64,000 nt of DNA, from assembly GCA_900696525.1 (NCBI GenBank), contig CAADGL010000021.1, forward strand, positions 124,001 to 188,000, written 5' to 3'. Below are positions 1-64,000 of the stretch, one piece after another. Each line of letters opens with the position of its first letter. The stretch's first letter is position 1. A model generated the notes under the pieces. It had not been told where the DNA came from and searched no databases. It saw nothing but the letters and a program-made list of their open reading frames with translations. Source of the stretch: an uncultured Planctomycetota bacterium. Its GTDB lineage: Bacteria; Planctomycetota; Phycisphaerae; UBA1845; Fen-1342. The position numbers and the translations under genes were made by a program.

Positions 1-303
1 GGCCGCCCGCGCGCGGCCACCTGCGCCGTCGCTCGGCGTCCGTTGGCTCAACCGGATGAACCGCGCGTGGCGCCGGAGGCGCCGCGCCGGGGCGGCGCCT
101 TGGCGGCGCCGCATCGCGGCTGTCGCGGGGCCGGCGAGGTCCGCGGCTTGACAGTGAAGTTCGCGGACCGTAAGGTTCGACGAATCGCGCGGTTGTGCGC
201 CGTGGGTATCGAGCCCCGGATTCGCCCATCAACCGGGCCGCATCGCGACCAGGGAATTCGGGCCCGGCTAATGACATCGGAGACGGCGTGACGCGGAGGA
301 CGT

Positions 304-489
304 ATGCAGCCCGTACATAAGAAAACCAAGCACCGCAAGCGAACGCGGCGGTCGCATCACGCGCTGACGCCGGCACACCTGGTTTCATGCCCCCAGTGCG
401 GCCAGGCCAAGCGGCCGCATTGCGCCTGCCAGAACTGTGGCCACGTGAACGCACACACCCGCATCAAGGTTGGCTCCGAGGAGTCATAA
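304..489 (+). CDS. rpmF: 50S ribosomal protein L32
   Basis: 61 aa MQPVHKKTKHRKRTRRSHHAL...CPQCGQAKRPHCACQNCGHVN; L32 zinc-ribbon pattern, directly upstream of plsX as in many bacteria. Confidence 0.93.
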   Translation: MQPVHKKTKHRKRTRRSHHALTPAHLVSCPQCGQAKRPHCACQNCGHVNAHTRIKVGSEES

Positions 490-494
490 GCACC

Positions 495-1502
495 ATGCGG
501 ATCGCGCTCGACGCGATGGGCGGCGATCACGCGCCGCGCGAGATCGTCCGCGGCGCGGCGGCCGGCCTGCGGCACCTGTCCGACGGCGACCAGATGCTGC
601 TATACGGTTTGCGCGACGTGATCGAGGGCGAATGCCGCGAGCACGGCCTGACCGATCCGCGCATCCGCATCGAGCACTGCTCGCAGACGATCGGGATGGA
701 CGAGTCGCCGGTTGAGGCCCTGCGCGGCAAGCGCGACTCGACGATCGTCCGCATGGCGTCGGCCGCCGGAAAGGGCGAGCTCGACGCGATCATCTCGGCG
801 GGCAACACGGGGGCGTTCGCGGCGGCGGCGCAGTTGCGCATCAAGCCGATCGCGGGCGTGACGCGACCGGGGATCGCGGTGGTGATGCCGACGTTCCGCG
901 GTCCGGTGATCCTGTGCGACGTGGGGGCGAACACGACGCCCAAGCCGCACCACCTGCACGAGTACGCGCGGATGTGCGACATCTACGCGCGCGAGATCCT
1001 CGGCATCGCCGAGCCGCAGGTCGGGATCATCTCGATCGGCGAGGAGGAGGCGAAGGGCAACCCGCTGGTGAAGGAGGCCCATGCGCTGCTGAAGGGCGAC
1101 CCGCAGTTGCATTTCATCGGTAACGTCGAGGGGCGCGACATCTTCGCCGGCGAGGGGCAGGTCTTCATCTGCGACGGCTTCGTCGGCAACGTCACGCTCA
1201 AGCTCACCGAGGGGCTGGCCGAGGGCCTGTTCAAGACGATCGTGCGCGAGATCGGCCAGGAAGGCCCCAGCTTCGCCCAGCAGTTCGCCCCGATCGTCGA
1301 GCGCATCTGGAAGCGCCACGACTTCGCCGAGTACGGCGGCGCCCCGCTGCTGGGCATCAAGAGCGTGGTCATCATCTGCCATGGGCGCAGCGACCAGCGC
1401 GCCATCAGCAACGCCATCCGCGTCGCCGCCGAGCAGATCCGCACGAAGCTCAACAGCATCATCGAGTCCCGCATGGCCACTCTCGTCGAGCGCCCGGCAT
1501 GA
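495..1502 (+). CDS. plsX: phosphate acyltransferase PlsX
   Basis: MRIALDAMGGDHAPREIV...; start trimmed from ORF 387 to ATG 495; ISAGNTGA, CDVGANT motifs. Confidence 0.95.
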   Translation: MRIALDAMGGDHAPREIVRGAAAGLRHLSDGDQMLLYGLRDVIEGECREHGLTDPRIRIEHCSQTIGMDESPVEALRGKRDSTIVRMASAAGKGELDAIISAGNTGAFAAAAQLRIKPIAGVTRPGIAVVMPTFRGPVILCDVGANTTPKPHHLHEYARMCDIYAREILGIAEPQVGIISIGEEEAKGNPLVKEAHALLKGDPQLHFIGNVEGRDIFAGEGQVFICDGFVGNVTLKLTEGLAEGLFKTIVREIGQEGPSFAQQFAPIVERIWKRHDFAEYGGAPLLGIKSVVIICHGRSDQRAISNAIRVAAEQIRTKLNSIIESRMATLVERPA

Positions 1503-2491
1503 AAGTGAACTGGGGCGTCGAAGTAGCCGGGTCCGGCATTGGCGTGCCCGAAAGGGTCATGACCAACGAGGACTGGGCGCAGCGGCTCGACACGAGCGAC
1601 GAGTGGATCGTGCAGCGCACGGGCATTCGCCAGCGGCGCTGGGCCGCGGAGCACGAATCGACGCTGACCTTCGCCGAGCGCGCCAGCCGCGCCGCACTGG
1701 CCCAAGCCGGCGTCACGGCCCAGGACATCGACCTGATCGTCTGCGGCACCATCACGCCGGATCATCCGCTGCCGTCGACGTCCTGCGAGTTGCAGGCGGC
1801 GCTGGGCTGCGGGTGGGTCCCCGCGTTCGACGTCGTGGCCGCGTGCTCGGGCTTTGTGTACGCGATGATCACCGCGGCGCAGTACCTCGTGACGGGGATG
1901 TCGCGCTGCGCGCTGGTGGTCGGCGCCGACTGCCTGACGCGCGTGTGCGACATGGAGGACCGCCAGAGCGCGATCCTCTTCGGGGACGGGGCCGGCGCGG
2001 TCGTGCTGCGGCCGAGCGCCTCGCCCGAAACGGGCATCCTCGCCACGCGCATGGGCGCCGACGGCGGACGGGCGATGCTGATTTGGGTTCCGGCGGGCGG
2101 CTCGCGCGAGCCCGCGTCGCTGCGCACGGTCAACGAACGCCTGCACGTGATGCGCATGAAGGGACGCGACGTCTACAAGTTCGCCGTCTCGCAGATGCAG
2201 GCCGTCATCCTCGACACGGCCCGCGACGCCGGCGTCGACCTCCGCGACGTCAACCTGCTCGTGCCGCACCAGTCGAACCTGCGCATCATCGAGTCGGCGT
2301 GCGAGAAGCTCGGTATTCCGCCGGAGAGAGTCTTCATCAACATCGACCGCATGGGCAACACGTCGGCGGCGTCGGTGCCGATCGCGTTTCACGAGGCGCG
2401 GGCCGAGGGGCGGCTGCGCCGCGGCGACCTGGCGCTGCTGGTGGCCTTCGGCGCCGGCCTGACGTGGAGCTCCGTTCTTCTGAGGATGTGA
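1499..2491 (+). CDS. fabH: beta-ketoacyl-ACP synthase III
   Basis: GSGIGVPERVMTNEDW..DEWIVQRTGIRQRR; AACSGFVYA active-site Cys; ATGA overlap with plsX. Confidence 0.95.
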   Translation: MKVNWGVEVAGSGIGVPERVMTNEDWAQRLDTSDEWIVQRTGIRQRRWAAEHESTLTFAERASRAALAQAGVTAQDIDLIVCGTITPDHPLPSTSCELQAALGCGWVPAFDVVAACSGFVYAMITAAQYLVTGMSRCALVVGADCLTRVCDMEDRQSAILFGDGAGAVVLRPSASPETGILATRMGADGGRAMLIWVPAGGSREPASLRTVNERLHVMRMKGRDVYKFAVSQMQAVILDTARDAGVDLRDVNLLVPHQSNLRIIESACEKLGIPPERVFINIDRMGNTSAASVPIAFHEARAEGRLRRGDLALLVAFGAGLTWSSVLLRM

Positions 2492-2492
2492 C

Positions 2493-3422
2493 ATGACGAT
2501 CGCTGCCGCCACCTTCCCCGGACAGGGCGCGCAAGTGGTCGGAATGGGCAAAGACGTCTGCGAGCGATTCGCCGTCGCCGCCGACACCTTCGCCCAGGCT
2601 GACCAAGCGCTCGGCTTTGAGCTCTCGCGCCTTTGCTTCGACGGCCCCGCCGAGCGCCTGAACGCGACCGACGTGCAGCAGCCGGCGATCTTCGTGACCA
2701 GCGTGGCGCTCTATCGCGCCGCCGTCGACGCCGGCCGTATCCGGCCCGACCAGTTCGCCGCCTGCGCCGGGCTGAGCCTCGGCGAGTACACGGCCCTGCA
2801 CGTGGCCGGCGCCCTGCCCTTTCCCGACGCCCTGCGGCTCGTCTATCGCCGCGGCGCCCTGATGCAGCAGGCCTGCGAGCGCTCGCCCGGCGGGATGGTC
2901 TCGCTGCTGGGCATGGACGAGGCCGCCGTGCTGGCCCTGTGCGAGCGCGTCGCCGAGCATGGCCGCGTCGGGCCGGCCAACTTCAACTGCCCGGGACAGA
3001 TCGTCATCTCCGGCGACGTCCGTGCCTGCGAGGCGGCCGCCGCCCTCGCCGAGCAGTTTGAAGGCAAGGCGATCGCGCTCAAGGTGGCCGGCGCCTTTCA
3101 CAGCGAGCTGATGCGGCCGGCGGCGGAGGCGCTGCGGGAGGAGCTGGCGCGGGCGGATATTCGGACGCCGCGCGTACGGGTGGTCTCGAACGTCGATGCG
3201 GAATATCATGGGGGTCCGGAGGCGATCCGCGAATCGCTGTACCGTCAGGTCTTCAACCCGGTTCGCTGGCAGGCGTGCGTGCAGCGCCTGATCGCCGACG
3301 GAGTCGAGACGTTCTGGGAGATCGGCCCGGGCCGCGTTCTGAGCGGACTGCTCCGCAAGATCGACCGCGGCCGCAGGGCGATCAACGTCGGCGGCGCGAC
3401 GGAGCTGGACGCGGCGGGCTGA
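2493..3422 (+). CDS. fabD: malonyl CoA-ACP transacylase
   Basis: [31 protein letters not shown] motifs. Confidence 0.95.
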
Positions 3423-3453
3423 GCGGCGGCGACCCGGCAATGGAGACGCACGC

Positions 3454-4194
3454 ATGAGCCTCGAAGGACAGGTGGCGCTGGTGACGGGCGCGTCGCGCGG
3501 AATCGGCCGGGCCATCTGCGTGGCGCTGGCCGAGCAGGGTGCGCAGGTCTTCGCCGCGGCCCGCTCGACCGACGCCGTGCAGGCCTGGGGGCGAGCGTTG
3601 CCCGAGCTGGCGGGGCGCATCGCGCCGGTCGCGCTCGACGTGACGCAGCGTGCGGCGATCGACCGGACGATCGACGAGATCATCGAGCGCCGCGAGCGGC
3701 TGGACATCGTCGTCAACAACGCCGGCATCACGCGCGACGGCCTGCTGATGAACATGGAGGACGACCAGTTCGAGGACGTGCTGACGACGAACCTGCGCGG
3801 CGCGTTCTGGATCACGCGGGCCGCCTCGCGGCACATGGTTCGCGCCCGCCGAGGCCGCATCATCAACATCTCCAGCATCAGCGGCATCGCGGGCAACGCC
3901 GGCCAGGCCAACTACGCCGCCGCCAAGGCCGGCCTCATCGGCCTGAGCAAGTCCGTCGCCAAGGAGCTGGGGAAGCGCGGCGTGACGTGCAACGTCGTCG
4001 CGCCCGGGTTCATCGAGACCGACATGACCGACGTCCTGCCCGAGAAGCTCAAGGAGCAGGTCAGGCAGCACGTGCCGCTTCAGCGCTTCGGCCAGCCGCA
4101 CGAGGTCGCCGCCCTGGTCGCCTTTCTCGCCGGCCCGGGCGCCGCGTACATCACCGGGCAGGTCTTCGCCGTGGACGGCGGCCTGCACACCTGA
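3454..4194 (+). CDS. fabG: 3-oxoacyl-ACP reductase
   Basis: SDR fold [40 protein letters not shown]. Confidence 0.95.
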
Positions 4195-4210
4195 GACGCG
4201 GGTTGGGACG

Positions 4211-4242
4211 CGCCGGCCGGGGGGGGGGGGCGACGGCCGGCG
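4211..4242 (+). terminator. hairpin downstream of fabG with 12-G homopolymer in the loop
   Basis: Inverted repeat CGCCGGCC(4211-4218)/GGCCGGCG(4235-4242); loop carries G12 (4219-4230); no U-tract directly after, so terminator role is inferred. Confidence 0.35.
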
Positions 4243-4697
4243 AGCCCGCCGTTTCGAGCCTTCGGGGCAGAACTCACGGTTTTTTCGTCATTTTTCTGGT
4301 TGCGTGTTACGCGAAGCCAGCTAGCATGGCTCCGGCGGTCGTGACGGACCGGCGCGCTGGCCACATCTTCTGTTTGCAGCCATGCGCGTTTCTTGGGGAG
4401 GCCGGGGGGAGGATTCGGCTCCAGCCATAGCGCAAGTCACACACACGGGCCCGAGTCGCTGGACGCTTGATGCGTTGGCAGGCCGCGGTACGCGTCGGCC
4501 TGGCCTCGACGGCGGAGCGACGGATTGAGGACTCCGCCGATCGGGTGCGTTCCGACGCCGGGCTGCCTATCGAGCTTGCCAGCAACCTGCCAGGCGCTGC
4601 GCCAGACGACGCGAGTCGCGTTGCCGCGGCTGAACGAACGGTTCGTTCAGGCGGTGGGTCTGCGCTTCGGCGCATTCGCGTAGAGGGAGGAGTTGTC

Positions 4698-5483
4698 ATG
4701 CGAATCGGTGTTGGTTGGGTTGTGCTGGGCGGGCTGGCGCTGCCCTGCCTGGCAGACTGGCCCCACACCATCAAGTGGGAGCAGGGCGTCGGCGGGCTCG
4801 ACACCTATGCGGCGGCGAGCTGGATCGACCTCGACACGCCCAGTGTCGCGTTGACGGCCGACGACTATCTTTGCTCCGGGCTGCCGGAGCACGCGTACAT
4901 CACGGATCTCGAGTTCTACGGCTTCTCGTACTACGGGATCGACTACCTCGACAAGTTCCGCGTGAGCTTCTGGACGGACGTCCCGGCCACGCCGAACGAC
5001 GCCAGTCATCCCGGGAGCCTGCTCTATCAGTACGAGGTATCCCCGGCCGATCCCGGCGACCCGCTGAAGATCGGCTGGCATCGGCCGGACCCGGTCAACG
5101 AGCCCTACAAGTTCAAGATCGACCTGCCGGAGGACCAGTGGTTCTATCAGGGGCTCGACGAGAAGGTCCTGTGGGTCTCCATTCAGGGCGTGATGGTGAC
5201 CGACGGCTTCTTCGACGCGTTCTACTGGTTCTTCAGGGACCGCGCGCTCCCCACCTGGGGCGATGACGCCGCGTTCACTTCGGAGTACTTCGGCTTTCCG
5301 CCCTGGTTCAACTGGGGCTTCCCGAGCCCCGACCCCGCAACCGGACCGGACCTGTACGACGGCCCCTTCCCGCCGGGTTGGTTCAACTCGGCTGACATGG
5401 CGTTCACGCTGACGGCCGTTCCAGAGCCGGTGACTTGCGTGCTGCTCGCGCTGGGTGCCCTGGCGTTCCTGCGGCGCCGTTGA
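4698..5483 (+). CDS. PEP-CTERM sorting domain-containing secreted protein
   Basis: Signal peptide MRIGVGWVVLGGLALPCLA; C-terminal VPEPVTCVLLALGALAFLRRR. Confidence 0.85.
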   Translation: MRIGVGWVVLGGLALPCLADWPHTIKWEQGVGGLDTYAAASWIDLDTPSVALTADDYLCSGLPEHAYITDLEFYGFSYYGIDYLDKFRVSFWTDVPATPNDASHPGSLLYQYEVSPADPGDPLKIGWHRPDPVNEPYKFKIDLPEDQWFYQGLDEKVLWVSIQGVMVTDGFFDAFYWFFRDRALPTWGDDAAFTSEYFGFPPWFNWGFPSPDPATGPDLYDGPFPPGWFNSADMAFTLTAVPEPVTCVLLALGALAFLRRR

Positions 5484-5811
5484 GCGAGCGCGTTCGGCAC
5501 CGCCACCCGAGTCGGACTGGCCTACCCGGGAGAGGCAGGCGGTTTGTCAGAGCGTAGCCACGGGCGAAGGACCTCCGCCGAACGGCCGAACTGCCCGTTG
5601 AGCAGATTCGCACGGCGCTGAGCAGTCCGGCCTCGTTCGGCGCCCGCCGGTTCGGCAGGTGGCCGCGCCTGTGGCTGCGCCTTTTCGAACCATGCCGCAC
5701 GTCGTACGGGCCGCCCGCGCCGCGCCGGCGTCCGGCGGTTCGCGACGCCCTGCCCCATCGCGCGCGTGCGTTTGCCACAGCGGCGTGATACGATCCGCCG
5801 CAGTGAACCTC

Positions 5812-6612
5812 ATGAGCCGGCCCGACCTGCGCGAAATCCTTGAATTCAGCGTCGAGGCCGCGCAGCGCGCCGGCGACCTGACGCTGGGATACTTTCACTC
5901 CGGCGTGGCCGTCGTCGAGAAGGGCGACGGCTCGCCCGTGACCGCCGCCGACCGCGAGGCGGAGCTGCTGCTGCGCGAGCGCATCGAGCGCCGCTTCCCG
6001 GCGCATTCCATCCTCGGCGAAGAGTTCGGAGAGCGCCGCGGGGAGGAGCCAGCGCGCTGGATTCTCGACCCGATCGACGGGACGTTCAGCTTCATCCACG
6101 GCGTGCCGCTCTACAGCACGCTTGTCGGCTTCGAGTGGCAGGGCGAGATGGCCGTCGGCGTCATCCACATGCCCGCGCTGCGCGAGACCGTCTACGCGGC
6201 GCGCGGCCTTGGCTGCTGGTGGAACGGCCGCCGTGCCGGTGTCTCGTGCTGCAACGATCTGCCGCAGGCGACGCTGCTGACGGGCGGCGGCAAGCTGTTC
6301 GACACGACGGGGCGGACGGCGGCGTTCGACGCCATGCGCCGCGCGTGCCGCGTGCATCGGAGCTGGTGCGACGGCTATGGCTATGCTTTGCTGGCCACGG
6401 GCCGCGCCGACGTCGTGCTCGACCCGGTCATGAACATCTGGGACGTCGCGGCCCTGCTGCCCGTCGTCACCGAGGCCGGCGGGCGGCTGACGGACTGGCG
6501 CGGCGGGGGCGATCACACGTCGCGCGAGAGCCTGGCGAGCAACGGGAGCCTGCACCAGGCCGCGCTGGATGTGCTGGCGTCGCCCGCATCGCACACACCC
6601 CGAAGGAGTTGA
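5812..6612 (+). CDS. inositol monophosphatase family protein (histidinol-phosphatase-like)
   Basis: HSILGEEFGE, WILDPIDGTFSFIHGVP, WDVAALLPVVTEAGG motifs. Confidence 0.88.
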   Translation: MSRPDLREILEFSVEAAQRAGDLTLGYFHSGVAVVEKGDGSPVTAADREAELLLRERIERRFPAHSILGEEFGERRGEEPARWILDPIDGTFSFIHGVPLYSTLVGFEWQGEMAVGVIHMPALRETVYAARGLGCWWNGRRAGVSCCNDLPQATLLTGGGKLFDTTGRTAAFDAMRRACRVHRSWCDGYGYALLATGRADVVLDPVMNIWDVAALLPVVTEAGGRLTDWRGGGDHTSRESLASNGSLHQAALDVLASPASHTPRRS

Positions 6613-6619
6613 CCGGCCC

Positions 6620-8281
6620 ATGCGTATCGCTCGCTTCGACCTGATCGCGACAGCCGTGGCCGCGTTCGCCGTTGCCGCGATGCCAGCCCACGCCGGCGGC
6701 CCGCGCGACGCCGGCGGCGACCCGGCCGACGCGCGCGCCCTGCTGACCGTCGCCGAGCTGAGTGACTACAAGGCCACGGCGCGCTATGACGAACTGGTCG
6801 GGCTGCTCGATCGCCTGGCCGCGGCGTCGCCGCTCGGCCGCCGCGCCAGCATGGCCCGCTCGGTGGAGGGCCGCGAGATACCGCTGCTGATCCTGGCCGA
6901 TCCGCCGGTGCAGACGGCGCAGGACGCCGAGCGCCAGGTGGCCGAGCGCGGCAAGCTGGTGGTGCTGCTGATCGGGAACATCCATGGCGGGGAAGTGGAC
7001 GGGAAAGAGGCGCTGCCGATGCTGGCGCGGGAGCTGATCGGCGACCCGCAGCGCAGCCGGCTGCACCCGCTGCTGCGCGACCTGATCGTGGTGATGGCGC
7101 CGATCTACAACTGCGACGGGAACGAGCGTGTGTCGAAGGACAACCGGCCGGGCCAGGCCGGCCCCGAGGAAGGCATGGGCGTGCGCCACAACGCCGACGG
7201 GCTCGATCTCAACCGCGACTTCATCAAGCTCGAAGCGCCGGAGACGCGCGGGCTGGTCGAGATGTTCAACCGCTGGGATCCGGCGATCTTCATCGACACG
7301 CACACGACCAACGGCAGCTTTCACCGCTACGTGCTTACGTACGAGGGGCCGCGGGCGCTGGCCGGCGACATGCGCATCGTGCGCTTCGTCCGCGAGGAAC
7401 TGCTGCCGGAGGTGGACCGCGCCGTGCAGCGCGATTACGGCTTCGACACGTTCTTCTACGGCGACTTCAACCGCGACCACACGCGCTGGGAGAGCTACCC
7501 GGCCCAGGGGCGCTACGGAACGTCATACGTCGGCCTGCGCAACCGAATCAGCATCCTGACCGAGGGGTACTCGTACGCGCCGTACAAGGACCGCGTGCTC
7601 GCCACGCGCGACTTTGTCCGAGCCTGCCTGCAATACGCCGCGGAGAACAAGGCGCGCATCCGGAAGCTGCTCGCCGACGCCGACCAGGCGACCATCGCCG
7701 CCGGCCGCGGCCCCGGCGACGCCGTCGCCATCCGCACCACACCCGGCCGCGCGCCGGAGACAGTCGTGGCGGCGGGCTACGTCGAGGAAGTGCGCGACGG
7801 CAAGCGCGTCCCGACCGAGCCGAAGGACTACGAGGTCGAGCTCTGGTCCCATGCCCAGCCGGCCCTGACCGTCGCGCGGCCCTTCGCCTACCTCGTCCCG
7901 CCCGAACCCGCCATCGTGATCGACAAGCTCCGGCGGCACGGGATCGAGCTGACCCGGCTGCGCGAGCCGGTCGAGCTGGAAGTCGAGGCTTATCGCATCG
8001 AGCGCATTCAGACCGGCCGCGAACCTTTCCAGAAACGCAGCATGCGCACGCTGGACGCCGCCACGCGGCGCGAGCGCCGGACGCTGCCGGCCGGGACGAT
8101 CGTCGTGCCGACGGCCCAGCGGCTCGGATCGCTGGCGGTGTACCTGCTGGAGCCGCAGTGCGAAGACGGCCTGGCCACGTGGGACTTCTTCGCCGGCGCC
8201 ATCGCGCCGCAGCAGGACTTCCCGGTGCTGCGTCTGCCCGCGCCGGCGGATCTGCCGCTGGAAGCGCCGGCGGAGCGCTGA
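6620..8281 (+). CDS. M14 family zinc carboxypeptidase, secreted
   Basis: Signal peptide; NIHGGEVDGKEALPML, DGLDLNRDFIKLEAPET motifs. Confidence 0.85.
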   Translation: MRIARFDLIATAVAAFAVAAMPAHAGGPRDAGGDPADARALLTVAELSDYKATARYDELVGLLDRLAAASPLGRRASMARSVEGREIPLLILADPPVQTAQDAERQVAERGKLVVLLIGNIHGGEVDGKEALPMLARELIGDPQRSRLHPLLRDLIVVMAPIYNCDGNERVSKDNRPGQAGPEEGMGVRHNADGLDLNRDFIKLEAPETRGLVEMFNRWDPAIFIDTHTTNGSFHRYVLTYEGPRALAGDMRIVRFVREELLPEVDRAVQRDYGFDTFFYGDFNRDHTRWESYPAQGRYGTSYVGLRNRISILTEGYSYAPYKDRVLATRDFVRACLQYAAENKARIRKLLADADQATIAAGRGPGDAVAIRTTPGRAPETVVAAGYVEEVRDGKRVPTEPKDYEVELWSHAQPALTVARPFAYLVPPEPAIVIDKLRRHGIELTRLREPVELEVEAYRIERIQTGREPFQKRSMRTLDAATRRERRTLPAGTIVVPTAQRLGSLAVYLLEPQCEDGLATWDFFAGAIAPQQDFPVLRLPAPADLPLEAPAER

Positions 8282-8337
8282 CTTGTGATGGGTGGGGTGG
8301 GCGTCCCCGCCCGCCAACTCGCGGCCGCGGGCAATTC

Positions 8338-8469
8338 GCGGGCTGGAAGCCCGCGCCACCCGGGCTGGAACCCGCGCTTCGCGCGCTGGAAGCCCGCGCC
8401 ACCCGGGCTGGAACCCGCGCTTCGCGGGCTGGAAGCCCGCGCTTCGCGGGCTGGAAGCCCGCGCCACCC
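8338..8469. repeat. tandem array of six ~22-bp units containing GCGGGCTGGAAGCCCGC hairpins
   Basis: Repeated gcgggctggaagcccgcgcttc/gccacc blocks with 7-bp arms around GGA loop, in a convergent intergenic region. Confidence 0.8.
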
Positions 8470-8499
8470 TAGCCCGGTGGGACTCGCGGCGGCGGGCCG

Positions 8500-10821
8500 T
8501 CACGGCGGCGCGGGCGGCCCCGCCGGCGACAGCTCGAATTGCAGCGTGGCGTAGCCATCGAGCTCGAAGTGCTCGACGCGGATCGTCACGTCCGTGTCCT
8601 CGGCAAGCGCGAACTCACCCGTGTCGCGCGTCGGTCCGTGCCAGGTCCAGTTGTCGATGATCCGCTGCTCATCCACCCAGACGCGCACGCCGTCGTCGGA
8701 GGTGGTCTGAACGCGCCAGCGGCCGGCGGGGATGCGCAGGCGCGTCTCGGCGATGGTGCCGAAGCGCTCGCGTGGCAGGCGTGCGTCGCGGACTTTCGGG
8801 TCGAGGCCCGGCAGGTCGCTGGGGCCGCCCATGCCGTAGCGCAGGTCGAGCTCGTGCGTGGTGAACTCGATCGCGGCAGCGCGGGCCTCGTCGTGCCAGG
8901 CTTCGAGGTTCTCGCGCGGGTCGGTCTGATAGGCGAAGACGCGCACGCGCCAGCGGCTGTCGACAAGCGTGTTGCGGGCCGTCAACGTCGCGCTCTCGGT
9001 CGTCACCGTGAACGAGTAGGGCCAGACCCGGTCGCGCTGCACCGGCGCCAGGCGGATCTGCGTCGCGCCGTCCTCGCGCTTGCCGATCTCGAGATTGCAA
9101 CGCAGCTTCGCGGCGTCGGTCGACTTGATCCGCTCCTTGCCCAGCAGCCGGTAGACGTGGAAGACCTGCTGCTCGTCCGCGCTCCACTCCGCCCCGACGA
9201 AGTGCAGGTAAGGCCGCTGCCAGTCGTACGGCCCCCACTCCGTCATGATGATCTTGTCGCGGCCGCGCAGCTCAGGCCGGCGGCCGACCGGGCGCGAATC
9301 GCCCAGCGCTTCATGCCTCGGCGGCGCAAAGCCGGCGTCAGCGATCACCGTCGCCGGCTCGCAGCCGGGCGTCACAATCATCTCGCGCTCGACGCCGCGC
9401 GAGTTGTTCGCGGCGAACACCACACCCTTCAGGTCGCGCACGTGCAGCGCCAGCTTGTCGCCATCAAACGTGTTGTTCGCCACAATCGCCGGCGGCTCGA
9501 CCGCACCGCCGCGGCCGCTTTCCGGGTAGTTCGCCAGCGCCCAGGGCGTGCGCTGCAGGCCGCGATCGTCGTCCCACCACACGTGCACGCCGCACTTGTT
9601 GCCGCGGAAGGTGTTGAAGATCACCTGGTTCCGCCGCCCGTGCTCGATGTTCACCCCCCCGCGCTCCAGCCCGTAGGCCATCTCGCCGTTGCCCTCGAAG
9701 GTGTTGCCGGCAATGAGCGTGTCCTGCGAGTATCCGCCCCAGACGCCGCAGATGGCGTTCTCGACCATGCGGTTGCCGATGATCTTCGTGCCGAAGCTGA
9801 AGGTCATCTCGACGCCGTGCGCCGGCGCGTAGGAGAAATCGTTGCCGATCAGCAGGTTGTCGCGGTTGCCGAGCCGGCAATGCCGGGCGACGACGTCGTC
9901 CGGCGGCGCGATCAGGTCATCGACGTCCTGCTTGCCCGTCTCGTTGCGCAGCCGCTCGCGCTCGCGCTCCAGCCACTCCTCGCCCAGCGCCTCGCGCCCG
10001 GCGAAGCCGAAGAAGCCGTCGCCGCCGTGCGTCACGGAGTTCTCGGCGATGAGGTTCTCGCAGCACTGCTCGAACATCAGGATGCCGGCGGAGTCCTGCC
10101 CGCGGTTGTAGACGCCGTGGCTGTAGCCGCGGACGCAGAAGTCCAGGGCGTTGCGGGTGATCGTGTTGCGGCTGGAGCGCCACAGCGCCAGCCCCCAGCC
10201 GGACAGAAACGAGAAGTCGTTGTCATAGAGCGTGGAGTCGCTGACGCGGTCGAGGATGACGCCGTTCTGCCCGTCGCGGGCGCGGCAGTTGCGAACGGTC
10301 ACGTTGCGGCTGCGCTCGATGCAGACGCCGGCGCCGTAGCCTTTCCGCCACTCCTGCTGGTCGTTGCGATGCGGCCAGAGCCAGTCGGCGCCGTCTTCGG
10401 CCGCGGGGGTCGAGCGCAGCCGCTGGCGGAAATTGCCGGAGACGTCGACGCCGTCGAGCACCAGGCCGTCGGCCTCGATCGCCAGGATGCCGACCTTGAA
10501 GCCGCTGATCGCGCCGCCGCGCAGGGTGACGTTCTTGCCGGTCACGACGATGCCGACGCCGCTGAACGCGTCGGGGCTGTGTCCGGGCGGCGCGCCGTGC
10601 AGGCGCTGGCCGCGCAAGTCGATCGTCAGGTCGCTGCCGGTGACGTGCAGCACGCCGTCGCCGTTCTCATCGGCGATGAACGCCTGCTCGATGCGCAGCG
10701 CGCCCGGCGAGCGGACCGGCGTGTCATCGCGATCGACCGTGAGCCGCGCCCCCGGCTCGGCTTCCTGGCCGCCGGCGGCGAGCGCGGCGGAAAGCGTCAA
10801 GGCGAACAGTGCATGCGGCAT
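8500..10821 (-). CDS. secreted right-handed parallel beta-helix (NosD/CASH-like) protein with C-terminal PA14-like region
   Basis: Multiple N-x-I/V-x-N-N-x-F repeats (LIGNDFSYAPAHGVEM, IIGNRMVENAICGVWGG, LIAGNTFEGN); C-terminus RVQTTSDDGVRVWVDEQRIIDNW resembles PA14. Confidence 0.8.
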   Translation of the reverse strand: MPHALFALTLSAALAAGGQEAEPGARLTVDRDDTPVRSPGALRIEQAFIADENGDGVLHVTGSDLTIDLRGQRLHGAPPGHSPDAFSGVGIVVTGKNVTLRGGAISGFKVGILAIEADGLVLDGVDVSGNFRQRLRSTPAAEDGADWLWPHRNDQQEWRKGYGAGVCIERSRNVTVRNCRARDGQNGVILDRVSDSTLYDNDFSFLSGWGLALWRSSRNTITRNALDFCVRGYSHGVYNRGQDSAGILMFEQCCENLIAENSVTHGGDGFFGFAGREALGEEWLERERERLRNETGKQDVDDLIAPPDDVVARHCRLGNRDNLLIGNDFSYAPAHGVEMTFSFGTKIIGNRMVENAICGVWGGYSQDTLIAGNTFEGNGEMAYGLERGGVNIEHGRRNQVIFNTFRGNKCGVHVWWDDDRGLQRTPWALANYPESGRGGAVEPPAIVANNTFDGDKLALHVRDLKGVVFAANNSRGVEREMIVTPGCEPATVIADAGFAPPRHEALGDSRPVGRRPELRGRDKIIMTEWGPYDWQRPYLHFVGAEWSADEQQVFHVYRLLGKERIKSTDAAKLRCNLEIGKREDGATQIRLAPVQRDRVWPYSFTVTTESATLTARNTLVDSRWRVRVFAYQTDPRENLEAWHDEARAAAIEFTTHELDLRYGMGGPSDLPGLDPKVRDARLPRERFGTIAETRLRIPAGRWRVQTTSDDGVRVWVDEQRIIDNWTWHGPTRDTGEFALAEDTDVTIRVEHFELDGYATLQFELSPAGPPAPP

Positions 10822-10909
10822 GAATGGAATGATAGCCGTCGGCCTGGCGTGTGCGAAGCCGCGTGTGCGGTGTGCCAACCGGTGGCACCATCGGACGGGC
10901 GGCGGCGGG

Positions 10910-11686
10910 TCAGAACTGCTCGGAGACGGTGTAACCCTTCGGCCGCCGGCGCAGCTCGTCGCGGAGCCGTGCCGCGGTCTCGAAGTCCTCGTTCTCCACC
11001 GCGGCCTCGATGCGCTCGCGCAGCGTCTGCCGCACGCCGTGCGCGTGGCGGAGCTGGGCCTCCTGCTGTTTCAGGTAGGTCAGGCCTGGGTCGGCTTCGC
11101 GCGCCTCGGGCTCGGCGCCGGTGCGCTCCAGCAGCTCATCGAGGCAGCGACGGCCCTGCCCGATCTCGTCAATCGCCTCGTCGATGAGCCCCTCGACGAC
11201 GCGCAGCCGCGACGCCACCAGCGTGCGGTTGTACACGAGGGCCGCGCGCAGCGCCGGCGACGTCGGCACGGCGTGTTGATGCCGCTCAAAGGTCCGCAGG
11301 ATCCCCAGGCAGTGCGTGATGTCGCGAAAGGCGCGGCGCAGCATCGGCTCCGAGACGGCGCGGTTGTTGTCGCGCAACGCCTGGTCGGCCAGCACCGAGA
11401 ACGCCAGCCGGCGATAGTTCAACTGCTGGAGCTCGCGATTGAGCTCGGCCCAGTCGGCGGCGCCCACGTCCCGATGCACGCGCAGCTCGTGCGCGATGAA
11501 CTCGGCGGCGCTGGGCATCCCATGGAAGCGCTGCCCGTCCGGGCGGCCGTCCATATGCATCTGGAGCACGCCCAGGTCGACCTTGAGCTGCACCAGCTCC
11601 CCGCCCTCCATCCCGCGGATCACACGGGCGCAGATCTCGTCCGGCGGGGTGTGCCAGTCGCTGGTGACCAGATCGAGGTCGAGGTT
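10910..11686 (-). CDS. UvrB/UvrC (UVR) motif-containing protein, planctomycete-type
   Basis: VDLGVLQMHMDGRPDGQRFHG and C-terminal ENEDFETAARLRDELRR UVR motif; start uncertain (GTG near 11686; ORF opens at 11833). Confidence 0.7.
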   Translation of the reverse strand, partial: NLDLDLVTSDWHTPPDEICARVIRGMEGGELVQLKVDLGVLQMHMDGRPDGQRFHGMPSAAEFIAHELRVHRDVGAADWAELNRELQQLNYRRLAFSVLADQALRDNNRAVSEPMLRRAFRDITHCLGILRTFERHQHAVPTSPALRAALVYNRTLVASRLRVVEGLIDEAIDEIGQGRRCLDELLERTGAEPEAREADPGLTYLKQQEAQLRHAHGVRQTLRERIEAAVENEDFETAARLRDELRRRPKGYTVSEQF

Positions 11687-11908
11687 CACGTGCCGCTCCT
11701 CCACGTGTACTGCTGCTGGGGATCGGGCGGGTCGGGCAGCGTCTGGAGGATTATCACGGGGCCTGATAACAACCCGCGCGGGGCCGGGCGCGACGGCACC
11801 GTGCGCCGGCCAGCTCGCGGCACAGGTCCACATAACGCCTGACCCTGGACTCCGATTCGCGGCGCGGATCGTGCGAGCTGCGAACGCAACGCGCCTGCCG
11901 GGCGGCGC

Positions 11909-13327
11909 TCACTTGCGATAGAACGTCCGCGTGTTGTAGGCGTACTTGCTGAGCCTGTTGTTGACGTGCAGCGCCTCGAGCACGAACTCGACGGCGCTGG
12001 CCAGGTGCGGCGGCGACTGCGCGTCGCACTCCGCCTGCCGGCAGACGCCTTCGGCCGCCTTCAGCAGTCCCCGGATGGGCCGGGCGTTCTCCAGCACCTC
12101 TGCCGCCGACACCTCGTCCCCGACCTCGACGTTGGTCTTGCCGCCGAGGAACTGGGCCACGACCTCTTCGAGCTCGTCCATCTCGAGGTAACTGGCTGCG
12201 ACGCTCTTGAGCGCCTCGCCCATGAGGGCCCGCAGCAGGCGGTCCTCGGCCGCCTCGTCCTCCGCCAGGAGCAGCTCGATCTTGCCCCGCGCCGCCGCCT
12301 GCACGCTCGCCAGGTCGCTGACGCGCGGCACGATCGCCGCTTCTCCGCGCAGGATGGCGCGGCGTTCGGCGTTGGCGACGACGACCTCGAGCGCGGTGAT
12401 CGAAGCCCGCACCGAGACGCCGGACTGCTGGCTGACGTGTGGGCTCTGCCGCGCGAGGCGCACGGTCTCTTCGATCACTTCGTGGACGAAGCGCGGCAGC
12501 TCCACCTGGGGGTGGCCCTGGGGGCGGGCCAGCCAGGCGTTGGCGCGTGAGATGCGCATGGCGTCGGCCGGGCTGAGCGGGTAGTGCGTGCGCACGACCG
12601 TGCCGATGCGGTCCTTCAGCGGCGTGACGATGCGCCCGCGGTTGGTGTAGTCCTCCGGATTGGCCGAGAAGACCAGCAGCACGTCGAGATTCAGGCGGAT
12701 CGGGTAGCCGCGAATCTGGACGTCGCGCTCTTCGAGCACGTTGAAGAGGCCGACCTGGATGCGCGGCGGGAGGTCGGGCAGCTCGTTCAGGGCGAAGATG
12801 CCGCGGTTGCTGCGCGGCACGAGGCCGAAGTGCATCGTCGACTCGTCGGTCAGGTAGCGCCCCTCGGCGTGCTTGACCAGGTCGATGTCGCCGATCAGAT
12901 CGGCGATGGTGACGTCGGGCGTCGCCAGCTTCTCGTGGTAGCGCTCGGCGCGCTGCACCCAGCGGATGGCCGTGTCCTCGCCGTGGATGTCGATCAGTTT
13001 GCGCGTGCTGCGGAGCTGCGGCTCCAGCGGATCGTCGAAGACGTCCGCATCCGCGACGACCGGGACGAACTCGTCGAGCAGCTCGGGCAGCGCCCGCAGG
13101 ATGCGCGTCTTGGCCTGACCGCGCAGGCCGAGCAGCAGGATGTCGTGCCGCGCCAGGATGCCGTTGACGAGCTGCGGGACGACCGTGTTGTCATAGCCGA
13201 CCAGCCCCGGGAAGAGCGGCTCGGCCGCGCGGAGCTTGCGGATCAGGTTCTCGCGCAGCTCGGTCTTCACCGGCCGATAGCGGTAGCCCGCGCGTTGCAG
13301 CTCCCCCAGCGTCGCCGGCCTGCTCAT
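11909..13327 (-). CDS. MoxR/magnesium-chelatase-like AAA ATPase
   Basis: LLLGLRGQAKTRILR, RGIFALNELPDLPPRIQVGLFNVLEERDVQIRGYPIRLNLDVLLVFSANPEDYTNRGRIVTPLKDRIG. Confidence 0.85.
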   Translation of the reverse strand: MSRPATLGELQRAGYRYRPVKTELRENLIRKLRAAEPLFPGLVGYDNTVVPQLVNGILARHDILLLGLRGQAKTRILRALPELLDEFVPVVADADVFDDPLEPQLRSTRKLIDIHGEDTAIRWVQRAERYHEKLATPDVTIADLIGDIDLVKHAEGRYLTDESTMHFGLVPRSNRGIFALNELPDLPPRIQVGLFNVLEERDVQIRGYPIRLNLDVLLVFSANPEDYTNRGRIVTPLKDRIGTVVRTHYPLSPADAMRISRANAWLARPQGHPQVELPRFVHEVIEETVRLARQSPHVSQQSGVSVRASITALEVVVANAERRAILRGEAAIVPRVSDLASVQAAARGKIELLLAEDEAAEDRLLRALMGEALKSVAASYLEMDELEEVVAQFLGGKTNVEVGDEVSAAEVLENARPIRGLLKAAEGVCRQAECDAQSPPHLASAVEFVLEALHVNNRLSKYAYNTRTFYRK

Positions 13328-13461
13328 CCGCGGCCCCCTTCCGGCGGCGGAACTCTGAGACGCCGCCCCCACGCTCAATCGGATCGTAGGTGGCGCCCGA
13401 GCGCTGGTCAATTCGGCGCCGCGCCGTTGCCGGCGCCGGCGGAATCGCTAGGCTGATCGGC

Positions 13462-14250
13462 ATGCGAAGCACCCACACGAAGGCGCACGCGATCTGTGTC
13501 GCCGGCGCACTGCTGCTGGCGGGCTGCTCGAACCTGACCGAGCAGCAGAAGCGCTGGCTCGAGGACGGCCGCAGCGCGCAGGACACCGGCCAGCACACGC
13601 GCGCCGCGGAGAAGTTCACGCTCTTTCTCAGCCAGGTCGACAAGGGGCCGCAGCAGGCGCAGGCACTCTACCTGCGCGGCAAGAGCTACGCCCTGGCCGG
13701 CGATCGCGACCGGGCCGTCGCCGACCTGCGCCGCTGCGTGCAGCTCGACGCCGACGCCGAATCCACCTGGCGGGCGCTCGTGCTCCTGGGCACGATCTAC
13801 TTCGAGGAGCTCGGCGACTGGGCCGCCGCCCGCCAGGCCTACGCCGCCGCCGCCGCCCGCATGCCCGACGAGGCCAAGCGCGACCTGGTCGTCTTCCGGC
13901 TGTCGCTGTGCTGCGAGCGCAGCGCGATGTGGCGCGAGGCGCTGGCCTGGCAGGAGGAGCTGACGAAGCGCTACCCGCAGAGCCCGCTCCTGTCCGATGC
14001 CCAGCGGCGCGTGGCGCTGCGCGCCGATCACTTCGCCGTGCAGTGCGGCGCCTTCGGCGAGCAGCGCAACGCCGAGACCCTGCTCGACTCGCTGCGGCGT
14101 CGCGGCTTCGACCCGTTCCTGCGCCGCGAACCGCGCGGTAACACCTACATGTACGTCGTGCTCGTCGGGAAGTACCAGCGCTATGACGACGCGCTGCGGC
14201 AGCTCGGCACGATGCGCCAGGTCGTCCCGGGCGCCGTCATCTGGCCCTGA
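13462..14250 (+). CDS. lipoprotein with TPR repeats and C-terminal SPOR-like domain
   Basis: Lipobox LLLAGC; TPR helices; FAVQCGAFGEQRNAETLLDSLRRRGFDPFLRREPRGNTYMYVVLVGKYQRYDDA. Confidence 0.75.
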   Translation: MRSTHTKAHAICVAGALLLAGCSNLTEQQKRWLEDGRSAQDTGQHTRAAEKFTLFLSQVDKGPQQAQALYLRGKSYALAGDRDRAVADLRRCVQLDADAESTWRALVLLGTIYFEELGDWAAARQAYAAAAARMPDEAKRDLVVFRLSLCCERSAMWREALAWQEELTKRYPQSPLLSDAQRRVALRADHFAVQCGAFGEQRNAETLLDSLRRRGFDPFLRREPRGNTYMYVVLVGKYQRYDDALRQLGTMRQVVPGAVIWP

Positions 14251-14377
14251 GACGCGCCGCGCAGCCGGCTCAGAAGCACGGAATCATGACCAGGCGGCGG
14301 CAAGGCAGGAAGCGCGGGCATCTCGCCGCGCGGCCGCAGCACCCGCTTGCGCTCGCGGCTCGTTCAGCGCGGACCGC

Positions 14378-15076
14378 TCAGGGCTCCGGGGGCGCGGCGG
14401 CGGCGGAGAACTGCTGGCGCAGGTCGGCCCCGCTGGCGTCTCGCGCCAGGGCCTCCATGAAGTCGGCGACTCCGGCGAGGCGGCGGCGGGCGATCTCGCG
14501 CGTCTGCGGGAAGCGCAGGCCGTCAACCCGCGCGTCCCAGTAGCGATACTCCTGCTGCCGCGTCCACGTCGCCAGCAGGTCTTCGAGCCGCCGTCCCTCG
14601 GCCTGCAACAGGCGGAACTGGCGCAGGACATACATCAGCCCGAACTCGTCGAGGTTCGCCGCCTCGGAGACGACCTGGGCCTCCGGCATGGTGGTGAAGC
14701 GGTTGTTGCACTCGCGAATGGCCTCCGCCGCCAGCGTCACCGTCTCGAGCGGCAGAATGCCCGTGCACTGCTCCAGCAGCGCGCCCGCCGCCAGCTCGCG
14801 CTGCATGTTGCTGGTCGGCCGGGCCAGCACCTGCCAGGGCTGGAGGCCGCCTTCACGCGCCTGCACGGCCCAGCCGGCGTCGTAATAGAGTCCGGCGAGC
14901 GTCGCGGCCGTCGGGTCGGCCTGCTCGCGGAGCAGATCGGGCATGGCGGCGAGCAGCTCGGCGGAGCGCATCACCCGCAGGCAGTGCTCCCAGAGCCAGA
15001 GGTCGCGGCCACCGCCCCAGGAACGCACGAGGAGCTGCTCCGCCCGTCGGATTGCCTCGTCGAGCGTGCCGCTCAT
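14378..15076 (-). CDS. HD-like (metal-dependent phosphohydrolase-type) protein
   Basis: MSGTLDEAIRRAEQLLV...LWLWEHCLRVMRSAELLA...AGLYYDAGWA; weak HD pattern, family uncertain. Confidence 0.5.
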   Translation of the reverse strand: MSGTLDEAIRRAEQLLVRSWGGGRDLWLWEHCLRVMRSAELLAAMPDLLREQADPTAATLAGLYYDAGWAVQAREGGLQPWQVLARPTSNMQRELAAGALLEQCTGILPLETVTLAAEAIRECNNRFTTMPEAQVVSEAANLDEFGLMYVLRQFRLLQAEGRRLEDLLATWTRQQEYRYWDARVDGLRFPQTREIARRRLAGVADFMEALARDASGADLRQQFSAAAAPPEP

Positions 15077-15324
15077 CGCCGGTGAGGCTCCTGCTGTGTG
15101 CGGGGTACACGCGCCGGGGAGGCGCAAAGGGGTACCAGATAGCGCGGACCTCCCAATTAATACTATACGCTGTTCTTCGGTACTGCAACCGGTTCCGGAG
15201 CGGCGGGCGCACGGAATTGGTGCGCTTGAGCAACCGTTACCGCGCCCGACGTCGCCTCCCCAGCCCACGCGTGTTGACGAGTTTGCCACGCGCCGCGCTA
15301 CTAGGGGCCACAGGAGCCCCGGCC

Positions 15325-16461
15325 ATGGCGCAGCCCCAGTCCGGTCCCCCGCCCACCGGCGCACCCGCCGCCGTCCGAAACCTCCGTGGGGCGTGCTACG
15401 CCAGCTTTGCCTACGACATCGGCGCGGCGATCGACCTGGACGGCGCGGAGCGGCGGCTGACCTCGGCGGCGCGCGAGAGGATGCAGCATCGCCGGCGCGC
15501 ACCGGCGCACTTCGCCATTCAGCCCGCGCCGATCCGCACGGCGCGGGCCGTCGAACCGATCGCCATCGCCCAGTGCGTCGCATCGCCGTTGGCCGACGTG
15601 GTGCTGTACGACTTCGGCGCGGCGCTGGTGACGTTTCAGATTCCGCTGGAGGGAGCGCTGGAGCGGCTGCTGGAGGTCAGCGACGCGCTCTACGACAACC
15701 CCGCGCTGCTGGTGACCGCGCGCAGCGCCCTCGAGTCGATCCTCGATACCATCCGCCCCGCCGTGTCGCGGCCGAACATCTCCGACCTGGTCGAGGAATA
15801 CTTCATCTTCCAGATCGAGACCGCCGAGCCGCCGCTGACGCCCGAGTCGCTGCTGGCGGAGCAGCGCGAGTTCGTCGCGCGGGTGCTCCGGTCGGAGCGC
15901 GGGCGGCTGTCGGCGGACGAGATCAGCGACGCGCTCGCGGTGCGCACCTCGTACCGCCCGGACGACCTGGCGCTGATCGACTATAACGCCGCCCTGCTGC
16001 TGGACCGCGAGGCGGAAGACGTGCGGGCCGTGCTGGAATTCGCCAACGTCGAGCTGCTCGAAATGCGCTACCTCGACCGGCAGCTCGACGCCGCGCTGAA
16101 CCGCGCGACCGCCGGGCCGTGGACCGGGCGGCTGGGCCGGCTGCACTCGACACGGACGGCGATGCGCCGCGTGGCCGAGATGCAGATGGACGCGGCCCGG
16201 CTCTTCGAGGAGGTCAACAATGCGCTGAAGCTGCTCGGCGACGTGTACCTGGCGCGGGTTTACCGGCTGGTCTCGCAGCGCCTGCACCTGGCCGAGTGGG
16301 ACGCGAGCATCCTGCGCAAGCTCCAGGCGCTGGAGAGCATCTATCAGAAGATCTCCGACCGGCAGGCCACGCTGCGCATGGAGCTGCTCGAGTGGATCAT
16401 CATCATCCTGATCGCACTCTCGATCGCCGTCTCGCTGATTCCGGGCTTCACCGGCCACTGA
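15325..16461 (+). CDS. RMD1/DUF155 family membrane protein
   Basis: VVLYDFGAALVTF, VEEYFIFQ, C-terminal RMELLEWIIIILIALSIAVSLI transmembrane helix. Confidence 0.65.
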   Translation: MAQPQSGPPPTGAPAAVRNLRGACYASFAYDIGAAIDLDGAERRLTSAARERMQHRRRAPAHFAIQPAPIRTARAVEPIAIAQCVASPLADVVLYDFGAALVTFQIPLEGALERLLEVSDALYDNPALLVTARSALESILDTIRPAVSRPNISDLVEEYFIFQIETAEPPLTPESLLAEQREFVARVLRSERGRLSADEISDALAVRTSYRPDDLALIDYNAALLLDREAEDVRAVLEFANVELLEMRYLDRQLDAALNRATAGPWTGRLGRLHSTRTAMRRVAEMQMDAARLFEEVNNALKLLGDVYLARVYRLVSQRLHLAEWDASILRKLQALESIYQKISDRQATLRMELLEWIIIILIALSIAVSLIPGFTGH

Positions 16462-16735
16462 CGCGCGTCAGCACGAACAGCGCCGCCAGCAGCACCAGCA
16501 GCGCGATCCCGACAAAGAGCACCCACGGCGCCGGACCGCGAGCGCCCGGCCTGACCCACTCGCCGCAATGCGGGCACTGCTGCGCCTCTTCCCAGACCGC
16601 GCGCCCGCACGCGGGGCATGCGACTTCGTCGGCGTCCTCGTCCTCGTCCGTCCAATCGGAGGCGTCCGGGGCCTCGGGGTCGTCGCTTTCGTCGTCCCCG
16701 TACGGCTGGTCGTCCGGCTCGTCGTAGCGCCCCAT
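16448..16735 (-). CDS. zinc-ribbon membrane protein
   Basis: CPACGRAVWEEAQQCPHCGEWV then a TM helix; 14-bp convergent overlap with upstream gene. Confidence 0.65.
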   Translation of the reverse strand: MGRYDEPDDQPYGDDESDDPEAPDASDWTDEDEDADEVACPACGRAVWEEAQQCPHCGEWVRPGARGPAPWVLFVGIALLVLLAALFVLTRVSGR

Positions 16736-16760
16736 GCAGCGTCCTTCAGCGGCGCGCCCC

Positions 16761-17306
16761 TCAGCGCACCAGCGGCAGAATCCGCTTGAACAGCTCGGTC
16801 CCGCAGACGTCGAGCATCTCGAATATCGCCGCCTCCACCGTCGTCACGAGCACCCCCGCGCCGCGCAGGCGCTCGATCGCCACGTCGCGGTCCAGCGCGC
16901 GCCGCGACGAGACCGCGTCCGCCAGAATGACCGGCCGCAGCCCCATCTGCGCCAGGTCCAGCGCCGTCTGCTGCACGCAGACGTGCGCCTCGACGCCGCA
17001 GATCAGCACCTGCTCGCGGCCCGCGCCCATCAGCCGCGCCTTGAGCCGCGCATCCCCGCAGGCGCTGAAGCTCATCTTCTCGAAACGCTCCGCCCCTTTG
17101 AGCGCCTCCAGCACCGCCGACGTCGTGCTCCCCAGCCCGCGCACGTACTGCTCGCTCACCGTGACGGGCAGGCCGAGCGGCCGCGCCGCGGCGATCATGC
17201 GCACGGCCTGCGCCAGGCACTCCGTCGCCTCGAAGATGTGAGGCATCAGCCGCTCCTGAAAGTCGATCACCAGAAGCTGCGCCGCCGATGCCCTGAGCCG
17301 CAACAT
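16761..17306 (-). CDS. isochorismatase-family cysteine hydrolase
   Basis: LLVIDFQERLM, VTVSEQYVRGLGST, LICGVEAHVCVQQTALDL. Confidence 0.88.
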   Translation of the reverse strand: MLRLRASAAQLLVIDFQERLMPHIFEATECLAQAVRMIAAARPLGLPVTVSEQYVRGLGSTTSAVLEALKGAERFEKMSFSACGDARLKARLMGAGREQVLICGVEAHVCVQQTALDLAQMGLRPVILADAVSSRRALDRDVAIERLRGAGVLVTTVEAAIFEMLDVCGTELFKRILPLVR

Positions 17307-17506
17307 CCAGGGTGCTCCTGCCACGGCCGCCCGCCGCGCGCATGGAAGTGATATCCGGCGGAGGAGGCGAGGTCCAGGAGCAGATCGCCGACGTGGGCTG
17401 CCGCACCGGGGGTCACAACGCGCCATGGCCACTCGCGCAGCGAGCGGTCCGCCCCGTTCGACGCGCAGGCGTCGTGGAGCGGACCGCGGTCCCCTTGGAC
17501 TGTCCG

Positions 17507-19507
17507 TCACTGCGGACGATGCGTCTCGGTGTCTTCATTGACGTCCAGGCCCAGGCGCCCGGGAAGTTGGTGGAGATCGGGGTGGTCGTAGCGGCCGCGC
17601 TCGGTCGGGCCCTTCTCGACCTCGACTGGCGCCCCGTGCGTGCGCACCCAGAGGTCGTTGCGCACGGCCTTCACTTCCCAGTAGACCTTGCCGTGCGGAG
17701 CGCCGCCGGCGACGCGGAAGCGATTGTCGATGATCTCTTCGGCGGCATGCAGTCCCGGCATCGAGGCGCCGGCGGCCGTGAGCTGAATCCGCGAATCGCG
17801 GTTGATGTCCTGGAAGTACGCTGGCAGCTCGACCGTCGCCTCTCCGTCGGCATCGAGCCGGACCGCGCCACTGTAGATGTTGAGCGGCTCCGGCCCTTCG
17901 GAACAGTAATGCTTGAGGAACTTCCCCTGCGGATCGAGCGGGTGATCGATGACGAAGGCCTTGGTGCCGCTGGCGCCGAAGTTGCCGGCGGCGTAGACTC
18001 CGTAGCCAGCGCTGTTGTTGTTCAACCCGCGCACGGCGAACGTCAGGCCGCTCGTCGCTCTCGATTCGCCGTAAACGGCGCGGCCGTTCGTGCTGGATGT
18101 GTCGCCGAAGACGCCGTAATTGACGCCTGTTTCGGAATCGACCAAGCCGTAGACGCCGCGGCCGGTCGTGCTCTTGGCGAGTCCATACACACCCGAGGCG
18201 CCGCCGGCCGACGCCAGCGCGCTGCCCTGCACGCCGCGCCCGAGCCCGCTGTTGGACACACCCATGACGCCCGGCGCAGCGCCGCTTACGGACGAATTCT
18301 GACCCTGCACGCCGATGGCGCCTGGCCCGTTGACTTCGCCGTACACGCCCGTTCCCGTCGTGCTGGAGGCGCTGCCGTAGACGCCATACGTAAGACCGGT
18401 GGCGGCGGTGGCGAGGCCGAACACGCCGCGGCCGCTGGTGCTTGAGCTGCGGCCCATGGCTCCATAGCTCGTCCCAACGGCCTGATGGGCATCGCCGAAG
18501 ACGCCGACAAACGGGCTCTCGCCGAAGACGCCATAGCATCCGGCGGCGACGGTGCGGCCATACACGCCATAGTTGGTGCCGGAGGCTGACAGCGCCTCGC
18601 CAAGCACGCCGCTGCCGCTGGTCCCGTAGCTAATGAAATGCCCGCCGGCGCCGCTGCCGTTCCCCGCCGAGGCCACGCCGAAGACGCCGGTGGCGTTCTC
18701 CGCGGTCGTCTCGCCGCGGACGCCGGTGGTCGACCCCGTTCCCCAGACGCCGTGCAGTCCTTCGCCGAAGACGCCGGTCCAGTTCACCGATCGACCGTGC
18801 ACGCCGTAGCTCACGCCTGCGCCGCCGCTGGCCTGGCCGAAAACGCCGCGTCCGGTAGAGCTGACACTCTCGCCGTAGACGCCGTAGTTGACGCCCGAGC
18901 CGGCGGTGGCCTGCCCGAAGAGTCCGCGGCCGGTCGTTCCATGCGCGACGCCATACACACCGGACCCGCTCGCGGTGTTGGACGCCATGATGGTGCGAGT
19001 CAGGGTGCTCTCGACGTGCAGCCGGGCCGCCGGCGCGGCAACGCCGATGCCCACGGACCCGGGGTTGGCGCTGAAGATGTCGTCGGCGACAGCGGTCCAC
19101 AGTCCGTCCCCCGCGCCGCCCAGCGCGTAGAGAGCGTAGGGCACGGCGGAGAGCGGCTGGCGCGGCGCGAGGATCGTGAATGGGCCGCCGCCCGCAGACC
19201 GAACCTCGATCTGAAGCCAGCGCGGCTGACCATCGAACGGGGTTGTGCCGAAGTCCAGTTGCAGCGCAATCAGCCCGTCCGCGACGGGTACGGCCTCGGC
19301 GACGAAGGGCTCGCCGACCTGGTTGCCTCCCCCCGCCGCGTCAAACAGTCTGAGAACGAAGTCGTAATCGCCGTCGGCGGGCTGCCCCGCGTCTGACAGG
19401 CGCCCCTGGTACGTGAAGGCCGTCTGGCTCTCGGCGAGTGCCGGCGCGGCGAGCATGCCGGCGACCAGCAGGAACCTCGCGGCAAGTCTGATATTGAACG
19501 AGCGCAT
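17507..19507 (-). CDS. large secreted repeat protein (TAFTYQG N-terminal module, GVYG/GRGVFG repeats)
   Basis: Signal peptide; TAFTYQGRLSDAGQPADGDYDFVLRLFDA..PRQPLSAVPYALYA; many ~15-25 aa YGVYG/TGRGVFG repeats. Confidence 0.8.
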   Translation of the reverse strand: MRSFNIRLAARFLLVAGMLAAPALAESQTAFTYQGRLSDAGQPADGDYDFVLRLFDAAGGGNQVGEPFVAEAVPVADGLIALQLDFGTTPFDGQPRWLQIEVRSAGGGPFTILAPRQPLSAVPYALYALGGAGDGLWTAVADDIFSANPGSVGIGVAAPAARLHVESTLTRTIMASNTASGSGVYGVAHGTTGRGLFGQATAGSGVNYGVYGESVSSTGRGVFGQASGGAGVSYGVHGRSVNWTGVFGEGLHGVWGTGSTTGVRGETTAENATGVFGVASAGNGSGAGGHFISYGTSGSGVLGEALSASGTNYGVYGRTVAAGCYGVFGESPFVGVFGDAHQAVGTSYGAMGRSSSTSGRGVFGLATAATGLTYGVYGSASSTTGTGVYGEVNGPGAIGVQGQNSSVSGAAPGVMGVSNSGLGRGVQGSALASAGGASGVYGLAKSTTGRGVYGLVDSETGVNYGVFGDTSSTNGRAVYGESRATSGLTFAVRGLNNNSAGYGVYAAGNFGASGTKAFVIDHPLDPQGKFLKHYCSEGPEPLNIYSGAVRLDADGEATVELPAYFQDINRDSRIQLTAAGASMPGLHAAEEIIDNRFRVAGGAPHGKVYWEVKAVRNDLWVRTHGAPVEVEKGPTERGRYDHPDLHQLPGRLGLDVNEDTETHRPQ

Positions 19508-19624
19508 GCTATCCTCCAATCAGCGACCCGAGCGGTGCGGAGCGCCGCGCTCCAGGTTTTCGCTTGGCTACAGCGCCACGGGGCGCTAGAGTAACGTGAG
19601 CCCATCGGGGCACTTGGCCCTACC

Positions 19625-20245
19625 GTGGAGTCAGTCCGTATTCCGGCCGCCGGAACCGCCAGACCTGTCGGGGGAATCGTGTCCGACGAACTCATCACGC
19701 GCACGCTGATGGCGGCCAGCCGCGGCGAACCGCGCGCGGCGGACGAGCTGCTGCCGCTGGTCTACGACGAGCTGCGGCGGTTGGCGCACGCGCGCCTGGC
19801 CCGTGCCCCGCGCGGGACGACGCTGCAACCCACGGCGCTGGTTCATGAGGCGTATCTGCGGCTCGTCGGCGACCGGGACCCCGGCTGGAACGGCCGCGCT
19901 CATTTCTTCGCAGCCGCCGCCAGGGCCATGCGTAACATCCTCGTGGACCGGGCGCGGCGGAAGGCGAGCGTCAAGCACGGGGGCGGGCGCAGGCGGGTGG
20001 CGATGGACGACGCCGACCTGCCGATCGAGCTGCCCAACGAGGACGTCCTGGCGCTGGACGAGGCGTTGACCAGGCTCGAAGCGGCCGACCCGCGCAAGGC
20101 GAGAATCGTGATGCTGCACTACTTCGGCGGCCTGACGCTGGAGGAGACGGCCGAGGCCCTGGACACCTCGCCGCGCACCGTCGAGCGCGAGTGGCGCTTC
20201 ACGCGCGCCTTCCTGTTCACGCAACTCGCGGGTCAACAGGCGTAG
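19625..20245 (+). CDS. ECF-type RNA polymerase sigma factor
   Basis: LLPLVYDELRRLAHARLARAPRGTTLQPTALVHEAYLRL; sigma4 LEETAEALDTSPRTVEREWRFTRAFL; alternative GTG start at 19679. Confidence 0.88.
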   Translation: MESVRIPAAGTARPVGGIVSDELITRTLMAASRGEPRAADELLPLVYDELRRLAHARLARAPRGTTLQPTALVHEAYLRLVGDRDPGWNGRAHFFAAAARAMRNILVDRARRKASVKHGGGRRRVAMDDADLPIELPNEDVLALDEALTRLEAADPRKARIVMLHYFGGLTLEETAEALDTSPRTVEREWRFTRAFLFTQLAGQQA

Positions 20246-20343
20246 TCCCGCGCGGCGGCGTCGGGTGTTGGCCCGACCACCGGGTCTCGTGCGGAGATGG
20301 CGGTCGGCGCTGCCTCTTCTCGTACTGTGTGTCGGGTGACTGC

Positions 20344-23300
20344 ATGGATGGCGCGCGGATTCAGCAGGCCGAGCAGATTTTCCGCGAGTTGCTGGCGGTC
20401 GACCCTGGGCAGCGCTCGTCGTTGCTGGTGACGCGCTGTGCCGGCGACGAGCCGCTGCGCGCGTTCGTCGCGCGATTGCTCGACCACGACGCCGCCGGCA
20501 TGGGCGACTTCATGCGCCGCCCCGTCATCGCCGGCCTGCCCGCAGCACTCGGCCTCGAAACGCCCCGCCGCGTCGGAAGCTACACCGTGCTGCGCGAGAT
20601 CGGGCGCGGCGGCATGGGGGTGGTGTACGAGGCCCAGCAGCTCTCGCCGCGCCGCACGGTGGCGCTGAAGCTGATGCCGCACGGGCCGGCGAGCGAGGAT
20701 GCGTTGCGGCGTTTCCGACAGGAGGCCGAGGCGCTGGGGCGTGTCGAGCACCCGGGCATCGCCCGCATCTACGAGGCGGGCAGCGCCGAAGTGACGACGG
20801 ACACGGGCGCCAATGCGGCGCGGCCCTTCCTGGCGATGGAACTCGTCAGCGGCGAGACGCTGGCGGAGCACGCGCGCCGGCGGCGGCTCGGCGTGCGAGA
20901 GCGGCTGGAGTTGCTGGCGCGCGTCTGCGACGCGGTTCACCACGCGCACCAGAAAGGCGTGATTCACCGCGACCTCAAGCCCGCCAACATCCTCGTCAAC
21001 GACCAGGGGCAGCCAAAAGTGCTGGATTTCGGCGTGGCGCACATCATCGCCGACGACCCCGCGTCCGCCGCCATGCGCACCAGCACCGGGCAACTGCTCG
21101 GCACGCTCGCCTTCATGAGCCCGGAGCAGCTCGCCGGCAACCCATGGCGCCTCGACACGCGCAGCGACGTGTACGCCCTCGGCGTCGTCGCCTTTCACCT
21201 GCTCACCGGCCGCCTGCCCTACGACGTCGCCGACCTTCCCATCGCCGCTGCCGCCCGCCGCATCGCCGAGGACCGCCCCCTGCCATTGGGAACCGTGGAT
21301 CGCGCCCTGCGCGGCGACGTGCAGACGACCGTCGCCAAGGCGCTTGAGAAAGACCCTGCGCAGCGCTACGCGTCCGCCCACGCGTTCGCGGAGGACATCC
21401 GCCGCTGTCTGCGCGATGAGCCGATCGCCGCCCACCCGCCCAGCGTGCTCTACCAGTGGGGTAAGTTCGCTCGCCGGAACCGCGCGCTCGTCGGCGGTCT
21501 CGCCGCTGCCTTCGCCTCGCTGCTGATTGGCCTGTCGGCGGCGGCGTACGGACTGGCCTGGGCCTCGCACGAGCGCAACGAGAAGGCCGCCGCGCTCCAA
21601 GCCGAAACGCTCGCCCGGGCTGAAGCCGAGGCCGTGGCGGCGTTTCTGGCCGACATGCTCAGCGCCGCCGACCCCAAACGCGACGGGCGCGAGGCGCGTG
21701 TGATCGACGTGCTGGACGCGGCCGCTGCGGGCGTCGACGAGCGTTTCAACGCGCAGCCCCTGCCGCAGGCGCGCGTGCGCCACGTCATCGGCACAACCTA
21801 CCAGTGGCTCGGCGCGTACGACCGGGCGGAGCCGCATCTGCGCTGGGCGCGGCAGACGCGCCAGGAGCTGCTCGGCGAGCGCCACCCCGACGCCATCGAG
21901 TCGTTGCACGAGCTCGGAGCGCTCTACAACGAATGGGGACGTTTCGCCGACGCCGAACCGCTCAACGTCCGGGCGCTCCAGCTCTCCCGGGCGGTGCACG
22001 GCGACGTCAGCCCGCAGACGCACGCCGCCACCCACGAGCTGGCTTTGCTGTACTCGCGCCAAGGGCGCTACGCCGAGGCGCTTCCGCTTCAGAAGGAGGC
22101 GCTCGCGCTCAGCCGCCGCCTGCTCGGCGAGGACCACGCCGCCACGCTCACCAGCGCTAACGGCCTGGGCGTGCTCTATCGACGTCTCGGACGCTACGAC
22201 GACGCGCTCGCCGTGTACGATGCGACGCTCGCGGCCCGGCGGCGCACGCTCGGCGCCGAGCACGCCGACACGCTGGTGTCGATGAATAACCTGGCGCACC
22301 TCTACCGGGCGCTGGGCCGTTACGACGAAGCCCTCGAGCTCCACGCGCACACCCTCGAAACGCGGCGCCGCGTGCTCTCCGACGCCCATCCGCACACGAT
22401 CATGTCGATGGACAATACCGCGATGGTCCTGGCCGACCTCGAGCACTACGACCAGGCCCGCGCCCTGCACCTCGAAGCCCTCGAACACAAGCGCCGCATC
22501 TACGGCGACGATGCGCCTGAGACGCTCGTCAGTCTGAACAACCTCGCCGTGGCCTGTACCGGTCTCGAAGAGTACGATCAGGCCGCGCAGATTCACGAGC
22601 GCGTGCTCGCCACGCGCCGCCGCGTGCTCGGCGACGAGCACCAGGAAACCACCATCTCGATGGACAATCTCGCCCAGGTGCTTCTCAAGCTCGGCCGGCT
22701 CGACGACGCCCGGGGTCTCTTCCAAGAGTCGCTGGAAGCGCGCCGCCGCGCGCTGGGCGAGCGGCATCCGCTCTTCGCCGAAAGCAACCTGCGCCTCGGC
22801 CGGCTCCTGCTGGCCCAGGGCGATCCGGCCGCCGCGGCCGAGCGCCTCGACGTCGCCCTGGCCGTTCTCAGCGCCACGCTGCCGCCGGAGAATCAGAAAG
22901 TCCGCCAGGCGCGGTTCGCGCTCGCCCGGGCGCTGCACCTTCTGGATCGTCACGACCAGGCCGAGCCGCTGCTGCGCGCCGCGCTCGACATGGCCGCGCG
23001 CCAGGACGGGTTCGCCGCTGAATGGGTCCGCGTGAGTCTGATGCTGGCGGCGGTCCTGGCCGCCCAGGAGCGCCACGAGGAGTTGGATGAACTGATCACG
23101 GGGGCGTTCGAGAGAGCACTCACGTTGGATGGGCGCGCCCGGACCGACGCGGCAGGCGCGTTCGACGAACTGCTCGAGACCCTGCGCCGCCTGGGCCGGA
23201 CGGACCTTGCCGACGAGTGGGAGAACCGGCGGCGACGGTTCGACAGAGCCGACGACGGCGCCGGGGCGCTGCCAGGCGGCGGCCCCGGGCGCCGTCAGTC

Positions 23301-23637
23301 GCAGGTTCTACCCATTCACTCGCAGGTCGTGCCGAACGCCGCCAGCAGCACGCCGAGGTCCGATTGGTTGACAACGCCGTCGCCGTCCACGTCGCCCACG
23401 CACTGCGGACCGCTACAGCCGAAATCGCCGAGCACGATGCCCAGGTCCGACTGGTTGACCGCGTTGTCGGCGTTGAGGTCTCCCGGGCACGGCGGCAGCA
23501 CCTCGATGAGGGCCGCGGCGCGCGTGTTCGGTACTGGCTCGGCGGTGACGACGATCTGGTCGAGGTCGTTGAGCGCCGTCCGCAGGGCGAACGGCGTGCC
23601 GAATGTCGCGACGAGCGTACCGGTCAGGTCGGTGTAG
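20344..23637 (+). CDS. Hanks-type Ser/Thr protein kinase with TM helix and kinesin-light-chain-like TPR repeats
   Basis: HRDLKPANILVNDQGQPKVLDFGVAH; ~42-aa TPR repeats (LGERHPDAIESLHELGALYNEWGRFADAEPL...); C-terminal ~110 aa runs antisense to the next gene. Confidence 0.88.
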   Translation: MDGARIQQAEQIFRELLAVDPGQRSSLLVTRCAGDEPLRAFVARLLDHDAAGMGDFMRRPVIAGLPAALGLETPRRVGSYTVLREIGRGGMGVVYEAQQLSPRRTVALKLMPHGPASEDALRRFRQEAEALGRVEHPGIARIYEAGSAEVTTDTGANAARPFLAMELVSGETLAEHARRRRLGVRERLELLARVCDAVHHAHQKGVIHRDLKPANILVNDQGQPKVLDFGVAHIIADDPASAAMRTSTGQLLGTLAFMSPEQLAGNPWRLDTRSDVYALGVVAFHLLTGRLPYDVADLPIAAAARRIAEDRPLPLGTVDRALRGDVQTTVAKALEKDPAQRYASAHAFAEDIRRCLRDEPIAAHPPSVLYQWGKFARRNRALVGGLAAAFASLLIGLSAAAYGLAWASHERNEKAAALQAETLARAEAEAVAAFLADMLSAADPKRDGREARVIDVLDAAAAGVDERFNAQPLPQARVRHVIGTTYQWLGAYDRAEPHLRWARQTRQELLGERHPDAIESLHELGALYNEWGRFADAEPLNVRALQLSRAVHGDVSPQTHAATHELALLYSRQGRYAEALPLQKEALALSRRLLGEDHAATLTSANGLGVLYRRLGRYDDALAVYDATLAARRRTLGAEHADTLVSMNNLAHLYRALGRYDEALELHAHTLETRRRVLSDAHPHTIMSMDNTAMVLADLEHYDQARALHLEALEHKRRIYGDDAPETLVSLNNLAVACTGLEEYDQAAQIHERVLATRRRVLGDEHQETTISMDNLAQVLLKLGRLDDARGLFQESLEARRRALGERHPLFAESNLRLGRLLLAQGDPAAAAERLDVALAVLSATLPPENQKVRQARFALARALHLLDRHDQAEPLLRAALDMAARQDGFAAEWVRVSLMLAAVLAAQERHEELDELITGAFERALTLDGRARTDAAGAFDELLETLRRLGRTDLADEWENRRRRFDRADDGAGALPGGGPGRRQSQVLPIHSQVVPNAASSTPRSDWLTTPSPSTSPTHCGPLQPKSPSTMPRSDWLTALSALRSPGHGGSTSMRAAARVFGTGSAVTTIWSRSLSAVRRANGVPNVATSVPVRSV

Positions 23638-24698
23638 CCGCGCTCCTTCGTCCAGAGCAGCAGCGACGGCTCGTATTGCTCGGTCAGCGCCTGAACCAGC
23701 ATATGCCCGTGGTTGTTCAGCGCCAGGGGCCGCGCCGCGGCCTGGCCTTCGGGCAGATCGATGAGCGTGACCTCGAACGTCTTGGCGTTCAGCAGGTACG
23801 GCCGCGTATCGCCTTGCGGGCTCACCCGCGTGCCGGCGACCACGCCCGACTCGCTCAGCACGTCCGTCGTGACGTACGCCGCCTGCGGATCGACCCACGC
23901 ACCGATCATCACCGGGCAGAAGAAGAACACGAGGACTCCGTTCGGCCGTCCGAGCTCGTCCACGACTTCGCCGATCATGTACTCCTCGTTGTTGATCGCG
24001 ATCAGTTGGCTACTCACCCCCCACTGCCACGGAATGAGCTGCATGAGGAAGCCCTGCGCGTGCCAGAACGCCGCCCGCCGGCTGCCGTCCGGCATCTGCG
24101 CCCAGCCGACGATCGCCCCGTTGTCGGTGATATCCGAGGCCCAGCTCTCCGGCCCGCCGAAGGACTGAAGCGGCGTCATGCCGGCGTCATCGGTGTAGCG
24201 GAAACCGCCCAGCCGAAGCTCGGGCCCGGCCTGCATATCCCAGACGCCGACGATGTCGCCGGCGTTGTTCACCGCGTTCACCTGTCCCCACTCGCCGGCG
24301 AATCCCGCGACGCTGAACATCGGCTGGCCGGCACCGGCGCGAAAGACCCGGCGGAAATAGTAGGCGCCGTCCTGAATGATGCCGATGCCCGCTACCTGGC
24401 CGACTTCGTTCAGGGCCTGCACGTCGCTGTGATGAAAACCGAGCGTGTCCAGCGGCGTCAACGGCCCGGCCCCCTGCGAGACGAACGCGTGCATTCCTCC
24501 ACCGGCGATGAACGGATGGCCCGACTGCCCCCCGATCAACCCGGCGCCGTTGATCTGGACGGCCTCGGTGCTGCCGCCGGCCAGCGATCCGAGCGGGGTC
24601 GCGCGGATCCGCGGGACGTCGGCATTGGCGGCGGTCGTGACAAGGGCGACGGCCCAGGCCGCGGCCCAACGGCTGGTTCGGGAAGCGAGCGGCGACAT
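23316..24698 (-). CDS. secreted HAF-repeat-like protein with C-terminal paired dockerin-like repeats
   Basis: Signal peptide; LNEVGQVAGIG / VNNAGDIVGVW / ITDNGAIVGWA repeats; GDLNADNAVNQSDLGIVLGDFG and GDVDGDGVVNQSDLGVLLAAFG. Confidence 0.75.
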   Translation of the reverse strand: MSPLASRTSRWAAAWAVALVTTAANADVPRIRATPLGSLAGGSTEAVQINGAGLIGGQSGHPFIAGGGMHAFVSQGAGPLTPLDTLGFHHSDVQALNEVGQVAGIGIIQDGAYYFRRVFRAGAGQPMFSVAGFAGEWGQVNAVNNAGDIVGVWDMQAGPELRLGGFRYTDDAGMTPLQSFGGPESWASDITDNGAIVGWAQMPDGSRRAAFWHAQGFLMQLIPWQWGVSSQLIAINNEEYMIGEVVDELGRPNGVLVFFFCPVMIGAWVDPQAAYVTTDVLSESGVVAGTRVSPQGDTRPYLLNAKTFEVTLIDLPEGQAAARPLALNNHGHMLVQALTEQYEPSLLLWTKERGYTDLTGTLVATFGTPFALRTALNDLDQIVVTAEPVPNTRAAALIEVLPPCPGDLNADNAVNQSDLGIVLGDFGCSGPQCVGDVDGDGVVNQSDLGVLLAAFGTTCE

Positions 24699-24975
24699 TT
24701 CGGCATCCTTTCGTGCGGTTGACCGTGCCCCGGCTGCCGGGCGACGGGAGTTCACCCAAACACCAGAGGGCCCAGTGGCAACCGGCGTTCCCATTGGCGG
24801 GAAAGTGGCAGAAAGGAAGTTTGAAACTGCGTCCACGAGCGGCAGGACACTTCGGTCGCTTGTCTTATCCTATTCAAAAAGAGCAAGTTACGGACAGGCG
24901 CAGGAATGATGGGGCAGCGGAAGCCGAGGATTCGTCGAGAGTCGGAACGCTTGGAACCACAGCGCGGCCGCCGGA

Positions 24976-25602
24976 CTATTCCGCAATATGTGGTGGAGGA
25001 TCGCCGCAATTGGATGCGGCCGCTCTCGGGGAGCGAACGAACAGCTCCACCCGCATTTTCCCAAAGACGCGCTGATCGGCCTGTCGCAGCTCCCGGTGCG
25101 CCCGCCGGCCGAAATCCGTCGCCGATCCATGCCGGAACACGAGGACGCCATCCACGGCGAGCCGCGGTGCCAGGCGCTCGAACAGGTCGCACACGCGCCG
25201 CGGCTCCACGTCGGCATAGGGCGGATCGGCGAAGATGAGGCCGAAGCCGGAGGCGGTTGGCGCTTCGAGGCGCATCGTCCAGGCGTTCGCGGAGCGCACG
25301 CAGGCGGTGGGCGGGCTGAGCCGCAGCTTCTCGAGATTCGCCCGAAGCGCCCGCAACGCCTCGCGCCCGACTTCGACGAAGGTGCACGAAGCGGCCCCGC
25401 GCGACAGGCATTCGATGCCGATCGCGCCGCTGCCGGCGAAGAGGTCGAGCACGTCCACCGCGGGCAAGCGTCCCAGCGTCTGAAACCGATGGCCGAGAAT
25501 GTTGAAGAGGGATTCCTTGACCTGGTCGGTTATGGGCCGCGTGTCGCGGCCCGGCGGCGCGAGCAGCGTCGCGCCTCGAAACTCGCCGGCGATCACGCGC
25601 AT
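24976..25602 (-). CDS. rsmD: 16S rRNA (guanine(966)-N(2))-methyltransferase
   Basis: MRVIAGEFRGATLLAPPGRDTRPITDQVKESLFNIL; VLDLFAGSGAIGIECLSRGA; FADPPYA. Confidence 0.92.
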   Translation of the reverse strand: MRVIAGEFRGATLLAPPGRDTRPITDQVKESLFNILGHRFQTLGRLPAVDVLDLFAGSGAIGIECLSRGAASCTFVEVGREALRALRANLEKLRLSPPTACVRSANAWTMRLEAPTASGFGLIFADPPYADVEPRRVCDLFERLAPRLAVDGVLVFRHGSATDFGRRAHRELRQADQRVFGKMRVELFVRSPRAAASNCGDPPPHIAE

Positions 25603-25680
25603 GGCTTTTTCGTCCGACTGTGGCGCGGGCGGCAGCGTCCGCGAACTGATGGACCCGCACGTCGCGGCCGATGAAACCGG

Positions 25681-26469
25681 GTGATGATACACGACCTGCG
25701 CAGCATTCTCGACGGCTGGGAGTATGAGCCAGGAAAGATATCCGTGCGCAAGATTATCGGGCGCGACGGGCGCGAGAAGCTCCAGACGCGCGTCGATCTC
25801 GGGCTGCTGCAACTCGAGATGACCGGCCGCCCGGACGGCCTGCGGCCGCACGGCTGCGAGTCGTTCCTCGACTTCATCGAACAGCGCCTGCGCCAGCACG
25901 CCGCCGGCCGCGGAAAGGGCGCCCCGGACGAGGGATTCACGATCTCGGCGGAGGAATGCCGCGAGCTGCGTCACGAGGCGCACCTGTTCTACCAGCGGTT
26001 CCTGTCGCTGTTCGTCCTGGAGGACTTCGAGGGCGTCGAACGCGACACGAGCCACAATCTGCGCATCTTCGAGCTGTGCCGCTGCTACGCCGCCGGCGAG
26101 GCGGACCGTGCGGCGTTGGAGGGCCAGCGGCCGTACGTGATCATGATGAACGTGCGCGCCCAGACCTACGCCGCCCTCAGGCGCCGCGAGTACGAAGCGG
26201 CCAGTGCCCGGGTCGAGGACGGCCTGCTGCGGCTGCGTGGGAGTGGCGAAGAGGACAGCGGCGCCTGGGGCGGCGCCGGCGACGAGCGCCCCGAGCTGAA
26301 GGTGCTCGCCGCGCTGCGTCAGGAAGTCCTGGAGCGCATGCCGCCCGACGCCGCCCCGCGCCTGCGCTGGGAGCTGGAAACGGCCCTGGAGCGCGAGGAC
26401 TACGAGCGCGCCGCGCAGTTGCGCGACCGCCTGTCGAACAGCCGCAGCAAGCACCCGCCGGCGGCGTGA
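25681..26469 (+). CDS. UVR motif-containing protein (paralog of 10910..11686)
   Basis: VDLGLLQLEMTGRPDGLRPHG; C-terminal EREDYERAAQLRDRLS. Confidence 0.72.
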   Translation: MMIHDLRSILDGWEYEPGKISVRKIIGRDGREKLQTRVDLGLLQLEMTGRPDGLRPHGCESFLDFIEQRLRQHAAGRGKGAPDEGFTISAEECRELRHEAHLFYQRFLSLFVLEDFEGVERDTSHNLRIFELCRCYAAGEADRAALEGQRPYVIMMNVRAQTYAALRRREYEAASARVEDGLLRLRGSGEEDSGAWGGAGDERPELKVLAALRQEVLERMPPDAAPRLRWELETALEREDYERAAQLRDRLSNSRSKHPPAA

Positions 26470-26536
26470 GCGCCGCCAGCGCTGGCGCCGGCCAGCCGAC
26501 CCGGAGCCGCGCGGCGGACCCGCACCGCCGCGCCGA

Positions 26537-28066
26537 TCAGAAGCCGAGCGGCAGGCCGAGCCACATCCACAGGGTGAGCAGCGCGCTCCAGCCGATCATG
26601 AAGGTGATGGTGTACGGCAGCATGGTCGCGACCAGCGTGCCGATGCCGGCGCCGCGGTCATAGCGTCTGAAGAAGGCGATGATGAGCGGAAAATAGGACA
26701 TCATGGGCGTGATGATGTTCGTGCAACTGTCGCCGATGCGGTAGGCGGCCTGGACGAGCGCCGGGTCGTAGCCGAGGATCATCAGCATGGGCACGAAGAC
26801 CGGCGCCATGACGGCCCACTTGGCCGAGGCGCTGCCGAGGAAGAGGTTAATGACCGCCGACAGCAGCACCAGCGCCAGCATCAGCGGCACGGCGCCGAGC
26901 TGCGACGATTGCAGCAGATCGGCGCCCTTGACCGCGAGGATCAGCCCGAGGTTGGTCCAGTCGAAATAGGCCACGAACTGCGCCGCGAAGAACACCAGCA
27001 CCAGGTACTCGCCCAGCGTCGACATGGCCTTGCCCATGCCCTTCATCACGTCCGCGTCATTGCGGATCGTGCGGGCCGCCACGCCGTACGCGAGCCCGCA
27101 CAGCGCTCCGGACAGGAAGATGATCGCGACGATGCTGCGCATGAAGGGCGAGCGCAACAGGTCGCCGTCGGGGCCGCGCAGGAAGCCGCTTTCCGGCACG
27201 GTCCCGAGCAGCAGCACCGCCACGATGGCCAGCGCCGTCAACAGCGCGAAGACCAGCCCGCGGCGCTCCGCCGTCGTGAGCGAGCGCAGCTCCTCGGTGG
27301 GCGGCGCGGCCGCCTGCGGATCGCCGTCGCCGCTCCAGCGTCCGAGCCGCGGCACGGTGACGCGCTCGGTCACCCAGGCGCCGAGGGCCGTGACGAGGAA
27401 GGTCGAGGCGAACATGAAGAAGTAGTTGCAGGCCGGGTTCACCTCGGCGTCGGGCTTGACGATTCGGGCGGCCTCTTCCGTCAGCCCGGCCAGCAGCGGG
27501 TCGATCGTCCCCAGCAGCAGGTTCGCGCTGTATCCGCCCGAGACGCCCGCGAAGCCCGCCGCCAGCCCGGCCACCGGGTGCCGCCCCGCCGCCTGGAAGA
27601 TCATGCCCGAGAGCGGCACGAGCAGCACGTAGCCGATCTCGCTGGCGGCGTTCGAGAGCACGCCGGCGAAGACCACGACGATCGTCAGCAGGCTGCGCGG
27701 CGCGGAAGTGACCAGCAGCCGCATCACGGCGCCGATCAGCCCGCTGGACTCGGCGACGGAGATCCCGAGCAGGGCGACGAGCACGGTGCCGAGCGGCGCG
27801 AACTTCGTGAAGTTCACGACCATTTCCTGGAGGATGCGGTGCAGCCCGGCCACGGTCAGCAGGCTGACCGGCTCGATCATCTTGTGCGTGCCCGGGTGCT
27901 CGACGGCCAGCCCCGCCCGAGCCGCGAGGTCCGACAGCACGATGATGACCAGGGCGAAGATCAGGAACAGCGTCGCAGGGTGCGGAAGCATGTTGCCGCC
28001 GCGCTCCACCACGTACAGAAACGTCCCCAGCCAGCCGCGTCGGGCCGTGGTCGCACGGTCGCTCAT
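26537..28066 (-). CDS. AbgT family transporter
   Basis: [65 protein letters not shown]. Confidence 0.92.
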
Positions 28067-28249
28067 GTCAGACGGCCTCCCTCGGATGCCCTGTCGGAGT
28101 CACGGCCAGCCGCGAGCGCGGGCGTGTGACGTGTCCGACCTGGCGACAGGCTATGTCACTCGCTGGCGCTCGCGACTCGTCGGCGTGAAGCGGCTCGGTT
28201 ACGCGGCCGTGGTGCGTTGATTGCGCTCGCGCGTCGGCTCCGCTTCCGC

Positions 28250-29341
28250 TCACCCCGCGTACACCCCCGGCGTCGCGACGTGCCGCGCCTTGCCGCCGCG
28301 GTCGCAGAGCGCCATCTTGCCCGGACGCCGAAGCGACGCGCCGCCGAACTGGCCGTCCTTGCGCAGGGCGTACAGGTTGAGGTCGAAATCGGGCTCGCCG
28401 GCGGCGTTGCGCAGGCGCTTCTCGGTCTTGGCGGCGACGCGGCGCAGGGCTTCCAGGCAGGCCTCCTCGGGCGAGCGCCCCTGCCGCATCAGCTCGACCG
28501 CGGTGAACGACGTGAGGTTCTGGAGGTTGGCCTCGCCGCGGCCGGTGCTGCCGGCGGCGCCGACGTCGTTATCGACGTAGAGGCCCGCGCCGATGATGGG
28601 CGAGTCTCCGACGCGTCCGGGAATCTTGTACGACAGGCCGGAGGTCGTCGTGCAGCCGGCGAGGTCGCCGCTCGCGGTCAGGCCGAGGCAGTTGATCGTG
28701 CCCCAGGTCCACTCGGGCGCCAGGACCGGCGCCGGGCGGCGCCGGTGCGCTCGGCTGGAGGGGTCGCCGCTCTCTTCGGGAGATAGCCAGTCGTCGTCCT
28801 TCGAGAGGTTCTCCTTCCAGCGCAGCCACTGGGCGCGGGCGGCGTCGGTGAGCAGGTCTTCTTCCTTGAAGCCGTGAGCCAGGGCGAAGCGTCGCGCCCC
28901 GTCGCCCACGAGCAGCACGTGGTCGGTGCGGCGCATCACGAGCAGCGCGACTTTCGACGGGTTGCGGATGCGCTCGATGGCCGCAACCGCGCCGGCCTTG
29001 TGCGTGGGCCCGTGCATGACGCTCGCGTCGAGCTGCACGACGCCTTCCTCGTTCGGCAGGCCGCCGAGACCGACGGAGTGATCGTTCGGGTCGTCCTCGA
29101 CCAGGGCGACGCCCGCCACGACCGCGTCGACCGGGTCGTTGCCGGCGAGCATCAGCTCCATCGCCTTTTCGCACGCGGCCAGGCCATTGCTGCTCGCGAC
29201 GACCAGCGGACGGCCCGCCGCTCCACCGGGCGCGCCCCCGGGCCCGGCGGCCTGCTGCCCCAGGGCGCGGCCCACGCCGCCCAGCCCCGCCGCCGCGACG
29301 CCGGCGGCCGCCTGCACGAAGTCACGACGGCTGATGTTCAT
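28250..29341 (-). CDS. N(4)-(beta-N-acetylglucosaminyl)-L-asparaginase, Tat signal
   Basis: MNISRRDFVQAAAGVAAAG Tat signal; TWGTINCLGLTASGDLAGCTTTSGLSYKIPGRVGDSPIIGAGLYVDNDVGAAGSTGRGE. Confidence 0.92.
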   Translation of the reverse strand: MNISRRDFVQAAAGVAAAGLGGVGRALGQQAAGPGGAPGGAAGRPLVVASSNGLAACEKAMELMLAGNDPVDAVVAGVALVEDDPNDHSVGLGGLPNEEGVVQLDASVMHGPTHKAGAVAAIERIRNPSKVALLVMRRTDHVLLVGDGARRFALAHGFKEEDLLTDAARAQWLRWKENLSKDDDWLSPEESGDPSSRAHRRRPAPVLAPEWTWGTINCLGLTASGDLAGCTTTSGLSYKIPGRVGDSPIIGAGLYVDNDVGAAGSTGRGEANLQNLTSFTAVELMRQGRSPEEACLEALRRVAAKTEKRLRNAAGEPDFDLNLYALRKDGQFGGASLRRPGKMALCDRGGKARHVATPGVYAG

Positions 29342-30165
29342 GCTGTCTCCAGTGATGAGCCCGGGGGCTCTGGGGAGCCAGGGGGGCCGGCCTTCGGACG
29401 GTCCTCATTCAAGCGTCCGGCCAACGCCTGGTTGACGAAATGCCCGATCATGGCGAGCACGAGCAGCGTCAGCGCGACGCCGGCCCAGAAGTACCACCAG
29501 GGCGCGCCGGTCTCGCTCAGGTCTTTGAGGTGCGCACCGACGTAAATCATCGCGGCGGTGCGCGGCGCCATGCCCAGCAGCGTCCCCAGCAGGTAGGCGC
29601 TCAGTGGCACCCGCGTCGCGGCCAGCACAAGGTTCGTCAGCGCAAAGGGCGAGTTCGGCGGCAGGCGCAGCAGCGTGATCGTCAGCAGCGTGCGCCAGTA
29701 TCCGACGCCCAGCAGGCTCTTGTGAATGGCCCGCGCCCGCGGGTGTTCGGCGATGACGCGCAGCGCCCGGTCGCCCGCGACCGTCCGCGCCACCACGTAG
29801 CCCAGCGCCGCCGCGCCGACGAATCCGGCCATCGCGGCCGGGAAGCCGAGGGCGAAACGGAAGGCGTAGCCGCCCATGAGCGCGGTGATGTGCGTCGGGA
29901 GCAGCGCGAGCCCGGCGGCGGCGACGAAGGCGGCGATGTAGAGCACCAGGCCGAGCTGCTGGTGGCTGAGCAGCCACTCGGCGGCGGGCTCGCGATAGGC
30001 CAGCAGGGCGAAACCACCGATCGGCGGCAGCGTGCAGGCGATGATCGCCAGGACGCTGAGCGACCCGAGCTGCCGCACGACGCCGCCGATGGTCGCGGTA
30101 GGCGGCGCGCTCGCGGACGTGCTCGCGGCGACGGCGGTGTCGTCGCGGTCGGACGAGGGGCTCAC
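29338..30165 (-). CDS. TVP38/TMEM64 family membrane protein
   Basis: Hydrophobic; GYAFRFALGFPAAMAGFVGAAALGYVVAR; LRLPPNSPFALTNLVLAATRVPLSAYLLGTLLGMAPRTAAMIYVGA. Confidence 0.8.
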   Translation of the reverse strand: MSPSSDRDDTAVAASTSASAPPTATIGGVVRQLGSLSVLAIIACTLPPIGGFALLAYREPAAEWLLSHQQLGLVLYIAAFVAAAGLALLPTHITALMGGYAFRFALGFPAAMAGFVGAAALGYVVARTVAGDRALRVIAEHPRARAIHKSLLGVGYWRTLLTITLLRLPPNSPFALTNLVLAATRVPLSAYLLGTLLGMAPRTAAMIYVGAHLKDLSETGAPWWYFWAGVALTLLVLAMIGHFVNQALAGRLNEDRPKAGPPGSPEPPGSSLETA

Positions 30166-31958
30166 CGGCTTTCCTGCGCCTGGTTGAGCATGGGATAGCG
30201 GAACCCGGAGACGCCCTGGCCGTTCTGGTTCGACACGCTGGTGATGACCTCGCCGCCCTTGACGATGAACAGCAGGCCCAGGACGGTGCCCTCGGCCTGA
30301 AGCTCAGCGCTCTGAATGGACGTGAAGTTGAGCGTGCCGTAGAAGCCGCTTGGCTCGCTCGGCGGGACGCCGGTGTAGTACAGCTCGATGTGCCGGCGGT
30401 CGCCGCGCTGCACGATGGCGTAGTAGCCGGCGAGCGGATAGGTCTCGCCCGACTCGCTGGCGCACTTGTACTGGTTGACGTTGAGGGCGACGTAGTTGAA
30501 GACCTGGCCGGCGAGCGTCAGCGCCTTCTTCGGGTAATACTGGAGCTGGAACAGGCGGTAGCCGCCGTCCGGTATCTTGATCTTCTCGACCTCTTCGTCG
30601 CCCAATTGCGGCTCGAGACGCGCGACCTCGCCCACGATCCGCCCGGACTTGAACATCCGGCCGGAGAGCTCGCCGCCGGCCCGGCGGATCGACGCCACCG
30701 ACATCTTGATCGGCAGGTTGTCGACGTCGCCCGTGCGGCCGTGCTCGATCGCGTCGATGAAGCGGAAGGCGCCGCTGGCCTGCACCTGGGCCCGTTCCTC
30801 GGGTGAGAGCAGCGGCGGCAGCGGCGGGGCGGCCTTGGCCAGGTACTGCGGCTCGGCCTGCCGCAGGGCGGCGCGGGCGTGCCGGCGGTACTCGACGAAG
30901 CGCGGCTTGAACTCCTGCGGCGTTTCGAAATAGGCGTCGATGACGTTCTCATCGACGGACAGGCGGAAGTTGTTGTCGGGTTCGACGATGCGCGGCTTGC
31001 CGCTGATGCGGTGCTCGACGTTCGCCAGGATGATCGGCGTGACCTGCATCGGCCGGCCGCCCGGGCCGTCGCCGACCAGGCGGATCATGGTCGGGCGGAA
31101 CAGGTGCGCCAGGATGCCGCCGTCGCGATCGGCGGCTGAGGGCCGCAGCTCCAGGCGGGTGACGACGAACTTGTTGCCGGGGAGCGGCGCGACGGGCTTG
31201 TCGGTGGAGAAAGGCGGGTAGGGCTTGTCGCGGGTCGGGACGTCGGCGCGGTAGCGGGCGGCGACGGGCTCGGTCTGCTCCCACCAGTTCTGGACCGCCA
31301 GCCCGTCCTTCGTGCCGTCGCCTTTCTTGTCGCGGTAGACCGCGGGAGTGGACTCCCACTGCACGGTGTTGTTGGTGAAGAAGACCCAATCGGTGAAGCT
31401 GGGGTAAACGCTGGCCAGCGAAGTCTGCGAGCTCATGCTGCCGGCGCTGAGCTGGTTGACGAGCCAGACGGTGAAGTCATCGCTGCGCAGCCAGAGCGCG
31501 CGGCGCTCGAAGAACGCCAGGTCCGGCCGGTCCGGATGCTTCTCGTCGGGCTGGCGCTCGTAGCGCGAGAACATCAGCACGCGCCCGCCGATCGGCAGCA
31601 TCAGCACGCAGATGACCATCACGCCCACGCAGATCTGCGCGTTGATGAAGCCCAGCACGCCTGCCCCGGCCCAGTCCACGGCCGCGGGCAAGGTCACGTT
31701 CCCGCGGATCAGGTTGTCGGCCGCGACGCGCAGGCCCGTCAGGCTGAGCACGAACAGCAGCAGCAGCGCCGTCGGCTCGGCGTAGGCCGGGTGAAAGGAC
31801 TTCGCCAGCAGCCCGGCCACCGGCTCGAAAAAACCGAAGGCGATCAGGGCCGCCACGATCGTGCAGCCGAGGTTGATGATCCCGCTGAAGAATCCGAAAA
31901 CGGTCTGCATGAAGGTGATCAGCAGCACCAGGATCAGAGAGATCAGATTCAACGCCAT
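30162..31958 (-). CDS. CvpA-like membrane protein with large C-terminal domain of unknown function
   Basis: MALNLISLILVLLITFMQTVFGFFSGIINLGCTIVAALIAFGFFEPVAGLL; multiple TM helices then ~430 aa soluble part. Confidence 0.65.
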   Translation of the reverse strand: MALNLISLILVLLITFMQTVFGFFSGIINLGCTIVAALIAFGFFEPVAGLLAKSFHPAYAEPTALLLLFVLSLTGLRVAADNLIRGNVTLPAAVDWAGAGVLGFINAQICVGVMVICVLMLPIGGRVLMFSRYERQPDEKHPDRPDLAFFERRALWLRSDDFTVWLVNQLSAGSMSSQTSLASVYPSFTDWVFFTNNTVQWESTPAVYRDKKGDGTKDGLAVQNWWEQTEPVAARYRADVPTRDKPYPPFSTDKPVAPLPGNKFVVTRLELRPSAADRDGGILAHLFRPTMIRLVGDGPGGRPMQVTPIILANVEHRISGKPRIVEPDNNFRLSVDENVIDAYFETPQEFKPRFVEYRRHARAALRQAEPQYLAKAAPPLPPLLSPEERAQVQASGAFRFIDAIEHGRTGDVDNLPIKMSVASIRRAGGELSGRMFKSGRIVGEVARLEPQLGDEEVEKIKIPDGGYRLFQLQYYPKKALTLAGQVFNYVALNVNQYKCASESGETYPLAGYYAIVQRGDRRHIELYYTGVPPSEPSGFYGTLNFTSIQSAELQAEGTVLGLLFIVKGGEVITSVSNQNGQGVSGFRYPMLNQAQESR

Positions 31959-31962
31959 GTTC

Positions 31963-33666
31963 TCACCTCGTCGCCTTCTGCGCCGCCCCGCCCGACGGAG
32001 CCGCCGGCGCGCCTCCCGCCGACGCCGCGGGCGGCCGCGTGGCCCGCACGACCTCTTCGATGCTCGTGATGCCATCGAAGACCTTTTGCAGCGCCTGCTG
32101 CTGGAGCCCCGGCACGCCCTGCTTGAGACAGTGCGCCTGGATGTCGTTGATCGACCCGCCCGCCGCCAGCACCTGCCGCAGGCCGTCGTCAACCGTGACG
32201 ATGTGGAAGATGCCGGTGCGCCCCGTGTACCCCGTGCCCTGGCAGGCCTGGCACAGGACCGGGTTCCCGTGCTTGTCGAACTGCGGCTCCGGCGGCCGGT
32301 AGAGGACCTTGTCCCCCGGAAGGTTGAGTTTGCGGAGGGTGGCGGCGTCCGGCTTGTAGGGCGTCTTGCAGGCCATGCACAGGACGCGCACCAGCCGCTG
32401 GTGCAGCACCGCCAGCAACCCGCGGGCCGCGAGCTTGCTGTCGCCGATACCCGCCAGGCCGCGCTTGAACGCGTCCCAGATATCGGCGGCGGGCATGCCG
32501 ACGTAGACCTTCTGTTTCTCGACGGCGGCCCTGGCCGCGGCGGGCATGCTGCCGCGCTCGCGCAGCTCGGGCAGCACGATGACGTTCGGATCGGACCGCA
32601 CGACCTTCTGGAGCTCGCCCGTGAACGTGCGGTCGTCGGCGGGCTCGAAGAGCCGCTGGGTAATGTTGTCGACGTCCAGCTCGCGCACGTACTCCAGCAT
32701 CTGGATATTGAGCAGGAAGGCGTCGTGGCTCCGCGCCAGGGCGTACACCGTCGTCGTCAGCCCGCCGCCCTTCGGCGCCGTCACCAGCACCAGGCCCTTG
32801 TCCGCGTCCATGAAGTGCCGGACCTGCTCCATCTGCTTTTCGGTGAAGCCCAGGTCGGCGACCTTGAAGCCCCTCTCGCGCCCGATCACCCGCACGGCCA
32901 GACGCTCGCCCGCCGTCGAGCCGTTGCTCTGGATCGTCAGCTCGTACTTGTTCTCGCCGATGGCGGCCTGGAGCTTGCCCATCTGCGGCTTGCGGCGTTC
33001 CTCCACGTTGAGGCCGGCGAGCTGCTTGAGAAAGAGCAGGATGTTGTCGCCCTCGGCACGACCGATCGGCTCTCGCTCGGAGACGACGCCATCGACGGAG
33101 TAGCTGATCTGGCACGCCTGACCGGCTGGAGAGAGCTGCGCCAGGTTGGCGCGGCGCCACAGCATGTCGAAGAGCAGGTCCTGTGTCAGCCGGTAGCGCT
33201 CGCGGCCTTCGTCGTCCTCGGGAATCCGCACCGTCTTGCGGTCCGCGCCGACCAGCTTCACGCGCTCCTTGACTTCCACCTGCTTGGCCTTCTTCTTTCC
33301 GGCGAGGCCCTCGGTCATAACCTTCTTGAGGTGCGCCGCCGTCAGCACCTTGTCCTCCGGCTCAACCAGGCCGTTGCGGTGGATGACGTACGACAGCGAG
33401 ACCGCGAGCTGCACGACGGCGTAGCCGCCGAGCGCCCCCCAGAAATTCGGCACGAACAGCAGCAGGCACAGGGCCAGCAGCCCGCCGAAGACGTTCACCA
33501 TGTTCCAGATCGCGCGGTACGTGTTGACGGCGATGGCGTCCTTGTCCGCCCACTGGGCGTAGAACGCCCAGACGGCGATCAGCACGACCACCGCCACCAG
33601 CTTCAGCGGGTGAACGTAAACCGACGACTCGGGCAACTGCGCCAGCAGATCGGGCGATGCCAGCAT
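31963..33666 (-). CDS. membrane-anchored GspE/PilB-like protein with degenerate Walker A
   Basis: N-terminal TM helices; APKGGGLTTTVYALAR in place of GPTGSGKTTT; RSDPNVIVLPELRERG; CMACKTPY...CQACQGTGYTGRTGIF zinc motif. Confidence 0.8.
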   Translation of the reverse strand: MLASPDLLAQLPESSVYVHPLKLVAVVVLIAVWAFYAQWADKDAIAVNTYRAIWNMVNVFGGLLALCLLLFVPNFWGALGGYAVVQLAVSLSYVIHRNGLVEPEDKVLTAAHLKKVMTEGLAGKKKAKQVEVKERVKLVGADRKTVRIPEDDEGRERYRLTQDLLFDMLWRRANLAQLSPAGQACQISYSVDGVVSEREPIGRAEGDNILLFLKQLAGLNVEERRKPQMGKLQAAIGENKYELTIQSNGSTAGERLAVRVIGRERGFKVADLGFTEKQMEQVRHFMDADKGLVLVTAPKGGGLTTTVYALARSHDAFLLNIQMLEYVRELDVDNITQRLFEPADDRTFTGELQKVVRSDPNVIVLPELRERGSMPAAARAAVEKQKVYVGMPAADIWDAFKRGLAGIGDSKLAARGLLAVLHQRLVRVLCMACKTPYKPDAATLRKLNLPGDKVLYRPPEPQFDKHGNPVLCQACQGTGYTGRTGIFHIVTVDDGLRQVLAAGGSINDIQAHCLKQGVPGLQQQALQKVFDGITSIEEVVRATRPPAASAGGAPAAPSGGAAQKATR

Positions 33667-34118
33667 GAACTCTCCTGTCTCGCCGCTCGCCGGGCCGGCC
33701 AGGCGCCCGCCGGAGTCGCGCGGCGCGCACGGCTCCGTTGCGCCGGCAACCCGGGGAAAACGCCACCCGCCGGGCCCGCCAAGCGCCCAACGGCCACGAA
33801 CTGTCGAGTCTACCGCGCCCCGGAAGGCATTTCCACGCCCCCTCAGCGAGGCGGTACCCCGGGCCGGCGTCACGTCCCCGTTACGGAAACAGCCCACGCG
33901 ATATCCCGGATATCGACCACGAGCAGCGGGTGCAGCTCGATGATTCGTCGATGTGGGCACCGACCGGTGCTGTGTTCGCGCCGATTGTCTCGGCTCACGG
34001 GTTCTCCTTCCTCGCGTGCGTGGGCTCAAGGGAGAGGAGTTGCTCACGGATGCCGGGAGCCGACGGGCCGAGATTCACATGGGAGTCGAGGCCCGTCGGG
34101 GCACCCGCGCCGAACGAC

Positions 34119-35366
34119 TCAGGCCCGACTGGCCAGCGGGTGCTTGAGCAACACGGCGCTCGGGACCACGGGGAACTGCAAGCGGACGCGGTAAACGTCG
34201 AACTGCCGCCCATCCCAGCCCAGACGCTCGAACGCGTATTCGATCAGTCGGGTGTAGCGAGGGACTTCCGGTGTGCGCACAACCTCCGGGCCGCAGCCGA
34301 GGTAGCGAACGCCTTCGTGAACAGGAAGCCGATCGGACTCCTCATAGTGGCAGTCCAGCTCCGCGGCGAACAGCTCACTGAAGAGCTCCACGTGCGGCGT
34401 GATTCGACCGAAAAGCTCGCGGTGGATGATCAGATCGAAGATCGATGCCTCGCAGGGTGTACGCATGCGGGCCCTGACAACGAACTGCCAATCGCGTTCG
34501 GCGCGGTAGCGCGACCCGATGCCACGCACGGTTTCACCGATCATGCACGTATGGGAGGCGGTGTTGCCAACCGGAGCCTCCGCTAACTCGTATTCGACCG
34601 CTCCGCGCGGTCCGCTGACCCGCTGAAAGCGCGGCAGCAGCTTCGAGCAGAACTGGCTCAACAGCGGGAGGTCGGCTCCTCCGGGCTGGGACGGAGCGCT
34701 CGGATCAAGGGGCTCACGCGCGAACGACGTACGCAGCTCCCCCACATCGTTAACGCTGTACAGTCGAGCGATCCGCCACGGGACATGGGGGCGAATCCGA
34801 CGCAGGTTGACAAAACCGCGGATGACGGCAACGTCGAGCAGGTCCTCGTTCGCCGAACCGTTAACGAGATAGGTGTCCAGCTGGGTCGCCGCCTGCACAC
34901 CCCAGAGGTAACTGTTAGCCTGGAACGCCTGCTTGCGGTGCTCCATGTCGGCTCTTGCGGCATTCTCCCTGACGTACCCTGCCAACATCATGCCGAACGA
35001 CTTGCGGTCACCGGCATGGACCTGGATCAACGCGCGGAAATCCTGGAAGGCCTTCCGGGCCGCCTCGATGGACGCGCGCGGCGCATGGCAGCGCGAGGCC
35101 GCACGCAGGAAGATGTTGACGCCGGCGCTGCCCGGAAGGACGCGGGCCGCGGCAAACGGATCGTTTCCTTCGATGAACTTGCTGATCTTCCAGGCCAGCG
35201 TCCGATCGATGCCAAGCACCTCCGCAAGCTGGCTACGGCGTGAAAGCCGCGAGACGGGGAGCGGGTCCAGCACGTCGGCGAACGCACTGCGCAATCGGGC
35301 GATAACCTGGGTGGCATGGCTCGCGAACGAAAGGTCGCCGTCGGCTTTCGAGGCGCTCTTCTGCAT
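34119..35366 (-). CDS. hypothetical protein with possible N-terminal helix-turn-helix
   Basis: MQKSASKADGDLSFAS...RRSQLAEVLGIDRTLAWKISKFIEGNDPFAAARVLPG; no recognisable family; ORF may start at 35420. Confidence 0.6.
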   Translation of the reverse strand: MQKSASKADGDLSFASHATQVIARLRSAFADVLDPLPVSRLSRRSQLAEVLGIDRTLAWKISKFIEGNDPFAAARVLPGSAGVNIFLRAASRCHAPRASIEAARKAFQDFRALIQVHAGDRKSFGMMLAGYVRENAARADMEHRKQAFQANSYLWGVQAATQLDTYLVNGSANEDLLDVAVIRGFVNLRRIRPHVPWRIARLYSVNDVGELRTSFAREPLDPSAPSQPGGADLPLLSQFCSKLLPRFQRVSGPRGAVEYELAEAPVGNTASHTCMIGETVRGIGSRYRAERDWQFVVRARMRTPCEASIFDLIIHRELFGRITPHVELFSELFAAELDCHYEESDRLPVHEGVRYLGCGPEVVRTPEVPRYTRLIEYAFERLGWDGRQFDVYRVRLQFPVVPSAVLLKHPLASRA

Positions 35367-35372
35367 GCCGTC

Positions 35373-35401
35373 ACAATACCGTCTATAAACACATGTGTCA
35401 A
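35373..35401 (-). promoter_or_regulatory. candidate sigma70-type promoter for the 34119..35366 gene
   Basis: On minus strand TTGACA (35401-35396), 17-nt spacer, TATTGT (35378-35373). Confidence 0.45.
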
Positions 35402-35442
35402 CATCACGGTTAGATATCATGTAAGTGCATGTTATTAAATAA

Positions 35443-35470
35443 GCTAGATATCTCTGTAGAACTATCTAGC
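35443..35470. promoter_or_regulatory. perfect inverted repeat, candidate operator
   Basis: GCTAGATA (35443-35450)/TATCTAGC (35463-35470), 12-nt spacer, in an AT-rich divergent intergenic region. Confidence 0.55.
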
Positions 35471-35488
35471 ACGGTTTTCAAAAACGTA

Positions 35489-35517
35489 TTGACAAACCAG
35501 CCGGACGGCCGTAAAAT
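35489..35517 (+). promoter_or_regulatory. candidate sigma70-type promoter for the 35633..36790 gene
   Basis: TTGACA (35489-35494), exactly 17-nt spacer, TAAAAT (35512-35517). Confidence 0.65.
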
Positions 35518-35632
35518 CGGACCTATTCGTGGTCAGCCTCGTGACCTTGCGCTGACCGAGTCGGCGGACGCACGCTGCGTTCGCCGGTCGGCGATCCAGG
35601 CTAGGGCTCGAAAAAAAAGGGAGGATCTTGAG

Positions 35633-36790
35633 ATGAAGCACGGTGATCGGATTGGGCGATCGGGCCGCGCCTGGTGGGCTGGCCATTCGGGAGCAATGAT
35701 CTGTGTTTGGTTTGTGTCAGTCGCAACGGCGACCACTATCGAGACCGTCAGTGTCGGCAACCGCGGCAACACGGCCTACCCCAACCCCTGGGGCGACATC
35801 GGCGCCGTGGACTACGACTACAACATCGGCAAGTACGAGGTGACGGCCGGCCAGTACACCGACTTCCTCAACGCCGTTGCCGCCACGGACACCTACGCGC
35901 TGTACAACACGAGCATGTGGACGAGCGGCTTCGGATGCAAGATTCAACGCGTGGGCGACGAGGGCAGCTACACGTACAGCGTTGCTCCGGACTGGGCGAA
36001 CCGTCCGGTGAACCTCGTGAGCTGGGGCGACGCGGCCCGGTTTGCCAACTGGTTACACAACGGCCAGCCGACGGGCCCTCAGGACCTGACCACTACCGAG
36101 GACGGCTCGTACTTTCTGAATGGCGCGATGACCAACGCGGAACTCGCGGCGGTGGTGCGCAAGCCGGATGCCACCTGGGTGATCCCGACCGTCCACGAGT
36201 GGTTCAAGGCCGCCCATCACAAGAACGACGGCGTGACCGGCAACTACTTCGAGTTTCCCACGAGCACCGACGACATGCCGAGCAATCTGCTCAGCGACCC
36301 CGACCCCGACCCCGGGAACAATGCGACGTTCAAGGTCGGCAACCAATGGACGATCGGCCCCCCGTACTACCGGACGGAGGCTGGCGCGCACGAGAATTCT
36401 GCCAGCCCCTATGGCACGTTCGACCAGGGCGGCAACATCTATGAGTGGACAGAAACGCTCGTGGGGAGCGAGAATCGTGGCGTTCGGGGCGGAACCTTCA
36501 ACGATACCGTGGACCTCCTGCGCGCGTCACGCCCGTTTGTTGGCAGCCTGCCCGATCAGAACAACCTCTTGGTCGGGTTCCGAGTAGCTCTGATTCCGGG
36601 CAAGATGGCCCTGCCCGGCGACCTGAACGGTGACGGCTGCGTCAACCAGTCAGACCTCGGCATCCTGCTGAGCGACTTCGGCTGTACCGGCGGCGGCTGC
36701 GCCGGCGACATCGACGGCGATGGCGACACCGACCAGGCCGACCTCGGCATCCTGCTGAGCAACTTCAACCAGGGGCCGAACTGCCCGTAA
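35633..36790 (+). CDS. secreted SUMF1/formylglycine-generating-enzyme-like domain protein with paired dockerin-like repeats
   Basis: YDYNIGKYEVTAGQYTDFLNAVA; WVIPTVHEWFKAAHH; FDQGGNIYEWTETL..RGVRGGTF; GDLNGDGCVNQSDLGILLSDFG / GDIDGDGDTDQADLGILLSNF. Confidence 0.85.
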   Translation: MKHGDRIGRSGRAWWAGHSGAMICVWFVSVATATTIETVSVGNRGNTAYPNPWGDIGAVDYDYNIGKYEVTAGQYTDFLNAVAATDTYALYNTSMWTSGFGCKIQRVGDEGSYTYSVAPDWANRPVNLVSWGDAARFANWLHNGQPTGPQDLTTTEDGSYFLNGAMTNAELAAVVRKPDATWVIPTVHEWFKAAHHKNDGVTGNYFEFPTSTDDMPSNLLSDPDPDPGNNATFKVGNQWTIGPPYYRTEAGAHENSASPYGTFDQGGNIYEWTETLVGSENRGVRGGTFNDTVDLLRASRPFVGSLPDQNNLLVGFRVALIPGKMALPGDLNGDGCVNQSDLGILLSDFGCTGGGCAGDIDGDGDTDQADLGILLSNFNQGPNCP

Positions 36791-37055
36791 CACGAGAGGT
36801 TCGCCTTCCCGCGGCGATACTGCACGTTCTTTTCCAGAGTGTGCGAGCAGTCGGTGCGCCGCTCGAAGCGCTGATCGGGTGCCGAGGGCCAGCAGCGCAT
36901 CACCGCGCCGGCCGAACCGTGTCGTGACGACGACGCTGGACGTCGGGCATCTCCCGCGCCGCTGCGCGATCGCGCGTGCAACGCCCCAAGTCCCTGCGAT
37001 AGTCGCTACATCGGGGTCGCGGGCACGACTTATTCACTTCATTCGCGTATCGCCG

Positions 37056-37100
37056 GCGGGTGCCGTGTGGTGCCACGTCATCGCACCGCACGGCACCCGC
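37056..37100 (-). terminator. strong hairpin downstream of the TIM-barrel isomerase gene
   Basis: GCGGGTGCCGTG (37056-37067)/CACGGCACCCGC (37089-37100), extended through a G-U pair by GGTGC/GCACC; 9-nt loop; no clear U-tract. Confidence 0.5.
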
Positions 37101-37113
37101 AGCACGTGCTGTC

Positions 37114-38262
37114 CTACCTTCCCGGCCGATCGAGCGGCGGCAGCCTGTCCGGCCGCGGGGCGCGGGCCCGGACGAGGTAGGCCTCCAGCCAGCCGCGGGT
37201 CTTGTCCGGGTGCTCGTGGCAGTACAGGACGGCCTCGTGGTCGATCGCGTCGACGCGGTCGTTGGCCGCGCGCAGCGCGTCCATGCTGATGCGAATCGCC
37301 GCGTCCACGGGCATGCGCTCCGGATTGATGTCGATGCCGAAATGACCGCGATAGCCGTGCATCTTCAGCGTGTACAGCAGCGCTTCGAGCTGCTCGGGGC
37401 TCACGACCCCGACGTTCAGATCCTGGTCGTAGTTGCCCAGCGGCTGGCTGTTCCAGTGACTGTGCGCCAGCCGTCCCTCGCTCAGCGGCCAACTGAACGC
37501 GTACGCCAGGTCTTCGTAGCCCATCAGCACGTGCCCGATCTCCGGGTTCATGCACACCAGCCCATGCCCCTCGCCCAGCAACCGACGGTTCTCGCGGTCC
37601 CGGAGCTGCGCCTCAACCGCGTGCCCCAGCAGCAGTCCTTCCGGCGTTGTGCCGAAGAGGATGCGCCCGCGCGGCTCGTAGGGCTTCGGCTCGAACGCGA
37701 TGCGCACGCCGGGCTCCGCGTCCATGGCCTCCGCAAGGCCGTCGATGAAGCGTTGGCGCGTGGCGGCGAAGTCGTGGCCGAAGGGGTTCTCGTAGCCGTC
37801 GATGCCGGGCCAGACGACGGCGAAGTCGGTGTCGAGCCGGCGATTGAGCGCCAGGGCGGCCTTCGTGCGTTCGATCGCGGCCCGCCGCGGCCCGGCCAGC
37901 GGGCTCGACAGCGAGCCGAACTCGAACTGCCGGTCCCAGAACAGCAGCGGGATCACCGTCACCAGGCGGATTCCCGTGTGCTGGGTGAACGTTCGCCACA
38001 GCTCCAGGTTGTGCTCGTTGATCTCGTTCGGGTAGTGCGCCTCGAGCCCCGCCAGGCCGCTGGCCTTCAGTCCGGCGGCGATCTCAAGCCGCTGCTCGAT
38101 CGTCAGGTCCGGCTGGTACTTCTCGTGAAAGCGGCTGAACGGCGGCGAGAAATACCAGATGCCCGCGGAGAACTTCAGCTCCAGCGAGAACGTGCGCATG
38201 TGGGCCAGGTGCGCGTCGCGGTCGCGGCGGATCGCCTGAAACCGAAGGTCCTCAAGCGGCAT
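37114..38262 (-). CDS. xylose isomerase-like TIM barrel protein (sugar phosphate isomerase/epimerase family)
   Basis: MRTFSLELKFSAGIWYFSPPFSRFHEKY; GLAGLEAHYPNEI; IAFEPKPYEPR; GLVCMNPEIGHVLM; HSHWNSQPLGNYDQDLNVG; HFGIDINPERM. Confidence 0.8.
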   Translation of the reverse strand: MPLEDLRFQAIRRDRDAHLAHMRTFSLELKFSAGIWYFSPPFSRFHEKYQPDLTIEQRLEIAAGLKASGLAGLEAHYPNEINEHNLELWRTFTQHTGIRLVTVIPLLFWDRQFEFGSLSSPLAGPRRAAIERTKAALALNRRLDTDFAVVWPGIDGYENPFGHDFAATRQRFIDGLAEAMDAEPGVRIAFEPKPYEPRGRILFGTTPEGLLLGHAVEAQLRDRENRRLLGEGHGLVCMNPEIGHVLMGYEDLAYAFSWPLSEGRLAHSHWNSQPLGNYDQDLNVGVVSPEQLEALLYTLKMHGYRGHFGIDINPERMPVDAAIRISMDALRAANDRVDAIDHEAVLYCHEHPDKTRGWLEAYLVRARAPRPDRLPPLDRPGR

Positions 38263-38583
38263 GGCGGCGGCCTCCAGAGTGTTTCGGGATTCTACCGCCG
38301 TCCGAAGTGTGCCGCGCCGCGGCGAGCGCGAAGGCATGGCGACGCGAGTACGCGAGGTCACGCCACCCCCGGGCCACCCAGGCCACCCGGCCGGAGGGGC
38401 CGCCGCGGCTTGGCTCCGGCGGCACTTTTCTTAAAGGCTTCCGGTCGGAAACCCTGCAATTGGTTACGGGAGGCGGCCTTGGTCGCCGCCTGTCCGTCCC
38501 GATTCACGCGATGCCGGACCGGGTGGCGGTCCGGCCCCGAGATGCACGGCCCGCTTTGACCAACGCAACAAGGAGACCTCCGC

Positions 38584-39030
38584 ATGGCAAGTCAACGGCT
38601 CACCAGAAGGTTCAGCGTCGCGGCGATTGCCGCGCTGCTGCTCGCCGCGGTTGGCGCGAACGCGCAGTACGACCTGTCCTGGTTCACGGTCGACGGCGGC
38701 GGCGCGATGTACAGCACGGGCGGCCTGTTTTCGCTCGGCGCCACGATCGGCCAGGCCGACGCGGCCAGCTCCCCGGCGCTGACGGGCGGTCAGTTCTCGC
38801 TCGTCGGAGGCTTCTGGGCCGCCGGGGCCTCGCCCTGCACACGGCCGGGCGACCTCGACAGCGACGGCGACGTCGACCAGGCCGACCTGGGCATCCTGCT
38901 TTCCGCGTACGGCGCATGCCCAGGCGAACCGTTCTATCACGCCGGCGCGGGCGGCCTGGCGGGCGACCCGTGCGTTACGCAGGCCGATCTGGGCGTGTTG
39001 CTGGCGGCGTATGGGCAATCGTGCCCGTGA
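38584..39030 (+). CDS. small secreted protein with paired dockerin-like repeats
   Basis: Signal peptide; FTVDGGGAMYSTGGLFSLGATIGQADA..LTGGQFSLVGGFWAAG; GDLDSDGDVDQADLGILLSAYG / CVTQADLGVLLAAYG. Confidence 0.8.
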   Translation: MASQRLTRRFSVAAIAALLLAAVGANAQYDLSWFTVDGGGAMYSTGGLFSLGATIGQADAASSPALTGGQFSLVGGFWAAGASPCTRPGDLDSDGDVDQADLGILLSAYGACPGEPFYHAGAGGLAGDPCVTQADLGVLLAAYGQSCP

Positions 39031-39070
39031 GCAACGCCGCACGGCCAGGGTGATCGCGCAGACAAGAGGA

Positions 39071-39115
39071 AAACGCGCGCCGCGCGGCCCAACGGCCGGC
39101 GGCGCGTTTCTTTTT
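39071..39115 (+). terminator. intrinsic terminator after the 38584..39030 gene
   Basis: AAACGCGC...GGCGCGTTT stem followed by TTTCTTTTT. Confidence 0.7.
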
Positions 39116-39220
39116 CGGTTTTCTCAAGGCTTTGGCCGCCGCTTCCTGCCGTTCCGTGTGAGACGACCTCCCGCGTCAGGAGGTCAGGCAAGGCCACAGC
39201 AAGCAACAAGGAAACACGCC

Positions 39221-40480
39221 ATGACACGGACCATTCTTCGAACCACGTGCAGCGCCATTGTCGGACTGATGAGCGTGGCGGCGATGGCCGGCCCAGCCGG
39301 GACGGCCTTCACCTATCAGGGCAAGCTCAACTTCGCCGGCGCGCCGGCCAACGGCCAGTACGACTTCGTCTTCCGCCTTTACGCTTCTCCGTCGGCGCTG
39401 ATCGTCATCGCCGGCCCGATCCAGGTCGACAACGTCCCGGTTCAGAACGGCCTGTTCACCACGCAGATCGACTTCGGCCAGAAGTTCGACGGCGGTGAGC
39501 GCTGGCTCGGAATCGGCGTGCGGCCCTCGGGCAACGGGTCTTTCACGTCGCTTTCGCCCCGGCAGGAGCTCAAGCCCGCGCCCTACGCCGTCACGGCGCA
39601 GAACGTCGCCCTGCCCTTCTTCGCCTCCGGCGAGACCGACCCCCCGGGGATCGAGCTGATCCCCGGCGGGCTGTTCAAGGTCGCGCAGTTCGGCGAGCAC
39701 AACGCGGTCGTCGGCTCGACTGCCGGCGCCGGCGCTGCCGTTTACGGCTACGCGACGGGCGCGGGCCAGGCGGTGCGGGCGCGGGCGACCGGGCAGAGCG
39801 CGGTCGGCATCCACGCCACGAGCGAGACCGGCCGCGCGGGCCAGTTCCAGATCACCAACGCGAACAACAACGTGCCCTGCATCCAGGCCAACCACGCCGG
39901 CACGGGGCACGTGGTCTTCGCCCATACGACGGGCGGCGGCCGCGCGGGGCACTTCCAGATCGCCAACTCCAACAGCGCCAGCGCCGCGATCTACTGCTCG
40001 ACGAACGGCACCGGTCCGGCGTTGCAGTGCGCCGGCCGCGCCGTGGTTGACGTGCTCCAGATCACGGGCGCCGACGTGGCCGAGAAGTTCCCCGTCAGCG
40101 CCGACGTGCAGCCCGGCATGGTGCTCGAGATCGACCGCGACAACCCGGGCAAGCTCCGCCCGGCGAGCGGCGCCTACAACAAGCGCGTCGCGGGCGTCGT
40201 CAGCGGCGCCGGCGGCCTGCCCGCCGGAACGATCCTCGGCAACCTGCCCGGCCACGAGGACGCCCCGGCGGTCGCGCTCAGCGGCCGCGTCTGGGTCATG
40301 TGCGACGCCAGCCAGCACGCCATCGAGCCCGGCGACCTGATGACGACGGCCGACCGCGACGGCCACGCGATGGCGGTGACCGATCCGTCGCGGGCTCACG
40401 GCGCGACGATCGGCAAGGCCATGTCGGCCCTGCCCAAGGGCGAAGTCGGATTGGTCCTCGTGCTCGTGAACCTGCAATAG
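39221..40480 (+). CDS. secreted protein with TAFTYQG N-terminal module
   Basis: Signal peptide; GTAFTYQGKLNFAGAPANGQYDFVFRLYAS..SPRQELKPAPYAVTAQN; same N-module as 17507..19507 but a different C-terminus (ITGADVAEKFPV...). Confidence 0.78.
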   Translation: MTRTILRTTCSAIVGLMSVAAMAGPAGTAFTYQGKLNFAGAPANGQYDFVFRLYASPSALIVIAGPIQVDNVPVQNGLFTTQIDFGQKFDGGERWLGIGVRPSGNGSFTSLSPRQELKPAPYAVTAQNVALPFFASGETDPPGIELIPGGLFKVAQFGEHNAVVGSTAGAGAAVYGYATGAGQAVRARATGQSAVGIHATSETGRAGQFQITNANNNVPCIQANHAGTGHVVFAHTTGGGRAGHFQIANSNSASAAIYCSTNGTGPALQCAGRAVVDVLQITGADVAEKFPVSADVQPGMVLEIDRDNPGKLRPASGAYNKRVAGVVSGAGGLPAGTILGNLPGHEDAPAVALSGRVWVMCDASQHAIEPGDLMTTADRDGHAMAVTDPSRAHGATIGKAMSALPKGEVGLVLVLVNLQ

Positions 40481-40485
40481 AAACC

Positions 40486-40529
40486 ACCGGCGCAGCGCCG
40501 CGCACGGCGACTTGCGCGGCGCTGCCGGT
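40486..40529 (+). terminator. long hairpin between TAFTYQG gene and metalloprotease gene
   Basis: ACCGGC(gc)AGCGCCGCGCA / TGCGCGGCGCTGCCGGT, 17 bp with a 2-nt bulge; no U-tract. Confidence 0.45.
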
Positions 40530-40553
40530 CTTCGAACGAAAGGAGAGCTCGAA

Positions 40554-42107
40554 ATGACTTCGCTCGCATGCACACGGCTGGCGCCGTGCATCCTCATCGC
40601 GGCACTCGCAACCGCCTCCACGAGCAGGGCCAGCCAGGTTCTGGATCAGGACCAGGACCCCGACGCCGGCCGCGCGACGATCTTCAGCCTTGCCGCCTGG
40701 CCCCAGCAGATCGCCGGCAAGGCGCCGAGCGCCGGCGAAACCCCGGTGCTCGTCCATCAGGAGCTGCTCGCCGTCGCCGAGCCGGGGCTGAAGCTCTCGC
40801 TCGGCGTCGCGCCGCACCGCTTCGACGGCACCGTGACGAACGTCGAGGTGCGCCTGACCGGCCAGAGCGTTTTTGGCGCCATCGACGACGACCCCGCCGG
40901 CTTCTTCATCCTCACCAGCGAGGGCGACGTGACGCTCGGCGTGCTCCAGTCGGCGCGCGTCGGGCGCCTGTACGAGCTGCGCTACGTCGGCGACGGCGTG
41001 AACGCCTGGGCGCCCATCGATGCCTCGCAGTTCCCCGCCGGCGACTGTGCGACCGGCCTCAGGCCCCATCCCGTGCTGCCGCCCGATCGCAACGGGCCGG
41101 CGGCGCTGGAGCCCGGCGAAGACCGCCATCAGCACGAAGAAGAGCAGAACAACGGCGAGATCGCCAGCAGCTGCAACCCCCCGCGGCACTTCGACGTGGC
41201 GATCTACTACACGACCGCCGCCAAGAACGAGTGCGGGGGCACGGCCGCGATCCAGGCGCGCTGCCAGCTCGCGGTGGATACGGCCAACCAGGTCTACGCG
41301 GACAGCCTGATATCGCCGCGCATGGTGCTGGTTTTCCGCGGCGAGACGAGCTACGTCGAGACCAGCGACGTGGAGACCGACCGCAACCGGCTGGCGGATC
41401 CGTCCGACGGCTACCTGGACGGCGCGCACAGCACGCGCGATGCGTACGGAGCGGATTTCGTGTGCCTGTTCGTGAACGCCTCCGACCCCGACAACTGCGG
41501 CATCGCGTACTGCACGCCGAGCGACTCGTCCTATGGTTTCTGCGTGGTTCAGCAGGGGTGCGCCGTGGGCAACCTCACCTTCCCGCACGAGGTCGGCCAC
41601 CTTCAGGGCTGCGCGCACAACCCGGAGGACGCCGGGAGCTGCAACGAGTACTGCGACTCGTACGGCCACCGATTCACGGGCGCGAGCGGGTCGAAATGGC
41701 GCACGGTGATGTCGTACAACGACGCGAACAATCCGTCGACGCGCATCGGCATCTTCTCGAACCCGTACGTGAACTTCGACGGCCGGCCGACGGGCATCCG
41801 CACCGAGGACTGCGACGATGACCGCTTCAACGCGGCCACCGTCAACACCACCGCCCCGGACCGCGAGAACTACCGCCGGCCGAAGTTCGAGGTCTGGGTG
41901 GATTTCAGCGAGCTCTTCGGCATCGAGCGCGGCACGTTTCAGAGCCCGTGGAACACGCTGGCCGAGGGCGTCAGCGCGATCTACAGCGGCAACGCGCCGC
42001 TCGTCGAGCCCACGCTCTGGCTCAAGGCGGGCACGTCGCACGAGACCATGACGATCAACAAGCGCATGACCATTCGCTCCTGCGGAGTGGCCATCATCGG
42101 CGGGTGA
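40554..42107 (+). CDS. secreted zinc metalloprotease of metzincin type (reprolysin-like)
   Basis: HEVGHLQGCAH zinc motif and downstream VMSY Met-turn; signal peptide. Confidence 0.82.
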   Translation: MTSLACTRLAPCILIAALATASTSRASQVLDQDQDPDAGRATIFSLAAWPQQIAGKAPSAGETPVLVHQELLAVAEPGLKLSLGVAPHRFDGTVTNVEVRLTGQSVFGAIDDDPAGFFILTSEGDVTLGVLQSARVGRLYELRYVGDGVNAWAPIDASQFPAGDCATGLRPHPVLPPDRNGPAALEPGEDRHQHEEEQNNGEIASSCNPPRHFDVAIYYTTAAKNECGGTAAIQARCQLAVDTANQVYADSLISPRMVLVFRGETSYVETSDVETDRNRLADPSDGYLDGAHSTRDAYGADFVCLFVNASDPDNCGIAYCTPSDSSYGFCVVQQGCAVGNLTFPHEVGHLQGCAHNPEDAGSCNEYCDSYGHRFTGASGSKWRTVMSYNDANNPSTRIGIFSNPYVNFDGRPTGIRTEDCDDDRFNAATVNTTAPDRENYRRPKFEVWVDFSELFGIERGTFQSPWNTLAEGVSAIYSGNAPLVEPTLWLKAGTSHETMTINKRMTIRSCGVAIIGG

Positions 42108-42126
42108 CGGCCGCCGACGCAACGAG

Positions 42127-42166
42127 GCGGCCCGGCCGGCTGACGGTCGGGCCGCTTTCGTTTTCG
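42127..42166 (+). terminator. intrinsic terminator after metalloprotease gene
   Basis: GCGGCCCG(GCCG)..CGGTCGGGCCGC stem (42127-42155) followed by TTTCGTTTTC. Confidence 0.75.
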
Positions 42167-42254
42167 GATGCGCCCAAGAGCGCGGTCGGCGCGCCCCGCG
42201 CCCTACCGCTGGTGCTTGCCGCGCGTGCGCGACCTGACATATAGTGCGCGTGCC

Positions 42255-43553
42255 ATGCGGAAGAATTACATTCTGGACGCGAACATCCTGCTTCACGACC
42301 CGCAGTCGATCTTCTCGTTCGAGGACAACACGGTCATCATCCCGGTCGGCGTCATCAGCGAGATCGACCAGTTCAAGAAGGAACGCACCGACCGCGGCTA
42401 CAACGCCCGCGCCGTCGTCCGCCTGCTCGATTCGCTTCGCCATGAACGCAGCCTCGCCCAGGGCGTGACGCTGACCGGCGGCGGCACGCTGCGCGTGCAC
42501 TGCGAGCCCGACCGCGTCCTGACCGGCGCAAACGGCCATGCCGACCTCGAGATCCTGCGCGTGGCCCGCGCGATCCAGGAGCAGGACCGCGAAACGCCCG
42601 TCGTCATCGTCACAAAGGACATCAACCTGCGCATCCGTGCCGACGCCGCCGGCCTGCGCGCCGAGGATTACGAATCCGACCAGGTTCAGCTCGCCGACCT
42701 CGACCCGGGATACACCGAGCTGCGGGTCGCCGGCGACGCCTTCCTGCATTTCCAGGACCACGGCGAGCTCGCGCTCGAGAAACCCATCGAGCCCAACGAG
42801 TACGTGCTGCTGCGGCCCGCCGAGCACTCCCACGGCAGCGCCCTGGCGCGCGTCGACCCCGAGGGCAAGCGCCTGGTGGCGCTGAAGATGGCCGAGGACG
42901 GCCTCTGGGGCGTCAAGCCGCGGAACAAGGAGCAGTACTTCGCCATTGATGCCCTGCTCGATCCGGCGATTCAGCTCGTCACGCTCATGGGCAAGGCCGG
43001 CACCGGAAAGACGCTGCTGGCGATCGCCGCCGCCATGCACCTGACGCTGCGGCGGAAGAAGTATCGCGGGGTGCTGGTGTGCCGGCCGATCTTTCCGGTG
43101 GGGCGCGACCTGGGGTACCTGCCGGGGGACATCGGCCAGAAGCTCGACCCGTGGATGAAGCCGGTGAGCGACACGGTCGAGTTTCTGCTCGACCTGGGCG
43201 GTCCGGTGAAGGGACACGGCGACTGCGCCGAGCTCGTGCGCAGCGGGCTGATCGAGATTCAGCCGCTGACGTACATCCGCGGCCGCAGCATCGCCAACCG
43301 TTTCGTGGTCATCGACGAGGCGCAGAACCTCACGCCGCTCGAGATCAAGACGGTCATCACGCGGATGGGCCAGGCGGCCAAGGTGGTGCTGACCGGCGAC
43401 CCGCAGCAGATCGACAATCCGTACGTCGACGCCAACAGCAACGGCTTCACGTACTTGGTGAACCGGTTCCGGGCCCAGCCGATCTCGGCGCACATCGACT
43501 TGCGCAAGGGGGAGCGCAGCATCCTGGCGGAGCTGGCCGCAAACCTTCTCTGA
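42255..43553 (+). CDS. phoH: PIN domain + PhoH family ATPase
   Basis: MRKNYILDANILLHDPQSIFSFEDNTVIIP (PIN); LMGKAGTGKTLLAIAAAM; VVIDEAQNLTPLEIKTVITRMGQAAKVVLTGDPQQID. Confidence 0.92.
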   Translation: MRKNYILDANILLHDPQSIFSFEDNTVIIPVGVISEIDQFKKERTDRGYNARAVVRLLDSLRHERSLAQGVTLTGGGTLRVHCEPDRVLTGANGHADLEILRVARAIQEQDRETPVVIVTKDINLRIRADAAGLRAEDYESDQVQLADLDPGYTELRVAGDAFLHFQDHGELALEKPIEPNEYVLLRPAEHSHGSALARVDPEGKRLVALKMAEDGLWGVKPRNKEQYFAIDALLDPAIQLVTLMGKAGTGKTLLAIAAAMHLTLRRKKYRGVLVCRPIFPVGRDLGYLPGDIGQKLDPWMKPVSDTVEFLLDLGGPVKGHGDCAELVRSGLIEIQPLTYIRGRSIANRFVVIDEAQNLTPLEIKTVITRMGQAAKVVLTGDPQQIDNPYVDANSNGFTYLVNRFRAQPISAHIDLRKGERSILAELAANLL

Positions 43554-43588
43554 GGCTGCAACGCGCCGCGCGCGGCGCCTGGCGCGCT

Positions 43589-44557
43589 TCAGCCACGGAC
43601 GCCCGACGCGAGCTGCGGCGCGGCGCCGCTCTCGGAGCGCGACGCCGGCGAGCGCACCAGGGCGTGATACGCGTCCATCAGGTGCCGCGTCATGCCGCCG
43701 ACCTTGCCGTTGCCGACCTCGCGCCGGTCGATCCGCGTAACGGGGATCACCTGCGCGCCCGTGCCCGTCAGGAAGCACTCGTCGGCGGCGTACAGGTCGA
43801 AGCGGACGAGCTCGCGCTCGGCCACTTCGATGCCGGCCTCGCGCGCCAGGCGGATGATCGTGGCCCGCGTGATGCCCTCGAGGATTCCCGCGGACGTCGG
43901 CGGCGTCTGGAGCTGCCCGTTGCGCACGATGAAGACGTTGTCGCCGGTGGCCTCCGCCACGTTGCCCTGGTGATTGAGCATGATCGCCTCGGGCACGTCG
44001 GCGTCGTGGGCCTCAATCTTCGCCAGGATGTTGTTGAGGTAGTTGAGCGACTTGACCTGGGGCGGCATGGCGTTGCAGAGGTTCCGCGTCACCGAGCTGA
44101 TGATGACCGGCATTCCCTTCTGGTACATCTCCTCCGGGTACATCGAGATGGTCGAGGCGATGATGTAGAGCTGGGGCTTCCACGTCCGCCGGGGCGAAAT
44201 GCCGAGCACGCCGACGCCGCGCGTGCAGACCATGCGGATGTAGGCGTCCTTCTCCGGGTGCATGAGGCCGTTGGCTGCCAGCGTCTCCTCCAGCGCGCGT
44301 TCGATCTGCTCGTACGTGTGCGGAATCTGGAGCGAGATCGCCTTGGCCGAGCGGAAGAAACGCTTCAGGTGCGCGTCGCACTCGAAGATCCGCCCGCAGT
44401 AGCTGCGGATGCCCTCGAAGATGCCGTCTCCGTACAGCAGGCCGTGGTCAAAGACTGAGAGCTTGGCTTCCGCCACCGGGACGATTCGCCCGTCGAGCCA
44501 GATCTTGAGGTTGGGGTTCGGGTCGTAGTTCTCGTTTCCGTACCAGGCGCCCGCCAT
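43589..44557 (-). CDS. ilvE: branched-chain amino acid aminotransferase
   Basis: IWLDGRIVPVAEAKLSVFDHGLLYGDGIFEGIRSY; KSLNYLNNILAKIEA; EATGDNVFIV; ECFLTGTGAQVIPV. Confidence 0.93.
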   Translation of the reverse strand: MAGAWYGNENYDPNPNLKIWLDGRIVPVAEAKLSVFDHGLLYGDGIFEGIRSYCGRIFECDAHLKRFFRSAKAISLQIPHTYEQIERALEETLAANGLMHPEKDAYIRMVCTRGVGVLGISPRRTWKPQLYIIASTISMYPEEMYQKGMPVIISSVTRNLCNAMPPQVKSLNYLNNILAKIEAHDADVPEAIMLNHQGNVAEATGDNVFIVRNGQLQTPPTSAGILEGITRATIIRLAREAGIEVAERELVRFDLYAADECFLTGTGAQVIPVTRIDRREVGNGKVGGMTRHLMDAYHALVRSPASRSESGAAPQLASGVRG

Positions 44558-44901
44558 GGCCGACCTCCGTTCTCTTTCTCGCGACCACGCCGCGCGGCGC
44601 AGACCGCGACAGCCTCTACGCAAGATGCCGCCACCTGGCCGGCGAGCCCGCTCGCGCGCGATCGACAGCCCGTGCCGCGCGCCGCCGCCGCCGCCGACAC
44701 CTGAGCATAGACCGCGGGCAAAACCCATGCAAGCAAAACCGAACGCCGGGTACTGGTGCAGTTCGATCCGGGCCGCCCGTTGGGAAGCGCTTGAAACGGA
44801 GGACTCTCCGCTTCCTGACGCGCGCGGCTCGGTTCAGTCATCAACCGCTACCCGTACCGAACGCCCCCGGCCGCGACGGCCCAGGCCCGCGGCCGGCGCG
44901 A

Positions 44902-45825
44902 CTACTCCTTGCCGGCGTAGATCGCCATGATGCGCGACAGCATCGTCAGCGCTTCCTTTTTCGGCCGCTGGAACGCGTTGCGCCCGATGATGCTGCCGAA
45001 GCCCCCGCCGTCGCGGATTCCGCGAATCTCCTCGAAGATCGCGGCCTCGTCCTTCGCCGGACCGCCGGAGAAGATCACGATGCGCCGGCCGTCGAAGGCG
45101 CTCTGCACGACGTGGCGGATCCGCTCGGCCAGGGTTCCGACGGCGATCTTCTGCTTCTCGTAGACCTTCTTGGCCTCGGCCTGCTCGATGTGGCTTGTAG
45201 GCGGCTTGACCTTGACGATGTGGGCCCCGAGCTGGCAGGCGATCTGGGCCGCGTAGCAGCAGACGTCGATCGCGGTCTCGCCCTCCTTGCTGAGCCCTTC
45301 GCCGCGCGGGTAGCTCCAGACCACCACCGCCAGCCCGACCGACTTGGCCTCCTCCGCCAGGCCGTTGAGCTGCTCGTACTGGGCCTGGGAGGCGGCCGAG
45401 CCGGGGTAGATCGTGAAGCCGATCGCCGCGCACCCCAGCCGCAGCGCATGCTCGACCGAGGCCGTGATCGCCTGGCTGGGGTTCCTGGTCGCAAACAGCG
45501 AGTCGTTGTTGTTGAGCTTGAGGATCAGCGGCAGCTCGCCCGCGAACGTCCGCGCCCCGGCCTCTAGGAATCCGAGCGGGGCGGCGTACGCATTACAGCC
45601 CGCCTCCAGCGCCAGCTCAAAGTGATAATGCGGGTTGTACCCCGGCGGATTCGGCGCGAAGCTCCGCGCCGGCCCATGCTCGAACCCCTGGTCCACCGGC
45701 AGGATCACGAACCTGCCTGTGTCCCGCAGCGTGCCCGTCCCGATGAGGCGGCGAAGGTTCGCCAGCACGCCGGCGTTGTCTGCTTCGTACCAACTGAGAA
45801 TCTGCTTCACGCGGTCCGGCATCAT
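44902..45825 (-). CDS. class I fructose-bisphosphate aldolase (archaeal/DhnA type)
   Basis: FVILPVDQGFEHGPARSFAPNPPGYNPHYHFELALEAGCNAYAAPLGFLE; LILKLNNNDSL. Confidence 0.88.
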   Translation of the reverse strand: MMPDRVKQILSWYEADNAGVLANLRRLIGTGTLRDTGRFVILPVDQGFEHGPARSFAPNPPGYNPHYHFELALEAGCNAYAAPLGFLEAGARTFAGELPLILKLNNNDSLFATRNPSQAITASVEHALRLGCAAIGFTIYPGSAASQAQYEQLNGLAEEAKSVGLAVVVWSYPRGEGLSKEGETAIDVCCYAAQIACQLGAHIVKVKPPTSHIEQAEAKKVYEKQKIAVGTLAERIRHVVQSAFDGRRIVIFSGGPAKDEAAIFEEIRGIRDGGGFGSIIGRNAFQRPKKEALTMLSRIMAIYAGKE

Positions 45826-46025
45826 GACGGCGGCTCCCTGAGTCCTGCGCTTCGCGAAGGTCTGCTCTGCGTCAGAAGTCCGTTCGACAACGGAACGTCT
45901 TCGCCCGGGCTCGACGACCCTGCGCGTCCGACAGGCGCGTGCGACCGTCGGCGAAGTGACCGCCGTTCATGCTAACCCCCCGGGGAAACAGCGCCAACGT
46001 GCGCTTGACGTGCTCCGCCCGCAGT

Positions 46026-46667
46026 TCAGCAGCCGTCGATCACCGACAGCACCGCCTTCTCGAGCGCCTCCTCAAGCTCGTCGCTGTGGATGTCCGGGGC
46101 GACCAGGAAGCCGTTGCGGTCGAAGATGAAGAACGTGCCCGGGCCGGCGCGGAAGGCCCCCGTGTCCTGCCAGACGTAGGGCTGCGCCGGGCCATCCAGC
46201 GGCGGACGCCAGGTGGGCCGCCATTGATCTACGAAACGCTCCAGGTTGTCGCCCTTCGGATCGATCAAAACAATGCGGATGTGGTCGCCGAACCGCTCCT
46301 GCATCGCCGACACGCGCTCGATCGCCGCCGAGTACGCGCAGCAGTTCGTGCTCAGCAACCCGGCGACGAGGATGCGGCCGTCCGGGTGGGGCCGCTCTGG
46401 AATCGCCGGCGCTTCGTCGGCGGGTTCTTCCGTCGCGAGCGCGCCCTCGGCGACTGCGTCGGCGCCGACTTCGTCGGCGTCAGGGGGGTGCGCGCCGGCA
46501 ACCTGGGCGCCCGCCAGCTCGCACGGCCCGGCGGCGCCGGCACACGCGCCGTCGGCGGCACTGGTCGTGTGGCACGGAGACATGAGCTGGCACGGGCGAA
46601 TGGGCGACCAGCTCCAGAAGCCGACGATGGCGGCAGCGGCCGATAACAAGAGCACGGCAGACTTCAT
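46026..46667 (-). CDS. secreted Cys-containing thioredoxin-like-fold protein (hypothetical)
   Basis: Signal peptide; GRILVAGLLSTNCCAYSAAIERVSAMQERFGDHIRIVLIDP; GTFFIFDRNGFLV. Confidence 0.5.
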   Translation of the reverse strand: MKSAVLLLSAAAAIVGFWSWSPIRPCQLMSPCHTTSAADGACAGAAGPCELAGAQVAGAHPPDADEVGADAVAEGALATEEPADEAPAIPERPHPDGRILVAGLLSTNCCAYSAAIERVSAMQERFGDHIRIVLIDPKGDNLERFVDQWRPTWRPPLDGPAQPYVWQDTGAFRAGPGTFFIFDRNGFLVAPDIHSDELEEALEKAVLSVIDGC

Positions 46668-46689
46668 GGCATGTTCCTTTCCTTTGGAC

Positions 46690-46722
46690 GGACGTCAGGC
46701 GACAGGTCACGTCCTGACGTCC
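46690..46722. promoter_or_regulatory. perfect 10-bp inverted repeat upstream of 46026..46667
   Basis: GGACGTCAGG (46690-46699)/CCTGACGTCC (46713-46722), 13-nt spacer, 23 nt upstream of the start codon. Confidence 0.5.
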
Positions 46723-47072
46723 AACCTGTTTTGACCTAACCGGTCTGACTTCAGCAGGTCGCCACGCCCGGTTCGACCTCAATCGTGTCCGTGCGCTCGA
46801 CCTCGGCCCGTCTATATCCGTTGTTGCCGGTGGCGGGCGTCCTGCACGACGAAATCTCGTTGCCGGGGGGACCCCCGTCGGCGAACGCCGCGCGCCAGCG
46901 CGTGTGGAAACGTCCAGCGGGCCGCCCGCCGAACCGGCCAGTCGGCGATGGCGCCGGATCTTGCTTTCTTTCTTGCTCGAATGCTTGGCGCGTGCGGTGT
47001 GGCTGTGGTCCAGTGCCAACCCGGCGACACCACTCGCTGGCGCTCGCGGCTCGTGCAGGCGCGCTGCGCGGG

Positions 47073-48395
47073 TTACCGGCGGAGGCGGGCGCGGAGGATC
47101 TGCTCGAGCGCGGCGCCGGCCGCCGGCTCCAGCTCGTACGTCACGCGCAGCGCGGGCTTGTTGATCTTCAGGACGCGGCCGAGGTCGATCGGCGTGCCGA
47201 TCAGCACGAGATCGCAGTCGGCGCGGTCGATGGTCTGCTCCAGCTCGCGAATCTGCCGCGCGCCGTAGCCCATCGCCGGCAACACGTCCCGGCAATGCGG
47301 GTACTTCTTCAGCGTCTCGACCAGCGAGCCGACCGCGAACGGGCGCGGATCGACCAGCCCCGCCGCGCCAAACCGCCGCGCCGCGAGGGACGCCGCCCCG
47401 TAGGGCATTTCGCCGTGGGTGACGGTCGGGCCGTCCTCGACGGCGAGCACGCGCTGGCCGCGGATGCGCGCCGCGTCGTCGACCGAGACGGGCGAGTCGG
47501 CCTTGATGACCGTGGCGCGCGGGTTGACCGCGGCGACGTTGTGCAGGACCGTGTCGATGCCCTCGGGCGTGGCGGAGCCGATCTTGTTGACGACGACCAC
47601 GTCGGCCATGCGCAGGTTTGTTTCGCCGGGGTAGTAGGCGACTTCGTGGCCGGGGCGATGCGGGTCGGCGACGCAGACCAGCAGGTCCGGGCGGAAGAAG
47701 GGCATGTCGTTGTTGCCGCCGTCCCAGAGAATCACGTCGGCCTCGATCTCCGCCTCTGAGAGGATGCGGGCGTAGTCGATGCCGGCGAAGACGAGGTTCC
47801 CGGCGCGGATGTGCGGCTCGTATTCCTCGCGCTCCTCGATCGTGCACTCGTGCCGGTCGAGGTCGTCGAGCGTCGCAAACCGCTGACAGGCCTGCCGCGA
47901 CAGGTCGCCGTAGGGCATCGGGTGGCGCACGGCGGCGACGCGGTAGTGGAGCTTTCGCAGCGCGGCGGCGACGGCGCGTGAGGTCTGGCTCTTCCCGCAG
48001 CCGGTTCGTACGGCACAGACGGCCACAACGGGGCGGCGGCTGGTGAGCATGGTGGAGGCCGGGCCGAGGAGCACGAAATCGGCCCCGCATGAGAGCACGA
48101 GCGACGCCTTGTGCATGACCTCGACGTGCGGGAGGTCGGAATAGGCCAGCGTGCAGACATCGGCGCGCAGCTCGCGGATCAGCTCGGGCAGGCGCTCCTC
48201 GGGGTAAATGCGGATGCCGTCGGGATAGCGCGGGCCGGCGAGTTCCGGGGGATAGACGCGGCCGGCGATATCCGGGATCTGGTTGGCGGTGAAGGCCACG
48301 ACCTCGTGGGCCGGGTCGTCGCGCCAGCGGACGTTGAAGTCGTGGAAATCACGGCCGGCGGCGCCGAGGATGATCAGGCGGCGTGGCGCGGACAT
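47073..48395 (-). CDS. cyclic 2,3-diphosphoglycerate synthetase-like GTPase (COG2403 type)
   Basis: LIILGAAGRDFHDFNVRWRDDPAHEVVAFTANQIPDIAGRVYPPELAG; AVRTGCGKSQTSRAVA; VILWDGGNNDMPFFRPDL; VVVNKI. Confidence 0.85.
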   Translation of the reverse strand: MSAPRRLIILGAAGRDFHDFNVRWRDDPAHEVVAFTANQIPDIAGRVYPPELAGPRYPDGIRIYPEERLPELIRELRADVCTLAYSDLPHVEVMHKASLVLSCGADFVLLGPASTMLTSRRPVVAVCAVRTGCGKSQTSRAVAAALRKLHYRVAAVRHPMPYGDLSRQACQRFATLDDLDRHECTIEEREEYEPHIRAGNLVFAGIDYARILSEAEIEADVILWDGGNNDMPFFRPDLLVCVADPHRPGHEVAYYPGETNLRMADVVVVNKIGSATPEGIDTVLHNVAAVNPRATVIKADSPVSVDDAARIRGQRVLAVEDGPTVTHGEMPYGAASLAARRFGAAGLVDPRPFAVGSLVETLKKYPHCRDVLPAMGYGARQIRELEQTIDRADCDLVLIGTPIDLGRVLKINKPALRVTYELEPAAGAALEQILRARLRR

Positions 48396-48602
48396 GGACG
48401 ACCTCCCGTTGTGTGTCGCGGCTGGAACCGGTCCCGGCTCCGTGAGCCTGGCGCCGCTCGCGACCCTGCCGCCCCGGGTGGCGCGGCGGGCTGGGGCGGG
48501 TGCGGCTGGGATGATATCGGCTCATTCGAATGCCTTGTCCTGTCAGTTGTGAACTACTAGCATAGCAGGGCGATGGGCAATCCGCCGGCCAAGGAGCCCC
48601 GA

Positions 48603-48827
48603 ATGCGCCGTTTCTCGTCCTTTCTGCGCTGCCTGGCGGCGGCGCTCGTGTGCACGGCCCTGATCGCCCCGCCCGCCTTCGCGGACGACGAGGAGAAGCC
48701 GCCCCCGTACGACGTTTCCGCGCTGAAGCGCGAGCGGCAGTGGGTGCCCTGGGTGGCGGCCTTCCTGTTCGCAGCGGGGGTGATCGGGATCGCGTTCAAG
48801 AACCCTCACCGCACGCACCTGGACTGA
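48603..48827 (+). CDS. small membrane protein
   Basis: MRRFSSFLRCLAAALVCTALIAPPAFADDEEKPPPYDVSALKRERQWVPWVAAFLFAAGVIGIAFKNPHRTHLD; signal peptide + TM. Confidence 0.6.
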   Translation: MRRFSSFLRCLAAALVCTALIAPPAFADDEEKPPPYDVSALKRERQWVPWVAAFLFAAGVIGIAFKNPHRTHLD

Positions 48828-48879
48828 CCGCCGGACCAAGCGCGGCGCCGGCGCTGGCCGGTCCCGCCGGAGTGGCCGC

Positions 48880-49170
48880 ATGACCAAGAACGCCTGCATC
48901 TCGATGTTGATATGCCTGAACCTGGCGCTGCTGGCCGGGATCGTGCTGTGCACGTACTCGCCGCCGGCGGCGCAGGCGCAGGCGACGGGCCTGGCGGGCA
49001 ACTACGTGATGGTTGCGGGCGAGATCCGTGACCAGTTCGACGCGTTGTACGTGATTGACATGCGCGTGCGGGTCCTGCACGCGTTCATGTACGACCGCGG
49101 ACAGAAGCGGATGTTCCTGGCGGACTCGCGCGACCTCGAGCGCGACATGCGCAGCAATCGTGGAGGCTGA
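48880..49170 (+). CDS. small membrane-anchored protein
   Basis: N-terminal TM; GNYVMVAGEIRDQFDALYVIDMRVRVLHAFMYDRGQKRMFLADSRDLERDM. Confidence 0.6.
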   Translation: MTKNACISMLICLNLALLAGIVLCTYSPPAAQAQATGLAGNYVMVAGEIRDQFDALYVIDMRVRVLHAFMYDRGQKRMFLADSRDLERDMRSNRGG

Positions 49171-49174
49171 AGCG

Positions 49175-49513
49175 ATGCAAGACGCCCACTCGACCCGGGC
49201 CGCGCAACCCGTGAGCCTGGACGCGCGCACCTTCGCGATCGGGGTGCTGAGCGTGACGGCAACCGTGCTCTTCGTCGGGCTGCTGATGCTGGCGTCCACG
49301 CCCCGCACCGCGCACGGCATCGGCATGGTGGACCGCGCCGGCGACTACATCGTCGTCACGCAGCAGATCAGCAATTCGCTCGAGGGGATCGTCGTGCTCG
49401 ACGCGGCGGCGAAGCGGATGAACATCTACGCCCTGGACGCGAACACGAAGCGCATCGGCCTCATCGAGCAGAACGTCCGGCTCGACCAGTTGCCGGGGGC
49501 GCGCCAACCGTGA
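49175..49513 (+). CDS. small membrane-anchored protein, paralog of 48880..49170
   Basis: TM; GDYIVVTQQISNSLEGIVVLDAAAKRMNIYALDANTKRIGLIEQNVRLDQL; begins 5 nt after the previous stop. Confidence 0.6.
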   Translation: MQDAHSTRAAQPVSLDARTFAIGVLSVTATVLFVGLLMLASTPRTAHGIGMVDRAGDYIVVTQQISNSLEGIVVLDAAAKRMNIYALDANTKRIGLIEQNVRLDQLPGARQP

Positions 49514-49534
49514 GCCGCCGCCCGCCGGCGCCGC

Positions 49535-51199
49535 TCAGCGGACGCGCTGCATGACGACTTTCACATCCTGGGCATCCGTCGGCGCGACGGTGTAGTGCGC
49601 GCTCTGCGCCATGTGCAGCCGGATGAAGAAACGCCGCCCCTCCGGCGAATCCAGCGCCTCCGCGAACACTTTCGGAAAGACCGCCAGGTAATCGGCACGC
49701 TGCTCCTGCATGAACTGCCGCAGCTCGGTCGCCGAACGTACGATACGGATCAGCCGCGGTTTGTCGAGCGCCAGCGGGTGATAGTTCAGCCCGATCAGGT
49801 CGATCGTCCGCCGCCCGCCGAAGTAGCAGATCGCCCCCGCGTCGTTCACCACCACCACCGCTCCGGGGGGCGTGTTGGCCGCGATCCAGCGTCCGACCGC
49901 GACCTGCACTTCCTCGATGTTCTGGCAGTTCCAGGCGTACGCCTCGCGCGCCGCGGGCAGGTCGAGCGGCAGGCGCCAGAGCAGCCCCGCGGCCAACGCG
50001 CCGCCGGCCAGCGCGCCCGTCAGTTTCCCGACGCGCCCGGAGGCGAGCTGCCGGCTGAGGAGCTCGCACGCCACGGCGACCGGTACGTAGAGCAGCGGAG
50101 CCACCGGCAGCACGTATCGAAGCCAGTAGAAGTACGCGGCGCTTCCCGGTGGGAAGTCGCGGGTCAGGGCCAGTCCCGCGACCATCACCCACGGTCCGGC
50201 CAGCACGGCGAGAGTCGCGTCTGAGCGCCAACGCTGCGCAAGCACCGCGGCGGCGATCCAGAGGGCGGCGGCGGGAACAAGAAACGGCAGCGGCAGCCAC
50301 AGGAACATCTCGCGCAGGCGGTCCACGGGACCGTGGTCCTGCTGCATGAGGCTGAATTTCGCGTAGAACGTGTTGGGCAACGGGTGGCCCGAGACCGCCA
50401 GGCAGTACGCCGCCCACAGCGCGAGCAGCACGACCGTGGGCGCTGCAAGCCAAGCCAGGCGCATGAGGCGTCCGGCGCCGCCGGGCCCGGAGAACAGCGC
50501 CGCCGCGGCGATAGCGCAGCCGACGAGCAGCACGAGTTCAGGGCGGGTGATGACAGCGAGTCCCAGGAGCAGCCCGGCCGCGCGGTGGCGCTCGAGCCGC
50601 AGGGCGCGCAGGCCCCAGGCGCTCAGCGCCGCGGCCAGGCTCACTTCCATTCCCGAGAGCTGCGCGAAGACCAGGCCGGGCGTGAGCACGGTCAGAAGCC
50701 CGGCGACCAGCGGACCGAGCACGCCGCCGGCCAATGCGCGCGTCAGCTCATAGACGCCGAGCGTCAGGGCGATGCCGCTCAGCAGGCACAGCAGCTTGAG
50801 CGCGACGGCCACGGGCAGCCCGCTGAAGTCCGAGATCAGGACGGCAACGGCGGCGACGACCGCCCACAGCGGGCTGGTGAATCCGGCTTCGAGCTGGCCG
50901 ACGTTGTAGTAGGGCAACCCGTGGTGGGCCAGCGACCGGCCGTAGACCAGGTGAATCCACGCGTCGTCCAGCGGCAGTCCGCTCCAGGCGGCGTCGGTGC
51001 CGGGCGCCCGGGCGGAAAGGAACCACGCGGCAAGACACGCCTGAAGCACGAGAAGGGTCGCGAGCGCGGCGGCATGCGTCATTCGCCCGCGCGCGGACCC
51101 GACTTGGGCGTCGCGAGGAGGCGACGAAGCGGGCGAAGGCGCCGGCCCAGCGCGTTCCGCCGGGTGCGGCTGGTGCTCTTGCTCTTGGCGCCTGGACAT
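49535..51199 (-). CDS. polytopic membrane glycosyltransferase-like protein (GT39/PMT-like)
   Basis: LPLDDAWIHLVYGRSLAHHGLPYYNVGQLEAGFTSPLW then multiple TM helices. Confidence 0.65.
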   Translation of the reverse strand: MSRRQEQEHQPHPAERAGPAPSPASSPPRDAQVGSARGRMTHAAALATLLVLQACLAAWFLSARAPGTDAAWSGLPLDDAWIHLVYGRSLAHHGLPYYNVGQLEAGFTSPLWAVVAAVAVLISDFSGLPVAVALKLLCLLSGIALTLGVYELTRALAGGVLGPLVAGLLTVLTPGLVFAQLSGMEVSLAAALSAWGLRALRLERHRAAGLLLGLAVITRPELVLLVGCAIAAAALFSGPGGAGRLMRLAWLAAPTVVLLALWAAYCLAVSGHPLPNTFYAKFSLMQQDHGPVDRLREMFLWLPLPFLVPAAALWIAAAVLAQRWRSDATLAVLAGPWVMVAGLALTRDFPPGSAAYFYWLRYVLPVAPLLYVPVAVACELLSRQLASGRVGKLTGALAGGALAAGLLWRLPLDLPAAREAYAWNCQNIEEVQVAVGRWIAANTPPGAVVVVNDAGAICYFGGRRTIDLIGLNYHPLALDKPRLIRIVRSATELRQFMQEQRADYLAVFPKVFAEALDSPEGRRFFIRLHMAQSAHYTVAPTDAQDVKVVMQRVR

Positions 51200-51212
51200 C
51201 TGGCGCGGCAGT

Positions 51213-52184
51213 TTACCCGAACTCCGACCGCGCCAGGGCCGCCGCCCCGATCAGCCCGGCGTTTCCGCCGAGCGTGGCGAAGTCGATGCGCATGCGGTTG
51301 GGCGTGATGCGCCAGTGGAGCCCGTCGTAATGCCTGCGAACGGGCGTCATGAGCGCGTCGCCGGCGTTGATGAGTCCGCCGGCGAGCACGACCTGCTGCG
51401 GGTCGAAGGTCTGCTTGATGTTCACGCACGCCAGGGCCAGGTAGTAGCAGGTCTCGTCCCAGATCCGCCGGGCGAGGGCGTCGCCCTGCGCCGCGGCGCG
51501 CTCGACGGCCTCGGCCGTGACCGCCTCGGCCGTCCCCCGCGCGCCGCCGAGCGGCGCCAGGGTCGATTCCTCGCCGGCGGCGATGGCCTCGGCGGCGCGC
51601 TGGCCGACGGCGCTGGCGGAGGCGTAGCGTTCGAGGCAGCCGCGCTGACCGCAGGGACAGGGACGGCCACCGGGAACCACGATCGTGTGCCCGATCTCGC
51701 CGGCGGCGTCGTAGCTGCCGCGCCAGAGTCTGCCGCCAAGCACAATCCCCGAGCCCACGCCCGTGCCCAGCGTCAGCATGACGATGTCCTGCATCTGGCG
51801 ACCCGCGCCGGCGACGAGTTCGCCGAAGCAGGCGGCGTTGGCGTCGTTCTCGAGCGAGACGGGCAGGCCGGTGGCCCCGGAAAGCCGGTCGCGCACGGGC
51901 GCGTTCTCCCAGCCGGGCATGTTGGGCGCGCTGAAGACGATTCCTCGGTGATGCGAAAGTGGCCCCGGAACGCCGATGCCGATGGCGCGGACGGCGGTGC
52001 GCATGAGGCCCGCATCGGCGAGCAGATCGCTCACAAGTTGAACAAGCCGGGCCAGAACGTGCTCGAAGCCGCGATCGGCCTGGGTGTCGACCTCGCGGCG
52101 GGCCAGAACTGCGCCGCCGTCGGCCACGACGCCGGCCTTGATATTGGTGCCGCCGAGGTCGATGCCGATCCAGTTGTCCGCCAT
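51213..52184 (-). CDS. ROK family sugar kinase (glucokinase-like)
   Basis: WIGIDLGGTNIKAGVV; LENDANAACFGE; LTLGTGVGSGIVLGG; EIGHTIVVPGGRPCPCGQRGCLE. Confidence 0.92.
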   Translation of the reverse strand: MADNWIGIDLGGTNIKAGVVADGGAVLARREVDTQADRGFEHVLARLVQLVSDLLADAGLMRTAVRAIGIGVPGPLSHHRGIVFSAPNMPGWENAPVRDRLSGATGLPVSLENDANAACFGELVAGAGRQMQDIVMLTLGTGVGSGIVLGGRLWRGSYDAAGEIGHTIVVPGGRPCPCGQRGCLERYASASAVGQRAAEAIAAGEESTLAPLGGARGTAEAVTAEAVERAAAQGDALARRIWDETCYYLALACVNIKQTFDPQQVVLAGGLINAGDALMTPVRRHYDGLHWRITPNRMRIDFATLGGNAGLIGAAALARSEFG

Positions 52185-52449
52185 GGACGCTCCTGACCCG
52201 GAAGGCAACGGGCTGTCGTCGGCACACACTAGCCCGCGTCGCCGAAGCGCGTCAAATCGCGCAGCTCCGCGGAAAACCGCCGGAACGCAAGAATCCGCCG
52301 CGACGCTCGTTTGTCCTGGTGCCATTGCTCGGAGCGCCGGGGGTCACCGGCATCACAGTGACTTTGCTCGACTGGGCCACAGCGCGTTGAGCCGGCCAGA
52401 TAGCAACGACTGGCGACCGACGTGGGGCCTCAGTAGAAGGAGACCGACT

Positions 52450-53892
52450 ATGCGCAGCCGACACGCCAGGAACACATCGTGCGATCAGCTCCGCCGGTTC
52501 GGGCGATGCGCCCGCGCCGGTGTTGTCCTCGGGTTGCTGTCCTGTGCCGGCGCAGCCGTCGCCCAGCCGCCTCCCCTGCCGCCCCCGCCCGTTCCGCCGC
52601 AGAACCCGATCACCGAACCCAAGCGCGTGCTCGGAAAGCTGCTGTTCTGGGAAGAGCAGCTTTCGAGCGACGACACCGTCGCCTGCGGAACGTGCCATCG
52701 GCCGGGCCGCGGCGGCGCAGACCACCGCCTCGCGGTGCATCCCGGGCCGGACGGGCAGTTTCAGACCCCGGACGACATCTTCGGCTCGTTCGGCGTTGTG
52801 CGGCGCGGGCCTGATGGCCAGCCGATCAACGATCCGATCTTCGGCTTCAACCGCCAGGTGACGCCGCGCGCGGCGCAGAACATGCTCCAAGGGCTGTGGG
52901 CGCCTTCGCTCTTCTGGGATGGCCGCGCCGGTCCGGCGTTCATCAACCCGCAGACCGGGCAGGTGAGCATTCCGCAGGGCGGCGGGCTCGAGGCCCAATC
53001 CGTCGCGCCGATCCTCAACACGGTCGAGATGGCCCACGACGGCCGCACGTGGAACGACGTCATCGCCAAGTTGCAGAGCGTCACGCCGATGGCCCTGGCG
53101 ACCAATCTGCCGCCCGACATGGCCGCGGCTCTCGTCGCGAACCCGACCTACCCGCAGCTCTTCGCGGCGGCGTTCGGCAATCCGGCCATCACGGCGGAGC
53201 GGATCGCGTTCGCGCTGGCGACGTACGAGCGGACACTCGCGCCGAACCAAACGCCGTTTGACCTGGGCACGCTGACGCCGTTGCAGCAGCAGGGGCTGAA
53301 CGTCTTCCTGGCGCCGCAGTCGCAATGCGCCGCGTGTCACACGCCGCCGCTGCTGACGGGCAACGGGTTCCGCAACATCGGGCTGCGACCGATCGCCGAG
53401 GACATCGGCCGGCAGGCGGTGACGGGCAACCCGCAGGACGCGGGGCGTTTCAAGGTCCCCGGGCTGCGGAACGTGGGCTTGAAGCGGACCTTCATGCACA
53501 ACGGCCGCAAGGGCTCGCTGGAGCAGGTGCTCGACTTCTACCTGGGCATCAATGGGCAGATTCAGTTCCCGCAGAACCAGGACCCGCTCATCCCGCAGAT
53601 CGCCATCCCGCCGCAGGCCCGCCCGGCGCTCATCGAGTTCCTGCGCAACGGGCTGACCGACCCGCGCGTGGCGGCGGAGACCTTCCCGTTCGACCGCCCG
53701 CGGCTGCGGAGCGAGCAGGTGGGCGACATTGATGGCGACGGTGACGTGGACCAGTCGGACCTGGGCGCGCTGCTGGCGGCGTTCGGATCGTGCGAAGGCG
53801 ACGCGGCCTATGACGCCCAGGCCGACTTCGACCAGAGCGGGTGCGTGGACCAGTCGGACCTGGGACAGTTGCTGTCGAACTTCGGAGCTTAG
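52450..53892 (+). CDS. di-heme cytochrome c peroxidase (MauG/CcpA type) with C-terminal dockerin-like repeats
   Basis: CGTCH and CAACH heme motifs; RVLGKLLFWEEQLSSDDTVACGTCHRPG; KVPGLRNVGLKRTFMHNGRKGSLEQVLDFY; GDIDGDGDVDQSDLGALLAAFG / ADFDQSGCVDQSDLGQLLSNFG. Confidence 0.88.
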   Translation: MRSRHARNTSCDQLRRFGRCARAGVVLGLLSCAGAAVAQPPPLPPPPVPPQNPITEPKRVLGKLLFWEEQLSSDDTVACGTCHRPGRGGADHRLAVHPGPDGQFQTPDDIFGSFGVVRRGPDGQPINDPIFGFNRQVTPRAAQNMLQGLWAPSLFWDGRAGPAFINPQTGQVSIPQGGGLEAQSVAPILNTVEMAHDGRTWNDVIAKLQSVTPMALATNLPPDMAAALVANPTYPQLFAAAFGNPAITAERIAFALATYERTLAPNQTPFDLGTLTPLQQQGLNVFLAPQSQCAACHTPPLLTGNGFRNIGLRPIAEDIGRQAVTGNPQDAGRFKVPGLRNVGLKRTFMHNGRKGSLEQVLDFYLGINGQIQFPQNQDPLIPQIAIPPQARPALIEFLRNGLTDPRVAAETFPFDRPRLRSEQVGDIDGDGDVDQSDLGALLAAFGSCEGDAAYDAQADFDQSGCVDQSDLGQLLSNFGA

Positions 53893-53910
53893 GTCGGGGC
53901 GCGTCCGAGC

Positions 53911-53962
53911 CGCCGTTCACACGTTCCGCAGCGTGTGACCGAGCGTGTGCTTCTGGGCCTGC
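53911..53962 (-). repeat. partial copy of ribBA 3' end (direct repeat, left)
   Basis: 52 nt matching 55506-55557 at 48/52 positions, first 27 nt identical; minus-strand frame reads [14 protein letters not shown]. Confidence 0.85.
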
Positions 53963-53997
53963 GCAGAAGGAGCGGGAGCGCGGCGCGTGATGACGCG

Positions 53998-55410
53998 TCA
54001 GTAGCACCCCCAGCAGGAAAGCAGAATGCCCAGGTCGGCTTGGTCGGTGCGCCCGTCGCCGTTGAGGTCTCCGGGGCAAAAACCGGGCGGACTCACGCAG
54101 CCGTAGTTCGCCAGCAGGATTCCGAGGTCGGCCTTCTCGCTGTCGTGGTCCCCGTCGAGATCGCCGCAGCCCGGGTCTACAACTCGCACCGTGACGGCGT
54201 AGGACTGCGCGTCTCCGCACGGGCTGGTCGCCAGTGCGTCGTAAGCGCCCGAATCCGACTCGGCAAGGGGGTTGAGCGTCAACGTGGTGGTCGTCGCGCC
54301 GTCGATCGGAATGCCGTCCCTGCGCCACTGATACTCGAACGGCCCGCCGTTCGCCGCGCCGACCGTGAGCGTCAGCGAGCCGCCTGCGCGACGACAGGTC
54401 GAATAGGGCGCCGCAGGCAGCCAGAAGGCCGACGTCGCCCCCGGCCGCAGCTCCCACGCGTGGCGCGGCGACAGGGACGAAAACCGCTCACCGCCATGGA
54501 GCACCGTCACGGCGCGCGCGGAGTCGTACGCCATGCACGCATACGAGCGCGGGTTCGGCTCGATGATCGCGACGTCGCTGATCAGCGCCCATCCGGCGGC
54601 CTCGCGCACATACGTCTGCTTGTCGAGCGGATTGCTCCAGGAAAAGAGGATCGGCTGCTGGCGCGCGGCGTCAAACGCCAGGGTGTTGCCGTAGCCGACG
54701 CCGGAGAAGCTCTGCGAGGCGTTGTGCCACTGCTCGCCGTCCCATTCCCAGGTTTCCAGCAGTTGCTGATTGGACGCCGAGACGCCGCCGGCCATGACGA
54801 CCACGCCGCGCACCGGGTCGTAGATCATGCGATGGCCCCGCCGCGGCGCGGGCGGGTTCTGCACGTTCACCCACGTCCAGGACGTGCCATCCCACACCCA
54901 GGTGTCGTTGAGGTACGCGGCGTTGCGGATGCCTCCGAACATCACGGTGACGCCGCGGGCAGCGTCGTAGGCCAGTGCGTGTTCCCGGCGCAGGCCCGGA
55001 CCCATTACTGCGTCGCGAAGGGACCAGCCCACACCATCCCATTCCCACGTGTCGCTGGCCAACGGACCGTTGTTGATCTGTCCGGCGTATAGGACCGTCA
55101 CGCCGCGCCGGCTGTCATACGCCATGTCGTGCATTCGCCGGCTCGGCCCGGAATTGCTGCGGAAGGTCCACGCGACGCCGTCCCACTCCCACGTGTCGGT
55201 AAGGCTGAAGTCGCCGATCGCCCCGCCGTGCAACACGCAGACGCCGCGACGTTCGTCGTAGACCATCGCGGCCCGCGAGCGCTCCGAGGGACCGATCTCG
55301 CCACGGAGAACCCAGCCCAGGCACTCGGGCGGCCCCGCCGGCGAACCATCGGACGATGCGGTCACGACAACGGCGAACTGCATCGCCATGAATACGTGGA
55401 AGAGCGGCAT
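53998..55410 (-). CDS. secreted kelch-like / Ig-like protein with C-terminal dockerin-like repeats
   Basis: Repeats MVYDERRGVCVLHGG..TWEWDGVAW; Ig-like GGSLTLTVGAANGGPFEYQWRRDGIPIDGATTTTLTLNPLAESDSGAYDALATSPCG; GDLNGDGRTDQADLGILLSCWG. Confidence 0.82.
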   Translation of the reverse strand: MPLFHVFMAMQFAVVVTASSDGSPAGPPECLGWVLRGEIGPSERSRAAMVYDERRGVCVLHGGAIGDFSLTDTWEWDGVAWTFRSNSGPSRRMHDMAYDSRRGVTVLYAGQINNGPLASDTWEWDGVGWSLRDAVMGPGLRREHALAYDAARGVTVMFGGIRNAAYLNDTWVWDGTSWTWVNVQNPPAPRRGHRMIYDPVRGVVVMAGGVSASNQQLLETWEWDGEQWHNASQSFSGVGYGNTLAFDAARQQPILFSWSNPLDKQTYVREAAGWALISDVAIIEPNPRSYACMAYDSARAVTVLHGGERFSSLSPRHAWELRPGATSAFWLPAAPYSTCRRAGGSLTLTVGAANGGPFEYQWRRDGIPIDGATTTTLTLNPLAESDSGAYDALATSPCGDAQSYAVTVRVVDPGCGDLDGDHDSEKADLGILLANYGCVSPPGFCPGDLNGDGRTDQADLGILLSCWGCY

Positions 55411-55505
55411 GTGGGCGCCTCGCACAAACGGTAATCGCCTGCCGCCAGAATAGCACGCCGCCGTAGTGGCGAGAAGCGGAATCGTGGCGCGGGATGCGGG
55501 ATCCT

Positions 55506-55557
55506 CGCCGTTCACACGTTCCGCAGCGTGTGGCCGAGCTTGTACTTCTTGGCCTGC
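55506..55557 (-). repeat. ribBA 3' end direct repeat (right, native copy)
   Basis: Matches 53911-53962; encodes [15 protein letters not shown]. Confidence 0.85.
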
Positions 55558-56777
55558 AAGTAGCGGCGGTTGGCGTCGCCGGCGGGCACTTCGAGCGGAA
55601 TCTGATCGACCACTTCCAGTCCGTAGACCTCAAGCCGGCTGACTTTCTTGGGGTTATTGGTCAGGATGCGCACCTTCGTGAGCCCAACGTCCCGCAGAAT
55701 CTGGGCCCCGACGCCGTAATCGCGGCGGTCCGCCGGCAGCCCGAGTGCCTCGTTGGCCTCGACGGTGTCGAGCCCCTGGTCCTGGAGCTTGTAGGCCCGC
55801 AGCTTGTTCAGCAGTCCGATGCCGCGGCCCTCCTGCCGCAGGTAGACCAGCACGCCGCGACCCTCGCGGGCGATCATCGCCATCGCCGCGTGAAGCTGCT
55901 CGCCGCACTCGCAGCGGTCGGAGCCGAAGACGTCGCCGGTCAGGCATTCGGAGTGCACGCGCACGAGCGTCGGCTCGGGGACCTGGCGCACCTGCCCGGC
56001 GTCGTCGGCGGCGCCCACGCCGCCCAGGCACAGCGCGACGTGCTCGAACTCGTCCGCCCTGGAGCGATAGCCGATCAGCAGCCACTCGCCGTACTCGTTG
56101 CGCAGCGGCACGCTCTCGATGCGCTCCACCAGCCGCTCGCGGCGCATGCGGAACTCGATCAGGTCGGCGATGGTGCACATCTTCAGGCCGTGGGAGGCGC
56201 AGAACGTCGCGAGCTGCGGCACGCGGGCCATGCTGCCGTCGTCGTTGAGGATCTCGATCAGCGCCGCCCCGGGCATCAGCCCCGCCAGCGTGCAGAGATC
56301 GACCGAGCCCTCCGTCTGCCCGGCGCGCACCAGCACCCCGCCCTCGCGCGCGATCAGCGGGTTCACGTGCCCCGGCCGTACGAAATCTTCCGGCACGGCG
56401 CCCTCGGCCACGGTCTGGCGGATCGTCGCGGCCCGGTCGGAGGCGGAGACGCCCGTCGTCACGCCCAGGTGCGGCCCGCCGTCGATCGTCACCGTGAACG
56501 CCGTCCCGTAGCGCGTCGTGTTGGCCGCGCTCTGCGGGTGGAACTGCAAGCGCTCGCACCGCGCCCGCGCGAGCGCCACGCAGAGCGTCCCACGCCCGTA
56601 GCGCAGCATGAAGTTGACCTTCTCCGGCGTGATGTGCTCGGCGGCGCAGACGAGGTCGCCCTCGTTCTCGCGGTCCTCGTCATCCACCAGGACGATCAGG
56701 TTTCCGCGGCGCAGCTCGTCGATGCATTCCTGGATCGGGCTGAAGGGCGTCTTCGAACGGTCGCTGTGTGACGGCAT
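55512..56777 (-). CDS. ribBA: 3,4-dihydroxy-2-butanone-4-phosphate synthase / GTP cyclohydrolase II
   Basis: [76 protein letters not shown]. Confidence 0.94.
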
Positions 56778-56810
56778 GCGATGGCTCCAGTCCGGGAGTA
56801 TTGTAACCGA

Positions 56811-57878
56811 ATGCCGCAACCCGAGCGCCAAAGCTTCCCCGCCGCCCAGCTCGCCTACGAGTTGCCGGCGGAGCGCATCGCGCAGCATCCGGCGGAGCCG
56901 CGCGACGCGTCGCGGCTGCTGGTGCTGGATCGCGCCACGGGGGACATCACGCACACCGTCTTCGGGCGCATCGGCGACTGGCTGCGGCCCGGCGACTGCC
57001 TGGTGCTGAACAACACCCGCGTGCTGCCGGCGCGGTTCTTCTGCCGGCGATCGACGGGCGGGCGGGTCGAAGCGCTGTTCCTTCACGCGGACGATGCGGG
57101 CTGGCGCGTGCTGCTGAGGCCCGCGGCGCGGCTGCGCGCCGACGAGCGCCTCGCGTGCGAGGGAGCGCCCGATCGCGGGCTGCTGCTGCGCGAGCGCGGC
57201 GAGCGCGGTGTGTGGACCGTCGCGCCGGAGCCGCCGGAGCCGCCCGAAACGCTGCTGGCGCGCATCGGACAGACGCCGCTGCCGCCCTACATCCGCCGCG
57301 AAGGCGCGCCGCCCGCGCCGGACGCGGCGCGCTACCAGACGGTCTATGCGCGGCACGCGGGCGCGGTGGCGGCGCCGACCGCCGGCCTGCACTTCACGCC
57401 GGAGCTTCTGGCGCGCTTGCGAGCGCAGGGCGTCGCGACAGCGGAAGTGACGCTGCACGTCGGGATGGGCACATTCGCACCGATCGAGGTCGCCGACCTG
57501 CGCGACCACCGCATGCACGCCGAGTGGTTCGAGTGCCCGGCGGCGGCGCTGGAGCGCATCGCGGCGGCGCGGGCAGCCGGCGGGCGGATCGTCGCCGTCG
57601 GCACGACCAGCGCCCGCGTGCTGGAGTCGCCGGCCGATCCCGGCGCGGCGCCTGTCGCCGGGGAGACGCGGCGCGGCTGGACCGACATCTTCATCTATCC
57701 GCCGTACGAATTCCGCCAGCTCGACGCGCTGCTGACGAACTTCCACCTGCCGGGCAGCACGCTGCTGGCGCTGGTGATGGCGCTGGGGGGCGTAGAGCCG
57801 GTCCGCCGGGCCTACGCGGAGGCGATCGCCCACGAGTACCGGTTCTACAGCTACGGCGACGCGATGTTGCTGATCTGA
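56811..57878 (+). CDS. queA: tRNA preQ1(34) S-adenosylmethionine ribosyltransferase-isomerase
   Basis: AYELPAERIAQHPAEPRDASRLLVLDR; NNTRVLPARF; AAPTAGLHFTPELL; LHVGMGTFAPI; LLTNFHLPGSTLL. Confidence 0.95.
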   Translation: MPQPERQSFPAAQLAYELPAERIAQHPAEPRDASRLLVLDRATGDITHTVFGRIGDWLRPGDCLVLNNTRVLPARFFCRRSTGGRVEALFLHADDAGWRVLLRPAARLRADERLACEGAPDRGLLLRERGERGVWTVAPEPPEPPETLLARIGQTPLPPYIRREGAPPAPDAARYQTVYARHAGAVAAPTAGLHFTPELLARLRAQGVATAEVTLHVGMGTFAPIEVADLRDHRMHAEWFECPAAALERIAAARAAGGRIVAVGTTSARVLESPADPGAAPVAGETRRGWTDIFIYPPYEFRQLDALLTNFHLPGSTLLALVMALGGVEPVRRAYAEAIAHEYRFYSYGDAMLLI

Positions 57879-59500
57879 GGCGGCTGGGGCTCGCCGGCGG
57901 GCGGCGACATGGCCTGCATCTGCTGCTCGAAGACGACGCGGAAGACCTCTGAGCTGCCGACCAGCGTGCGGAAGTCCTCGCGGCTGAAGGTGATGACGTC
58001 GACCGGCGTCAGGCAGCGAACCGTCGCGGTCCGCGGCATGCCGCGCAGCAGGGCGACCTCGCCGAAGGATTCGCCCGCCTTGCGCGCGGCCAGGCGCTGC
58101 TCGGCGCCGTCGGGCCCGGTGCGCACGACCTCGACTTCGCCCGACTCGATGATGTAGAAGCGGTCGCCGATCTCGCCCTGGCGGATGATGACTTCGCCGG
58201 CCTTGTAGTGGGCGCGGCCCAGGCGCTCCGTGCGGCGGACGTCGAGCATCGCGATGTCGCGCGGAAAGAACACGTCCAGGGCCCAGTCGATGCCGACGCG
58301 GATCTTGGCCCGCACGCCGGGCAGCTTCATGAAGTACACCGTCCGCCACAGGAACCACGCGAGCCGGCCCGAGATCATCAGGCCCATGACCTGGGCCACG
58401 CCGCACTGGTGCCCGACGATCGCGAGCTGCCCCAGCCCGCCGAACACGAACGGCCGCGCCTTGCCGCCGCGCAGCGCCGCGTGGATGTTCTCGGCGACGC
58501 GCTTGCCCTGGCGGGTGGCGTACTGGGCGGTGGGCGGGCAGTATCCGCCGCGCTTCACGTCGGGCAGCAGCGCCGAATCGCCCACGGCCCACACGCCCGA
58601 AAGCCCCTGCACGCGCATGCACTCATCGACCAGCACGCGCCCGCGCTCCTGCGGCAGGGCGCTGCCGGTGATGACCGGGTGCGGCGAGTTGCCGACCGTG
58701 CAGACGACGGTCGCGGCCTCGATCTCGCGCCCGTCGCCCAGGATCACGCCGCCGGCGGTGCATTCCCTCACGCGCGTCTCGACCAGCACCTCGACGCCGC
58801 GCTGCTCGAGCTTGCGGCGGGCGAAGTCGGCGAGCTCGGGACGGAGCTCGTTGAGGATGCGCGGCTGGCTGTGGACGAGGATGAGGCGATGGCCGGTGGC
58901 GGCGGCGCGCGGGAAGAAGCGCAGCACGCCCTTGACCATGTCGTTGAGCTCGGCGCCGGTCTCGACGCCGCTGAAGCCGCCGCCGACGGCGACGAAGGTC
59001 AGCAGGCGGCGGCGCTGGCGTTCGTCGGGCTCGACGTCGGCCTCCTCGAGCCGCTGGAGCACGTGGTTGCGCAGGTGGAAGGCGTCGCCGAGGTTCTTGA
59101 TCGGCAGCGAGTGCTCGCGCATGCCGGGGATGCGCGAGAGGTCCATCGTCAGGCCGAGGGCGATGACGAGCTGGTCGTAGCCGAGCGTCTGCACGCGGCG
59201 TGCGTCGGCGCCGACCAGCTCGACCGTGCGCGCCGCCAGGTCGATGCGCTGCACCTCGGCGTTGGTGACGACGACGCCGCGGCAGAGCTGGCGGATCGGG
59301 TTGACGATGTGCGTGGGCTCGATGCGGCAGGCGACGACCTCGGGCAGCAGCGGCTGGAAGACGAAGTAGTTCTCGTTCGAGACCAGGTGAATCTCAACCG
59401 CGGGGTCGCGCCGCAGCAGGGCGCGCAGGCGCATGGCGGCGCTGACGCCGGCAAAGCCGCCGCCGAGTATGAGGATGCGGGTGCGCGGGGCCGCTTGCAT
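57851..59500 (-). CDS. type II NADH dehydrogenase fused to C-terminal cyclic nucleotide-binding domain
   Basis: ILILGGGFAGVSAAMRL; FVAVGGGFSGVETGAEL; GVWAVGDSALLP; C-term HYKAGEVIIRQGEIGDRFYIIESGEVEVVRTG..ESFGEVALLRGMPRTATVR. Confidence 0.92.
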   Translation of the reverse strand: MQAAPRTRILILGGGFAGVSAAMRLRALLRRDPAVEIHLVSNENYFVFQPLLPEVVACRIEPTHIVNPIRQLCRGVVVTNAEVQRIDLAARTVELVGADARRVQTLGYDQLVIALGLTMDLSRIPGMREHSLPIKNLGDAFHLRNHVLQRLEEADVEPDERQRRRLLTFVAVGGGFSGVETGAELNDMVKGVLRFFPRAAATGHRLILVHSQPRILNELRPELADFARRKLEQRGVEVLVETRVRECTAGGVILGDGREIEAATVVCTVGNSPHPVITGSALPQERGRVLVDECMRVQGLSGVWAVGDSALLPDVKRGGYCPPTAQYATRQGKRVAENIHAALRGGKARPFVFGGLGQLAIVGHQCGVAQVMGLMISGRLAWFLWRTVYFMKLPGVRAKIRVGIDWALDVFFPRDIAMLDVRRTERLGRAHYKAGEVIIRQGEIGDRFYIIESGEVEVVRTGPDGAEQRLAARKAGESFGEVALLRGMPRTATVRCLTPVDVITFSREDFRTLVGSSEVFRVVFEQQMQAMSPPAGEPQPPQISNIASP

Positions 59501-59511
59501 CGCGCTCCTTC

Positions 59512-61074
59512 TCAGGGCGTCGGGGGCGGGGCCGGCGATTGCGGAAAGAGCTTGCTCAGGCCGGTGATGCGCGCCCGTAGCTCGCTCAGGTCGAAGCCGG
59601 GCCGCAATTCGAGCTCCAGCTCGACCGGCTCTCGATTCCGCTCCTTGGCGACAGCCGGCCACTCTTCCTTCCAGACGCGCGCCTGCTGGTCGAGCTGGTC
59701 CCGGCCATACAGCAGGCGCTCCAGCTCGGCCAACTCCCTGCGGATGGCCTCGTCGTTTGCGGGCCGCTCGCCCGGCCACGCCCGCTGGTACAGGGCGCGC
59801 AGCCCGCGGTAGGTCTGCTCCGTCGCCCGCGGGCCCGCCGCCAGCACGTAATCCGGCTCGGCGGTAAGCTGCCGGCACAGCCCGACGACGTCCTCGCGGC
59901 TGAAACGGCGCTCGCCGACCTTGTACGCCAGCGACTCGGCCAGCTCGCGCAGGCGCGCCGCGGCCGCGCGCACGGGGGCCGGCTCGGCGGCGTGCAGGCG
60001 CAGACCCCGGAGAATCTGCCTCACCAGCGCCTCGGCCTCGTCGGCGCGCTCCGGCTCGAACACGTTCAGCAGCGCCCGGCCGCCGATCCACGGCGTCATG
60101 TCCCATTTCGGCTCGCCGGGCTGCCCGAAGCGCGGCAGCGCCGGCGTACGACCGTCGGCGACGCGATACTCGTGGTGGCAGGAGAAGCAGTCGAACAGCG
60201 CGTAGTCCGGCGCCTGGCTGGAGTCGGCCCACTCGATCAGCAGCCGCATCGACTCGTAGAGCGTCACGGCCTGCCCCACGGCCCACAGCCGGGCGTAGTA
60301 CGCCGCCGGGTCTTCGCCCTCGAGGCGCGTGCGCTCGTCGCGCCAGTGCTTCGGGACCAGGAACGTGTCACCCGCGAGCTCGAAGGTGAGCTGCGGATGG
60401 CCGGCAGCCAGCAGGCTGTGCGGCGCGCGGCGCCCGTGCGGGCCGCCCAGGTGGCATTCCAGGCACTTCGGCGCCCAGCGCGCGATGTTCCGCGTGTCGT
60501 ACATGCCGGCGTCGAGCCAGTCCTTGGCGGACTTGGTCTTCCAGTCGGGAAAGCGGTGCGGCGTGTCCCAGGCGCTGCTGCGGCCGTGGCACATTTCGCA
60601 GCCGACGCCGGTCGTCATGACGCCGCTCTTGGGCGCGAGGCCGCCGGCGCGCTCCGAGTGGCACGCCAGGCAGTCGGCTCGCTCGATCGCCTTGCTGCCC
60701 TTGTTGTCCTGGGCATGGAGATACGCGGCCATCCGGTCGGATCGCGCTTCAGTGAGCGTCTGGTACGCCCGCGCGTGCGCCCCGAACCCGCCGGCGTACC
60801 ACGCCAACTGCTCCTGGTCGGTGCGCGGCGGGTCCTTGCGATCATGACACGACGCGCAGCCTTGCAGGCCCAGCAAGTCCTTGCGCGATTCGCTCTCGGC
60901 GAAGGACCGCGCGTATCCCGCCAGGTCGCGCGCGTAGGCGTCGTCCGACGGCTGAGCGCCGCGCGTGGCCGCCGGCGCGTGCCGCAGCACCAGCAGCGCA
61001 AGCCCCAGCGTCAGCACGATCACCCAACACCCCGGGCGCAGAAAGACGCGCCGCTGTGCGGCCGGACTGGTCAT
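59512..61074 (-). CDS. multiheme c-type cytochrome (five CXXCH)
   Basis: CASCH, CLACH, CEMCH, CLECH, CFSCH; N-terminal signal/TM. Confidence 0.88.
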   Translation of the reverse strand: MTSPAAQRRVFLRPGCWVIVLTLGLALLVLRHAPAATRGAQPSDDAYARDLAGYARSFAESESRKDLLGLQGCASCHDRKDPPRTDQEQLAWYAGGFGAHARAYQTLTEARSDRMAAYLHAQDNKGSKAIERADCLACHSERAGGLAPKSGVMTTGVGCEMCHGRSSAWDTPHRFPDWKTKSAKDWLDAGMYDTRNIARWAPKCLECHLGGPHGRRAPHSLLAAGHPQLTFELAGDTFLVPKHWRDERTRLEGEDPAAYYARLWAVGQAVTLYESMRLLIEWADSSQAPDYALFDCFSCHHEYRVADGRTPALPRFGQPGEPKWDMTPWIGGRALLNVFEPERADEAEALVRQILRGLRLHAAEPAPVRAAAARLRELAESLAYKVGERRFSREDVVGLCRQLTAEPDYVLAAGPRATEQTYRGLRALYQRAWPGERPANDEAIRRELAELERLLYGRDQLDQQARVWKEEWPAVAKERNREPVELELELRPGFDLSELRARITGLSKLFPQSPAPPPTP

Positions 61075-62717
61075 GGCAAGGCTCCCTGGGTCGTCGCCGC
61101 CGCCTCCGACTCCCGAGCCGGCCCGCCTTTGCCCTGCGACTCAGCGGCGAGGAGACGGGCCGAGGACAGCCCGGCTCCGCTGGGATCCCGGCTCGTTCGC
61201 GGCTCCTGCGACGGCGGACGGTGGAAGGTGTGGCAGTAGACGCAACGGTCGCTCACGCCGCCGAGCAGCGGCCCGCCGGCGTGATGGGCGGGCGCATGAC
61301 AGCCGCGGCAGGCATCCACGTTCGGAAGCAGCACGTCCGCGCTTTGCCTGCTGGTCGTGGCGCCCGGATGACAGTGAATGCATCCCGCGGCGGCGGCCGC
61401 AACAGGTTCCGGCGCCGCCTTGACGAGCGGCCCGACCGTCTTGTGCCGCGCATGGCTGAACGAGCCGTGCAGGAACCAGCGCCGCGGGATGGACGTCGGG
61501 GCGATCACCGCCAGTGGCGTCTCAAAGGCGGAACTCGTCTGCCGCGGGGGCGGCCGGTAATCGACGGCATGACACTTTGTGCAGAGCCCGCCGCCGGCGA
61601 CGTCGTAGAGGCGCCGCTCGATCGTGACGGCGTTCCTGGCGATGTACCGCAGCTCGTCGGCGGTGTCTACCTTGCCATCCGCGCCCGGCGCGGGCCGCGG
61701 CTCGAGGTCGCTCTCGGGCGGCGTTTGCTCGCCGGGCTCACGCAGGAAGCGCAGCAATTGGCCGATGATGCCCGAGCGGATTTCGCCGGGCGTGCTGTGT
61801 GCGACCCAGCCGTCGGGCGTGCCGCGGATCGGATAGAGCGAGCCGACGTCGAGCTTGTGGCAGGCGGCGCAGTGCAGCTCGTAGCGGATGGGCTGCATGA
61901 AGGCGCCGGACTTGTCCACCTCGTCGGCGCCGGCCGACGCGAGCTCGTGCGGCAGGCGCTCGACGCCCAGGACGCGCGCCAGGCCGAAGCGCCACGGCCG
62001 CTGCGAGTCGCCGGCGCGATGGCAGTCGTCGCACGAGAGCGGCTCGCCCGGAATGCCGGGGAAGGGCCGCTTGGCGACGTCCATGTGGGTGTCGTGGCTG
62101 AACCGGAGTCGTCCCGGGTCGGGCCGCGACAGCGCCGCGAAGTCCGGGTGGTCGCCGTTGCGCTTTCGCTTGCCGAACTGCGTGATCGAGCGCGCGAACG
62201 GGCTGCCGGCGTCGAGCGGACGCAGGTCCGCGTGGCAGCTCGTGCAGTGCCGGTCGTCCATTTCCGTCAGCCGCACGAAGCCCGCATGCTCGGCGTGGCA
62301 CGAGCTGCACGCGGCCCGGGGCTCGCGCGCGTCGGGGTGAGAGGCGGCGTGCGGAGCGGATAGCTGGTGCCAGGCCGACCGCGTCTCCGTATCGTGGCCG
62401 ATCGTCCAGCCGTGACAGCTAAGGCAGCCGTCGTTCAGCGTGTGGGCCTTGTCGGCGTCGCTCTTCCAGAAACGCGCGAAGTGCGTCGCCTGCGTATGAC
62501 ATGCGGCGCAGTTGTCAGCCAGCATCGCGTGGCCGATCGACATCGGCCCGCTGCTGAACGGCCGCTCGTCGCCGCGCACAAGCGTCGCGATCATCCAGCC
62601 GGCGGCCAGCAGGGCCCCGCCCGCGGCGAGGGCGCGCTTCAGCAGGCGCTCGCGATGGACGCGCAGCGCGTAGAACAGATTGAAGCGGTCCCAGAGCGGC
62701 TTCGGTTTGTAGGGCAC
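61071..62717 (-). CDS. decaheme c-type cytochrome (ten CXXCH), membrane anchored
   Basis: CAACH, CLSCH, CSSCH, CTSCH, CDDCH, CAACH, CTKCH, CIHCH, CRGCH, CVYCH; N-terminal TM; 4-bp overlap with next cytochrome gene. Confidence 0.9.
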   Translation of the reverse strand: MPYKPKPLWDRFNLFYALRVHRERLLKRALAAGGALLAAGWMIATLVRGDERPFSSGPMSIGHAMLADNCAACHTQATHFARFWKSDADKAHTLNDGCLSCHGWTIGHDTETRSAWHQLSAPHAASHPDAREPRAACSSCHAEHAGFVRLTEMDDRHCTSCHADLRPLDAGSPFARSITQFGKRKRNGDHPDFAALSRPDPGRLRFSHDTHMDVAKRPFPGIPGEPLSCDDCHRAGDSQRPWRFGLARVLGVERLPHELASAGADEVDKSGAFMQPIRYELHCAACHKLDVGSLYPIRGTPDGWVAHSTPGEIRSGIIGQLLRFLREPGEQTPPESDLEPRPAPGADGKVDTADELRYIARNAVTIERRLYDVAGGGLCTKCHAVDYRPPPRQTSSAFETPLAVIAPTSIPRRWFLHGSFSHARHKTVGPLVKAAPEPVAAAAAGCIHCHPGATTSRQSADVLLPNVDACRGCHAPAHHAGGPLLGGVSDRCVYCHTFHRPPSQEPRTSRDPSGAGLSSARLLAAESQGKGGPARESEAAATTQGALP

Positions 62718-62797
62718 AATGCCACCCGATCCAGAACGGCCACCCGATCACAGAATCACAAGATCACCCGCTCACCAGGCCAGAATGGCCCCCTGCC

Positions 62798-63775
62798 TCA
62801 GTAATAGAGCGCCATCACCATATGCACCGCCGTCAGCACCAGCAACGCCGTCGTCAGCGGAATGTGCAGCAGCAGCCAGCCGTGCAGCACCCGGTGCAGC
62901 CGAATCTGCCGCGCCTTCTGCCGCGCCTCGCCGCACAGCTCCTCCAGCGTGCGCAGCGCGGGCTCCATGCCCGGATGAATGTCGGTGCGCACCGCGTCGA
63001 ACGCGATTGACGCGCGCACCGCGCTGGCCAGCGCCGGCCGCCGGCTGCGGCAGTTCCGCAGGAACGGCGCCACCTGTCCGCCGTAGAACCGCAGCAGCGC
63101 CGCCAGGCCCTTCTCGATCGCCGCCGTCTGCTCCGCCGCCGCCGCCTTCGCGGCTTCGTCGGCGTCCGCCGCCACTTTCACGGCGGGCCCCTTGCGGAAC
63201 TCCGGCTGCTCTTCGCCGGTGAGCCGCAGCGTCTCCGACAGCTCCTGCTTGAACTGGGCGATCTCCGGCGTGTCGGGCGGGCAGTGCTCGGCGACGACCG
63301 CGAGCGCCTGCACGCGCATCTCGGCCAGCCGGCGTTCGATCTGCTCGTAGGTGGTTTCCTGCGGGACGGCGGTGGTGATGAGCCGCGGCATGGCATGTTG
63401 CAGGATCGCGCCGTACACGCCGCTGACCACGATCGCAATCAGCAGGCACATGAGCACGGTCGTCAGCGTGCCGCCGAACTGAAAGGCGCCGTGCAGCAGG
63501 ATGACCGGCAGGCTGAGGAGGCCAAGCCACAGGTGCCCGCGCAGCCAGGCGCTCATGGGCCCCAGGCGCAACAGCAAGGCCCGTCGCCGCGCCCCGAGCA
63601 GCGCCGCGAAGGCGATGAACGCCGTCCCGAGCGCGCCCAGCGCCAGGCCCAGCCAGCTATCTCCCTGCGGCGGCCCCGGGGCGGACGAGTCGGCCGCGAC
63701 GTAGGCGAGCGTGCAGACGGCGAGGATCACGAGCGAGGCGACGGCCCAGCCGCGGTGCGTGGCGTCGATTCTCAT
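62798..63775 (-). CDS. cytochrome b-like polytopic membrane protein
   Basis: TM helices with histidines (LRGHLWLGLLSLPVILLHGAFQFGG; LHRVLHGWLLLHIPLTTALLVLTAVHMVMALYY). Confidence 0.65.
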   Translation of the reverse strand: MRIDATHRGWAVASLVILAVCTLAYVAADSSAPGPPQGDSWLGLALGALGTAFIAFAALLGARRRALLLRLGPMSAWLRGHLWLGLLSLPVILLHGAFQFGGTLTTVLMCLLIAIVVSGVYGAILQHAMPRLITTAVPQETTYEQIERRLAEMRVQALAVVAEHCPPDTPEIAQFKQELSETLRLTGEEQPEFRKGPAVKVAADADEAAKAAAAEQTAAIEKGLAALLRFYGGQVAPFLRNCRSRRPALASAVRASIAFDAVRTDIHPGMEPALRTLEELCGEARQKARQIRLHRVLHGWLLLHIPLTTALLVLTAVHMVMALYY

Positions 63776-64000
63776 CGGGCGACCGCCAGGGAGGGTGCGC
63801 GCCGCCCGGTGCGGCGGGCGTCGAAGAACTCCAGCGCGTCGACGCGCAGGGCGGCGTCGTGGGGGCAGGCGTAGACGCAACTGGGCTGGCCGTCGAAGAG
63901 CGACTGGCACTGGTCGCAGGTGTAGGCCACGCGGTCGTCGCCGGTCTTGAGCGGGCGGTCGATGACCTGGCCCTCGCGCTGCGACATGTTGATGGCGTCG
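63772..64000 (-). CDS. 4Fe-4S ferredoxin-type protein, C-terminal part (extends beyond window)
   Basis: CDQCQSLFDGQPSCVYACPHDAALRVDALEFF; no stop between 63987 and window end. Confidence 0.75.
   Translation of the reverse strand, partial: DAINMSQREGQVIDRPLKTGDDRVAYTCDQCQSLFDGQPSCVYACPHDAALRVDALEFFDARRTGRRAPSLAVAR

Follow-up and report, generated by a model that had tools for sequence, protein, structure and literature searches.

The window, a 64,000-nucleotide stretch of DNA from an uncultured Planctomycetota bacterium of the class Phycisphaerae, carries on its minus strand two adjacent genes for membrane proteins, P0001 and P0002. In the original prediction, these genes were described as a repurposed two-gene system consisting of a GspE/PilB-like pseudo-ATPase and a CvpA-like membrane protein. 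The features of the pair are listed below with the evidence for each.

31963..33666 (-): P0001, a TM-anchored PilB/GspE-like pseudo-ATPase of 567 aa (translation, PF00437, Foldseek, family orthologues)
33373..33609 (-): three predicted TM helices of P0001, residues 20-98 (AlphaFold2 model, hydropathy, invariant columns)
32749..32778 (-): degenerate Walker A of P0001, APKGGGLTTT, Lys replaced by Leu303 (DNA read, alignments)
32677..32703 (-): degenerate Asp box of P0001, QMLEYVREL (canonical ...EDP[IV]EY), first Glu retained (alignments)
32557..32592 (-): altered Walker B of P0001, DPNVIVLPELRE (canonical DPDVIxxGEIRD), Gly replaced by Pro, Glu retained (alignments)
32242..32379 (-): tetracysteine (Zn-type) region of P0001, C430-C475, with a class-typical YRPPEPxxDKxGNP insertion (conserved columns)
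30162..31958 (-): P0002, a CvpA-like membrane protein of 598 aa (PF02674 match below the cut-off, conserved position)
31599..31955 (-): four-helix CvpA-like membrane bundle of P0002, residues 2-120 (model, hydropathy)
30165..31598 (-): beta-rich soluble tail of P0002 (model; without a convincing PDB structural match)

P0001 is a member of the type II/IV secretion ATPase superfamily and exceeds the curated cut-off of PF00437 across the full domain (residues 159-541, E=4.5e-49, 167.5 bits against 24.9, profile positions 10-370 of 370). Scores against TIGR02533 (195.5 bits, cut-off 630.25) and TIGR02538 (177.4 bits, cut-off 675.65) are far below equivalog level, and the score against the PilT/PilU family TIGR01420 (40.3 bits) is below its cut-off of 319.1. 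When the P0001 model was compared with the PDB using Foldseek, the top matches were Thermus PilF/PilB, Geobacter PilB and Vibrio EpsE (5oiu, 5it5, 5tsh, 1p9w), and a sequence profile search concurs with this PilB/GspE fold. The GspE-like layout that had been read from the sequence is borne out by both the profile match and the model.

Most of the motifs expected of a catalytic GspE/PilB ATPase are degenerate in P0001. The P-loop DNA is unambiguous (GTG ACG GCG CCG AAG GGC GGC GGG CTG ACG ACG ACG, V-T-A-P-K-G-G-G-L-T-T-T) and places the Leu303 codon, at 32760-32758, in the position of the Walker A lysine, which confirms the predicted lysine loss at the DNA level. The Walker B region is also altered, as had been noticed, with PE in place of GE; the Asp box reads LEYVRE and the His box is lost. 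The P0001-type paralogue of this class is without the residues for ordinary ATP hydrolysis. The predicted C-terminal tetracysteine motif is present as C430-x2-C433 and C472-x2-C475, and all four cysteines are invariant within the GTDB family of the window.

The N-terminal TM helices that had been proposed are three in number, as supported by hydropathy and by the AlphaFold2 model (mean pLDDT 81.5), in which helices at residues 20-47, 51-71 and 75-98 are followed by a linker and the PilB/GspE core. The membrane region contains a conserved WxDKD...VNTxRxxWN loop motif and an HRNxLV motif, with W39, D41, D43, V47, N48, W54, H96, R97 and N98 invariant in the family. By the positive-inside rule, the WxDKD...VNTxR loop and the HRN motif are probably cytosolic, which would place the ATPase-like domain of P0001 in the cytosol.

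The ATG of P0002 lies at 31958, 4 nt past the P0001 stop, rather than 5 nt as originally given, and the tail of the protein comprises about 480 rather than about 430 residues. In the model (pLDDT 81.1), membrane helices at residues 2-19, 23-51, 57-83 and 92-120 precede the beta-rich tail, for which a fold search returned no PDB match at E<=0.001. The N-terminus scores 21.6 bits against CvpA (PF02674), below the curated cut-off of 29.3. Of 21 close relatives, 17 match this profile weakly, and four orthologues at a greater distance exceed the cut-off (30.3-45.3 bits). Outside the class, the CvpA-like partner is mostly short (185-273 aa) and without such a tail, indicating that the class to which the window belongs has elaborated the protein by a long beta-rich tail.

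The gene after P0002 differs between relatives. In the window, it encodes a VTT-domain (TVP38/TMEM64/DedA-like) membrane protein (29338-30165, minus strand) whose GTG start overlaps the P0002 stop (GTGA), and this overlap suggests coupled translation of the two genes in this genome. In line with the earlier statement that the window has no further T2SS/T4P genes, P0001 was the only PF00437 protein found on its contig (C21), and no PF00482 gene was found there. On another contig of the same genome (C11; L180:6955-10392), a Tad-type ATPase gene with two T2SSF genes behind it was recognized by sequence. Separately, the window product of 35429-36790 (plus strand) was seen by eye to combine a formylglycine-generating-enzyme-like region with C-terminal dockerin-type repeats (GDLNGDGCVNQSDLGILLSDF), and the protein of 38584-39030 ends in similar repeats.

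P0001 or an orthologue is present in 26 of the 27 genomes sampled from the GTDB family of the window, its own genome included, and P0002 or an orthologue in all but one. None of the 25 aligned sequences of this family has the Walker A lysine; Leu, Met, Ile or Val stands in its position. Across the class, the full-length P0001 profile, which includes the membrane region, matches 239 of 299 genomes at E<1e-100, and the P0002 profile matches 286 of 299. An alignment of planctomycete homologues at the lysine position, proposed earlier as a check, showed that the lysine is missing in 71 of 71 distinct orthologues from the class; among orthologues from 20 GTDB-like families it is replaced by Leu, Val, Ile, Arg, Ser, Thr, Gln, Ala or Met. 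A local mutation or assembly error at Walker A is rejected, given the loss in dozens of independent genomes. The recurrence of the protein, the lysine loss and the CvpA-like pairing in that many genomes is beyond chance.

The ATPase-like domain is under strong purifying selection, with dN/dS values (Nei-Gojobori, three same-genus pairs) of about 0.09, 0.08 and 0.19, and mean column identity across the family alignment of P0001 is 62%. These low ratios indicate that selection maintains the domain for a role that is not ordinary catalysis. The Walker A Thr/Ser (82/85) and the first Asp-box Glu (83/85) persist in most lysine-less orthologues, as does the acidic residue of Walker B in many; 81 of 85 have lost the His-box histidine. 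Given these retained residues, the lysine-less proteins may still bind nucleotide. Lys or Arg occupies P-loop position 3 in 27 of the 85, the APKGGGL of the window included. A conserved relocated P-loop lysine was considered as a general trait and dismissed; it is seen in f2/f3/f17/f19/f21-type genomes without holding generally.

The proposed two-gene pairing is well kept: the CvpA-like gene immediately follows that of the pseudo-ATPase in 43 of 44 loci of the class. The pairing is also old, as is the membrane-anchored pseudo-ATPase itself. What the original prediction missed is a third partner. In 36 of the 46 same-class loci, the gene immediately upstream of the pair encodes a PilT-family ATPase (about 376-419 aa); in 2 further loci, one intact GspE separates PilT from the pair. 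Every operonic PilT retains the Walker A lysine, the Asp box, the Walker B Glu and the His-box histidine (GxTGSGKSTT, EDPIE, GEMRD and a TIHAS-type His box), and the two tested against TIGR01420 scored 382.6 and 398.1 bits, above the cut-off of 319.1. The PilT and pseudo-ATPase genes are 2-3 nt apart or overlap in several lysine-less genomes, which points to coupled translation. PilT is not adjacent to the pair in a few same-class loci (e.g., L118, L119, L123, L124 and L169) and in the window, where the pair has lost its PilT neighbor. The PilT orthologue of this genome is encoded on a separate contig (C5:29646-30827) and shares 83% identity with a relative's operonic PilT; C13 carries another PilT, of the ordinary kind. 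In a PilT tree, which contains long branches, the operonic PilTs and this copy split from other paralogues with a support of 97. The position taken by PilT in relatives is occupied in the window by a 433-aa protein (34119-35420, minus strand) without a Pfam match. An upstream conserved cluster (c2) was left out of the module, being HisF-like as judged by reading its sequence, without a domain search.

In a phylum-wide search, full-length P0001-type matches were found in many other Planctomycetota families; a search of all GTDB r220 species used family-specific patterns only. The lysine is kept in 26 rows of membrane-anchored orthologues from elsewhere in the phylum, and is replaced by Leu in f73, f76, f82, f88, f93, f94 and f96. 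Fully intact motifs (e.g., GPTGAGKSTT, EDPVEY, GEIRD and H) occur in the large family f44, in f50, f83 and f95, and in part of f84. These TM-anchored proteins with intact ATPase motifs (f44 and others, e.g., L213, L215 and L218) represent an unusual membrane-anchored motor architecture. Two of the 26 rows are intermediates, G570 (GPKESGKTTT) and G553 (TLPEQGKTTT), which have the lysine together with an eroded Asp box, Walker B and His box. Homologs with an intact GKT had been named in advance as a sign of a local mutation in the window; such homologs do exist in other families, but the whole sampled class is without the lysine, and therefore the intact copies look ancestral. When a P0001-family tree was computed with the motif columns removed, two changes of the lysine state were required, and long branches were seen in the lysine-less clades. 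Two independent losses are not taken as established, since the AU test does not reject a single loss (p=0.48). The intact-motif members are nearest to the canonical GspE outgroup, indicating that the family most likely descends from an active ATPase with its own membrane anchor. It probably began in this form, and catalysis was then lost in one or two events. Among loci from other families, PilT is the immediate upstream neighbor in 13 of 14 that are without the lysine, compared with 8 of 26 lysine-bearing loci. This association between PilT linkage and lysine loss is suggestive only, resting on one or two losses on the tree, and the linkage is not exclusive to dead copies, as those 8 lysine-keeping orthologues show.

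We propose a planctomycete motor module made up of PilT, the membrane-anchored PilB/GspE paralogue and the CvpA-like membrane protein, the last two of which are encoded at this locus. The paralogue would be retained as a non-catalytic ring or adaptor, fixed to the inner membrane by its own three-helix anchor, which would stand in for GspL/PilM-type recruitment. There, it may dock and position the catalytically intact cytosolic PilT ring, with PilT supplying the energy and the CvpA-like protein acting as a membrane or periplasmic partner. The machine served could be a type IV filament or T2SS-like. GspF/PilC platform proteins were found in all 149 class genomes sampled, and filament machines are therefore available. 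In Vibrio cholerae, it has been shown that the Walker-A-dead PilT(K136A) still supports retraction when PilU is active, and that this variant still binds PilU and PilC (PMC6821130, PMC6762196). In the Dot/Icm system, the cytosolic DotB hexamer is recruited onto membrane-anchored DotO (PMC7029142). We give the reading of P0001 as a catalytically inactive ring or adaptor that docks PilT at the inner membrane about an even chance of being right.

A different role, which we regard as possible but rather unlikely, is that of a regulator of extension or secretion motors. In that case, the dead subunit would tune extension by entering mixed hexamers with intact PilB/GspE or by competing with it for the platform, and the PilT linkage would reflect shared regulation of retraction. 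The genome of the window indeed has four full-length intact GspE/PilB genes. In addition, an intact-motif GspE lies between PilT and the pseudo-ATPase in G155 and G179 (L166:5857-7605 and L167:5887-7599), and in G021 the PilT of the module is directly preceded by an MshEN-domain GspE of the c-di-GMP type (L066:6722-8419). However, an intact GspE beside the module is rare whereas PilT linkage is common, and a protein held in the membrane by a TM anchor would mix less freely with cytosolic subunits. The GspE of G155 carries an N-terminal FHA domain.

The module may also have left pili and secretion altogether for an envelope function tied to the CvpA-like protein, in which ATP hydrolysis by the PilT-family member moves or gates an inner-membrane complex. 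The CvpA-like partner is the most constant neighbor (43/44) and bears a large beta-rich tail in the class, and a pilin or secretin gene was not recognized in the module. This reading is nevertheless unlikely in our view: the operonic PilT belongs to the PilT/PilU family by the curated cut-off, and GspF/PilC homologues are universal in the sampled class.

WNK kinases use a relocated basic residue for nucleotide, and P0001 might similarly be a nucleotide sensor or atypical ATPase, with binding or slow hydrolysis via the basic residue of APKGGG-, GPKESG- or GPRESG-type loops. The basic residue at position 3 in 27 of 85 lysine-less orthologues, the presence of both lysines in the intermediate G570 and the retention of the Walker A Thr/Ser and first Asp-box Glu would fit this. 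Yet the extra basic residue varies even in the family of the window (APPGG, APSGH, APAAS, ATPAS), and the His-box histidine is lost in nearly all, which makes this reading improbable. That P0001 is a functionless, decaying former ATPase is scarcely credible: most catalytic motifs are lost and branches in the lysine-less clades are long, but the low dN/dS, the column identity, the open frames and the wide retention in the class already contradict it.

If P0001 does dock PilT, a further and quite doubtful step would be a retraction-type motor of the Planctomycetota, in which the anchored pseudo-PilB ring permanently docks PilT, the CvpA-like protein couples it to the envelope via the periplasm, and the whole could power the pilus-like fibres and macromolecule uptake that set the phylum apart. 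Pilus-like fibres and dextran uptake have been described in Planctomycetes (PMC5394234), and their link to the module is speculation. The genes offer a genetic handle on motors that may serve these unexplained fibres and uptake. Natural, ancient pseudo-enzymes of the PilB/GspE superfamily are apparently undescribed within the literature searched; nothing relevant turned up for the operon itself, for PilT together with CvpA or for a type IV pilus pseudo-ATPase. The Vibrio experiments showed that a lysine-dead ring can be an adaptor for an active one, and part of the Planctomycetota seems to have fixed such an arrangement. Because intact and dead members of the motor domain occur in one phylum and one tree, the transition from motor to scaffold is open to direct study.

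Compared with the PilB/PilF/GspE (EpsE) ATPases, P0001 shares the fold, the domain order and the tetracysteine region, but it has three N-terminal TM helices in place of the cytosolic N-domain, is without the catalytic Lys and the His box, and has PE instead of GE in Walker B. P0002 shares the four-helix N-terminal membrane bundle of CvpA/colicin V production protein (PF02674), and several of its orthologues exceed the cut-off, whereas P0002 itself is below it and carries the tail of about 480 residues. The engineered PilT(K136A)/PilU pair (PMC6821130, PMC6762196) resembles the module in that a Walker-A-dead ring is encoded alongside an active PilT-family ATPase. In the planctomycete module, however, the dead protein is a natural, ancient and membrane-anchored relative of PilB/GspE, PilT is the active partner, and the interaction is one that we infer. 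With Dot/Icm DotB-DotO (PMC7029142), the proposed arrangement would share the recruitment of a soluble PilT/VirB11-like hexamer to a membrane-anchored ATPase assembly, although DotO is VirB4-like and not PilB/GspE-like.
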